From: Thiotrichaceae bacterium
GTDB taxonomy: Bacteria; Pseudomonadota; Gammaproteobacteria; Thiotrichales; Thiotrichaceae
Length of the DNA: 44,788 nt
Assembly (NCBI GenBank): GCA_026991755.1
Contig: JALXAX010000151.1
Coordinates: 1-44,788 of the forward strand
Direction of reading: 5' to 3'
The notes under the pieces were generated by a model, which was not told the origin of the DNA, did no database searches, and worked only from the letters and a program-made list of their open reading frames with translations. A program made the position numbers and the translations under genes. Below, one piece after another: positions 1 to 44,788 of the stretch (positions are counted from its first letter, which is position 1; every line of letters begins with the position of its first letter).

Positions 1-158
1 GTTCATGGAATAGACAAAGTTCCCTCCACCTAGCAGGGGGAGGGTTAGGGAGGGGGTAGATAGTCTGATAAAAAAGACGACCTTAGAACATCTCCCCCCC
101 TCCCCAGCCCTCCCCCCAAAGGGGAGAGGGAGCTTATTTCATTTAGCATTGAACAGCC
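1..158. repeat. R7 repeat, G/C-tract element (copy a, left end cut by window)
   Basis: This stretch matches 34264-34420 almost base for base. It contains runs such as gcagggggagggttaggg and its complement-like partner further on (tccccagccctcccccc), so a transcript would fold into a G-rich/C-rich hairpin. The right end carries the terminal sequence gcattgaacagcc. It sits just downstream of the rseB stop codon (194). The complete copy with its inverted ends is at 34240-34422; here the left end lies outside the window. Confidence 0.85.
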
Positions 159-193
159 TGACCCAATCTACTAAAAGTGACTAAATAGTGTTT

Positions 194-1270
194 CTATTCT
201 TCTATGGTTGCTCTTTTAATCCCTTTAAAAATATCATGCAATGTAGATTCTGGCACTTCACCCACCAAAGTAACAGCATGGCCTTCATAGACTTTAGACA
301 ATATGTTTAAAGCCCCAGACTGTATAGGCTTAAAACGTTTTTCATCATTTTTATCATCCGTAGAGATAAAAACAGAAACGGCACTTAAACCATCACTTAT
401 AATAATCTGCTCATCTTCGCCTTGAGGGTTTTTAACTTTATCGGCGGAAACAATATTAAACCCTTTAGGCAAGGGATCAAAAAACCATTCACTATACTGA
501 TCATGGTTGCCTGTATGTTTTTCAGCTGCTGCTTCGATGTCATTATCAACGGGTAGTACAGTATCACTGTCCATAATCATAGATTCACTGACACCACCCA
601 TAAGTGAGTTCGGCATCGCCGTTACTACTGATATCGGTTGAGTCATCTTTGCTGATGTTGTTTGGCTATTAACCGTACCAGAAACAACAATAGAATCATC
701 AGGCTCGGTACTTTCTGTAATCACTTCACGTTCAGAAAGCACTTTAAAATCAGTAAACATAAAGCGTTCAACTGGCTTATGATCTTGATTAATTAGAGAA
801 TACTTTAGCAACACGCTGCGATCTAAATCGATACAGTACTTTTGTAAATAACGTTTTCTATCTTTAGGTCGTGCTAACACAATGCGACAAGGGCGACCTG
901 CTACTTTACCCATTCCACCTAAATCAAACGAATAAACCTGTTGCATCTTTGAGGTGATTTTCGGCATGCCCGCCAATGAGAATACAGTAGACTCTTTAAC
1001 GTAATCATCGCCGCCCTCATCAAGAGAGGCAATGACCTCTTTTTCAGCGCCACTTTCAATCGTATGCTTAATGGATAAATTAGAGACTTCACCCTCTTTC
1101 ACATACACCAAATTACCTTGGTACTCCAAGGTATGCAAAGCATCGTTCATTTGGTTTAGCAGAATAACCGCATCATTAGCAAACAATGATGGCGTTATAA
1201 AAAGTAAACTAGTCGCAACAGCCAATCGGCTAAAAGAAATACGCATCATACGATTAAAAGTTTGCAGCAT
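194..1270 (-). CDS. rseB: Sigma-E regulatory protein RseB/MucB (periplasmic)
   Basis: RseB binds the periplasmic part of RseA and shields it from DegS-type proteolysis, so tuning the sigma-E envelope stress response; it also senses mislocalised lipoproteins or LPS (family knowledge). The 358-residue length is slightly above the family norm. A signal peptide ends near ...TPSLFA before NDAVILLNQM, followed by the MucB/RseB N-terminal lipoprotein-like domain (GNLVYVKEG, VYSFDLGGMGKVAGRPCRIV) and a C-terminal domain after about residue 255. The serine/threonine-rich linker around residues 190-250 is longer than usual. The start overlaps the end of rseA by 17 bases, which implies translational coupling. 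A second start at Met8 or Met9 would also give a good signal peptide. Confidence 0.92.
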   Translation of the reverse strand: MLQTFNRMMRISFSRLAVATSLLFITPSLFANDAVILLNQMNDALHTLEYQGNLVYVKEGEVSNLSIKHTIESGAEKEVIASLDEGGDDYVKESTVFSLAGMPKITSKMQQVYSFDLGGMGKVAGRPCRIVLARPKDRKRYLQKYCIDLDRSVLLKYSLINQDHKPVERFMFTDFKVLSEREVITESTEPDDSIVVSGTVNSQTTSAKMTQPISVVTAMPNSLMGGVSESMIMDSDTVLPVDNDIEAAAEKHTGNHDQYSEWFFDPLPKGFNIVSADKVKNPQGEDEQIIISDGLSAVSVFISTDDKNDEKRFKPIQSGALNILSKVYEGHAVTLVGEVPESTLHDIFKGIKRATIEE

Positions 1271-1862
1271 AACTAGCCGCTCTCACTGAAGGCATAATGG
1301 CAGAAGTAGACGCGTACTTAGCATGGTTATTAACATAGCCTTTTAAACGATTTCGCCATTTTGCATCAATCGCCTCAAACTGGGTTGCCTTGTTGCTGGC
1401 TACCACTATCGGATGCATCGTAGCCTTAGCTGTTTCAGTCGGTTGCTCAGCAACAAGAGCCATCGTAGTAGCATCAAACGAAGGAGTATTTTGACTCTGC
1501 TTCATATTAATACCCACCACAGCGACCGCTGCAAGGCTAGCGGCAAGTGCCATCCCCGTGACAGGTCTTAACCAATTGCGAGAGACAGGCTCATTAGCCG
1601 CTTCTTTAAGATGGACTTGACCGTACTCAGGTTCCGCCTCTAATTGCTCATGAATTCCCATCAAGAAATTAGGCTGTACCGTTACCGAGGCTTGTTCATT
1701 TCGCATCGCCTCACCAATCAAAGAAAAATGAGCGACTTTCTGTTGCAAGTCTTTATCTTTCTGTACCTCATCAAGCATTCTACGTTGTTCAAACGCACCT
1801 GCTTCATCATCAAGAAAAGCTGATAAATATTCTGTTATGGATGTTGTTGTATTTTTATTCAT
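1254..1862 (-). CDS. rseA: Anti-sigma-E factor RseA/MucA
   Basis: Inner-membrane anti-sigma factor that holds RpoE inactive until regulated proteolysis releases it. The N-terminal cytoplasmic sigma-binding domain is recognisable (ITEYLSAFLDDEAGAFEQ, about residues 9-26). One transmembrane segment lies near residues 98-122 (GMALAASLAAVAVVGINM), and a periplasmic tail of about 80 residues follows for RseB binding. At 202 residues it is close to the usual 195-215. It lies 88 bases downstream of rpoE and overlaps rseB, the standard rpoE-rseA-rseB order. No rseC or mucD follows inside the window. Confidence 0.93.
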   Translation of the reverse strand: MNKNTTTSITEYLSAFLDDEAGAFEQRRMLDEVQKDKDLQQKVAHFSLIGEAMRNEQASVTVQPNFLMGIHEQLEAEPEYGQVHLKEAANEPVSRNWLRPVTGMALAASLAAVAVVGINMKQSQNTPSFDATTMALVAEQPTETAKATMHPIVVASNKATQFEAIDAKWRNRLKGYVNNHAKYASTSAIMPSVRAASYAANF

Positions 1863-1950
1863 ATCATTGCCCTACTCTAAGGGTTTCTTGTAGTTAGTTC
1901 TTGCTATATGTAATAAGTTCATGTTCATACCTATTCAACATACGGCCCAT

Positions 1951-2526
1951 TTAGTCCATTAATGGTGCTATTTTTGTTTCAATTGACTCTCTTGCACGAA
2001 AAATCCTTGATCGTACGGTACCGATTGGGCAGTCCATTGCATCAGAGATTTCTTCATAACTAAATCCTTCGATTTCTCTTAAGGTAATAGCCGTACGTAA
2101 ATCATCAGGCAAGCTTTGTATCGCTTCAATAATGACTTGATGTATTTCGTCTTTCTGCATTTCACTTTCAGGGGTACCTCGTTCATGTAGCCCTTCAGCG
2201 CTTTCATACTGCTCCGCTTCTTGTGCATCAATATCATTCGCAGGCAAGCGACGACTCATCGTCACCAAGTGATTCTTCGCTGTATTGATAGCAATTCGGT
2301 ACAACCATGTATAAAAAGCACTATCACCACGAAAGTTCTTTAAACCTTTATACGCTTTGATAAAGGCTTCTTGTGCAATATCCATAGCAATATGTTGATC
2401 ACGCACGTAACGCATAACGAGATTAATCACTTTCTGCTGATACTTAAGTACCAATACATCAAAAGCTTTCTTCTCACCTGCTTGTACACGCCTAACCAGC
2501 TCTATATCTGTTTGGCTTGTGCCCAT
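1951..2526 (-). CDS. rpoE: RNA polymerase sigma factor RpoE (ECF, sigma-24)
   Basis: Group 4 sigma factor for the extracytoplasmic stress regulon. Region 2 is clear (DIAQEAFIKAYKGLKNFRGD followed by FYTWLYRIAINTAKNHL) and region 4 has the helix-turn-helix FSYEEISDAMDCPIGTVRSR. At 191 residues it equals the E. coli protein in size. The ribosome site aaggag lies 11 bases upstream of the ATG. The gene heads an operon with rseA and rseB and is divergent from nadB, the same neighbourhood as in Enterobacteria and Pseudomonas. A sigma-E-type promoter at 2742-2769 supports autoregulation, with a leader of about 200 bases that contains nested inverted repeats. Confidence 0.96.
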   Translation of the reverse strand: MGTSQTDIELVRRVQAGEKKAFDVLVLKYQQKVINLVMRYVRDQHIAMDIAQEAFIKAYKGLKNFRGDSAFYTWLYRIAINTAKNHLVTMSRRLPANDIDAQEAEQYESAEGLHERGTPESEMQKDEIHQVIIEAIQSLPDDLRTAITLREIEGFSYEEISDAMDCPIGTVRSRIFRARESIETKIAPLMD

Positions 2527-2550
2527 ATGGGGCTTGTCTCCTTATAATCG

Positions 2551-2664
2551 GCTTATCCAGAAACTTGCGCGAGAACTAGAAACTACTACAAACCCCATCA
2601 ACATCATAACCTGAGATTATGATGCTCCTGTGATTTTCGCTACGTTTCTAGTTGTCGGACAAGC
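2551..2664. repeat. Nested inverted repeats in the rpoE leader (possible degenerate mobile element)
   Basis: Three nested inverted arms are visible. The outer arms are gcttatcc (2551-2558) and ggacaagc (2657-2664), with one mismatch. The middle arms are aactagaaac (2574-2583) and its exact complement (2644-2653). The inner arms are catcataa (2602-2609) and ttatgatg (2617-2624). In the rpoE transcript this would form an extended stem upstream of the ribosome site. The terminal gcttgtccgacaac resembles the ctgtccgataac just after nadB (4520-4531), so it may be an old small transposable element rather than a dedicated regulator. Confidence 0.6.
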
Positions 2665-2741
2665 TCCTAGCCTGGGCAAAACCATTCACTCTTTATAGCT
2701 GGTTATTAAACAGTAACTGCATCAATCAACACAATCAGTTT

Positions 2742-2769
2742 AATAGACCTAATAGGCTAAAAAAGTTCC
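2742..2769 (-). promoter_or_regulatory. Sigma-E-type promoter of rpoE
   Basis: Reading the minus strand, ggaactt (2769-2763) is an exact match to the sigma-E -35 consensus. After 15 bases comes tctatt (2747-2742), close to the TCnnA-type -10. Orientation and distance (about 210 bases from the rpoE ATG) fit the autoregulated promoter known for this operon in other gammaproteobacteria. Confidence 0.7.
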
Positions 2770-2898
2770 ATTTTTACCGTAAAATTTTTATTACTATTTC
2801 ATGAATGAGGATCAAAAACATATTTAATGAAGCTTCATTGGCGGAAATAGTAAAATCAGTGCAATATATTACCTGTTTTTATCAAAAAATAACAAGTT

Positions 2899-4515
2899 AT
2901 GTATGACGTTCTCATCATAGGCAGTGGCGCAGCAGGATTAACGCTAGCACTAAGCCTACCCAATAGCATGAAAGTAGCGGTACTCAGTAAGCACGAACTG
3001 ACAGAAGGAAGTACCTTCTACGCGCAAGGCGGCATTTCTGCGGTATTAGACGAAACAGATTCGGTGGAATCACATATTCAGGACACTCTTGATGCAGGTG
3101 CAGGGCTTTGTCGTGAAGATACTGTTCGTTTTGTGGTAGAAAGTGGCCCCGAAGCCATACGTTGGCTAGATGACATCGGCGTGCCTTTTACCAGAGAACA
3201 AACAGAAGACGGCACTAGCCAACTTCATCTAACCAAAGAAGGCGGTCATAGCCATAGACGCATAGCACATGCCGCAGATGCCAGTGGACGCGCCATTGAA
3301 ACAACCTTATTAGATGTCGCTAAAAGCAAAAACAACATAGATTTGTTAGAACACCACATCGCAATCGACTTCATCACCACTCGACGCCTGGGCTTAAAAG
3401 AAAACCACTGCTTAGGCGCTTATGTGCTTGACAAAAAGAACTGTAAAATCAAAACCTTCTCAGCAAAACATAGTGTGATAGCAAGCGGAGGTAGCAGCAA
3501 AGTTTACCTTTATACCAGCAATCCCGATGGGTCAAGTGGCGATGGTATCGCCATGGGGTGGCGTGCAGGGTGTCGCGTAGCCAATATGGAGTTTATGCAA
3601 TTCCACCCCACTTGTTTATACCACCCACATGCAAAATCCAGTCTGATTACCGAAGCAGTACGCGGCGAAGGCGGTAAATTAAGGCTCCCCGACGGTACAC
3701 GTTTTATGCCCGATTACGACCCGCGAGCCGAACTAGCACCGCGAGACATCGTCGCCCGTGCTATCGACAATGAAATGAAGAAACGCGGTATAGATTCGGT
3801 CTTTTTAGACATCAGCCACAAACCCAAAGACTTTATAGTAGAACACTTCCCTAACGTCTATGAGAACTGCCTGCAATTTGGCTACGACATGGCAAAAGAA
3901 CCCGTCCCCGTAGTACCCGCAGCCCACTATACCTGTGGCGGTATCATGACAGACCTGGACGGGCGCACCGATGTAGACAACCTATATTGTATAGGCGAGG
4001 CCTCCTTTACAGGCTTACACGGTGCAAACCGTATGGCTAGTAACTCGCTATTGGAGTGTATTGTATTTGGTCATGCGGTCAGCAAAGATATTATTAAACG
4101 AGCTGAAGAGCAAAGCAATAAGTCAACCTCACCGATAACCCACATACCCATACCCGATTGGGATGAAAGCCGTGTGACCGACTCAGATGAGCGCGTAGTC
4201 ATCAACCATAACTGGGACGAAGTGCGTCGTTTTATGTGGGATTATGTCGGAATTGTTCGTACAACTAAGCGTCTAGAGCGAGCACATAACCGAATGCGCC
4301 TACTGTTATCTGAAATTGACGAATACTACTCAAACTTTCGAGTAACTGGTGACCTCATAGAGCTGCGCAACCTGGCTATCGTGGCAGACCTCATCATACA
4401 ATCGGCATTACAGCGGCATGAAAGTAGAGGTTTGCACTACACGTTAGACTACCCTAAATCTGATCCATCACTGGCTAATGTAGACTCAATCCTCGATCCG
4501 ATCCGAGTTAGCTAG
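2899..4515 (+). CDS. nadB: L-aspartate oxidase NadB
   Basis: Flavoenzyme that oxidises L-aspartate to iminoaspartate, the first step of de novo NAD synthesis; it acts with NadA in the cytoplasm. The N-terminal FAD-binding motif is [13 protein letters not shown] (residues 6-18). Family signatures follow: [12 protein letters not shown], the succinate dehydrogenase/fumarate reductase-like HPTCLYHP, and AAHYTCGGI with [15 protein letters not shown] near the active site. The 538 residues match the E. coli length (540). It is divergent from rpoE, the conserved arrangement. Only a weak ribosome site precedes the ATG. Confidence 0.96.
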
Positions 4516-4536
4516 GAGGCTGTCCGATAACCAATG

Positions 4537-4574
4537 ACGTAGCCCGTATTCCACAAACTCCATACGGGCTACGT
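4537..4574. terminator. Hairpin after nadB
   Basis: A perfect 12-base stem (acgtagcccgta, 4537-4548, pairing with 4563-4574) encloses a 14-base loop, 22 bases after the nadB stop. There is no strong T-tract, so it may be a repeat-type or factor-assisted terminator rather than a classical intrinsic one. Confidence 0.5.
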
Positions 4575-4614
4575 TACTTACGACCCTTAAAAATAGTTAG
4601 TATACTTAGGGCTC

Positions 4615-4649
4615 ATTAATGTACAATTATGTACACAATGTACATTAAT
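4615..4649. promoter_or_regulatory. Palindromic operator of the toxin-antitoxin pair
   Basis: attaatgtaca (4615-4625) is the exact reverse complement of tgtacattaat (4639-4649), and a third tgtaca lies between them (4630-4635). Such an array just before a Phd/YefM-type antitoxin fits the autorepressor site these antitoxins bind. The right arm covers the upstream ATG at 4648, which argues for the ATG at 4660 as the real start. Confidence 0.65.
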
Positions 4650-4659
4650 GGTGTGTAAT

Positions 4660-4893
4660 ATGATAAGCGTAACCTTTACTGAGTTCAGAAAAGATGCATC
4701 CGCCTTATTCTCTGCTGTAGAAAATGGTGAAAAAATACAGGTTTTCAGACATGGAAAGCCCATAGCTGAAATTCTGCCATTTAAAGACCCAGCCAACCAT
4801 CTTCCATCGTGGAAAAAAAGAAAGATAAGACATTCAATCAAAGGTGCAGAATTATCTTCGCTAATAGTGAGTGAACGAGAAAAAGCATCATGA
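4660..4893 (+). CDS. Phd/YefM-family antitoxin
   Basis: Small DNA-binding antitoxin of 77 residues from ATG 4660. MISVTFTEFRKDASALFSAV and the following ENGEKIQVFRHGKPIAEILP are the standard Phd/YefM N-terminal fold, which dimerises and binds the operator; the C-terminal part (about residues 48-77) would wrap the toxin. An upstream in-frame ATG at 4648 adds four residues but lies inside the operator palindrome. The stop overlaps the toxin start by four bases (ATGA at 4890), so the two are translationally coupled. Pairing of a Phd-type antitoxin with a PIN toxin is well known. Confidence 0.85.
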   Translation: MISVTFTEFRKDASALFSAVENGEKIQVFRHGKPIAEILPFKDPANHLPSWKKRKIRHSIKGAELSSLIVSEREKAS

Positions 4894-5330
4894 GAGTGTT
4901 TTTTGATACTTCTTCGTTTGTAAAAAGGTTTGTCGAAGAAGTGGGAAGTGAGCAAGCAGTCAATATTACAAATAATGCTTCAGAAGTAGGTTTAAGTATA
5001 ATCTGTTATCCTGAAATTATTTCAGCCTTAAATCGAAAGTTAAGAGCTGAGTTCATTACTGAAGAAACGTACGCTGAATTAAAAAACGAAGTATTACAAG
5101 ATATTGAAGATATAGACATTGTTAATTTAACTCCAAGTGTACTAGAGAAAACAACAGACTTATTAGAAAATAATGTGTTGAGATCATTAGATGCTTTTCA
5201 TATTGCCTGTGCTTTAGAATGGCAAGCAGAGTTATTTGTATCTTCAGATGAAAGGCAAGTAACAGCAGGAATAAAGTCAGGTTTAAAGGTTGAGCTTATT
5301 GAAGGGTTTAAGCTTACGACTCAGGATTAA
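4890..5330 (+). CDS. PIN-domain ribonuclease toxin (VapC-like)
   Basis: Putative toxin of a type II toxin-antitoxin system; PIN toxins cleave RNA using Mg2+ held by acidic residues. All expected acidic positions are visible: D6 in VFFDTSSFVK, E42 in CYPEIISALNRK, D101 in LRSLDAFHIACA and D120 in FVSSDERQ. The 146-residue length is normal. The target RNA cannot be read from sequence. An imperfect palindrome immediately downstream (5333-5360) probably ends transcription between this gene and the convergent hemL. Confidence 0.88.
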   Translation: MRVFFDTSSFVKRFVEEVGSEQAVNITNNASEVGLSIICYPEIISALNRKLRAEFITEETYAELKNEVLQDIEDIDIVNLTPSVLEKTTDLLENNVLRSLDAFHIACALEWQAELFVSSDERQVTAGIKSGLKVELIEGFKLTTQD

Positions 5331-5332
5331 CC

Positions 5333-5360
5333 GTAGAGACGTTGCATACAACGTCTCTAC
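5333..5360. repeat. 28-base palindrome (copy a), likely bidirectional terminator
   Basis: The left half gtagagacgttgca pairs with the right half at 13 of 14 positions. It lies between the convergent toxin gene (stop 5330) and hemL (stop 5384), so it could end both transcripts. A perfect copy is at 18268-18295. Confidence 0.7.
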
Positions 5361-5383
5361 ACAGGTAGTAAGAAATTACAACC

Positions 5384-6664
5384 CTAAAGCGAAGCAAACA
5401 CCTCATTCGCAGCATTTACCGTTGCCTGAATATCCTCATCACTATGCGCAGCAGACATAAAACCAGCTTCAAAGGCAGAAGGCGCTAAATTAACACCTCT
5501 ATCTAACATGCCATGGAAAAAATGATTAAAGCGATCAACATCACACGCCATTACCTGCTCATAGTTCTCAACCTTTTCAGCATCCGTAAAGAACAAACCA
5601 AACATGCCACCTACCTGATTAGTTGTCATATTAATACCGTTATGATCAGCCACCGTTTGCATACCTTCTAAAAACTCGATGGTTTTCTGTGTTAGCTCAT
5701 CATAAAAGCCCGTCTGAGTAATAATATCTAACGTTGCCATGCCCGCAGCCATTGCTACAGGATTGCCTGATAACGTACCTGCTTGATAAACAGGGCCAGA
5801 AGGAGATAGCTTTTCCATAATATCCCGACGACCACCAAAGGCACCCACGGGCATACCGCCACCAATTATTTTACCTAGCGTCGTTAAATCAGGCTTTACT
5901 CCAAAAACTTTCTGCGCGCCACCAAGATCAACACGAAAACCCGTCATCACTTCATCAAAGATCAACACGGCTCCATGCTCATCACACACTTGACGTAAAG
6001 TTTGCAAAAAGCCATCAGCAGGAGGAATACAATTCATATTACCCGCAACAGGTTCTACGATAATACAAGCTATTTCATCCCCTACTTCCGCAAACAACTC
6101 TCGTACTTGATCAGCATTATTATATTCAAGTGTTAAAGTACATTCTGCCAAAGCAGCAGGCACACCAGGAGAGCTAGGTTCCCCAAAGGTTAAAGCACCA
6201 GAACCCGCCTTAACTAATAAAGAGTCACCATGACCATGATACCCCCCTTCAAACTTTACGATCTTATCTCGACCTGTAAAACCACGTGCAAGACGTATAG
6301 CCGACATAGTGGCTTCAGTACCAGAGTTGACCATTCTCACCATTTCTAACGACGGCATGATTTCACATAGACGTAATGCAATAAGCACTTCTATTTCGGT
6401 AGGCGCTCCATAGCTAAGGCCACGCTTAACCGCAAGCTGTACCGCTTCAATAACATCAGGATGCGCATGCCCTGCAATCATAGGCCCCCATGAACCTACA
6501 TAATCGATGTATTTCTTGCCATCCACATCATATAGATAAGCACCATCAGCGCTTTCGATAAATAAAGGCGTACCACCAACACTCTTGAAGGCACGTACAG
6601 GTGAGTTAACACCACCGGGGATATACTTTTGGGCTTGGTTGAATAACTCTTGTGATCGACTCAT
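5384..6664 (-). CDS. hemL: Glutamate-1-semialdehyde 2,1-aminomutase HemL
   Basis: PLP enzyme that converts glutamate-1-semialdehyde to 5-aminolevulinate, the last step of the C5 route to haem precursors. The PLP lysine is K265 in [18 protein letters not shown]. Other family signatures are [11 protein letters not shown] (16-26), [16 protein letters not shown] (113-128), [11 protein letters not shown] (140-150) and [11 protein letters not shown]. The 426 residues match E. coli HemL exactly in length. It is monocistronic, convergent with the toxin pair and divergent from the porin. Supply of haem fits with the ccm operon 7 kb away, but the two are not linked in an operon. Confidence 0.97.
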
Positions 6665-6830
6665 AGCAATACTCTATGTAAAGGCTGCACTTTGATGATG
6701 ATGCAAGCCATAGTTAATAAAAAGTGCAATAGTAGCATTGATATTTAGACTGTCACAGAAGCTAGAGTGTAAATGAATAAATTCTCGACTCACTAATTCT
6801 GAAATGAATAAACCGTCTTTATTGACTATC

Positions 6831-6994
6831 ACCTAAATCCGTGACTTCAATGCGGATAACAGGGGGTAAGATATTGGTTTAGCACGGGATTTTAAAAAAT
6901 CTTAGCTTCACCCTTAGGTTAAGCGGGTATTTTTTAAACCCGTGATGAATCAATAGCTTATTCACTGTGCCGTAGTGAAGTCACGGATTCAGGT
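6831..6994. repeat. R5 foldback element (copy a, 164 bp)
   Basis: The ends are inverted: acctaaatccgtgacttca at the left and the complement of acctgaatccgtgacttca at the right. The rest of the two arms also match imperfectly, so the whole element can fold. A second copy is at 43611-43809, with about 35 extra bases in one arm. It lies in the 768-base gap between hemL and the porin; apart from the porin promoter nothing else recognisable is seen in that gap. Confidence 0.85.
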
Positions 6995-7325
6995 ATCAAT
7001 GCATATAGTTTGTATACACATAGAATCATCCTTCCTATCATTGTTGTGTTTATGACTCTTTTAGCTATTGCTAGAGGTCTTTAGCGATAGATAAAAGGTA
7101 ATGGCAATGATTAATTTTGTATACCTAGTGAAATAAAGGCTACTAACAGAGGCAGTCCGAGCAACTCTGTTTAAACAATACAACACCTCCTTAAGTTATT
7201 GTATTACAGGTACATAATAAATTAAAACATAAGTGAATAAAAATAAAAGAAAACTGAACCTACCATTATTTGTAGTTTTTTTGATACAAAATGAGAAGCA
7301 GTGTAGCGAAATTACAAAAAAGGAG

Positions 7326-7354
7326 TTGCAAAACACAAACTCTCGTCCTATATT
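7326..7354 (+). promoter_or_regulatory. Sigma-70-type promoter for the porin gene
   Basis: ttgcaa (7326-7331) and tatatt (7349-7354) are separated by 17 bases, about 80 bases upstream of the porin ATG. The spacing is ideal and both hexamers differ by one or two bases from consensus. Prediction by eye only. Confidence 0.5.
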
Positions 7355-7432
7355 AACCCCATCAACTTATGTTGAAAGTAGAAAACAATATAAAACGTTT
7401 TTAAACTGACTAGACTTAATAAGGAGTCAAAC

Positions 7433-8446
7433 ATGAAAAAAATACTTGCAATCGCAATCGCAGCTGGAATGGCTGCTCCTGCAATAGCGGATACAACGCT
7501 TTACGGACAGCTTCACGCTTCTATAGACGTTCTTGATGGTGATAACGCTTCTGTTAAAGAAACTACCATCTCTTCCAATAGCTCACGTATCGGTGTTAAA
7601 GGCTCATCAGAGCTTAGCGGTGGTCTGAAAACTATTTATCAAGCAGAGTGGGAAATTGACACAGGCGGTCAAAATACCACAGGGGATACTATATTCAAAA
7701 ATCGTAATCAGGTAGTTGGCATTGCGGGTAGCTTTGGTGCAGTACTTCTTGGACGACATGATACTCCTTTTAAGATTGTCGGTCGTAAAGCTGATTTATT
7801 TTGGTCAAGCCAGCTAGGTCAAAATCGTAACATCACTAGCCCTGGTCGCTGGGATATTCGTGCTAACAATGCTATTGCTTATCAATCACCCAAGATAGGT
7901 GGTGTTCAGGTACTTTATGGTCACTTCACAGATATAGGTGGAGATGATGGTAATACTGGAGACAGTATTAATGCAATCTATAAAGCAGGGCCACTTATGG
8001 TAGGGGTAGCTTACGAAACGTATGACACTGATGCCGCAATTAACTTTGGTCGTGAGCGTGATGCTTATCGTTTAATGGGATCCTATAAATTTGGCGCTGC
8101 TAAAGTTGTTGGCTTCTATCAAGATGAAGATAATGATGAAGCTGTTCTCGATAATGACGCTAGTGTCTGGGGTATAGGTGGTTCATATAAGATCACACCT
8201 GCTGGAACTGTTAAAGCTCAATATTATGAGCGTGATGAAGATAATAGCAACCTAGATGGAAAATTATTCGCTATCGGTTATGACCATAAGCTAGGCAAGA
8301 AAACGGATGTTTATGCTCAATATGCAAAAACTGAAGACCTAAATGGAATTGGTGGTGCAGGCCATGGTGAGAAAATAGGTTCTGATGGTGTTGGTGGTGC
8401 TGGAGATGCTTCAGGTATTTCTATAGGTATCCGTCACAAGTTCTAA
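7433..8446 (+). CDS. General outer-membrane porin (Gram-negative porin family)
   Basis: Trimeric beta-barrel porin for passive diffusion across the outer membrane. A signal peptide (residues 1-19, ending APAIA) precedes DTTLYGQLHASIDV, the usual first strand of the Neisseria/Burkholderia-type porin family. The first half has GVKGSSELSGGLKTIYQAEW and LLGRHDTPFK typical of strands and loop L3. The protein ends in IRHKF with the terminal phenylalanine needed for BAM insertion. At 337 residues it is a normal 16-strand size. A strong ribosome site (aaggag) lies 8 bases upstream of the ATG; it has its own promoter and terminator. Confidence 0.9.
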   Translation: MKKILAIAIAAGMAAPAIADTTLYGQLHASIDVLDGDNASVKETTISSNSSRIGVKGSSELSGGLKTIYQAEWEIDTGGQNTTGDTIFKNRNQVVGIAGSFGAVLLGRHDTPFKIVGRKADLFWSSQLGQNRNITSPGRWDIRANNAIAYQSPKIGGVQVLYGHFTDIGGDDGNTGDSINAIYKAGPLMVGVAYETYDTDAAINFGRERDAYRLMGSYKFGAAKVVGFYQDEDNDEAVLDNDASVWGIGGSYKITPAGTVKAQYYERDEDNSNLDGKLFAIGYDHKLGKKTDVYAQYAKTEDLNGIGGAGHGEKIGSDGVGGAGDASGISIGIRHKF

Positions 8447-8472
8447 TTTGATTTAGTCAAATTATTTAACTT

Positions 8473-8501
8473 AAGAAAGACACCCATTGGGTGTCTTTCT
8501 T
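8473..8501 (+). terminator. Intrinsic terminator after the porin
   Basis: The stem aagaaagacaccca (8473-8486) pairs with 8488-8501, and the right arm ends in a T-rich stretch. It starts 27 bases after the porin stop. The remaining 310 bases up to the next gene are very AT-rich; no further feature was recognised there. Confidence 0.85.
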
Positions 8502-8814
8502 GTTTATAAACTCACCTCACTCTGAAATAAGTTCTTGTTAGAAATATCATTCCAACTCTTCTATTATTCTCCTCTATTACAGAAATACACCACTAGACTC
8601 ACAACACTTCTTCTCTAAATGTTAAAAAGTAATAGTTATTGCTGACTTTTCTACCAAAAACCTGATAGATTGTAACTCACAGTAAACAATATTAATTTAT
8701 ATCAATATTTTCTGGTTAAAATCCACATAAAATTAATAAGATAAAACCAATAATTGAACTATAATCAGATCAACGAGGTCAGATGCTCTATCAAGGTGAA
8801 TCAGTTTCCATTTC

Positions 8815-9645
8815 ATGAAGTTTTTTAACTATTATCATTATCTTATTGGAACGGTCGCACTCGTTTTGTCAACGAGTTTATTGGCTACCAAACCTATCAG
8901 CATAGGTGCAAACGCCGCACCCTTGAGACTTACCCTTCAGGATAAAACAATAGCCACCGTTTCTATTCAGAACAACAAAATCATTGCCAAGCTACAAAAT
9001 GGCAAACTGCTTACTCTTGTTAATAACGTCAACTACATACCTGAGTATGCAAGGGATATTTGGATTCAAGATTTTAATTTTGATGGCTTTCAGGATATCG
9101 CTGTTACTACACGAGTTAACCCCGTTAGCAATGATCAGAACTATACTATTTTTACTTGGGAAAACCGATTAAAGCACTTCATACCACTGCATTTTGCTAA
9201 CGGCCTAAGCAACCTTGAAATTGCCCCTCATAAAAAACAGGTAACCAGCTCCTATCAAAGCAATGATTTCTGGACTGAGGATACTTACCGTTATAGTAAC
9301 AAACAGCCCTACCTCTATAGTAAATCTATTTTGGTTGCCTCTGATATTTGGCATACAACGGTATACAGCCCTGATCACAGAATTATTCGTAGCCTGGTTT
9401 CAAACGATGGTGAAGTCACCCGCCCTCCTCATCCCGTTTTAATAAAAGTAAGAAACACCGTTCCTTTATATCAACAACCACTACCTTCAACTAAACTTCC
9501 TCTTTCTCTACAGCAAGGAAATGTGGTGACAATTGTTGATTTTAAGCGTGGTCGAGGTCGTTTCTATTGGGTAAGTGTTAGAGCTAATATTAATAATGCG
9601 GTCTTAAAGGGGTGGACATTGCTGTCAAATCTGGTTTCTGGGTAG
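8815..9645 (+). CDS. Secreted protein with FG-GAP-like motif and SH3-like C-terminus
   Basis: Unknown function, 276 residues. A signal peptide (1-24, ending SLLA) is followed by a beta-rich region in which WIQDFNFDGFQDIAVTTR (residues 83-100) is a calcium-binding FG-GAP/VCBS-type loop, as in XAC2610-like proteins. The C-terminal 70 residues (IKVRNTVPLYQQPLPST, LQQGNVVTIVDF, YWVSVRA, GWTLLSNL) look like a bacterial SH3 domain, which often binds peptidoglycan. It is probably periplasmic or surface-exposed. It stands alone between the porin and a repeat. Confidence 0.7.
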   Translation: MKFFNYYHYLIGTVALVLSTSLLATKPISIGANAAPLRLTLQDKTIATVSIQNNKIIAKLQNGKLLTLVNNVNYIPEYARDIWIQDFNFDGFQDIAVTTRVNPVSNDQNYTIFTWENRLKHFIPLHFANGLSNLEIAPHKKQVTSSYQSNDFWTEDTYRYSNKQPYLYSKSILVASDIWHTTVYSPDHRIIRSLVSNDGEVTRPPHPVLIKVRNTVPLYQQPLPSTKLPLSLQQGNVVTIVDFKRGRGRFYWVSVRANINNAVLKGWTLLSNLVSG

Positions 9646-9703
9646 CCCTAAGCCCTAATGTAGCTGTTGTATTTTTGTATAGATGCCGTAGACAGCCAAC
9701 TTC

Positions 9704-9870
9704 AACCTAGAAAGCGCAGTTGGGCGCGAAAAAGACGCGTAAGATATTGGTGTGCATAGTGAAACAGAAAAATTCGTAGTCACCTTATTGGTGATAAGAA
9801 GTTTTTCTGTTTTGCTAGGTGCGCCAATAGCTTGCGTGGACTTTCGTGATCCAACTGAGTTTTCTAGGTT
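9704..9870. repeat. R6 foldback element (copy a, 167 bp) at the 3' end of murJ
   Basis: Inverted ends aacctagaaagcgcagttgg (9704-9723) and the complement of aacctagaaaactcagttgg (9851-9870) differ at three positions, and the arms match imperfectly through to the centre. The right end touches the murJ stop codon (9870-9872). An 113-base partial copy is at 32664-32776. A short open frame across it on the minus strand is a by-product of the repeat. Confidence 0.85.
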
Positions 9871-11423
9871 CAATGAGAAAGCATTCTGCGAAGATTAACA
9901 CCACTAGCCGTCAGTACTAATAAATAAACAACCATCGCTGTCACTACAAGCCCTAACAGAGCGCCCACACGTGACCAAATCAAAGCTGTTTGCCACCAAT
10001 CGTTCTCTGGCATTAAGTAGAGAATGCTCAATGTCATCATCACTACAGCCAAACCGATACGCAACAAATAACTCCAATAGCCCTTATCTATGGTTAATAC
10101 TTTTTCTTTGTGAAGTGTTAAATAAAGCATACTGGCATTCACATATGCCGCCACAGCCACCGCGAGTGCTAAACCTGCATGAGGGCCGATATAGCCAAGT
10201 TTATACCACGGGTAAACGATGACTGCGCTTAGAACAATATTAACAAACACCGAGATAATTCCTATTTTCACGGGCGTTTTAGTATCTTGTCGTGAGTAAA
10301 AACCAGGGGCTAAAACCTTCACCAAAATAAAGGCAGGTAAGCCGAGTGAATAAGTAATAAGGCTCATACTAGCCATCTCCACATCATGCCAGGCATCCGT
10401 ATTGTAGATCACTGTTACTAATATCGGTTTTGCTAAAAGTATCAAACCTACTGTAGCGGGTATTGCCACTAAAATAGCAAGCTTAATTGCCCAGTTCATC
10501 ATGGCATTAAATGATTCAGCATTGGTGTTAGCATAATCCTTCGAGAGTTTAGGTAGAATAACAACACCTAGTGCTACACCAAATAAGGCCAATGGGAACT
10601 CGATAAAGCGATCAGAGCTATACAACCAAGAGATAAAACCTTCACCTAATAAAGAAGCAATAACCGTATTGAGCAATAAATTAACTTGCGCTACGGATGA
10701 CCCAAAAAGTGCAGGAGTCATCAGCTTTAATACTTTCTTAACACCTTCATGTCCACGCTTATAGCGAAACTTTGGGATCATCCCTAAACGATATAAAGCA
10801 GGTAGTTGGAAGGCTAATTGTGCAATCCCCCCCATAAACACCCCCCATGCGACGGCTGTTATCGGCTCATCAAAGTATGGGGAAAAAAACACCATACTAA
10901 TAATCATTACCACATTAAGTAATACAGGTGTAAATGCAGGAATCGCAAACTTACCCCATGTATTTAAAATACTACTTGCTAATGCGGATAGTGATATAAA
11001 GAAAATATAGGGAAAAGTAATACGCAGCAAAGAAGCTGCCAACTCAGGCTCCGCACCTGCTTTAGTTTGAAAGCCAGGTGCAAAAACCATCATTAATAAT
11101 GGAGCAGCGATAACGCCAATCACACTAATAACAAATAATATTAATGCAAGCGTAGTCGCAACATGATCAAGCAAATCATGCAGCGCTTCTTTGCTTTTAG
11201 TTTCTTTATATTCAGCAAGAACAGGAACAAAGGCTAATGAGAATGCGCCTTCAGCAACAAATCGTCGGAGTAAATTAGGAATTTTATTAGCCGCTAAGAA
11301 TGCGTCTGTTGCACCGCCAACTGGAAATAAATGGAACAGTACCATATCGCGCACTAAACCCAATATGCGCGATATCATCGTCATTGCGCTGATAGCAGCG
11401 CTTGATTTTAATAAGCTCGCCAT
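9870..11423 (-). CDS. murJ: Lipid II flippase MurJ (MviN)
   Basis: Inner-membrane flippase of the MOP superfamily that moves lipid II outward for peptidoglycan synthesis. The N-terminus SAAISAMTMISRILGLVRDMV and the loop GGATDAFLAANKIPNLLRRF are diagnostic, as is the downstream FVPVLAEYKE. About 14 hydrophobic segments can be counted over 517 residues, the usual length (about 510). It follows the patatin-like gene by three bases with no clear ribosome site, so it is probably translated by coupling. The stop codon overlaps the end of an R6 repeat by one base. Confidence 0.96.
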   Translation of the reverse strand: MASLLKSSAAISAMTMISRILGLVRDMVLFHLFPVGGATDAFLAANKIPNLLRRFVAEGAFSLAFVPVLAEYKETKSKEALHDLLDHVATTLALILFVISVIGVIAAPLLMMVFAPGFQTKAGAEPELAASLLRITFPYIFFISLSALASSILNTWGKFAIPAFTPVLLNVVMIISMVFFSPYFDEPITAVAWGVFMGGIAQLAFQLPALYRLGMIPKFRYKRGHEGVKKVLKLMTPALFGSSVAQVNLLLNTVIASLLGEGFISWLYSSDRFIEFPLALFGVALGVVILPKLSKDYANTNAESFNAMMNWAIKLAILVAIPATVGLILLAKPILVTVIYNTDAWHDVEMASMSLITYSLGLPAFILVKVLAPGFYSRQDTKTPVKIGIISVFVNIVLSAVIVYPWYKLGYIGPHAGLALAVAVAAYVNASMLYLTLHKEKVLTIDKGYWSYLLRIGLAVVMMTLSILYLMPENDWWQTALIWSRVGALLGLVVTAMVVYLLVLTASGVNLRRMLSH

Positions 11424-11426
11424 GTC

Positions 11427-12779
11427 TTAGTGCAAGCTTTTCAACATGTTCTGCACTTGTTTTGAGTTGCGCAATAAAGACCGACCCGCTTTTATTAGCT
11501 GATCTACTTTATCATCAGGCAACTCTAGCGAGGTTTCTAGTAAAGAAAGTTCTTCTGACTCTTTCGATGAGAGTTGATTAAAATTGAGTTCAGCCATTTG
11601 TATATCTATTTCTGCACAACGAGGTGAATGAGTTTCAGCACAGCGCCCTTTTTTTACTTGTTCTTCCCAAACAGAAAAACGTCTTTTCAATAGTGCTAAT
11701 GTGGTCTGATTATAGCGCCTTGATTGTATCGTTGTCACGGCACCTAATGTAGTACTTGTGCCAGGTGATACCCGCCTCTTCCCAATACTTGGTGGAATAG
11801 CATCAGAAGCATTAACAATAATGAACATCACTTTATGATTTTTAGTGATGTGAGTACTTTTCATTAAGTGCCAGAAATTATTGTCAGCTTCCTCCACCAA
11901 ATGAATCAAAGAACGGATACCCAGGTTATCAACGACACCTCCATCGACCAGATGTAAAAACGACTGGAATCGTCTACCCACTTTATTCGGAGCAACGTTA
12001 GTCTCTACAGCACAATTCCCAGAATAGTTTTTCATAACTATAGGCGAAAACACCACGGGGACTGCTGAAGAAGCAACAACAGCCCGGCCTACAGGGTAGT
12101 TACTGATGTTTGAACAGAGTCGTTGAAAATTCTTTTTAGTAAAGGAGAAACCGCGGCCTGATGCCAGGTCTGTCGCATTAATCACGATCCTTGGTCCATC
12201 TCTGCGCATATCGGTATAACGCTTATTACCGAAGATCGTATCTGCATAATAATCAGCAGCAAGATCACTACGCTCATAGAGAGAAGGAGCTAGCTTGAGC
12301 CAATTGGAGGGAGAGAACAGCAAATATTTAATCAAACTACTCTGTACGGGACGTTTTAGGAAACGTGCTTCAAAATCTCTAAAAATACGTTTGCCATACA
12401 AGCCATAATAAGCTGCTGTAAAACTACCACCCGAAACTGAGGAGATTAAATCAACTTCATCCAGCATGGTTCTAGTGTTTTTATTTGAGTGGTTAGATGG
12501 CTCTGTCATAGCTGAAGCATGACTAGGGATGCTTTCTAACTCTTTTAAAACGCCATAAGAGAATGCAGCAGCGCGTGTCCCACCACCTGAAAAGGTAAGT
12601 ATAAGAGTGAAGTCTTCAGATTTTTTAGTTGCAGGGGAAACGCTGAGAAGGTTCTTTCTCTTAGCGTTGGATTTATGGGGATGTGCCTTTAAAGGTTCAT
12701 TTAAGGGCGGCAACCCAGCAAGGCTGCTACAACCCGTGACTGAAAGAAATAAACCTAAGATAATAAGATACTTGAACAT
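11427..12779 (-). CDS. Patatin-like phospholipase, lipoprotein
   Basis: Putative serine lipid acyl hydrolase. The signal peptide ends in the lipobox VTGC (C17), so the protein is lipid-anchored in the envelope. The patatin features are in order: oxyanion glycine loop FSGGGTRAAA (63-72), nucleophile S116 in SSVSGGS, and the dyad aspartate D279 in LVDGGVVDN. The elbow has serine instead of the first glycine of GxSxG, which is seen in related bacterial patatins. It has 450 residues. Gene order with murJ (three-base gap) suggests co-transcription; the functional link is unknown. Confidence 0.85.
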   Translation of the reverse strand: MFKYLIILGLFLSVTGCSSLAGLPPLNEPLKAHPHKSNAKRKNLLSVSPATKKSEDFTLILTFSGGGTRAAAFSYGVLKELESIPSHASAMTEPSNHSNKNTRTMLDEVDLISSVSGGSFTAAYYGLYGKRIFRDFEARFLKRPVQSSLIKYLLFSPSNWLKLAPSLYERSDLAADYYADTIFGNKRYTDMRRDGPRIVINATDLASGRGFSFTKKNFQRLCSNISNYPVGRAVVASSAVPVVFSPIVMKNYSGNCAVETNVAPNKVGRRFQSFLHLVDGGVVDNLGIRSLIHLVEEADNNFWHLMKSTHITKNHKVMFIIVNASDAIPPSIGKRRVSPGTSTTLGAVTTIQSRRYNQTTLALLKRRFSVWEEQVKKGRCAETHSPRCAEIDIQMAELNFNQLSSKESEELSLLETSLELPDDKVDQLIKAGRSLLRNSKQVQNMLKSLH

Positions 12780-12850
12780 AGTTGCTATAATACCGCTTAA
12801 TGAAAAAGGGTTTCGTTCTATTTTTTAGCACTTATGGGGGCTCTATTACT

Positions 12851-13121
12851 CTAGTACTCCAACAAGTTAGGTTTGATGAATACAGCGAGTCAGGAAGCGG
12901 TTAGCCGCTAGGCGCGCCTTGCAGTGAATGGTTGTTCCCTTCACAAAAGGCGCAACAACGTGGATGACCGCTTCCTGACTCGCCCGAAGTGAGCAACCCA
13001 AAGCGTTCAATACTGCGTTATGGGTCTTGCCAAGGGAACTACCATTGCCTGCAACCCATGCCTTATCTTGAGCGCTTTGGATTGCTCTGTATCCATCAAA
13101 CCTAAGTTGTTGGAGTACTAG
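12851..13121 (+). repeat. R2 multi-hairpin element (copy a, 271 bp)
   Basis: The ends are inverted: ctagtactccaacaagttag at the left and its near-exact complement at the right, about 28 matching bases. Inside are two long hairpins. One has the perfect 17-base arms gcgagtcaggaagcggt (12885-12901) and 12967-12983. The other has 20-base arms with two mismatches (12991-13010 and 13068-13087). An identical-length copy in the opposite orientation is at 19461-19731. With the abutting R1a element it fills the gap between the patatin gene and ccmI. Confidence 0.9.
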
Positions 13122-13281
13122 GGCATCTCTATTAATTCTGGTCGGAGTTGCTGTGAGATAGAATTTGTTAGATTTTTGATAGAAAAGTTAGCAATAGCCG
13201 TAGCTATTGGTCACTTTTATAGCGAAAATATAGCAGGTTCTAGCCTCAGCAAAACGAACCATGAATTAATAGAGGTGCCCT
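13120..13281 (+). repeat. R1 foldback element (copy a, 162 bp)
   Basis: The ends are agggcatctctattaattc and the complement of agggcacctctattaattc. The two halves are complementary along most of their length, with the centre at ttagcaatagccgtagctat. It directly abuts R2 copy a and ends 30 bases from the ccmI stop. It is nearly identical to 32880-33041. Confidence 0.9.
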
Positions 13282-13310
13282 CTAGACGGAATTCCTGTGA
13301 GCTAACAAAA

Positions 13311-14609
13311 TTACTTTACGATCGCATTGATAATAAGGTCAACCTTCTCACCTAAAGTAACGGGGCTTTTTTCAACAAACAAGTCACCTGCACTTTTAGT
13401 CGGTGTACCACTTACTGATATTCTTGCGCCTACAGTAACTTGATCAAATCCAGATAGTTTCAGCTGAGGCATCATTGCCATCGAATCATCCAGTGACAAC
13501 TGGATAGGTAAATCCTTAACTTGTTTACGCACAGCTGCTAATGGCATGGGTGGCCCTGTAACTGCTTTTGCATAGATAAATACGGTCTGCTCTGGGCTGG
13601 CTTTAGACTTTAATTCGTCTGCAATATCGATACTTACTGTAATAGATTTAGTGGCAACCTGGTTATTAGGTTTATCTGCAGAAGCAGAGCTAGTACTATT
13701 TTTTGCTACGGACGAACCCGCTAAAGTGGCTGCTGACACACCTTTAGCTTCAGCTATTAACTGTAGAACTTCTTTTTCTTCATCAGAACCCGCTGTTAAT
13801 TTAGATAGCACCTTTTCCCAAAACGCGATAGCTTCTGTTTTTGCTCCCCTTTGCCTAGCTGACATACCTGCAAGCCAAAGACCCATCAAATTATCAGGCT
13901 CTATTTCCAAGGCTTTAGTAATATATTCCTCAGGCTTTCCTTGTAGGTTCCCCTCTTTACTAGTTGCCAAGGCATCGGCCATTTGCAACATAACCGAAGG
14001 ATCTTGTTTTAATGACAAGGCTTGTTCATAGGCTTTTACAGCATCTGAAGGCTTATTAATGATCATGTAAGAACGACCTAACATCGACCAGCCTGTGAAG
14101 TCGTTAGGCTCTTTTTGAAGTCGTTTGGCCAACTTATCGACCATTTGCACCATGCTAAGTTTAGATTTTTTTGACTGGGCTTTCTTTGCAGCAGCCGTAG
14201 CAGGAGTGCCAGCTCTGGCTGCTGAGCTTTCAAGAATAGCCTCTGGCTTACCTAGCTTTAAATACAAACCTGTAGCCAGTAACGGTACAAATAAAGCAAC
14301 AATCAGCACTGTTGCCTTTGAATGTAATTGATTAGAAGCGGCATTACTGCTGTCTTCAGCATCATCAAGATCACTATAAAGCGCTTCTTCTAACTCTTCT
14401 TTAGCTTGTTGGTAGGTTTCTTTTTCTAATCCACCTTCTTTAAACTCAACTTCTAACTCTGCAAGTTGTGACTTGGTGATACTAATATTCTGAGCACGAC
14501 GGTCATCAATGATATCAGTGGGTTTGCGTAATAATGGCGGTAAGAGAAAAGCCAAAGCAAGCAAAAACAGTAGGATAGAAAATATCCAAAATAATAGATC
14601 AGGATTCAT
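13311..14609 (-). CDS. ccmI: Cytochrome c maturation protein CcmI (CycH)
   Basis: Apocytochrome c chaperone of the CcmFHI haem-ligation complex in the inner membrane and periplasm. Two N-terminal transmembrane segments (about 5-26 and 98-118) enclose a cytoplasmic loop with a leucine-zipper-like stretch (SQLAELEVEFKEGGLEKETY). TPR repeats follow (FTGWSMLGRSYMIINKPSDA, about residues 170-265), and a separate C-terminal domain of about 100 residues (VSIDIADELKSKASPEQTVF) resembles the CcmI periplasmic beta domain. 432 residues. It is the last ccm gene, six bases after ccmH. Confidence 0.93.
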   Translation of the reverse strand: MNPDLLFWIFSILLFLLALAFLLPPLLRKPTDIIDDRRAQNISITKSQLAELEVEFKEGGLEKETYQQAKEELEEALYSDLDDAEDSSNAASNQLHSKATVLIVALFVPLLATGLYLKLGKPEAILESSAARAGTPATAAAKKAQSKKSKLSMVQMVDKLAKRLQKEPNDFTGWSMLGRSYMIINKPSDAVKAYEQALSLKQDPSVMLQMADALATSKEGNLQGKPEEYITKALEIEPDNLMGLWLAGMSARQRGAKTEAIAFWEKVLSKLTAGSDEEKEVLQLIAEAKGVSAATLAGSSVAKNSTSSASADKPNNQVATKSITVSIDIADELKSKASPEQTVFIYAKAVTGPPMPLAAVRKQVKDLPIQLSLDDSMAMMPQLKLSGFDQVTVGARISVSGTPTKSAGDLFVEKSPVTLGEKVDLIINAIVK

Positions 14610-14614
14610 AACGG

Positions 14615-15106
14615 TTAGTCCTCACCTTCTGATTCTAGAAGTTTACGTATATCTTCTCGTTTACTTTTATCCAATTGAGGGGCTTCCTTTTTCTTATCTT
14701 TATTCTTTCGAGTCACCATGAGGAGAATCACTAATCCAAGCCCGAGCATAACAAAGGGGCCAAACCAAAGTAACCATGTGCTTTTCTTAACCGGTGGTTT
14801 GTACAATACAAAATCACCATAGCGAGCGATTAAAAAATCTTTAACTTCCTTCTCGCCCAGTTTTTTAACCGTTATCATTTCATAGACCTCATCACGTAGG
14901 TCTTTCGCCAGGTCAGCATTGGATGCGGCCAAGTTTTCATTTTGACAAACGAGACAACGTAACTCGAACATTAATTGGTTATAGAGAACTTCTTGTTCTT
15001 TATTATCAAATTCACGTACTTCAATGCCCGACCATGCAGTACTTGTAAGAACGGTTAACAGCAAACCAACCATAAAAGTCAGTAGTTTTTTATTCATATA
15101 GTCCAT
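14615..15106 (-). CDS. ccmH: Cytochrome c maturation protein CcmH (CycL)
   Basis: Periplasm-facing thioredoxin-like subunit that reduces or holds the apocytochrome CxxCH motif before haem attachment. The redox motif is C51/C54 in LRCLVCQNENLAASNADLA. A signal/anchor segment lies at residues 8-25 and a C-terminal transmembrane helix near 108-130 (LLWFGPFVMLGLGLVILLMV). At 163 residues it is the short form (no fused CcmI/TPR part). The ATG at 15106 has gaggg seven bases upstream; an alternative ATG three codons later is less well placed. It follows ccmG by three bases. Confidence 0.95.
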   Translation of the reverse strand: MDYMNKKLLTFMVGLLLTVLTSTAWSGIEVREFDNKEQEVLYNQLMFELRCLVCQNENLAASNADLAKDLRDEVYEMITVKKLGEKEVKDFLIARYGDFVLYKPPVKKSTWLLWFGPFVMLGLGLVILLMVTRKNKDKKKEAPQLDKSKREDIRKLLESEGED

Positions 15107-15109
15107 ATC

Positions 15110-15658
15110 TTATCCCTCTTCTGCACGTAGTTGTGTAATAAGAGGGACGAGTTTCTCATCGATATTTTTTTGGTTAAGAGGGCCTGTGAATTTATAACGA
15201 ATAATACCTTTCTTATCGACCACAAAGCTTTCGGGTACACCATAGACACCCCAGTTAATACCGGTTCTACCATCAGCATCTACCGCTATTTTGCTATAAG
15301 GATTACCAAATTGTACTAACCAGCGTTTAGCGGCATCACCATATTCTTCAGTACCATAATCTTTGTAATTAAGACCTAACACATCAACGCCATCTTTCTT
15401 AACGAAGTTAGTAACCACTTTATGTTCCGCACGACAAGATACACACCATGAAGCCCACACATTAAGCACCCATACTTTTCCTTTCATATCTTCGGGTGAT
15501 ATTTTCTCGTCTTCCTTATAAAGCTGAGGCAGGCTAAAAGCAGGTGCAGGCTTCCCTACCAATGGTGAAGGAATCTCACGAGGGTTAAGACTTAGGCCTT
15601 TCCACAGTAAGACCACTAATGCGAGAAAAACTACGAGAGGAATTAAATAACGGCTCAT
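15110..15658 (-). CDS. ccmG: Thiol:disulfide interchange protein CcmG (DsbE)
   Basis: Membrane-anchored periplasmic thioredoxin that keeps apocytochrome c cysteines reduced for haem ligation. One N-terminal anchor (residues 3-20) is followed by the thioredoxin fold with active site C72/C75 in NVWASWCVSCRAEH. The family acidic motif region GVYGVPESFVVDKKG is present (cis-proline in GVPE). 182 residues, normal. It overlaps the end of ccmF by four bases. Confidence 0.95.
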   Translation of the reverse strand: MSRYLIPLVVFLALVVLLWKGLSLNPREIPSPLVGKPAPAFSLPQLYKEDEKISPEDMKGKVWVLNVWASWCVSCRAEHKVVTNFVKKDGVDVLGLNYKDYGTEEYGDAAKRWLVQFGNPYSKIAVDADGRTGINWGVYGVPESFVVDKKGIIRYKFTGPLNQKNIDEKLVPLITQLRAEEG

Positions 15659-17616
15659 GCGTAAACTTCCTTATTACTAGTTTTTTGTGAAGTCGTTTGA
15701 GCCTTTTTACTTAACCGACGATAGCGTTTGTCAAAGGCCGCAAACAAACCACCTAACCCCATCAGAATGGCACCTAACCAAACCCAGCGTACAAAAGGTT
15801 TGTATTGAACGCGTAAACTCCATGCGCCGTTACTGCCTAATGGCTCGCCTAAAGCAACGAATAAATCACGGAAAATACCTGCATCTATACCGGCTTCGGT
15901 CATCGGCATGGTCTGTATTCGATAGGTTCGTTTTTCAGGATTTAACACAGCTACGCTCGCTTTATCACGCGTAATATCAATGGTGCCACGATAAGCTGTG
16001 TAGTTAGGCCCTTGGCTATCTTTAACACCCAAAAAGGTGAATTGATAACCGCCTAACTCATAGCTTTCATTAGGTGCTAATCGCACATCTTTTTCTACGT
16101 TATATACTGATACCAGGGTAATACCCGTAAAACTAACGGCTAAACCAATATGGCCTAGCAATGCACCCCAGCTTGTACCTGACAACTTAAACGGTGATCT
16201 TTTTTGTTTAATAACCCACATCAGCGCTGTAAAGGCTATCCAACTAGAGATTAATAAGCCCATCAATGACAAACCTGAAAACTCAGGGGCAAACACCAGA
16301 GGTAAAATAATCGCAGCGACTAATGCGAAGATAAGTGGCAGCCAAACAATGCCCCACAATCTTGAAAAACTGTCTTTCTTCCAACGCATCAACAAACCGA
16401 AGCCCATTACTATGGCTAGTACGACACCGAGAGGCACCATAATAAAGTTAAAGTAAGGGGGGCCAACCGATATCTTCCCTATCGCTAAAGCATCTGTAAT
16501 TAAGGGAAATAAAGTACCTAATAAAACAGCGCAAGCCATAACGACTAGAATAATATTATTGGCTAATAAGCCTGATTCTCTAGACACCAGTTCAAACGTC
16601 GCATTAGAGGCAAACTTAGGTGCTCGGATACTAAACAGCACCAGTGAAATACCAATAACTAAGAGTAAGAAGACTAAAATAAATAAGCCACGTTCGGGGT
16701 CACTAGCAAAGGAATGTACTGATGTCAGCACACCAGAACGCACTAGGAATGTACCCAATAAACTTAAAGAGAAAGCACCCACTGCCAATAACACTGTCCA
16801 CGCTTTGAACATGCCGCGCTTTTCAGTAATAACGAGAGAATGCATTAATGCAGTACCGACTAACCAAGGCATTAATGAAGCATTTTCAACAGGATCCCAG
16901 AACCACCAGCCGCCCCAACCTAATTCGTAGTAAGCCCACCAGCTCCCTAATGCAATACCGATAGTAAGAAAAACCCATGCAATGTTAGTCCAGGGTCTTG
17001 CCCATCTCGCCCAAGCAACATCAAGCTTACCCCCAATCATAGCCGCAACCGCAAAGGCATAGGCTACTGAGAATCCGACATACCCCATATAAAGCATGGG
17101 CGGATGTATCGCCAAACCTACATCCTGTAATAAAGGATTAAGGTCACGACCATCTGCTTGCATCGGGATACGATCAAAGGGGTTAGAAGTAATTAACAGG
17201 AATAAGAAAAAGCCAACTGCAATCAAACCTAAAACACTCAATACACGAGACAGCATCACCGCAGGAATACTACGACTAAATAAAGCAACCGCTAGTGTCC
17301 AGGTTGATAATATGAATCCCCATAATAATAAAGAGCCTTCGTGTGCTCCCCATACTGCTGAGACTTTAAAAAGTAGTGGCAATGCTGAGTTAGACGTCGT
17401 CGCAACATAGCGAACTGAAAAATCATCGGTTACAAAGGCGTACACCAAACAACCAAAAGAGAAAGCCATAAACACCCACTGAGCATAGCTGGCAGGTCTT
17501 GCAAAAGCCATGTAACTGGAGTTGCCACGAAAAGTACCATAGAGCGGGATTAAACCCAGCATTACTGAAATCGCTAACGCAATGATCAGCGACATTTGTC
17601 CTAGTTCAGGTATCAT
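15655..17616 (-). CDS. ccmF: Cytochrome c haem lyase subunit CcmF
   Basis: Large multi-spanning haem-handling protein of the System I synthetase; it accepts haem from holo-CcmE and ligates it with CcmH and CcmI. The haem-handling WWD motif is GWGGWWFWDPVENASLMPW (residues 233-251). Conserved histidines occur in VWGAHEGSLLLWG (H92) and AIHPPMLYMGY (H171). 653 residues with about 15 hydrophobic helices, matching the family. Its start codon shares one base with the ccmE stop. Confidence 0.97.
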   Translation of the reverse strand: MIPELGQMSLIIALAISVMLGLIPLYGTFRGNSSYMAFARPASYAQWVFMAFSFGCLVYAFVTDDFSVRYVATTSNSALPLLFKVSAVWGAHEGSLLLWGFILSTWTLAVALFSRSIPAVMLSRVLSVLGLIAVGFFLFLLITSNPFDRIPMQADGRDLNPLLQDVGLAIHPPMLYMGYVGFSVAYAFAVAAMIGGKLDVAWARWARPWTNIAWVFLTIGIALGSWWAYYELGWGGWWFWDPVENASLMPWLVGTALMHSLVITEKRGMFKAWTVLLAVGAFSLSLLGTFLVRSGVLTSVHSFASDPERGLFILVFLLLVIGISLVLFSIRAPKFASNATFELVSRESGLLANNIILVVMACAVLLGTLFPLITDALAIGKISVGPPYFNFIMVPLGVVLAIVMGFGLLMRWKKDSFSRLWGIVWLPLIFALVAAIILPLVFAPEFSGLSLMGLLISSWIAFTALMWVIKQKRSPFKLSGTSWGALLGHIGLAVSFTGITLVSVYNVEKDVRLAPNESYELGGYQFTFLGVKDSQGPNYTAYRGTIDITRDKASVAVLNPEKRTYRIQTMPMTEAGIDAGIFRDLFVALGEPLGSNGAWSLRVQYKPFVRWVWLGAILMGLGGLFAAFDKRYRRLSKKAQTTSQKTSNKEVYA

Positions 17617-18131
17617 TACTGCGTAGCCTCTTTTGTCTGCGTCGCTGGTTTCTGTATAGCTGCTTTACTACCATCAATCTGAGCATTCCTGGCAGCATTC
17701 GCCTTCTCAACATTTTCCATATTTAATGAATCCTTCACTTCTTTCGGCATATAACTAGGATCATGTTTGGCAAGCACTTCTTCAGCAACAAATCGTCCTG
17801 ATGCATCCAGTTTTCCTTTAGTAACCGCAGACTGTTTTTCTTTAAATAAATCAGGAAGAATCCCTGAATAGTGAACCGTAACATCCGAGGTGTAATCAGT
17901 TAGTACAAACTCCACATCAAGACTACCTTCATCACGCTTGAGGCTGCCTTCGCGCACCATGCCGCCTAAACGAAATAATTCACCTTTTTTTACTTCACCC
18001 GCCATGACTTTAGTCGGTGTGAGGTAATAATTTAAGTTACCTCGTAGCGCAGTGATAATAAGTGCAGATGCTCCTGCCACGCCTAGTACTCCAATAAGCA
18101 CTAGTACTAATCTTTTCTGTCTTGCTTTCAT
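17616..18131 (-). CDS. ccmE: Cytochrome c maturation haem chaperone CcmE
   Basis: Periplasmic chaperone that binds haem covalently on one histidine and delivers it to CcmF. The haem-attachment histidine is H123 in VLAKHDPSYMPKEV, with Y127 as the expected iron ligand. A single N-terminal membrane anchor spans residues 6-27, followed by the OB-fold (GELFRLGGMVREGSLKR, VEFVLTD). The tail after residue 131 is flexible. 171 residues. Upstream a 302-base gap separates it from ccmD, which is unusual inside this operon. Confidence 0.96.
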   Translation of the reverse strand: MKARQKRLVLVLIGVLGVAGASALIITALRGNLNYYLTPTKVMAGEVKKGELFRLGGMVREGSLKRDEGSLDVEFVLTDYTSDVTVHYSGILPDLFKEKQSAVTKGKLDASGRFVAEEVLAKHDPSYMPKEVKDSLNMENVEKANAARNAQIDGSKAAIQKPATQTKEATQ

Positions 18132-18267
18132 TGCTTGCCTTTATTTATGGTTCTATTCTTGTCGGGATAATAATATATAAACAGCTACTTAGCGTCTTTA
18201 CTTACATCTCTCTCGTTTTCTCAACAGCCTATTACACCACTATAGACATTCACTAAAATAGTTTCCC

Positions 18268-18295
18268 GTAGAGACGTTGCATGCAACGTCTCTAC
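18268..18295. repeat. 28-base perfect palindrome (copy b) between ccmD and ccmE
   Basis: gtagagacgttgca is followed directly by its exact reverse complement. It is the same element as 5333-5360. It sits in the 302-base space between ccmD and ccmE, where it could attenuate or process the ccm transcript. Nothing else recognisable was seen in this space. Confidence 0.8.
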
Positions 18296-18433
18296 CACAG
18301 TAGATAATAGATTTAGTTTGTGAACATCTATAAATACCGAACTACTCTATGTAACTAAACTTAAATATAACTTAAAATTCATCTCTACTAACCCACATGC
18401 ACAACGCAATATGCGGCAGAATATTCAATAAAA

Positions 18434-18598
18434 TCAACTTTTTTTCTTATTTATTCTCATCAATCGAGCAATATTTTTAAGCACTGCTTTGCGTTGACCT
18501 TTCAAAATAAAAGGTTCAAGAAACATCAGGATGGTTGTTAACCCATACGTCATTAAAATATAGAAACCGTAGTTTCCCATCGATGGCCAATTACCCAT
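18434..18598 (-). CDS. ccmD: Haem exporter protein CcmD (small ORF)
   Basis: Small single-span protein that helps release holo-CcmE from the CcmABC complex. I translated it by hand: 54 residues beginning MGNWPSMGNYGFYILMTYGL and ending in a basic tail (RLMRINKKKS). An aromatic N-terminus, one transmembrane helix (about residues 11-30) and a basic cytoplasmic tail are the CcmD pattern. It starts at 18598 and overlaps the end of ccmC by eight bases, as in other species. Confidence 0.88.
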   Translation of the reverse strand: MGNWPSMGNYGFYILMTYGLTTILMFLEPFILKGQRKAVLKNIARLMRINKKKS

Positions 18599-19337
18599 GA
18601 TTTATCTCCTCTAGGTCTTGAACCCAGCGAGTATGTTTTTCTCGCTGTAATATAATGTTACGCACTCTCATGCAAATAACCCCAAACGCATACGACCAAA
18701 AAGAAATAACCATTAAGAACATCGCTATCTTAATATTCGGTTCTATTTGCTGAGTCGATGACTCTTGATGTAATGAGGAGCATTCTGCAGGATTAGGACA
18801 ATTGACTGAATAGTAAATAACAGGAACCATCACCATGCCTACCATTGCCAAGATGGCTGCGGCTTTGTCGGCACGTCGTGAATCATCAATAGCCGATTGC
18901 AGTGCCATATAGCCTACATAAAGGAACAACAAGATCAGGAAGGACGTCATACGCGGATCCCAGTCCCACCATGTTCCCCAGCTGGGTTGCCCCCAAAAAG
19001 CACCTGTCCATAATCCGATGATAGTGAACAGTGCTCCCGTAGGCGCGATAGCCGATGCGAACATATAAGAAAGGCGGGTATTGAAAACCAATCCGACTAA
19101 CGCCCAGAATACCAACATGCCATACAGCCACATTGACATCCAAGCTGCTGCAACATGAATAAAAATAATACGGTAATATTCTTTCTGTTCTGAAAGCACA
19201 TCAGGCGTTTTGAAAAAGCCCCAATAAAGACCAACAACAGCTAGCACAAAAGCGATAACCATAAACCATGAAACCAACTTACCCGCTAAAGGATAAAAGT
19301 TGGACGGTGCTGCGTACTTAAACCAATTAATACTCAA
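18591..19337 (-). CDS. ccmC: Haem transporter/handling protein CcmC
   Basis: Six-span inner-membrane protein that presents haem to CcmE. The WWD motif is PSWGTWWDWDPRMTSF (about 118-133). Flanking haem-ligand histidines are H61 (IFIHVAAAWMSMWLYG) and H190 (SSLHQESS). In the family the second histidine is normally preceded by a YSVxWWNTLHQ-type loop. Here that loop reads SVNCPNPAECSSLHQ, longer and with two cysteines (C180, C186) in place of the tryptophan pair. 248 residues. It is separated from ccmB by a 477-base gap filled by repeats. Confidence 0.95.
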   Translation of the reverse strand: MSINWFKYAAPSNFYPLAGKLVSWFMVIAFVLAVVGLYWGFFKTPDVLSEQKEYYRIIFIHVAAAWMSMWLYGMLVFWALVGLVFNTRLSYMFASAIAPTGALFTIIGLWTGAFWGQPSWGTWWDWDPRMTSFLILLFLYVGYMALQSAIDDSRRADKAAAILAMVGMVMVPVIYYSVNCPNPAECSSLHQESSTQQIEPNIKIAMFLMVISFWSYAFGVICMRVRNIILQREKHTRWVQDLEEINHG

Positions 19338-19460
19338 TTTTCGACACTCTTACTAATAATGTATTTAGGAACGTGCTTGAACGTTCCTTAGCTTATCATT
19401 GCTTAACCTTTTATAAACTAACAATAGTTTATAAATACCACTACTAACTGCTTTGTAACA

Positions 19461-19731
19461 CTAGTACTCCAGCAACTTAGGTTTGATGGATACAGAGCAA
19501 TCCAAAGCGCTCAAGACAAGGCTTGGGTTGCAGGCAATGGTTGTTCCCTTGGCAAGACCCATAACGCAGTATTGAGCGCTTTGGGTTGCTCCCTTCGGGC
19601 GAGCCAGGAAGCGGTCATCCGCGTTGTTGCGTCTTTTGTGAAGGGAACAACCATTCCCTGCAAGACGCGCCTAGCGGCTAACCGCTTCCTGACTCGCTGT
19701 ATTCATCAAACCTAACTTGTTGGAGTACTAG
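19461..19731 (-). repeat. R2 multi-hairpin element (copy b, 271 bp) inside the ccm operon
   Basis: Same length and internal hairpins as 12851-13121 but in the opposite orientation. It lies in the 477-base gap between ccmB and ccmC, so either the operon is transcribed through it or ccmC-ccmI have their own promoter. The two copies flank ccmC-ccmI as inverted repeats about 6.3 kb apart. Confidence 0.9.
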
Positions 19732-19763
19732 TACTCCAGCAACTTAGGTTTGATGGAGTACTA
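19728..19763. repeat. Solo R2 end
   Basis: An extra R2 terminal sequence (ctagtactccagcaacttag, continuing to a mirrored ggagtacta) follows directly on R2 copy b and shares its ctag. It may be a deletion product of a second, tandem R2 insertion. Confidence 0.7.
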
Positions 19764-19814
19764 AATCCATATGACACTCGTCTACACTACGAATGTTTCT
19801 ATTTCTTCTACTTG

Positions 19815-20486
19815 CTACTCTGATGCGATTCTTAACGCTGCTGCAGTAGCCCAAGGGGTTAACACGAGGGTTAGTATCAGGAATCCACTCAATAAAAGCA
19901 AATAAGACTCAACATTGTTGTGGGATAACATACTATCAGCGACGGCACCTGCTCCATAGATGAGCACGGGTATATAAAGAGGTAACACTAATAATGAAAT
20001 CAGTATCCCCCCTCCTCGTAAACCCAATGTTAAAGCAGCACCAATGGCGCCTAACAAGCTCAAAATGGGCGTGCCTAATAACAAGGACAACATCATCATA
20101 ACAATCGTATCGATATTAAGGTGATATTGCAGGCCAACCAAGGGGGCTATCAAGACTAGAGGTAAACCTGTCAACAACCAATGCGCTAGCACTTTTGCCA
20201 GCACGATAATAAACAAAGGCTGAGGGGATAACAGCATTTGTTCTAAGGTGCCGTCTTCATAATCACTAGCGAACAATCGTTCTAGCGCTAACATGGATGC
20301 TAATAAAGCCGCTATCCAAGCAACACCAGGCGCCATTTTTTGCAGCAAGCCTTTATCAATTCCTACACCTAGCGGAAACAGGCTGATGACGATGATAAAG
20401 AAAAATAAAGTAGTCAGTATCTCTGTCTTATGTCGCATCGCGAGCATCAGATCACGGTAGAGGATGGTTTTGAATATTCTAAACAT
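19815..20486 (-). CDS. ccmB: Haem exporter membrane protein CcmB
   Basis: Permease subunit of the CcmAB ABC transporter, which uses ATP to release holo-CcmE from CcmC. Six transmembrane helices are visible over 223 residues. The N-terminal RDLMLAMRHKTEILTTLFFF and the ERLFASDYEDGTLEQMLLSP region are the conserved CcmB coupling stretches. The start lies four bases after the ccmA stop. Downstream it runs into the R2-filled gap before ccmC. Confidence 0.95.
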   Translation of the reverse strand: MFRIFKTILYRDLMLAMRHKTEILTTLFFFIIVISLFPLGVGIDKGLLQKMAPGVAWIAALLASMLALERLFASDYEDGTLEQMLLSPQPLFIIVLAKVLAHWLLTGLPLVLIAPLVGLQYHLNIDTIVMMMLSLLLGTPILSLLGAIGAALTLGLRGGGILISLLVLPLYIPVLIYGAGAVADSMLSHNNVESYLLLLSGFLILTLVLTPWATAAALRIASE

Positions 20487-20490
20487 ACTT

Positions 20491-21111
20491 TCAGGCGACC
20501 AAATTCAAACGGTTGATAGAACCCGAAGTTAAGGCAACTTCCTGATGCGTGGTTAAAATAACCATGCCTCCTTTTTCTATATGTTGGCTGATAACACGCT
20601 GCAAAAAATCTACCGCTTTGACATCCAACGCACTGAAGGGTTCATCCAGAATCCAAAGTTTACATTGAGTCAATAGTAAATAAGCCAAAGAAGTACGACG
20701 TTTCTGACCCTGCGATAAAGACCGAACAGGTAGATCCTCATAGCCGTACAACCCCATAGCTTCAAGGGCATTGAGCACTTCATCATCAGTTACAACGAGA
20801 TCATTTAAAAAACACGCTATTTTAAGGTTTTCCATAGCGGTTAAATCAAGCTTTATAGCATTGTGATGGCCTAACCAGGTGAGTTCAGAACGAAACTCAT
20901 CAGCCAGTTTTAATATAGGCTCACCTTGCCAGGATACATAGCCATCATCAGGGTAACGCAGCGTAGCTAACGTCTTTAATAAGGTTGTCTTACCACAGCC
21001 GTTATGTCCTTCAATTAACAGCAACTCGCCATCATTCACCTGAAAACTTACGTTTTCAAATAATAATCTATCACCTCGTCGGCAGGCTAATTGGTGGGCT
21101 TGTAAACTCAT
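20491..21111 (-). CDS. ccmA: Cytochrome c biogenesis ATPase CcmA
   Basis: ABC-transporter ATPase partner of CcmB. Walker A is GHNGCGKTT (residues 35-43), the signature is SLSQGQKRR (131-139) and Walker B is LWILDEPFSALD (152-163), with the H-loop histidine in LTTHQE (H189). At 206 residues it matches the family. It is the first gene of the ccm cluster; an R1 element starts about 60 bases upstream of its start codon, so promoter sequences must lie in or just before that repeat. Confidence 0.96.
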   Translation of the reverse strand: MSLQAHQLACRRGDRLLFENVSFQVNDGELLLIEGHNGCGKTTLLKTLATLRYPDDGYVSWQGEPILKLADEFRSELTWLGHHNAIKLDLTAMENLKIACFLNDLVVTDDEVLNALEAMGLYGYEDLPVRSLSQGQKRRTSLAYLLLTQCKLWILDEPFSALDVKAVDFLQRVISQHIEKGGMVILTTHQEVALTSGSINRLNLVA

Positions 21112-21174
21112 GCGCTGAATAATACCTAATTGGAACGGCCAACGATAGGGAGAATTCGAGCAAGATAAGACTAA

Positions 21175-21373
21175 AGGGCACCTCTATTAATTCATGGTTC
21201 GTTTTGCTGAGGCTAGAATCTGCTATATTTTCGCTATAAAAGTAACCAATAGCTACGGCTATTGCTAACTTTTCTATCAAAAATCTAACAAATTCTATCT
21301 GCTGAAGCTTCTAAGTTTCGCTAAAGCTCAGCTAAGTCACAGCAACTCCGACCAGAATTAATAGAGATACCCT
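21175..21373 (-). repeat. R1 foldback element (copy b, full-length 199 bp) upstream of ccmA
   Basis: The ends are agggcacctctattaattc and the complement of agggtatctctattaattc. Compared with copies at 13120 and 32880 it has an extra block of about 38 bases (with gcttctaagtttcgctaaag), so those copies are probably deletion derivatives. It lies directly upstream of ccmA. Confidence 0.9.
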
Positions 21374-21494
21374 AAATAGGTATAGGAATTTATAAAGCAC
21401 CATGAGTGATTAAAAAACAATCAGTAGTGTTACTTAATCACACAAAGCCAAACTGATTATGAATAAACGTAGCTAGAATATAGATGAACGGTAC

Positions 21495-21528
21495 TTATCC
21501 ACATTTTATGTGGATAAGTCTGTGCATA
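21495..21528. promoter_or_regulatory. Inverted pair of perfect DnaA boxes in an AT-rich gene desert
   Basis: ttatccaca (21495-21503) and its reverse complement (21509-21517) are consensus DnaA boxes five bases apart. One-mismatch boxes follow at 21520-21528 and 21698-21706 on the minus strand. The surrounding 21400-21960 has no gene and is very AT-rich. This could be a replication origin, a DnaA-titration locus or a regulatory site; dnaA, dnaN and gidA are not in the window. Confidence 0.45.
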
Positions 21529-21979
21529 AAGTCCTTATAACCAATCTAAATGATTATAAATTAAAGTACCTTATCACTTTGAATACTTTATCAGCAGAAA
21601 ATGAATATTTATTATTATCAGTGACTTATAAAAAGTGTTACAAAATACACCAAAAGTAAATTTAACTGATCATTATATCACCTTCTTTTCTGTATTTTGT
21701 TGATAAGTTATTTCTATTGACTGAGAATTATGAGATGTTTATTAACTAACCAATCCAAAACCCATACGTAACCTTAACGGTATATTAACGGCATTTTAAG
21801 CGCAATTTTTAGTTTATAAACACTATAAGAAAATCAGTTAATTTAATAATGTTGATGAGGTTAAATAAAGTCATAACTCATTTTTATAAGAAGCCAGTGC
21901 AAGATCTTTGCATGAAATGATAGGGTGAAGAAACGAGTATATTTTTATGAGGCACCTATGTTATTTAGAATTTTCGTTT

Positions 21980-22176
21980 GGAACCTCTGATTAAGTCTGA
22001 TCGGAATTTCTGTGACTTAGTTGAGCTTTAGCGAAACTTAGAAGCTTCAGCAGATAGGGTTTGTCAGTTTTTTGCTAGCAAAGTTAGCAATAGCCGTAGC
22101 TATTGATCACTTTTATAGCGAAAAGCTGGCAGATTCTAGCCTCAGAAAAACGAGTCATGACTTGATCAGAGGTTCC
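21980..22176 (+). repeat. R1-related foldback element with variant ends (copy c, 197 bp)
   Basis: The interior matches R1 (gcttctaagtttcgctaaag in complement, ttagcaatagccgtagctat), but the ends are different: ggaacctctgattaagtc and the complement of ggaacctctgatcaagtc. The bases gttt occur just before the left end and just after the right end, which may be a target duplication. A fragment of this end type recurs at 22550-22572. Confidence 0.8.
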
Positions 22177-22276
22177 GTTTGGTTCTACCCCAAAATTGAG
22201 CGGAAAGATTGCTATGCCCTTTTGCCTACAACTAAAAGACCCACTAGTCACACCTTTCGTGTACAGGTCTCACTGT

Positions 22277-22336
22277 AGGGCATCTCTATTAATTCATGGT
22301 TGGTTTTGCTGAGACTAGAATTAATAGAGGTACTCT
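22277..22336. repeat. R1 short derivative (copy d, 60 bp)
   Basis: Only the two R1 ends and about 22 internal bases remain. Exactly the same 60-base short form occurs at 44626-44685, so this is a recurrent type and not random decay. Confidence 0.85.
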
Positions 22337-22368
22337 GTATAAATAAAACCAAAACGAATATACTTTAT

Positions 22369-22527
22369 GAGACCTTTGCATAAAAGGATGGCGAGAGAAA
22401 AATGAGCGAAATTTTCTCTATTTTTGCTAAAAAAGAGGGTAATAGCCGAGCTATTGGCCGAATTTTTAGCAGAAATAGAGGAAATTCGAGCCATTTTAAT
22501 CCGTCATATCTTTCGTGCAAAGGTCTC
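22369..22527. repeat. R3 foldback element (copy a, 159 bp)
   Basis: The ends gagacctttgca and its exact complement enclose arms that pair imperfectly over the full length; the centre is taatagccgagctattggc. Another 159-base copy is at 36130-36288 and a solo end at 35890-35917. The bases tttat flank both sides. It lies about 100 bases upstream of argA. Confidence 0.88.
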
Positions 22528-22623
22528 TTTATGAAACATTTGTTTCAATGGAACTCTGATCAAGTCTCAGATTTCCAACCAAACCTAATCAGCTACCACC
22601 TGATAGAGAAAAGATAAGACAAT

Positions 22624-23910
22624 ATGAGTGAAAAAAAATGTACTCGCATTAGTTTCTTCCATGAAGCCGCGCCTTACATCCACAACCACAGGGATAAAAC
22701 CTTTGTCATCGCACTAAGTGGCGAGACCATTGCTCACCCTCGTTTCTCTCAGATACTAAAAGACATTGCCATACTCAATAGCTTAGGGGTTAAGGTTATT
22801 TTAGTGCATGGTGCTAGGCCTCAAGTCGATCATCAGTTAGCACTTATCCACCATAGTATTCATGTTGAGAATGATCTCAGAGTCACCGATGACGAAACCT
22901 TAGCCACTGCAAAAAACATCATCGGGGGTATTCGCATTGATATTGAGAATAAGCTCACCAGCATTCTCAACACGCCACCCAGCACCAACAACGGCACTGG
23001 CATTCTTTCGGGCAACTTAATTACGGCACGCCCTCTCGGTGTGATTGATGGAGTGGATTACAAACATACTGGTGAAGTAAGAAAAGTAAATACAGCACTC
23101 ATTGAATCTTTATTAGCGGAAAGAAACCTCGTATTGCTATCCCCTTTAGGTTTTTCTCCTACAGGAGAAACTTATAATTTACGTTATGAACATATTGCCA
23201 GCTTTACCGCAAAAGCCATGCAAGCGGATAAGTTAATTTATATTCATGCTGAAGACCTCAACTTACCCAAGCAAACAGAAAAACAAGGCCTACAAGCACT
23301 CATCAAGCAATACCCTGGCAAACATCTGTATCAGGATATTGATGATGCGCTAGAGCAAGGTGTTGAGCGTGTTCATATGATTCATGCTGATATTGAAGGT
23401 GGATTATTATTAGAGCTATATACCCGCGATGGTGTGGGTGCGCTCTTCTCAACTAATAATTACGAAGATATTTGTCCCGCAACGATAGAACACGTAACAG
23501 GCATTCTGGATTTGATCAGACCTTTAGAAGAAAAAGGCATTCTTATTAAGCGCTCTCGTGAACAACTAGAACTGGAAATTGAAAACTTTAGCGTGATCGA
23601 GCGAGATCAAAAAGTGATAGGTTGCGCAGCCTGTTACCTAATACCCAATACGCAAGTGGGTGAACTTGCTTGTCTGGCGATACACCCTGATTATTATGGG
23701 CAACAGCGTGGAGACACTTTGCTTAGTTACATCTCAGAAAAAGCTAAAAAACTCGACCTCAACCAACTGCTAGTGCTCACCACACAAACCACTGATTGGT
23801 TTCAAGAAAGAGGCTTTAGCATTGGAAATATTGATGATCTACCTAAAGCGAAGAAAGAACTCTATAACTACCACAGAAAATCAAAAATTTTGATTAAGGA
23901 TTTAGACTAA
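22624..23910 (+). CDS. argA: Amino-acid N-acetyltransferase ArgA (N-acetylglutamate synthase)
   Basis: Acetylates glutamate with acetyl-CoA as the first step of arginine synthesis and is normally feedback-inhibited by arginine. The N-terminal amino-acid-kinase-like domain (about 1-285) has FVIALSGETIAH and VILVHGARPQVDHQL; the C-terminal GNAT domain has ELACLAIHPDYYGQQRGDTL (acetyl-CoA loop QQRGD). 428 residues against 443 in E. coli. It is preceded by stacked repeats and followed after 62 bases by ppnP. Confidence 0.95.
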   Translation: MSEKKCTRISFFHEAAPYIHNHRDKTFVIALSGETIAHPRFSQILKDIAILNSLGVKVILVHGARPQVDHQLALIHHSIHVENDLRVTDDETLATAKNIIGGIRIDIENKLTSILNTPPSTNNGTGILSGNLITARPLGVIDGVDYKHTGEVRKVNTALIESLLAERNLVLLSPLGFSPTGETYNLRYEHIASFTAKAMQADKLIYIHAEDLNLPKQTEKQGLQALIKQYPGKHLYQDIDDALEQGVERVHMIHADIEGGLLLELYTRDGVGALFSTNNYEDICPATIEHVTGILDLIRPLEEKGILIKRSREQLELEIENFSVIERDQKVIGCAACYLIPNTQVGELACLAIHPDYYGQQRGDTLLSYISEKAKKLDLNQLLVLTTQTTDWFQERGFSIGNIDDLPKAKKELYNYHRKSKILIKDLD

Positions 23911-23972
23911 CTCCGTTAATCTATCCAACACTCTTTATATCTACCAACTTACAACTACCAAAGAATACAACT

Positions 23973-24254
23973 ATGTTTAAAACCAATGAATATTTTGACG
24001 GCAAAGTCATCTCCGTGGCTTATCAAACAGAAACCTTACCCGCCACAGTTGGCGTAATGGCAGCAGGTGATTACACCTTTAACACGGGCGACAAAGAAAA
24101 AATGACCGTAGTCAGTGGTGCTATGACTATTAAACGTAAAGATGATGCGGAAGCAATAACCTTCTCAGCAGGTGAGTCTTTCGACGTAGAAGCCAATAGC
24201 TCATTTGAGGTGAGCATAGCGAGCGATACGGCTTATCTGTGCCTTTACGGCTAA
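23973..24254 (+). CDS. ppnP: Pyrimidine/purine nucleoside phosphorylase PpnP (YaiE)
   Basis: Small cupin enzyme that splits several nucleosides with phosphate. The 93 residues cover the whole family. The N-terminus [18 protein letters not shown], the [20 protein letters not shown] turn and the C-terminal [16 protein letters not shown] are typical. It lies between argA and purT on the same strand, with gaps of 62 and 49 bases. The nucleoside link to purT may be coincidental. Confidence 0.93.
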
Positions 24255-24303
24255 CTTAATCCTTTATCCTTTTACCCCCCACTTTACTTCCAAAGGACTC
24301 CTT

Positions 24304-25491
24304 ATGACATCAACCACATTAGGCACTCCACTTTCCCCTACAGCGACTCGCGTACTCTTTTGCGGAGGTGGTGAGTTAGGTAAAGAAGTCGTTATCGAGT
24401 TACAGCGCTTGGGGGTAGAAGTGATTGTAGTTGATCGCTATGAAAATGCACCCGCTATGCAAGTGGCACATCGTAGTCATTGTATTTCTATGCTAGATGG
24501 CGAGGCACTAAGAAAAGTGATCGAGTTAGAACAACCCCATTACATCGTTCCCGAAATCGAAGCTATCGCCACCGATACGCTTGTAGAATTGGAAAACGAA
24601 GGCTATCACATTATTCCCACGGCTAACGCTGCCAAATTGACCATGAACCGCGAAGGTATTCGCTGTCTTGCCGCTGAAGAACTCGGCATACCTACCTCAC
24701 CCTATCGCTTTGCAGAAACTGAGGCTGAGTTTAAAGAAGCGATTGAAGTGATCGGTATACCCTGTGTCATCAAGCCCATTATGAGCTCCTCAGGCAAAGG
24801 CCAAAGCACCATTCAATCAGCAGATGATATTGATAGCGCATGGCACTATTCACAACAAGGCAGTCGCACAGGGGCTGGTAAAGTCATCATCGAAGGCTTT
24901 GTTGATTTTGATTATGAAATCACCCAGCTCACCGTTAGGCACATTGACGGTACTAGCTTTTGTGAACCTATCGGACACGTTCAAGTCGACGGCGATTATC
25001 GACAATCATGGCAACCTCAAGCGATGAGCGAAAACGCACTTAGCCAGTCTCGTGAGATTGCAGAAAAAGTGACTAGTGCTTTAGGGGGTAGAGGTATCTT
25101 TGGTGTCGAATTATTTATCAAAGGCGATGATGTGATCTTTAGTGAAGTATCCCCACGACCGCACGATACAGGCATGGTGACGATGATTTCACAAGATTTA
25201 TCACAATTTGCCTTACATGCCCGAGCCATACTAGGGCTACCTATTCCCAACATCCACTTTCATGGCCCCTCTGCCAGTAGCGTAGTATTAGCTCAAGGTG
25301 AATCATCCCAAGTTAGCTTCTCAAATTTGCAAGATGTATTAGCCCAACCTGACACACAGTTACGTTTATTCGGCAAACCCGAAGTCAGTGGGCAACGTAG
25401 AATGGGAGTAGTGTTAGCTAGAGATGAAAGTATTGATAAAGCGTTAGCCAAAGCAACTAACGCCTCGAATGCCATTGAGGTACAACTCTAG
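24304..25491 (+). CDS. purT: Formate-dependent phosphoribosylglycinamide formyltransferase PurT
   Basis: ATP-grasp enzyme that makes formyl-GAR from GAR, formate and ATP, the folate-independent route of purine synthesis step 3. The N-terminal substrate-binding loop [20 protein letters not shown] and [16 protein letters not shown] are diagnostic. The ATP-grasp part includes [15 protein letters not shown] and the metal-binding stretch [15 protein letters not shown]. 395 residues, equal to E. coli (392). A clear ribosome site (aaggac/ctcc region) precedes the ATG. The short palindromic repeat R9 follows the stop codon. Confidence 0.96.
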
Positions 25492-25496
25492 TATCC

Positions 25497-25530
25497 GTAG
25501 GTTGGGCTGACGTTAGGAAGCCCAACAAAC
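25497..25530 (+). repeat. R9 short repeat (copy a) upstream of moeA
   Basis: gtaggttgggctgacgttag plus the next 14 bases is the exact inverted copy of 27135-27168 (34 of 34). Within it ttgggct and agcccaa form a small hairpin, so it may end the purT transcript. Confidence 0.85.
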
Positions 25531-25697
25531 CAAGCCCAAAACAAGCAAAGTAGCCCTCATATTGGGTTTAAGCTGACGTCTGAAACTATGACTAAGATAG
25601 CCATAATTCACCTTACTTGTTATAGATCATGTCACCTATACCAAAGAACTTTTAAGCTTATAGAACCACTTGCTAATACTCGTTGAGAGAACTAACC

Positions 25698-27035
25698 ATG
25701 CCTAAAGACACCATCAAACACGACCCCAGTTGCGCAGATGATTATGACGCACAATCAAAAAGCGTAGAACAAGCACGAGCCAGCATAAAACAGCTTATAT
25801 CGCCTATTAAAGACACCGAAAAGCTAGCCCTAAGAGACAGCCTAAACCGCGTTCTAGCACAACCTGTTATATCGCCCATAGAAGTACCCTCACATACCAA
25901 CTCAGCAATGGATGGCTACGCTATGGCAGGAAATGATTTACCTGATGGTGAAAAAGCTACAACAAAAAACTATCAAGTGATCGGCAAAGCCTTTGCAGGC
26001 AACCCCTACGAAGGCAGCTGCGAATCAGGACAAGTCATTCGCATTATGACAGGCGCTGTCATGCCCGAGGGTTGTGATACCGTGATCATGCAAGAACACG
26101 TTGAAAGGGTTGAAAGGGTTGAAGGGGTTGAAGGGGTTGAAGGGGTTGAAGGGGTTGATACCGACAAGGGTATCACTCAGATCAAAATCGGCTCAAACCA
26201 CAAAGCAGGTCAAAACGTACGCCAAGCAGGGGAAGATATTGCACTCGGCAGTGATGTTCTGAACGTAGGCCGCAGACTAACTCCTGCCGATTTAGGCGTA
26301 ATCGCCTCATTAGGCATTAGCGAAGTAGCCGTTATACGTCGCCCCCGTATCGCCTTCTTTTCAACAGGTGATGAACTAAAATCAGTCGGTGAAACCCTCG
26401 GCAAAGGCGATATTTATGACAGCAACCGCTACACACTCTTTGGTATGCTAAAACGCTTAAATGTCGATATTATTGATATGGGCGTGATCGTGGATGACCC
26501 GCAAATACTCAAACAAACCTTTCTTAGCGCAGCCTCAATGGCAGATGTAATTATTACATCAGGCGGTGTTTCAGTCGGTGAAGCCGACTATATCAAAGAC
26601 ATCCTGGACGAAATTGGCGATTGTGATTTCTGGAAAATAGCCATGAAGCCAGGTCGCCCCCTCACCTTCGGCAGTATTGAAAACACCCTCTTCTTCGGGT
26701 TGCCTGGCAATCCCGTATCTGTGATGGCTACATTCTATCAATTTGTACAACCCGCCCTGCACTACTTAGCCAGTGGCACCGTTAAATACCCATTAACCAT
26801 ACAAGCTAACTGCTTAACATCACTAAGAAAACGAGCAGGAAGGTTTGAGTTTCAACGCGGTATTTATCAACAGGAAGAGAATGGCGAAATCAGCGTACAA
26901 AAAACAGGACAACAAGGATCAGGCATCCTCACTTCCATGAGTCAGGCTAATTGCTTCATTCTACTACCCGTAGAAATGACACAGCTTGAAGCGGGAGAAA
27001 AGGTACTGATACAACCTTTTGATAGCTTTATATAG
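25698..27035 (+). CDS. moeA: Molybdopterin molybdenumtransferase MoeA
   Basis: Inserts molybdate into adenylylated molybdopterin to make Mo cofactor. Signatures include SHTNSAMDGYA, MTGAVMPEGCDTVIMQE, the MoCF-binding core ITSGGVSVGEADY and LFFGLPGNPVSVM. From ATG 25698 it has 445 residues; an in-frame TTG at 25683 is possible but less likely. An oddity is a tandem 9-base repeat (26100-26153) encoding VERVERVEGVEGVEGVEG, in the loop between the DTVIMQE strand and the next one. It makes the protein longer than E. coli MoeA (411). Flanked by inverted copies of R9. Confidence 0.95.
   Translation: MPKDTIKHDPSCADDYDAQSKSVEQARASIKQLISPIKDTEKLALRDSLNRVLAQPVISPIEVPSHTNSAMDGYAMAGNDLPDGEKATTKNYQVIGKAFAGNPYEGSCESGQVIRIMTGAVMPEGCDTVIMQEHVERVERVEGVEGVEGVEGVDTDKGITQIKIGSNHKAGQNVRQAGEDIALGSDVLNVGRRLTPADLGVIASLGISEVAVIRRPRIAFFSTGDELKSVGETLGKGDIYDSNRYTLFGMLKRLNVDIIDMGVIVDDPQILKQTFLSAASMADVIITSGGVSVGEADYIKDILDEIGDCDFWKIAMKPGRPLTFGSIENTLFFGLPGNPVSVMATFYQFVQPALHYLASGTVKYPLTIQANCLTSLRKRAGRFEFQRGIYQQEENGEISVQKTGQQGSGILTSMSQANCFILLPVEMTQLEAGEKVLIQPFDSFI
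26100..26158 (+). repeat. In-frame 9-base tandem repeat inside moeA
   Basis: Six 9-base units, two gttgaaagg followed by four gttgaaggg, then a partial unit. Because the unit is a multiple of three, changes in copy number keep the reading frame and alter a charged Val-Glu-Gly loop. Confidence 0.95.
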
Positions 27036-27134
27036 TTTGATACCTTTGCACGAAGCCACCCTAAAGAAATATAAATATGTATATAACGCGGTAGGTTGTG
27101 GGTGAGGAACGAACCCCAACATGAGTGCCATATC

Positions 27135-27168
27135 GTTTGTTGGGCTTCCTAACGTCAGCCCAACCTAC
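27135..27168 (-). repeat. R9 short repeat (copy b) downstream of moeA
   Basis: Exact inverted copy of 25497-25530. A related half-site (gtaggttgtgggtgaggaac, 27091-27110) precedes it, so a longer hairpin can form, closed by taggttg and caaccta. It lies between the convergent moeA and oxygenase genes and may end both transcripts. Confidence 0.85.
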
Positions 27169-27250
27169 AAAATCTTATTAGATATTTATAAGCATGGCTG
27201 AGACAGCTGCGTAACCAGGAAAGTTTTAAAAACTAAACACCTATCAACAC

Positions 27251-27832
27251 CTACCTAAAAGTAAGCCAAGTCGTAGCAATATATTTAGCCCCACTATTCA
27301 CCACTGCCGCACGATGTTCATGCGTCCAAAATGGCGGAAATAGTACTAACGTACCTTGCTTAGGTGTTACTTTTACATCTTGAAAAATAAACTCGGTCTC
27401 ACCCCCTGCTCCATCCATATCATTGAGGTACCACAGTGCTACTAACTGTCTCGGAGCTAGCGCGAGGTTGTCTGCATCTACATGCCAGTGGTAATACTCA
27501 CCTGCTTGGTAGCGTTGCAAGTTGTAGCCCATGTCTTTAAAACGACTCATATCGGAAAAGTAAGGATACAAGGTATGAAACTCTTGTAGCGCCATGGCGA
27601 ATGATCGAAATAAATTGTTATCGACATCTTTCCAGTGTTCTTTATTACTGACGTAAATATCGGTGGTTTTCTTTAGCTGAGTATTTTCACCTCTGTTAGC
27701 ACCGACTATGCCCGCATTTTGATCTTCTTTTTGTGCTTCAAAACGAGCGATCATGTCATTGCATAAAAAGTCAGGTAGTGCGTCTTTTTTCTCGAATATA
27801 AAACTACCGGGCTTTACTTCACGTAGGCTCAT
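27251..27832 (-). CDS. 2-oxoglutarate/Fe(II)-dependent oxygenase (prolyl-hydroxylase-like)
   Basis: Cytoplasmic non-haem iron dioxygenase of the 2OG-FeII_Oxy superfamily; its substrate is not known. The iron facial triad is visible: H117 and D119 in YYHWHVDAD, and H171 or H173 in FPPFWTHEHRA, with K183 (SGAKYIATTWL) as the likely 2-oxoglutarate-binding lysine. 193 residues is the minimal catalytic size, similar to prolyl 4-hydroxylase/PiuC-like proteins. It overlaps the upstream gene by four bases (ATGA), so the two are co-translated. Confidence 0.82.
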   Translation of the reverse strand: MSLREVKPGSFIFEKKDALPDFLCNDMIARFEAQKEDQNAGIVGANRGENTQLKKTTDIYVSNKEHWKDVDNNLFRSFAMALQEFHTLYPYFSDMSRFKDMGYNLQRYQAGEYYHWHVDADNLALAPRQLVALWYLNDMDGAGGETEFIFQDVKVTPKQGTLVLFPPFWTHEHRAAVVNSGAKYIATTWLTFR

Positions 27833-28893
27833 GACAGGATCCTTGAATCAATCATTTTTTCAATCTCATTGCTAATAGTGTGTATGTCATCGGTTTTATC
27901 AATCCTTGATGTGTAGATAGCTAAAGCCTGTTTAGTAGTATCTTTCCAATGCGCTTGAAGCGCGGGTAGTAGCTGTTCTAGCTCCGTTAACTCAGCACTC
28001 TCGTGCCAGCTTTGGTAAGCAGTTATGAGCGCAGGTGCTAGCTTTTTTCTCATCGCGGTCATCGTACCGAAATAAAAATGTATGGATGCATCTCTATTAT
28101 TTTTGATGAGCAGTGGCAAGGTGGTTATGGCATCTGCGTAATGGTCACGAATGGCTCTTAACATAATTTCAGCATGTGTTTGTGGCATAGCTGTCAGCAT
28201 ATCCAACCACCCATCACCTAACTCTCTTCCTGCTATGGCTTCACCTTTCTCATGCGCGATAATCATGGCGGTTTCGACATCTGCCATTTTATCTAGCGAA
28301 GCTTCTACGTCGTTATCAAAATCGTAATAAGCGGCTGCACGTCCAATGGGGTTATCTAAGCCACTCATGCGCCATTCTTCAACTTTTTCCCATAGCATTC
28401 TGCGTAATGATTCACGTCTGATATAAATACGATCTTGCTGAACCATAGCTGGTGGTGCTGCCATATCTCTTGCGTGTTCTTTACCTGCAATAATAATGCT
28501 GTGGTGCTTGTCTTGTTCTGATTTCTCTAGTTCTGCAAGAAAGAAATGAGGACGACAACGTATACCTAATCCTGCGTTATACACTAATCCTTTGTCATGC
28601 ATTAACACGTTAATCGCTTCATTATCAAAGGGATCATACTCAACTCCATCAATGAGCAACTGTTTATATTCTTGCGCTTCAATATCATCCCATAAGCCTT
28701 CACGCTCTGTTAACCAATCACCTACATCATCAGTGGTAAGGCTAATGTTAAAGCTTTGTTGTTGCTCCCAGCGATACATTTCTCGCATTTTAAGGAGATA
28801 AACGCACAAGGTATAGTCACCTGCATGACGTGCATCAGCAATGTGGCAATTATGCTGTACGGTATCAATGATCGTTTTAATATCATCATTCAT
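27829..28893 (-). CDS. Conserved protein of unknown function, coupled to the oxygenase
   Basis: A 354-residue soluble, mainly helical acidic protein without signal peptide or membrane helices. Distinctive stretches are CHIADARHAGDYTLCVYLLK, MREMYRWEQ, DPFDNEAINVLMHDKGLVYN and IYIRRESLRRMLWEKVEEWR. I recall similar proteins annotated as an Sfum_1244-type family, but I cannot verify that. The start overlaps nothing upstream, and the stop overlaps the oxygenase start, so it could be the partner or substrate of that enzyme (inference). Confidence 0.75.
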   Translation of the reverse strand: MNDDIKTIIDTVQHNCHIADARHAGDYTLCVYLLKMREMYRWEQQQSFNISLTTDDVGDWLTEREGLWDDIEAQEYKQLLIDGVEYDPFDNEAINVLMHDKGLVYNAGLGIRCRPHFFLAELEKSEQDKHHSIIIAGKEHARDMAAPPAMVQQDRIYIRRESLRRMLWEKVEEWRMSGLDNPIGRAAAYYDFDNDVEASLDKMADVETAMIIAHEKGEAIAGRELGDGWLDMLTAMPQTHAEIMLRAIRDHYADAITTLPLLIKNNRDASIHFYFGTMTAMRKKLAPALITAYQSWHESAELTELEQLLPALQAHWKDTTKQALAIYTSRIDKTDDIHTISNEIEKMIDSRILS

Positions 28894-28923
28894 GAGAGGT
28901 GAGTACCTTCATTAATTTGAGTA

Positions 28924-29110
28924 TAACTACTCAGTGTAATTCGTAACTGCTCAGATTGCCCACTACTTTGTTCAAGAGCAAGGCGAAAGCACGCAGTTTA
29001 TAGGTATAAATGAGCATTTTCAAAGCTACCGCGTCCTGCTTTCGCTCCTCACCTACTTCCCTGTAGGCGACGCAGCTATTGGGCAAAGTAGTGGGTAAGC
29101 TGAGTAGTTA
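28924..29110 (+). repeat. R4 foldback element (copy a, 187 bp)
   Basis: The ends taactactcag and its exact complement enclose arms that share cccactactttg with its complement further in. The middle has gcgaaagcacgc near its mirrored gcgtcctgctttcgc. A near-identical copy is at 35929-36117. It occupies the space between two divergent operons, where both promoters must lie. Confidence 0.88.
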
Positions 29111-29214
29111 CATTTGAGTTAGGATAATACTACCAGTGTTAGCAACATAATTCGCTATTCCACAAACTAAACCCTTATAATACGCTTTATGATTTTGTAT
29201 TTTAGGAGAAACAC

Positions 29215-29811
29215 GTGCGCATCCGTATCAAAACCAAATGGAGTAAATACGAACGAGAGATTTCTGTTGAGGACTCCGTAGGTATTCTAGCTTTTAATGC
29301 TTGGAAAATTGGGATGCAAGTCTTGTTAGAAATCGAAAATGAAAACTTTCAGGTCGATTCTCAAATGCAACGTATCGCTGTTATGGAAGAAATCATGTCT
29401 TTCATGGTGCATACCTTAGACCGTATGGTTTACGAGAATATTGATGATGAAGGTCGAGCCACATTAGTCACCCTATACGCCAAGAAACTGGCTGATCATG
29501 TACAAGATAATGCACGTGATTTCGATGGCCCAGGAGATTACCGCACCCCCTTCATTGCCAAGCTCAACGAGCGTATGGAGGACTATGCGGACACCAGCTG
29601 GAATGATACCGACAATAACCCTGGCTTCAATATGGGGCGTGTATTCGCTAACCATATCGCTGAAGTGCTTGGCCCACGCGATCGCAAATGGGCATTGGAT
29701 TATATCCAACAAGTGCTAATGCCCGATTTTTTAGAAACTTACAAAAAAACTATCAAGTCAATTGGTCTCATCGCAGAACAACCTGAAGAACAAACAGGAA
29801 GCAACGCATGA
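29215..29811 (+). CDS. Conserved protein of unknown function, coupled to ppnN
   Basis: 198 residues from a GTG start with a good ribosome site (aggag, seven bases upstream). No signal peptide or membrane helix. The protein is rich in acidic and aromatic residues and has conserved-looking stretches MEEIMSFMVHTLDRMVYENI and FNMGRVFANHIAEVLGPRD. The stop overlaps the ppnN start by four bases, so the product probably works with or regulates PpnN. I do not recognise a named family. Confidence 0.78.
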   Translation: MRIRIKTKWSKYEREISVEDSVGILAFNAWKIGMQVLLEIENENFQVDSQMQRIAVMEEIMSFMVHTLDRMVYENIDDEGRATLVTLYAKKLADHVQDNARDFDGPGDYRTPFIAKLNERMEDYADTSWNDTDNNPGFNMGRVFANHIAEVLGPRDRKWALDYIQQVLMPDFLETYKKTIKSIGLIAEQPEEQTGSNA

Positions 29812-31184
29812 GCGAATCACTGATAGATGCTCGAATAACTCCAGAAGGTCATCTCAATGTCCTTTCCAAAATTGAAGTCGAAAAGCTATTAGATTCAAGT
29901 GCAAGTAATAGTGCTTTATTTCATTTATTCCGAAGTTGTTCATTGGCAGTGCTTAGTCACGGTGACTACACCGATGATGCTAAAGAATTATTAGAACGTC
30001 ATAAAACATTTGATATCCGTGTTATCCAGCAAGAACGCGGCATCAAACTAGAAGTTAAAAATGCACCCGCCAGTGCCTTCGTTGATGGCAAAATGATACG
30101 TGGTATCAACGAACATTTATTCGCGGTGTTACGTGATATTATTTATGCCAACGATACCATTCTTGACAACCCAAAGTTTGATCTGGAAACCAGTGAGGGT
30201 ATCACCAATGCTGTATTCCACATTTTGCGTAATGCAGGTATTTTTCAACATTGTAACAAACCGGATTTAGTCGTCTGCTGGGGTGGTCACTCTATCTCAC
30301 GTACCGAATATGAATACACTAAAGAAGTCGGCTATCAATTAGGCCTAAGAGAACTCAATATTTGTACGGGCTGCGGCCCAGGCGCTATGAAAGGCCCAAT
30401 GAAAGGTGCAACCTTTGGGCATGGCAAACAACGCATCTGTAATGGGCAATATCTAGGTATCACAGAGCCAGGGATTATCGCTGCAGAATCACCGAATCCT
30501 ATCGTTAATGACCTAGTCATTTTGCCCGATATCGAAAAGCGTCTAGAAGCTTTTGTACGCGCTGGGCACGGCATCGTAGTCTTTCCTGGCGGTGCAGGTA
30601 CAACGGAAGAAATCTTATATATTCTAGGCGTACTGCTACACCCTGATAACAAATATATTCCTTTCCCTGTTATCTTCTCTGCACCTGAAAGTTCACGTGA
30701 TTATTTTGCGCAAATTGATGAATTTATTGGCCATACACTGGGTGAAAAAGCACAGCAACGCTATCAAATCATTATTGATAATCCTAAGAAAGTAGCCAAA
30801 GAAATGAAGAAAGGACTTAAAAAAGTTCGCAATTTCAGACGTAATAATAGTGATGCTTTCTATTTCAACTGGTTGTTGAAAATTGATAAAGAATTTCAAA
30901 GCACCTTCGAACCTACTCACAAAAACATGTCTGAGCTAGACCTGAGTAAAGATCTAGATACACATTTACTCGCAGCCAACCTACGACGTGCTTTCTCTGG
31001 CATTGTTGCAGGCAACGTAAAAGACGAAGGCATACGCGCAATTGAAGAGAAAGGTCTATTTGAGTTACAAGGTGATACGGAAATAATGGAACGTATGGAT
31101 ATACTTCTAAAATCGTTCGTTTCACAACAACGAATGAAACTACCTGGTACGGAATATATACCCTGTTATAAGATTATTAGATAA
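29808..31184 (+). CDS. ppnN: Nucleotide 5'-monophosphate nucleosidase PpnN (YgdH, LOG family)
   Basis: Cleaves purine and pyrimidine nucleoside monophosphates to base and ribose-5-phosphate; the E. coli enzyme is stimulated by (p)ppGpp. The LOG Rossmann core is clear: VVCWGGHSISRTEYEYTKEV, CTGCGPGAMKGPMKGA and the catalytic GHGIVVFPGGAGTTEEILY. An N-terminal regulatory domain (about 1-140) and a C-terminal extension (from about 350) are present. 458 residues against 454 in E. coli. Coupled to the preceding gene by an ATGA overlap. Confidence 0.95.
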   Translation: MSESLIDARITPEGHLNVLSKIEVEKLLDSSASNSALFHLFRSCSLAVLSHGDYTDDAKELLERHKTFDIRVIQQERGIKLEVKNAPASAFVDGKMIRGINEHLFAVLRDIIYANDTILDNPKFDLETSEGITNAVFHILRNAGIFQHCNKPDLVVCWGGHSISRTEYEYTKEVGYQLGLRELNICTGCGPGAMKGPMKGATFGHGKQRICNGQYLGITEPGIIAAESPNPIVNDLVILPDIEKRLEAFVRAGHGIVVFPGGAGTTEEILYILGVLLHPDNKYIPFPVIFSAPESSRDYFAQIDEFIGHTLGEKAQQRYQIIIDNPKKVAKEMKKGLKKVRNFRRNNSDAFYFNWLLKIDKEFQSTFEPTHKNMSELDLSKDLDTHLLAANLRRAFSGIVAGNVKDEGIRAIEEKGLFELQGDTEIMERMDILLKSFVSQQRMKLPGTEYIPCYKIIR

Positions 31185-31230
31185 CATTTGTAAAGGTCTT
31201 GCACTGAGAGTGCAGAAGCGTTGAACGTTA

Positions 31231-31968
31231 TTATTTACTAGCAGTACAAGGACAAGAACACATATTTTTACCCTTGCCTTGAGCAGACTTTAGCCCGTTA
31301 TTTCGAAACTCCTCAAGCACACTAGTACCAATTAAGCTGCCCACATTAAGCCCAGAGCTACCAAACCGCTTATCATAGGTTTTTATAGCTCTAGCCATTT
31401 GCTCACTAACCGCCGATCTTTCTTTCTCATTGGTTTCAATAGCACGAGAGTGATCAACTAATGAACGTTGGGAATCTATTAAGCCTGCCTGTAATTTCTT
31501 CTTTAGCTTTTCGGCCTTTACTTTCTTTATTTTGTTTCCAGTATCTTTGATAGTGTTTCGTAGTTTTTTTTGATGGAATTGCAAAAGACGCACATTCACA
31601 CTGATCATTTTTAGACGTTCTTCGAAATGTGCAATTAACTCCTCTCTTGAGGAAAACATATAGATCATTAATTCTTCGCGTAAAGCCTGTTTCTTGAGAA
31701 GATTCTTTTCATTTTCTAATTGTGCTTTCTTTAAACGTCGTTTACGCGTATCACTCGATTCAACTTCCTTTACCGTCATACCATTTTTTTCATCTATTTC
31801 CTGATGACCATATTGTGAATCTGCTGGAGGAATCGACTGCGTGTAATGAACCTTTCCATCCTTATCTTTCCAGCGATAGGTATTCCCATACGAGAAATTG
31901 CTCACACAAATGCCACACAATAATAGAGCTATCGTATAAGTCACTATTTTTTTGATATATATTCTCAT
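31231..31968 (-). CDS. DUF4124 periplasmic coiled-coil protein
   Basis: 245 residues. The signal peptide (about 1-28, ending SNFSYG) precedes a DUF4124 module, NTYRWKDKDGKVHYTQSIPP, common in gammaproteobacterial envelope proteins of unknown role. Residues 75-205 are highly charged and predicted by eye as coiled coil (KKAQLENEKNLLKKQALREE). The C-terminus has a cysteine cluster, NMCSCPCTASK, that could bind metal or form disulfides. Convergent with ppnN. Confidence 0.8.
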   Translation of the reverse strand: MRIYIKKIVTYTIALLLCGICVSNFSYGNTYRWKDKDGKVHYTQSIPPADSQYGHQEIDEKNGMTVKEVESSDTRKRRLKKAQLENEKNLLKKQALREELMIYMFSSREELIAHFEERLKMISVNVRLLQFHQKKLRNTIKDTGNKIKKVKAEKLKKKLQAGLIDSQRSLVDHSRAIETNEKERSAVSEQMARAIKTYDKRFGSSGLNVGSLIGTSVLEEFRNNGLKSAQGKGKNMCSCPCTASK

Positions 31969-32088
31969 TGTTATTATGAATTTTTAATGATTCTTCTCAT
32001 GCTAATTGATATGTATTTAAGCATGATACCCCTCTCTTCAACTACCAGACTTACATGCTATTGAATAACCTTTAGCTGTAATACACAA

Positions 32089-32442
32089 TCATTCTCTGAT
32101 ATTTGGCGCATTAGCTTCTGAGCCCATCATCAGCACGTATAACCCAGTTACCGTGTACAAAATATCTCCTGCACATGGCTTTCTACTCCAATCTAACTTT
32201 GAATAATAATCTTCTGGAGCATACAGACAGTTATTGAAAGTTACTTTACCTGTATTCACCAACATCATTTTTTGGTGGTGCTTGATGATCTCCATCTGTA
32301 ACTAATGCTAGAAGATTTTGTAAATTAGTCCACTCCCATCCAACTGGCAATTCAAACGGCTTTTCACTCTCCCCGATTTCAGGCAATGTTTTTTCCCTTC
32401 TTCAATGAGCTTGTCTTTTTCTTTGGCTATTTCTTTGGCTAT
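32089..32442 (-). pseudogene. Remnant of a type I restriction specificity subunit (hsdS)
   Basis: Reading the minus strand gives IAKEIAKEKDKLIEEGK, then after a frame change LPEIGESEKPFELPVGWEWT and VTDGDHQAPPKNDVGEY. After another break comes TGKVTFNNCLYAPEDYYSKL and KPCAGDILYTVTG. These are typical HsdS target-recognition-domain sequences. The gene is broken by at least two frame changes and lacks most of its length; no hsdR or hsdM is nearby. It looks like the debris of a lost type I restriction-modification system. Confidence 0.72.
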
Positions 32443-32468
32443 CTTTTACCCAAACAGATACCTCATCG

Positions 32469-32660
32469 GTGGATGAAATGCACTTTGTTAAAAAGTACTG
32501 GCAGCAGCGTTATTGGACGTGTATAAAAAATGTGATCTATGTAATGGATCATGCTTATATTCAGGCTCGCTATTGGGATGAACGTAAGACAAGATACAAG
32601 GCCACAGTGATTACCCGATTGAAATCAACCTTTGTCTATGAAGTGCTTGAAACATTGCCT
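32469..32660 (+). pseudogene. Transposase fragment (DDE, IS4-like)
   Basis: The frame reads VIYVMDHAYIQARYWDERKT then ATVITRLKSTFVYEVLE, which resembles the central part of an IS4-type DDE transposase (DxAYI...VTRLK). Only about 60 residues remain; the frame then continues into an R6 repeat copy, so the 130-residue open frame is a fusion artefact. Confidence 0.6.
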
Positions 32661-32663
32661 GTG

Positions 32664-32776
32664 GAAAAAACAGAAAACAACACCGTTACCAACAAGGTGA
32701 CTACGATCTTTTCTGTTTCACTATGCACACCAATAACTTACACATCTTATTCGCACCCAACTGCGCTTTCTAGGTT
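32664..32776 (-). repeat. R6 partial copy (copy b)
   Basis: The right end is the complement of aacctagaaagcgcagttgg, identical to the R6a end, and the match continues for about 110 bases with an internal hairpin (acagaaaa...ttttctgt). The other R6 half is absent. It is joined to the transposase fragment. Confidence 0.8.
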
Positions 32777-32879
32777 AATTTTATTCAACACTGTATTGAC
32801 ACATCCATTCAGGACGTTTCTAATCCGTCAACTTATATACGACACAATAACCACACCCTAAATACCCTAGGCACAGTTT

Positions 32880-33041
32880 AGGGTATCTCTATTAATTCTG
32901 GTCGAAGTTGCTGTGAGATAGAATTTGTTAGATTTTTGATAGAAAAGTTAGCAATAGCCGTAGCTATTGGTCACTTTTATAGCGAAAATATAGCAGATTC
33001 TAGCCTCAGCAAAACGAACCATGAATTAATAGAGGTGCCCT
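32880..33041 (+). repeat. R1 foldback element (copy e, 162 bp) just upstream of a porin gene
   Basis: Nearly identical to 13120-13281, with the same length, ends and 38-base internal deletion. Its right end is only 35 bases before the porin start codon (33077). An open frame inside the repeat runs on in frame into the porin, which can mislead start prediction. Confidence 0.9.
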
Positions 33042-33076
33042 TTAATAAGGTGCCAAGTGTAATATCAGGATTATCA

Positions 33077-34207
33077 ATGAACACAATTTTTTCTAATATG
33101 AGCTTGCTTGCGCTAATGAGTATTAGCTCGATGTTACTCGCCGAAGAAAATAACCCACATATCAACCAACCTAACTCTGGGTTTTCTGCTCAGATTCGTT
33201 TTGGCTTTAGCCAAACAGAAGATTCGACAGGTAATAATAACGTCAATTCAGCTGCATTAGGAGGGAAGTTTGGTTACACCTCTCCCACATGGAAAGGTTT
33301 AACGGCTGGCATAACAGGCTATACCAGCCATATTATAGGCAACCATGATGACGATGATTTATTCCTTAATAGCAATGGCGGTCCAAACGGTAGTGGCTAC
33401 AACATCCTGGGCGAACTATGGGGACAAGCTCAGTTCTCTAACACTCGCATTAAAGTAGGTCGTCAAGTAATTGACAGCCCATTCACGGATACTGATGATG
33501 TCGGTATGATACCAAACACCTTCCAAGGCGCTGTCATCACTCACACATCGCTGCCCAATACAACTTTCATCGGCATGCATCTTAATAAAGCCGCTGGCGT
33601 TGATGGGCAGAAAGAAGCCTTTACATCTATCAATATCGCACAAAGCAATTCTGCGGTAAACGTACTAGCCGTACTCTATGATGCTGATAGTTGGAATACT
33701 CAGCTCTGGCATTACAAGCAAAACAAGGGGACAAACATCAGTTATGCTGAGTTAGCGCTCACTCCATTAGAAAGCTTTGACATTGGCCTACAGTATACGA
33801 CCCAAAAAGATGATAGTAGCGGAGGAAAAGCAAACGCATGGGGAGCTACAGCAGCATATTCTATCGTAAATTTCACACTTTCTGCCGATTACAATAAAGC
33901 TTCGGGAAGTAGCCCTGTTATTAATGCAGTGGGTGGCGTTGGAGGTGGCCCTTTCTTTACATCAGCTGAGCAAAATACCATTGATGGTGTTGCTGGCATT
34001 CGTGCGAATGCTATTGGCGTCGAATATTCAGGCATCAAAGATACAACACTAGGTGTACGTAAGATTGATTTTAACAAGGGTGTAGGTGATGAACTTGATC
34101 TTAACGCGAGCTATCAAATCAAACAGAATTTATCCGCTGATTTGATCATTAGCGATATGGATGTTAACGGCAAAAATAGTCGCTTCTTTATTAACTACAA
34201 TTTTTAA
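33077..34207 (+). CDS. Outer-membrane channel protein (OprD/porin-like)
   Basis: 376-residue beta-barrel protein from ATG 33077, preceded by agga at a good distance. Residues 1-22 form a signal peptide (ending SSMLLA, before EENNPHINQP). The mature part has alternating strands such as FSAQIRFGFSQTEDSTG, ELWGQAQFSNTRIKVGRQVI and SPFTDTDDVGMIPNTFQGAV, as in OprD-family specific porins, and ends with a terminal phenylalanine (FFINYNF). A longer start at 32936 would add 47 residues translated from the R1 repeat and bury the signal peptide, so I reject it. Confidence 0.8.
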   Translation: MNTIFSNMSLLALMSISSMLLAEENNPHINQPNSGFSAQIRFGFSQTEDSTGNNNVNSAALGGKFGYTSPTWKGLTAGITGYTSHIIGNHDDDDLFLNSNGGPNGSGYNILGELWGQAQFSNTRIKVGRQVIDSPFTDTDDVGMIPNTFQGAVITHTSLPNTTFIGMHLNKAAGVDGQKEAFTSINIAQSNSAVNVLAVLYDADSWNTQLWHYKQNKGTNISYAELALTPLESFDIGLQYTTQKDDSSGGKANAWGATAAYSIVNFTLSADYNKASGSSPVINAVGGVGGGPFFTSAEQNTIDGVAGIRANAIGVEYSGIKDTTLGVRKIDFNKGVGDELDLNASYQIKQNLSADLIISDMDVNGKNSRFFINYNF

Positions 34208-34239
34208 GCCCACTATATTTGGATCTCACCTGAAGACCC

Positions 34240-34422
34240 AGGGCTGTTCAATGCTAGGAATCTGTTCATGGAATAGACAAAGTTCCCTCCACCTAGCAGG
34301 GGGAGGGTTAGGGCGGGGGTAGATAGTCTGATAAAAAAGACGACCTTAGAACATCTCCTCTCTCCCCAGCCCTCCCCCCAAAGGGGAGAGGGAGCTTATT
34401 TCATTTAGCATTGAACAGCCCT
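34240..34422. repeat. R7 element (copy b, complete) with flanking direct repeat
   Basis: Perfect 16-base inverted ends (agggctgttcaatgct at 34240-34255 and its complement at 34407-34422) enclose the G/C-tract core shared with 1-158. The 10-base sequence cctgaagacc occurs just outside both ends (34229-34238 and 34424-34433), which looks like a target-site duplication. It fills the gap between the channel gene and the flippase gene; nothing else was seen there. Confidence 0.88.
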
Positions 34423-34603
34423 GCCTGAAGACCTAAGCAACACTTTATAACATTGCCATAGCACAACATGGATAATATACTCCGCGCCATCTTTCTGATT
34501 CCTACAGAGTTATAACGTACTATCTCCTGCAATCATTTTATGCCACCTCTTCTCACTATGCCGCTAATAGCTATACCACTCGCACCTAGGCTCGCCAATA
34601 CTT

Positions 34604-35920
34604 ATGTCCGCTAATAAAGGTCTACTTTTACAAAGCCTATATACCATCATTGCTCGCTTTACAGGTGTTGGCTTAAATTTCGCATTGCAGATCCTTTTGG
34701 CACGCATCTTATCACTTAGTCATTACGGTGATATACGCATGGTCATCGTCATGGTGACTAGCGTAGCATTGGTTAGCCGAATCGGTGTTGATCAGTTAAT
34801 TGTTAAAGAAGTAGCAAGCGTAGAAGATAATCAACACACCTTCGGCAGCGCTTTTTTAAAACGAAGCTATAGTGTTGTTTTTATCAGCTCACTTGTATTC
34901 ATAAGCTTATGGATACTGTTTAGCCCTTTTCTGCAGCAGACTTTTTTCGACGATATTACTCTCACTAATTTAGTCATTGCTAGCCTGGGAGTGCTGTTTT
35001 TTAATGTAATTACCATCAATGCTTTCTACTTTAAAGCATTGCATAAACCTTCCGCATCAGCTCTCACACAAAACGCTTTACCTGCTATTAGCTTCTTATT
35101 ACTTGTTTTAGTATTTTGGCAAGACTTTCCTATTAATCAAGCCTATATCAACGTTTACACACTATCTAATGTACTGGCAGGTATCATATCGTTTTTAGTG
35201 CTTCTTCCATGGCTAAAAAACAAGCAAGATATCAAGAGCAAAAAGTTAGCAACACAACATAATATTCCTAACCTAAGAACCTTAACTAAGCGCGCTTTGC
35301 CACTAGCCCCTATCTCCGTATTTTCATTTTTAATGCTCTCTTCTGACGCATTTATGGTGAGCGCAATGCTTGGCAATGAAAAGTTTGGTCTCTATACCAC
35401 AGCGGCCTCCATCTCTTTTCTTAGCCTTTTTGTTTTAGGTGCATTAGATGCCACCATTTACCCACGTTTATTAAACATCAGCAAAAACAAACCTGATCAA
35501 TTACGTGGCTTCTTCTGGAAAGCCACCTCATTGGTTGTCTTCGGGTTATTAGCAGTGACCATCGTTATGGCTGTACTAGCTAAACCTACATTGTGGTTAT
35601 TTGGCCCACAGTTTCAGCAAGCAGCAACCGTTTTATTGATTTTACTAGTCGCTCAATGGCTTCGTGCCACAAGCCTTACCTTCTCTTTTATGTTTATCAT
35701 CAAAGAGAAGGTAAAATATTTAAATATTATTTTAGTTGTCGCGTTAATTATAAACTTGGTCGCCAATTACCTACTTATCCAAAGCCAAGGTATGCAAGGT
35801 GCCGCAATAGCTACATTATTAGCTAATGGTTTCCTTGCTGGCTTTGTTGTACTACTCTTCTACCGACAGAAGTTACTTGCAGGCTATAAGAGACCTTTGC
35901 ACGAAAGATATGACGGATAA
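34604..35920 (+). CDS. Polysaccharide flippase (Wzx-like, MOP superfamily)
   Basis: Probable transporter of undecaprenyl-linked oligosaccharide across the inner membrane. 438 residues with 12-14 hydrophobic helices; the N-terminus GLLLQSLYTIIARFTGVGLN followed by YGDIRMVIVMVTSVALVSRIG is the polysaccharide-biosynthesis-protein pattern. The last residues (RPLHERYDG) are encoded by an R3 repeat end at 35890-35917, so the original C-terminus may have been changed by that insertion. It is the first gene of an eight-gene polysaccharide cluster. Confidence 0.88.
   Translation: MSANKGLLLQSLYTIIARFTGVGLNFALQILLARILSLSHYGDIRMVIVMVTSVALVSRIGVDQLIVKEVASVEDNQHTFGSAFLKRSYSVVFISSLVFISLWILFSPFLQQTFFDDITLTNLVIASLGVLFFNVITINAFYFKALHKPSASALTQNALPAISFLLLVLVFWQDFPINQAYINVYTLSNVLAGIISFLVLLPWLKNKQDIKSKKLATQHNIPNLRTLTKRALPLAPISVFSFLMLSSDAFMVSAMLGNEKFGLYTTAASISFLSLFVLGALDATIYPRLLNISKNKPDQLRGFFWKATSLVVFGLLAVTIVMAVLAKPTLWLFGPQFQQAATVLLILLVAQWLRATSLTFSFMFIIKEKVKYLNIILVVALIINLVANYLLIQSQGMQGAAIATLLANGFLAGFVVLLFYRQKLLAGYKRPLHERYDG
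35890..35917 (+). repeat. Solo R3 end within the flippase gene
   Basis: gagacctttgcacgaaagat and the following bases match the R3 right end (reversed). It supplies the last nine codons of the flippase and its stop codon. An R4 element starts about ten bases further on. Confidence 0.75.
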
Positions 35921-35928
35921 AAATGAGC

Positions 35929-36117
35929 GTAACTACTCAGCGTAACCCGTAACTGCTCAGATTGCCCCCTACTTTGTTCAAGAGCAAGGCGAAAGCGCGC
36001 AGTTTATAAGTATAAATGAGCACTTTTAAAGCTACCGCGTCCTGCTTTCGCTCCTCACCTACATCCCTGTAGGCGACGCAGCTATTGGGCAAAGTAGAGG
36101 GTAAGCTGAGTAGTTAC
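35929..36117 (+). repeat. R4 foldback element (copy b, 189 bp)
   Basis: Near-identical and same orientation as 28924-29110; ends gtaactactcag and its complement. Together with R3 copies on both sides it fills the 398-base gap between the flippase and polymerase genes. Confidence 0.9.
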
Positions 36118-36129
36118 AAAATAAACCAC

Positions 36130-36288
36130 GAGACCTTTGCATGAAAGTATGGCGAGAGAAAAAAGAGCGTAATTTTTCAGATTTTGTCTAAACAGGAAGG
36201 TAATAGCCGAGCTATTGGCTGAGTTTTTAGACAAAATCTGGGAAATTTAAGCCTTTTTAATCCGTCATATCTTTCGTGCAAAGGTCTC
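36130..36288. repeat. R3 foldback element (copy b, 159 bp)
   Basis: Same length as 22369-22527, with perfect 12-base inverted ends (gagacctttgca). The right end is 30 bases upstream of the polymerase start codon. Confidence 0.88.
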
Positions 36289-36318
36289 CACTAAAAAGGA
36301 CTTAGGTTAAACCCACTA

Positions 36319-37584
36319 ATGATTAAAATTTTAGGCATCTTATTTATTATTTCTATTTTTATCCCCGTCGAGTTCTATTACTTAGCGGGGGGGTTACGAC
36401 TAGAAACGTACCGCATCGTGCTGGCTATAGTATTAGTCTATAGCCTATTTAACCTCAAAGAACTGCTAGAAAAAGCAGACCTTGTTGATATTTTGGTTCT
36501 TGCATTCACTCTCTTGGCGATCTCAAGTTTTATCTATAATCATGGGTTACAAAAAGGCATTGAGTCTGCGGGTATCTTCGTCATTGAAGTACTAGGTTCG
36601 TTTTATTTAGCCCGAACATTGATAACTACCCCCAAGCGCTTTTTTCAGGTCAATATTGCTTTTATCAGCCTTTTATCGATATTTGCCTTATTCACTATTT
36701 ATGAAAGCTTCACCCAGCACCGAATTTTGCACGAGTGGGCTACCAAAGTAACGGGGCATCAATCGTTAGACCCTAGCCTATACACACAGTACTACATTCG
36801 TAATGGCATCATGCGCGCCACCAACCTGTTTGTTCATCCTATTCTTTATGGAACACTCACCGCTATCTTCTTCCCCTTTGCTATTTTGCTAACGTTATTT
36901 GCCTTTAAGCCACGTTATCTCGTTATGACGGTAGCACTGCTAGTTTCTATGTTGCTGACCTTGTCATCCGCACCCTTGCTATCAACCGTATTTCAAGGCG
37001 GGGCTGCTATACTTTCTCATTATTGGAAGGGTGCAAAACGCTTTTGGTTTGCTTTATTGCTAACAGGGGTATCGGGTGCTTTCATTATCAATTTATTATC
37101 AAATCGTGGTTTCTTTGCACTCTTCATTTCACACCTTACCTTCAACCCCAACACAGGCTACTACCGTATGTTCCAATGGAAATACGCGATGGATGATGTG
37201 CTTGATAATCCCTTGCTCGGTATTGGGGTTAGCCAATGGTCTCGACCTGACTGGTTAAACTATAGTATTGATAGCTTCTGGTTATTGATTACGATGCAAC
37301 ATGGCATCCCTGCGGGTTTCATCTTACTGTTCTGCTCTCTTTACCTTGTTTTTCATGTGCTAAATAACTTACATAAACAACATGAGCTATATCGCTGGAT
37401 GGCTAATGCCTGGGTGCTATCTTTTCTGGCATTAATATTGATTGGCTTTACGGTTGATTACTTCGGTAAATTACAACCGATGTTCTTTTTCACACTTGGC
37501 GCGATAGGCTGGATTAAATATCCTAAGTTAAATCAACATATGAGTAAACTTGCACGCTTTAAAAATAGACAGCAACAGCTCTGA
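36319..37584 (+). CDS. O-antigen ligase/polymerase-like membrane protein (Wzy/WaaL)
   Basis: 421 residues with 10-12 hydrophobic helices and one large periplasmic loop (about residues 130-175). The Wzy_C-type motif NPLLGIGVSQW (about residue 295-305) near the C-terminal end marks the O-antigen ligase/polymerase family. In this cluster it would polymerise or transfer the repeat units flipped by the Wzx-like protein. Ligase and polymerase cannot be told apart by sequence reading alone. Confidence 0.85.
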   Translation: MIKILGILFIISIFIPVEFYYLAGGLRLETYRIVLAIVLVYSLFNLKELLEKADLVDILVLAFTLLAISSFIYNHGLQKGIESAGIFVIEVLGSFYLARTLITTPKRFFQVNIAFISLLSIFALFTIYESFTQHRILHEWATKVTGHQSLDPSLYTQYYIRNGIMRATNLFVHPILYGTLTAIFFPFAILLTLFAFKPRYLVMTVALLVSMLLTLSSAPLLSTVFQGGAAILSHYWKGAKRFWFALLLTGVSGAFIINLLSNRGFFALFISHLTFNPNTGYYRMFQWKYAMDDVLDNPLLGIGVSQWSRPDWLNYSIDSFWLLITMQHGIPAGFILLFCSLYLVFHVLNNLHKQHELYRWMANAWVLSFLALILIGFTVDYFGKLQPMFFFTLGAIGWIKYPKLNQHMSKLARFKNRQQQL

Positions 37585-37609
37585 CCTAAGAATTATATAA
37601 GGACACACT

Positions 37610-38599
37610 TTGTTTTCAGCCTTTTTGATCATTAGCATTTACACCGTTATTCTTCTTGAGCTCATTTTTGATGATTCATTTATCGCTGTACGGTATTTAC
37701 ATTTTAGTTATGTCGTTTTACTCATAACCACATGTCTGGTTTTTCTCTACTTATTGCTGACAAAGTCAAAAAGAATATTGTGGTTCATTCCAGCGCTATT
37801 ATTTGTCATCACAAGCTACCTGCTACCCTTTATTTCATCTCCTTCCAGTCAACCACCCTTAGACATTGAAGCCACTACCACCAGCATCAAAACGTTATCA
37901 TTTAGTGTTAACTCAAGAAATAAAGACTATGAAAAAGTAACCCAATTACTACGTGACAACCCTGCTGACATCATCTGCTTACAAGAAGTCCCCTTTAATC
38001 GCTATGCCTTATTTCTTCAACACATGAAGAAAGCGGGATTAGACTATCAACATGTTTATTCAAAGAATAAAGCATTAATGATTCTCGCTAAGCACCCCAT
38101 CATTCCCCACAAAACCGTGCCTTTTTTACAAGCCTCTGTGGTTATTAATGGTACAACCCTTAAGGTGTGGAATTTACATGCACCAAAATCATTAACTAAA
38201 ATGAACTATCAGCACTTTTATTTCGACAAAGTTTATGATGATGTGCATGCCGACAATACCGATCACAAACTAGTGTGTGGTGATTTTAACTCCACACCAC
38301 ACAACAATATATTGCCGCTTTTTATGAATACTCTACAACCTGCCTATAAGCAAGCGGCTAATCCAATTAGCCTGACTTACCCAACCACTGAAGGGATCAT
38401 TCATTCACCCATTCCTTTAATTAAAATAGATTACTTATTATTCAGCCATCACTTCAAGATTGACGATTATCAGCGTATAGCTCAGTATGCGCACTCTGAC
38501 CATTACCCTATTGCTGCCCGTGTTTCATTAATGCAAACGGTTAATAAAGAAACTATCCATACTAGTAGAAATAACGAAACAAAAAAGATTAAACCATGA
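37610..38599 (+). CDS. Membrane-anchored endonuclease/exonuclease/phosphatase (EEP) family protein
   Basis: 329 residues from a TTG start with aagga seven bases upstream. Three N-terminal hydrophobic helices (about 1-80) anchor a C-terminal EEP hydrolase domain. All metal and catalytic motifs are visible: LQEVPFNR, NLHAPKS, GDFNSTPHNN, KIDYLLF and HSDHYPIAAR. EEP enzymes cleave phosphodiesters in nucleic acids, inositol phosphates or lipids; with three helices the domain is probably outside the membrane, pointing to a lipid or glycan phosphate substrate (inference). The stop overlaps the next start by four bases. Confidence 0.83.
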   Translation: MFSAFLIISIYTVILLELIFDDSFIAVRYLHFSYVVLLITTCLVFLYLLLTKSKRILWFIPALLFVITSYLLPFISSPSSQPPLDIEATTTSIKTLSFSVNSRNKDYEKVTQLLRDNPADIICLQEVPFNRYALFLQHMKKAGLDYQHVYSKNKALMILAKHPIIPHKTVPFLQASVVINGTTLKVWNLHAPKSLTKMNYQHFYFDKVYDDVHADNTDHKLVCGDFNSTPHNNILPLFMNTLQPAYKQAANPISLTYPTTEGIIHSPIPLIKIDYLLFSHHFKIDDYQRIAQYAHSDHYPIAARVSLMQTVNKETIHTSRNNETKKIKP

Positions 38600-39066
38600 G
38601 AGCCAGATTTGTTAATCAAAATGTATTTATGATGCTTGTTAAAGTGCGAAACGCACTGTTATCAAGTAGAAACTGGTACTACCGAACTATTTACGGAATG
38701 AATATTGCTGACGATGTTCGCATCTCTTTTAAAGCAAGGATTGATAAAACTAACCCCAAAGGCTTATATATAGGCTCACAGACCTATATAGCATTTGATG
38801 CCATTGTGCTTTCTCATGACTTCTCTACCCGCAAACATTCTGCCAAAACAGTCATTGGTGAAAAGTGTTTTATTGGTGCAGGAGCCATTATTCTGCCAAA
38901 TGTCACCATTGGCGACCAAGTCATCGTAGGTGCAGGAAGCGTAGTCACCAAAGATATACCCTCACATTGTGCAGTAGGTGGAAACCCTGCAAGAATCCTT
39001 AAAGAAGGTATTCATACCATTGCCTATGGCATGATTGATACCTCTTATGAAACAGAAAACACCTAA
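38596..39066 (+). CDS. Hexapeptide-repeat acetyltransferase (LbH family)
   Basis: 156 residues. Left-handed beta-helix repeats run through VIGEKCFIGAGAIILPNVTI and GDQVIVGAGSVVTKDIPSH, ending in the standard AVGGNPARILKEG. Such enzymes O- or N-acetylate sugars; H in LSHDFSTRKHS is a likely catalytic base. Its start overlaps the EEP gene (ATGA) and its end overlaps the next glycosyltransferase, so it belongs to one tightly packed operon. Confidence 0.88.
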   Translation: MRARFVNQNVFMMLVKVRNALLSSRNWYYRTIYGMNIADDVRISFKARIDKTNPKGLYIGSQTYIAFDAIVLSHDFSTRKHSAKTVIGEKCFIGAGAIILPNVTIGDQVIVGAGSVVTKDIPSHCAVGGNPARILKEGIHTIAYGMIDTSYETENT

Positions 39067-40039
39067 ACTACCGACACGTAAAGACTTAACAGTGAACCAG
39101 CCCAAACCACAATTAGATATACTCATGGTCTCCTACAATACCGCTGAGTTAACGTTGCGCGCTATTCGCTCAGTCTACGAGCAAACTACTCAGACTGATT
39201 TTAATTTGATCGTTTTAGATAATGATTCACAGGATGACTCAGCTAATCTCATTGCCGCTGAATTTCCTGAAGTCACATTGATTCGTTCAACGACTAATAC
39301 TGGCTTTTCAGGTGGTAATAATATAGCAGCAAAACAATCCAATGCAGATTACATTCTGTTGCTTAATCCTGACACTGTAGTGCTTGATCATGCTATAGAT
39401 CACTTATATCAATTTGCTTTAAGCAAACCTTCAAAGGGTATTTGGGGCGGTATTACCCTCAATAATGATTTGAGTATTAACTCACATAATGCCTGGTCCC
39501 GACCTACCACGCTGACCTTGTTGTTTAGCGCTTTAGGTCTCAGTAAGCTATTTTCAGGTAGTTGCTTTTTCAACAAAGCTAACTATGGCTGCTGGAAACG
39601 CGATACAGAGCTTGAAGTAGATATGATTCAGGGTTGCTTTCTCATGTCAAAACGTAGCTTGTGGGAAGAACTCGGCGGATTAGATGAAACCTTCTTTATG
39701 TATGGAGAAGAATCAGACTTTTGCCTAAAAGCTATCAACCTCGGCTATCAACCTGTTATCACACCCAATGCTAGAATTATTCATCATGGTGGAGCCAGTG
39801 AACCCACTTTCTCAGGGAAAATGATCAAGCTATTAAAGGGGAAGGTAGAGCTGGTTAATCGCCACTCCACATCTTGGGAAAAACCACTCCACAGAGCTTT
39901 ACTTTGGCTCTACGTGAGTAACAAGTGGCTAACATCAACGCTTCTTTCCACCCTAAAACCTGCAAAGAAAGAGCAGGCATTAGAATGGAGCAAAGTGATG
40001 CAAGATCAAAAAGCATGGCTAAAAGGTTGGGCTAAATAA
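39047..40039 (+). CDS. Glycosyltransferase family 2 (rhamnosyltransferase-like)
   Basis: 330 residues from ATG 39047; an in-frame TTG at 39035 would add four. GT-A fold: ILMVSYNTAELTLRAIRSVY (nucleotide-binding start), VLDNDSQDDS, LLLNPDTVV in place of a DxD, and FMYGEESDFCLKA as acceptor/catalytic region, as in WbbL-type transferases. It overlaps the acetyltransferase gene by about 20 bases and shares one base with the next gene. Confidence 0.88.
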   Translation: MKQKTPKLPTRKDLTVNQPKPQLDILMVSYNTAELTLRAIRSVYEQTTQTDFNLIVLDNDSQDDSANLIAAEFPEVTLIRSTTNTGFSGGNNIAAKQSNADYILLLNPDTVVLDHAIDHLYQFALSKPSKGIWGGITLNNDLSINSHNAWSRPTTLTLLFSALGLSKLFSGSCFFNKANYGCWKRDTELEVDMIQGCFLMSKRSLWEELGGLDETFFMYGEESDFCLKAINLGYQPVITPNARIIHHGGASEPTFSGKMIKLLKGKVELVNRHSTSWEKPLHRALLWLYVSNKWLTSTLLSTLKPAKKEQALEWSKVMQDQKAWLKGWAK

Positions 40040-40875
40040 TGGCAACGGTTATTGTCCCCGCACATAATGAAGCCAGTGTGATAGGTGATTGCTTAGAAAG
40101 TATTGTTAACCAGCACGGTGTTGACAAGATTATAGTAGCTTGTAACGGCTGTACTGATAACACAGTAGAGATTGTTCGACAGAATTACCCCGATATCACT
40201 TGTTTAGATATTGAAAAACCATCCAAAACCAATGCACTGAATGAAGCAGAAAAGCACATCAGTAGCTTTCCTATCTATTATTTGGATGCTGATACTGTGA
40301 TTTCTGCCGATTCTATTTCAACCATCAATGCATTCTACAATAACCCCAAAAACCAAGAAGTGTTGTTAACAGCACCCACTCCAAAAATTGATACCAGCGG
40401 GTCATCATGGTGGGTAAAACAATACTACAAAATCTGGATTAATTTACCCTATATCCAAGATGGCGTTATAGGAACCTGTAGTTTCATCATGAATGAAAAA
40501 GGCAGAAAACGTTTTGATCGCTTCCCCGATATTATCAATGATGATGGCTTTGTAAGATGTTGCTTTGATAGCCATGAACGCGCAAATGTTCCAGCCTCAA
40601 CTATTCATATCAAAGCGCCTAAAACACTTTTTTCATTGATCAAGATAAAAACCCGTGCACGTTTGGGAAACATGCAACTTGAAGTATCCAAACTCTGTGC
40701 CAAACCCAAACAAGCTAATTACTCTGGTTCAATGAAAGAAAAATTGTTAAGTAAAAACTTTGTGCCTACTCTTGTTTATATCGCTATTGCGCTAGCCATT
40801 AGACTTCGCGCAAAAAAACAGTTTTCAGAAATCGAAAATTACGTATGGGAAACAGACCATACATCACGAGGATGA
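40039..40875 (+). CDS. Glycosyltransferase family 2
   Basis: 278 residues. The N-terminus ATVIVPAHNEASVIGDCLES and the metal-binding YLDADTVIS are GT2 hallmarks. A short hydrophobic stretch near the C-terminus (FVPTLVYIAIALAIRLRA) suggests membrane association. The start codon overlaps the previous stop (TAATG). It ends this tight run of genes; a 176-base gap precedes the transferase that starts the repeat unit. Confidence 0.88.
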   Translation: MATVIVPAHNEASVIGDCLESIVNQHGVDKIIVACNGCTDNTVEIVRQNYPDITCLDIEKPSKTNALNEAEKHISSFPIYYLDADTVISADSISTINAFYNNPKNQEVLLTAPTPKIDTSGSSWWVKQYYKIWINLPYIQDGVIGTCSFIMNEKGRKRFDRFPDIINDDGFVRCCFDSHERANVPASTIHIKAPKTLFSLIKIKTRARLGNMQLEVSKLCAKPKQANYSGSMKEKLLSKNFVPTLVYIAIALAIRLRAKKQFSEIENYVWETDHTSRG

Positions 40876-40942
40876 AGACAAAAAATGCATTAACGTCTTA
40901 TTATTACCACAATATTTACCGTTAGCTAAAAATGTTGTATAT

Positions 40943-40976
40943 TTGATACTAATGTTGATATTGATGTTGATATAAT
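40943..40976 (+). promoter_or_regulatory. 12-base tandem repeat with a -10-like box, possible promoter
   Basis: ttgatactaatg, ttgatattgatg and ttgatataat follow one another; the last contains tataat (40971-40976), and several ttgata copies resemble a -35 box, but none has the standard 17-base spacing. It is about 80 bases upstream of the sugar-phosphate transferase start codon, in the only sizeable gap of this part of the cluster. Confidence 0.3.
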
Positions 40977-41051
40977 TATAAAAAACCCTAAACATTCCAG
41001 TTAGGATGTTTTGGTAACAAGGAAGTTTACCAATAACTCAGGAGCAATAAA

Positions 41052-42437
41052 GTGCAAGACAAACATGTCAGCTCAGAAATAATCTACAGAAGTGTGGACA
41101 GCATAGTTATACTCTTCACCTTATTTGTAACTTTCTTATATACAGATAACTATTACCCTGAAGGCTACTTAATCGCTGGCCTAGTCAGTATTATTCTTTT
41201 TAGCCTTAGTGCACGCTTTACAGACATTTATAGCTCATGGACCGCGCGTCCCTTTCAACAAGAAACCTTGCATGTGGTATCCACATGGCTAGTTGCCTTC
41301 TTCAGCTTGATCTTTATTACCTTTATTACCAAAACCAGCGCTCACTTCTCTCGTGTTACCTTAATTTCATGGTTATTCGCCACACCTTTGGTACTGGTGT
41401 TAGCGCGTTATGGACTACGTCGCATATTCTCTTATCTCAAATTATTAGGCCTTAATAACCAAACCATCGTTATTGCAGGCATGACTGAACACGGTTTACG
41501 TTTTGCCAAAGAATTAGAATCTAACGCTGATTATGGTTACCAGGTCGCTGGCTTCTACTGTGAAAAAGACAACATTGTGTCCGAACAAATACAACAACAT
41601 TATCCTGTACTAGGTGATTATAAAGAACTCATTGATGTCGCAAGAAATGGAAAGTGGGATCAAATTTATCTTGCCTTGCCCATTGAATCGAAGAAACGTA
41701 TTTCCAGCTTGCTTGACAAACTTAGCGATACCGCAACACCTATCCGAATCTTACCCGATTACTTCACATCAAACCTACTGAAGAGTAAATATCTGGAAAT
41801 TGTAAACACCCCGATTTTGTCTGTTTACGATTCTCCTTTCTCTGCTAATAACGCCTTTATCAAACGTGCTGAAGACATCATTTTTGGAAGTATTATTTTA
41901 GTGCTGATTTCACCGATTATGCTGGCTATTGCGATTGCTATAAAGCTCACATCAAAAGGCCCTGTTTTCTTCAAGCAATGTCGATATGGCCTGAAAGGGG
42001 AACAAATTAAAGTGTGGAAGTTTCGCTCTATGACGGTTTGCGAGAATGGTGACGAGGTGAAACAAGCGACTAAAAATGATTGTCGCATCACCCCCTTGGG
42101 GGCTTTCCTACGAAAAACATCTCTGGATGAGCTACCTCAGTTCTTTAACGTACTTACAGGTAATATGTCGATAGTGGGCCCAAGGCCTCATGCCGTTGTT
42201 CATAATGAACAATACCGAGCATTAATCCCCGGTTATATGTTAAGACACTTAGTGAAACCCGGTATTACAGGCTGGGCACAAATAAATGGTTGGCGCGGTG
42301 AAACAGACAATCTTTATAAGATGCGCAAACGCCTTGAGTTCGATTTAGAATATATGAGAGAGTGGACATTATTATTGGATATTAAGATTATTATCTTTAC
42401 CATATTCCGTGGCTTTACCGATAAAAACGCCTATTAA
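41052..42437 (+). CDS. Undecaprenyl-phosphate glycosyl-1-phosphate transferase (WcaJ/PssY-like)
   Basis: Starts polysaccharide repeat-unit synthesis by moving a sugar-1-phosphate from UDP-sugar to undecaprenyl phosphate. 461 residues from GTG with ggag seven bases upstream. N-terminal membrane helices (about 15-130) are followed by a Rossmann-like CoA-binding_3 domain (TIVIAGMTEHGLRFAKELES) and the C-terminal bacterial sugar transferase domain, with KVWKFRSMTV, KTSLDELPQFFNVLTGNMSI, VGPRPHA and KPGITGWAQINGWRGE. The sugar is probably glucose or galactose by family, not proven. Confidence 0.93.
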   Translation: MQDKHVSSEIIYRSVDSIVILFTLFVTFLYTDNYYPEGYLIAGLVSIILFSLSARFTDIYSSWTARPFQQETLHVVSTWLVAFFSLIFITFITKTSAHFSRVTLISWLFATPLVLVLARYGLRRIFSYLKLLGLNNQTIVIAGMTEHGLRFAKELESNADYGYQVAGFYCEKDNIVSEQIQQHYPVLGDYKELIDVARNGKWDQIYLALPIESKKRISSLLDKLSDTATPIRILPDYFTSNLLKSKYLEIVNTPILSVYDSPFSANNAFIKRAEDIIFGSIILVLISPIMLAIAIAIKLTSKGPVFFKQCRYGLKGEQIKVWKFRSMTVCENGDEVKQATKNDCRITPLGAFLRKTSLDELPQFFNVLTGNMSIVGPRPHAVVHNEQYRALIPGYMLRHLVKPGITGWAQINGWRGETDNLYKMRKRLEFDLEYMREWTLLLDIKIIIFTIFRGFTDKNAY

Positions 42438-42506
42438 TTAGAGGTCTTGCTGCTTACTTTCTGTTTTAATACAGCTCTCATCTATCAATAAAGGCATCTG
42501 ACTTCT

Positions 42507-43580
42507 TTGCAACTCGACCAGATAACGTTTACCCGCTTTGTTGCCGCACTTACCGTGGTCTTCTTCCATTACGGAAACCAGGTATTCCCGCTTAATATCT
42601 CCTTATTAGAGCCTGTACTAAAAGCAGGCCCCATTGCCGTCAATTATTTCTATTTGTTGTCAGGCTTTATCATGGCTATTGCCTACTACCGAATCGACCA
42701 ACAAGGGTCATTTAACAAGGCAACCTATTGGCTAGCCCGCTTTGCACGTATCTACCCTGTTTATCTGCTTGCCTTTTTACTCATTGCAGTAGGTAAATTG
42801 AAAGAACCTGATATTGCTACCTCATTGGCGTTAAATGCCAGTTTATTGCAATCATGGATACCTGATTATGCACTTTCTTTAAATTCTCCAGGCTGGTCAC
42901 TTTCGGTTGAAGCTTTCTTTTATCTCTGCTTTCCTTTTCTATTAGCACTGCTTTACCGCAGTAGCCTGAGTAAAGTTGCTATTCTCGCCGTGATTTTCTG
43001 GCTTATCACCCAGATAGTTCATACTATGCTATTAAACAGTGATGGCTATGAGGCCAAAAACTCTCTACATAGCTTTATCTATTACAACCCGCTCATGCAT
43101 CTCAATGCCTTTATTCTTGGCATCGTGGTAGGCGCTGCATTCAAACATAAAAACAAACTGATTATTGCTTTACAGCCCTATAGTACTTTTGGGGTTGTTA
43201 TCACATCTTTAATACTCGCTGTATTAGTCACCTATCAAAAAGGCATCTCTTCTTGGTTAGGGTTTGAAATTGCTTTTACCAATGGGCAACTAGCACCTCT
43301 TTTTTTGCTTTTTATTATTTTCTTATCACTCAATACGGGAGCCATTAGCAAGGTCTTTAGCAATAAATGGCTAATGTTATTAGGTGAAGCTAGCTTCTCA
43401 ATGTATATACTGCAACGTCCCATCTACGGTATCTACCAAAGAATATTACAGGGTCGCATTGAGCTATCTGAAACCGCACATTTCTATTTGTACTTACTCC
43501 TACTTATTGTAATTTCTATCGCTTCTTATAAGTTATTTGAAACACCCGCAAGAAAATGGATACGCTCTTTTGGAAAATAA
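42507..43580 (+). CDS. Acyltransferase family 3 protein (OafA/ExoZ-like)
   Basis: 357 residues from a TTG start with about 10 hydrophobic helices. The N-terminal pattern QITFTRFVAALTVVFFHYGN contains the conserved arginine and histidine (R10, H17) of acyltransferase-3, and SPGWSLSVEAFFYLCFPF is the usual second motif. It probably acetylates or acylates a sugar of the polysaccharide made by this cluster. Weak ribosome site (aaagg, 12 bases upstream). Confidence 0.88.
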   Translation: MQLDQITFTRFVAALTVVFFHYGNQVFPLNISLLEPVLKAGPIAVNYFYLLSGFIMAIAYYRIDQQGSFNKATYWLARFARIYPVYLLAFLLIAVGKLKEPDIATSLALNASLLQSWIPDYALSLNSPGWSLSVEAFFYLCFPFLLALLYRSSLSKVAILAVIFWLITQIVHTMLLNSDGYEAKNSLHSFIYYNPLMHLNAFILGIVVGAAFKHKNKLIIALQPYSTFGVVITSLILAVLVTYQKGISSWLGFEIAFTNGQLAPLFLLFIIFLSLNTGAISKVFSNKWLMLLGEASFSMYILQRPIYGIYQRILQGRIELSETAHFYLYLLLLIVISIASYKLFETPARKWIRSFGK

Positions 43581-43610
43581 CCTTTTATGTAGGATTTTAG
43601 TTTGAGTTCA

Positions 43611-43809
43611 ACCTGAATCCGTGACTTCAATGCGGATAACAGGGGATAAGATATTGGTTTAGCATGGGATTTTAAAAATCTTAACTTCACCCTTAGGTTT
43701 AGTGAGCACTACCGTACTCAATTATACTTTAGTGTAAGCGGGCATTTTTTAAACCCGTGATGAATCAATAGCTTATTCTCTGTGCCGTAGTGAAGTCACG
43801 GATTCAGGT
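43611..43809. repeat. R5 foldback element (copy b, 199 bp)
   Basis: Perfect 19-base inverted ends acctgaatccgtgacttca. The arms pair imperfectly along the element; compared with 6831-6994 it has about 35 extra bases near the centre (around 43703-43736), so one copy is a deletion or the other an expansion. It begins 31 bases after the acyltransferase stop. Confidence 0.9.
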
Positions 43810-43815
43810 TCAAGG

Positions 43816-43871
43816 CAAAATCGACCGAAAAGATTGCTATGCCCTTTGGGTACATTTAATAGAGGCGCCCT
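43816..43871. repeat. Repeat debris: 19-base shared block and an R1 end fragment
   Basis: aaagattgctatgcccttt (43829-43847) recurs at 22204-22222; in both places the frame would read KI(D/E)RKDCYAL, perhaps a trace of a lost gene. At 43856-43871 lies an isolated R1 end (ttaatagaggcgccct). Confidence 0.6.
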
Positions 43872-43936
43872 ATAGTCTCTCTTCCCATACTCACCTATAA
43901 TCCGCATACTATAAATACACAGCATGAGAACTCCCC

Positions 43937-44620
43937 TTGACTGAAGATAAACGCCTGAGAACGATTCGTAGCTTCGTACTAAGATCTGGTCGTCTAACCC
44001 CATCACAAGAAAAAGCAATCACCACTCAATGGCCACTGTTTGGTATTGATAAAGGCGATTCAACCCTGGACTTTGCACAACTCTTTGGAAATGAAGCGCC
44101 TGTTACTTTAGAAATTGGTTACGGCATGGGTGGCTCATTAGCAGAAATGGCCATGGCAGACCCAGAGCGTAACTTTGTGGGTATTGAAGTTCACGCTCCT
44201 GGTATTGGTAACCTTCTTAAACTCATTGAAGAGCACAACATCCAAAACCTACGCTTATTAGATGATGATGCCGTTGAAGTACTCAAACACCGAATTACCG
44301 ATCAATCTCTAGAACGAGTCCATCTGTACTTTCCTGACCCATGGCATAAAAAGAAGCATCACAAGAGACGGATTGTAAAAGAGGACTTTCTTGTCTTACT
44401 CGCTAGTAAACTTCAAGACAACGGCATTTTCCATATGGCAACGGATTGGCAAGATTATGCAGAGCATATGGCAGAAGTGATGCAAGCAACGAAGTACTTC
44501 ATGAGTACAGCTGACGGCCCTTATATTGAGCGACCTGATTTTAGACCTGTCACTAAATTTGAAAGACGCGGCCTAAAGTTAGGCCACGGGGTATGGGACT
44601 TAATCTATAAGAAGGTTTAG
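43937..44620 (+). CDS. trmB: tRNA (guanine-N7-)-methyltransferase TrmB
   Basis: SAM-dependent enzyme that makes m7G46 in tRNA. 227 residues from a TTG start; the nearest upstream ATG (43924) is out of frame. SAM-binding motif LEIGYGMGGSLAEMA, then NFVGIEVHAPGIGNLL and the catalytic signature VHLYFPDPWHKKKHHKRRIV; the C-terminal TKFERRGLKLGHGVWDL is also standard. Single gene, followed five bases after its stop by a 60-base R1 derivative. Confidence 0.96.
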   Translation: MTEDKRLRTIRSFVLRSGRLTPSQEKAITTQWPLFGIDKGDSTLDFAQLFGNEAPVTLEIGYGMGGSLAEMAMADPERNFVGIEVHAPGIGNLLKLIEEHNIQNLRLLDDDAVEVLKHRITDQSLERVHLYFPDPWHKKKHHKRRIVKEDFLVLLASKLQDNGIFHMATDWQDYAEHMAEVMQATKYFMSTADGPYIERPDFRPVTKFERRGLKLGHGVWDLIYKKV

Positions 44621-44625
44621 GCTTA

Positions 44626-44685
44626 AGGGCACCTCTATTAATTCATGGCTCGTTTTGCTGAGGCTAGAATTAATAGAGATACCCT
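44626..44685. repeat. R1 short derivative (copy f, 60 bp)
   Basis: Same 60-base form as 22277-22336: both R1 ends (agggcacctctattaattc and the complement of its variant) with a minimal middle. It can form a hairpin directly after the trmB stop and may act as its transcription end. Confidence 0.88.
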
Positions 44686-44725
44686 TAAACCTAAAATCCT
44701 CAGTTAGACAGCCTATAGAGTGATT

Positions 44726-44765
44726 CTGCTGAAGCTTCTAAGTTTCGCTAAAGCTCAACTAAGTC
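44726..44765 (-). repeat. R1 internal fragment at the window end
   Basis: ctgctgaagcttctaagttt and the next 20 bases match the internal block found only in full-length R1 (21301-21340). The element probably continues beyond the window. Confidence 0.65.
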
Positions 44766-44788
44766 TTCGGCTGAATGGCGTAGTAAAA

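Follow-up and report, generated by a model that had tools for sequence, protein, structure and literature searches.

A core word shared by differently ended palindromic MITE families in a Thiotrichaceae genome and in other bacteria

The palindromic repeats R5 and R6, located in a 44,788-nt stretch of Thiotrichaceae bacterium DNA (contig JALXAX010000151.1 of GCA_026991755.1; hereafter the window), are MITEs by anatomy, being short and having terminal inverted repeats, target duplications and multiple dispersed copies. As such they are of a known kind, and the unusual part is a core common to families and lineages. The core is shared non-randomly, is conserved relative to its flanks in R5 and is found in several lineages. 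We lean towards the reading that it serves as a sequence-specific site for a putative protein and has been kept while the ends and the stem were replaced, in which case these elements would be modular MITEs.

Both R5 and R6 are long imperfect palindromes of about 163–167 bp that fold nearly end to end (hairpin z as DNA against shuffles, -11.6 and -10.4, respectively) and carry inverted repeats of ~19 bp at their ACCT...AGGT ends (Table 1). The length of R5 is 163–164 bp in 46 of 59 curated copies, within the size range of MITEs (<500 bp, without a transposase gene), and the longest stop-free run is 33 codons in the R5 window copy and 54 codons in the 165-bp R6 window copy. A 3-bp target duplication was detected at 53 of the 59 curated R5 copies and at six of the ten R6 copies with both ends, all six being TNA. 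These ten R6 elements bounded by both ends, together with fragments, are dispersed in this genome, while a first look for R5 gave 121 candidates in the same genome, of which the best 40 were scored and 41 places were listed. Among the 57 genomes searched, R5 matches were found in 12, the own genome included and several being short fragments only, and R6 matches in the own genome alone (1/57).

Table 1. Palindromic elements and core words in the window (positions in the 44,788-nt stretch).
Feature	Position	Strand	Description
R5 element, first copy	6831–6994	+	164-bp palindromic MITE, ends ACCT...AGGT
R5 first copy, target duplication	6828–6830 (left), 6995–6997 (right)		ATC, 3 bp
R5 first copy, left-arm core word	6867–6877	+	TAAGATATTGG, R5 positions 37–47
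R5 first copy, right-arm core word	6950–6960	-	TAAGCTATTGA, positions 35–45 from right end
R5 element, second copy	43611–43809	+	199 bp, longer loop
R5 second copy, core words	43647–43657, 43765–43775	+, -	TAAGATATTGG, TAAGCTATTGA
R6 element	9705–9869	+	165-bp palindromic MITE, ends ACCT...AGGT
R6 target duplication	9702–9704 (left), 9870–9872 (right)		TCA, 3 bp
R6 left-arm core word	9740–9750	+	TAAGATATTGG, R6 positions 36–46
R6 right-arm core word	9824–9834	-	CAAGCTATTGG, positions 36–46 from right end
R6 partial copy	32688–32776	-	one arm and part of loop; core word TAAGTTATTGG at 32730–32740
Family A palindromic MITE	22369–22527	+	ends GAGACCTTTGCA; core AATAGCCGAGCTATTGG at hairpin tip; AGCTATTGG at 22449
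Family A, second copy	36130–36288		
Family B palindromic MITE	13121–13280	+	ends GGGCAYCTCTATTAA or GGGTAYCTCTATTAA; core AATAGCCGTAGCTATTGG at tip; AGCTATTGG at 13202
Family B, further copies	21176–21372, 32881–33040		
Family C palindromic element	28924–29110	+	ends TAACTACTCAG; AGCTATTGG at 29074
Family C, second copy	35930–36116		

The sequence-only reading of the window had reported one word in both R5 copies and in R6, with related words in the opposite arms; all of these are present, the first in three places with 0 mismatches. It described the word as a 12-base motif, but the string that it quoted has 11 bases and the window copies have 13 in common (GTAAGATATTGGT). The position given for both elements, 37–47, is correct for R5 and one base too high for R6, which had in effect been counted from 9704; counted from the right ends, the start is 35 for R5 and 36 for R6. 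Its description of the terminal 20 bases as unrelated holds only in part, since both elements start with ACCT, both have 3-bp duplications, and IS5-type remnants with intermediate ends exist. The word common to R5 and R6 is 13 nt long in one arm and 9 nt long in the opposite arm and begins 35–37 bases from the element ends; no sequence similarity between the two elements was detectable outside the core (z 1.5). A shared 13-nt word at the same offset, give or take one base, was obtained in none of 4000 dinucleotide shuffles, and the 9-nt right-arm word was obtained in 3 of 4000 at the same offset and in 80 of 4000 at any offset. Moreover, the arms of R5 and R6 differ alike, with GATATT facing AATAGC, resulting in the same A.G mismatch within the core of the stem.

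Conservation was tested on R5, the R6 copies being few and confined to the own genome. The R5 table held 74 elements at first, including some spurious end pairs, and an identity and length filter removed 15, leaving 59 copies, 35 from the own genome and 24 from five others. The own-genome copies were drawn from the best-scoring matches and from a 401-kb genome sample, with weak matches removed before the conservation counts, and 20 of the 40 stretches retrieved from other genomes were used, the rest being fragments, diverged copies or without a clear element. With variants allowed, the left word starts at position 37 in 33 of the 35 own copies and in 19 of the 24 from other genomes, and the right word starts at 35 in 31/35 and 21/24, respectively. 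The sequence-only reading had made its case depend on other copies keeping the motif and its spacing; the spacing is kept in R5, but copies agree less on the exact letters, TAAGATATTGG being found in 14 of the 35 own copies and TAAGAGATTGG, which marks a large R5 subfamily with a changed letter, in another 14.

Across the 59 copies, conservation is 0.909 in the block at 37–47, 0.857 in the right-arm block, 0.828 in the interior and 0.90 at the ends, and only 4 of 106 interior windows, the left block itself counted, are as high as that block. In a 28-copy alignment from five genomes, in which one row (L236) is opposite in orientation to the others, the core columns average 0.96 and 0.98, against 0.77 and 0.78 for the flanking stem columns. 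The R5 pattern is one of conserved ends, variable stem and conserved core; the expectation of a conserved block against variable ends was thus borne out for the core and the flanking stem, but not for the ends, which are about equally conserved. In the same alignment the stem flanks covary, with double-sided changes that keep the pairing in 10 of 53 pairs and 56 double-change cells against 19 in shuffles and 2–10 in slid controls; different pair types are no more numerous than in shuffles (302 of 500 as high). One of the double-change pairs involves the first letter (T or C) of the quoted 11-mer, and none lies in columns 39–50, AAG-TATTGGTT.

The core is also present in other palindromic families of this genome. 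In the 401-kb sample, which consists of contigs already known to contain R5 or R6, AGCTATTGG is the commonest 9-mer, with 50 copies, both strands counted, whereas 9-mers of equal composition average 3.6. A reading of the listing by eye placed 44 of these 50 copies within palindromic elements of families A, B, C and R6; R5 has AGCTATTGA in its place, and in R5 and R6 the half-site direction is opposite to that in A, B and C. No target duplication was seen in four of four family C elements. That AGCTATTGG is a genome-wide signal of the uptake-sequence kind was considered and rejected, about 6 of the 50 copies being outside elements against the mean of 3.6. A core-blind search of the sample yielded 83 palindromes, 45 of which contain a half-site (AG(A/C)TATTG or AATAGC(3-4)GCTATT), against 1.3 in shuffles; these 45 belong to few families and are therefore not independent, and the core is absent from families 3, 4, 7, 8 and 9 of the palindrome set. 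Across the whole genome, AATAGC(3-4)GCTATTGG has 97 matches per strand and the reversed control 0, in agreement with the sample of R5- and R6-containing contigs. Inside single families, conservation of the core exceeds that of the rest only moderately: windows as high as the core number 36 of 163 in family A, 5 of 165 in family B and 19 of 108 in a Desulfuromonadales set.

In other bacteria, AATAGC(3-4 nt)GCTATT forms the hairpin tip of differently ended elements in Desulfuromonadales, in Comamonadaceae and in another genome of the same class. At least 88 stretches contain CCAATAGCT(N)CGGCTATT; core conservation holds by construction in these, because the core was used to find them. Among the matches listed (81 in 80 stretches), a rough sorting by flanks assigned 44 to a Desulfuromonadales kind, whose ends, where read, are CTAGCAGCCTGTCGGACT, and 15 and 5 to two kinds from Burkholderiales; the remaining 17 include palindromic elements in a contig of Sulfurimonas (L093) and in two of Thiotrichaceae (L100, L157), as well as several that resemble coding or chance matches. 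When the Desulfuromonadales elements were instead defined by their ends, blind to the core, 12 of 14 distinct elements had the exact core. AATAGC(3-4)GCTATTGG was matched in 9 of 57 related genomes, with 0–1 matches for reversed-pattern controls, and is numerous in three: the own genome, G049 (21 per strand) and G021 of the same family (7 and 5). The G049 elements have the same core stem and differ in the loop (AGC, GTT, GGTT), the arms and the ends. A strict 16-bp palindrome search matched 2 of 398 genomes and was too strict, as own-genome copies were missed.

Interiors were compared with the ends trimmed and the core masked, and fell into the groups A/B/B2, DSM/COM/GEO and ACI/RHO/COM3. The ends can differ inside one interior group, as in A and B, whose interiors are homologous (z 9.1), and in ACI and RHO, the ACI interior matching those of RHO and COM3 (z 8.3–10.1) despite different ends. 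No clear similarity outside the core was found between the groups, or when R5, R6 and C were compared with all others (z at most 3.6). Five plasmid stretches resemble the Burkholderiales interior: L295 has the complete core, L294 has a mismatch, and L291, from a Cupriavidus plasmid, has a paired double change in which the core is altered on both sides and the pairing kept (CGATAGC...GCTATCG), while L292 and L293, which are weak matches (E 0.1 and 4), have a different tip without the core. The core is thus not indispensable, because some plasmid relatives of this interior lack or alter it. Plasmid searches using A and R6 gave no relevant match.

The ends point to insertion sequences. IS5-type remnants in this genome have ends intermediate in look, (A/G)CCTAGAATC(T/C)TCAGTT, and R6-like single ends adjoin broken IS5-type transposase genes (L071, L080). 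R6-type ends with a TNA duplication also bound a 74-bp deletion-type derivative (L067:6530) that resembles the L080 IS end. Family A ends bound an open IS5-type gene in L072, and AATAGCTATT occurs near the right end of this family A parent. The ends of the Desulfuromonadales family bound an IS1182 transposase in a Pseudomonas putida plasmid; no AATAGC occurs near the ends of that IS1182, nor near the same ends in a Mesorhizobium element that lacks annotation. The core therefore does not seem to derive from the IS1182 parent, and its inheritance from an IS parent is unsupported. No autonomous element or parent IS with R5 ends was found. A 1.9-kb end pair in G452 was rejected, as it encloses ordinary-looking frames and no transposase. 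A search with PF13586 gave one match, below the cut-off. Compared by eye with the few IS sequences read (L071, L072, L080), the R5 and R6 interiors have no resemblance to them.

On these observations, R5 and R6 may be regarded as two non-autonomous palindromic MITE families that would be moved in trans by an IS5-group transposase, and MITE ends of the kinds described here may be used in trans by transposases of the IS5 or IS1182 type. Such an element has three layers: the ends, which the transposase would use; a long stem whose letters drift while the pairing is kept; and a mostly unchanged core, (Y)AAG(A/C)TATTG(G/A), opposite its near-complement. The half-site AGCTATTGG is likewise the core of other palindromic MITE families here, and the hairpin tip of MITEs elsewhere, with other ends and arms. 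The core may be read, as a duplex or as an extruded hairpin, by a protein on which the elements depend and which would place the core under selection. In R5 and R6, the core would in addition have been inherited from a common ancestral element. The sequence-only reading had offered a common ancestor or a protein-binding site as explanations, and both fared partly well: a common origin of R5 and R6 is plausible because of their identical ACCT ends, similar length and core offset and identical A.G mismatch, and a binding site is reasonable because the core recurs in families without other similarity, although no protein was identified. More tentatively, and with a good deal of doubt, CCAATAGC...GCTATTGG might be the putative recognition site of an undescribed factor needed by the palindromic MITEs of many bacteria, and the interior a transferable module repeatedly given new transposase ends rather than filler from a decayed IS.

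Common descent without function is a rather unlikely account of the core, which in every core-bearing element, R5 and R6 included, would then be an undrifted remnant of old palindromic MITEs whose ends were exchanged as new transposases came. The homologous interiors of A and B and of ACI, RHO and COM3 under different ends accord with it, as do the features that R5 shares with R6; however, a neutral remnant should drift like the flanking stem, which the R5 core does not, and nothing but the core is clearly similar between the interior groups. Improbable as a full explanation is exchange between repeats, by which recombination or template switching would spread the word among families that share it without needing it. 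Exchange does seem to occur, as is suggested by an A/B chimera joined at AGCTATTGG (L061:10437, by eye) and by an R6 copy in L005 whose inner hairpin is inverted relative to the outer arms, both with their break at the core; R6-type ends with TNA duplications around a quite different palindromic interior (L020, L054:9442, L058:18359) agree with it as well. Exchange leaves unexplained why the same core is found in other lineages with other arms, and why a word, and not longer tracts, is common to the families.

Selection on a transcribed hairpin, as a terminator or an RNA-processing signal, would account for the compensatory changes that maintain stem pairing, including those in the core of the Cupriavidus plasmid relative. 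It is nevertheless very unlikely, given position and Rfam: no Rfam family was matched at the gathering threshold, either in the window or in 10 loci with the core, and the crude ORF context of the 83 palindromes (36 tandem, 16 divergent, 11 convergent, 7 inside ORFs and 13 at sequence edges) agrees with the 57/26/17 per cent tandem/divergent/convergent expected from intergenic length, with no gene-end preference. That the word is merely a common AT-rich string can be practically dismissed, as the shuffles of the shared 13-mer and the 9-mer counts refute it, in spite of a match number in the whole window, with two mismatches allowed, that is only modestly raised (28 against 19.5 expected; 4 of 100 shuffles as high).

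The core-bearing elements can be set beside several known repeat systems. REP/BIME and REPIN are high-copy palindromes with a short conserved tag common to families, and the present elements resemble them in copy number, palindromic form and a conserved tag across families; unlike them, R5 and R6 have terminal repeats and 3-bp duplications. Correia/NEMIS and ERIC are palindromic MITE-like repeats of 100–170 bp, similar to R5 and R6 when compared by description and not by sequence, and Correia has an internal site for a host protein (IHF). The core bears no evident likeness to the IHF consensus. In the part of the literature account consulted, prokaryotic MITEs are described by their ends and duplications, as transposons decayed inside; like R5 and R6, which would be of IS5-group type, they are <500 bp long, with terminal inverted repeats, short target duplications and many copies (PMC10969869). 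The genome of R5 and R6 likewise holds IS5-type remnants with similar ends. In contrast to MITEs as that part of the account describes them (PMC10969869), the R5 and R6 interior has a core common to differently ended families. The same part presents the Chunjie MITE of Geobacter uraniireducens as multi-copy and of variable length (178–235 bp); like the present elements it is a multi-copy MITE, a likeness of description and not of compared sequence (PMC10969869). No report of the core in MITEs was found in the literature searched, a weak negative that does not establish its absence from print.

Classification of bacterial MITEs usually rests on their ends, and their origin is usually sought in a parent IS. 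The recurrence of one word in differently ended hairpin elements suggests that the word does something for the elements. From its presence across differently ended families and distant lineages it follows that the older, selected part of an element can be the interior. A shared core provides a handle for finding MITEs without knowing their ends, and makes a common controlling factor testable.

The palindromic elements carrying R6-type ends in stretches L054, L058 and L020 resemble the R6 MITE family at their ends but differ from it in their contents (table). At window positions 35890-36288, a cut-off arm of MITE family A, a family C element and a whole family A element adjoin one another, as if nested. 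The frame at L079:1453-2091, which matches PF01609 (DDE transposase), extends into a solitary end of another MITE family, R5, and a nearby frame, named by eye, resembles a VapC-type toxin.

Rearrangements were also observed at the core, the short word shared by R5, R6 and other palindromic families. The R6 copy at L005:1506-1671 has its inner hairpin inverted relative to the outer arms, with the breakpoint at the core, and a chimeric element at L061:10437 joins the left half of a family B MITE to the right half of family A, the junction being AGCTATTGG as read by eye. In another genome searched, G452, contigs C26, C39, C41, C64, C73, C76 and C116 each start about 100 bases or less from a core, as though the assembly had broken off at the hairpin.

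Coordinates of R6-ended elements and further repeats
Feature	Location	Remarks
R6-type ends	L054:9442-9679; L058:18359-18605; L020:1282-1518	TNA duplications; unrelated palindromic interior
Additional palindrome family	window 12852-13120; 19462-19730	ends TAGTACTCCA
Two-copy repeat	window 1-158; 34264-34420	copies 90-97% alike; tracts rich in C and in G (CCCTCCCCCC)

The additional palindrome family has the tip AATGGTTGTTCCCTT (n = 7 in the 401-kb sample of the window genome). A similar tip, AATGGTCATTCCCTT, was noted in an Azotobacter plasmid stretch (L292), and the AATGGTTGTTCCCTT/AATGGTCATTCCCTT tip is possibly a second core common to palindromes.
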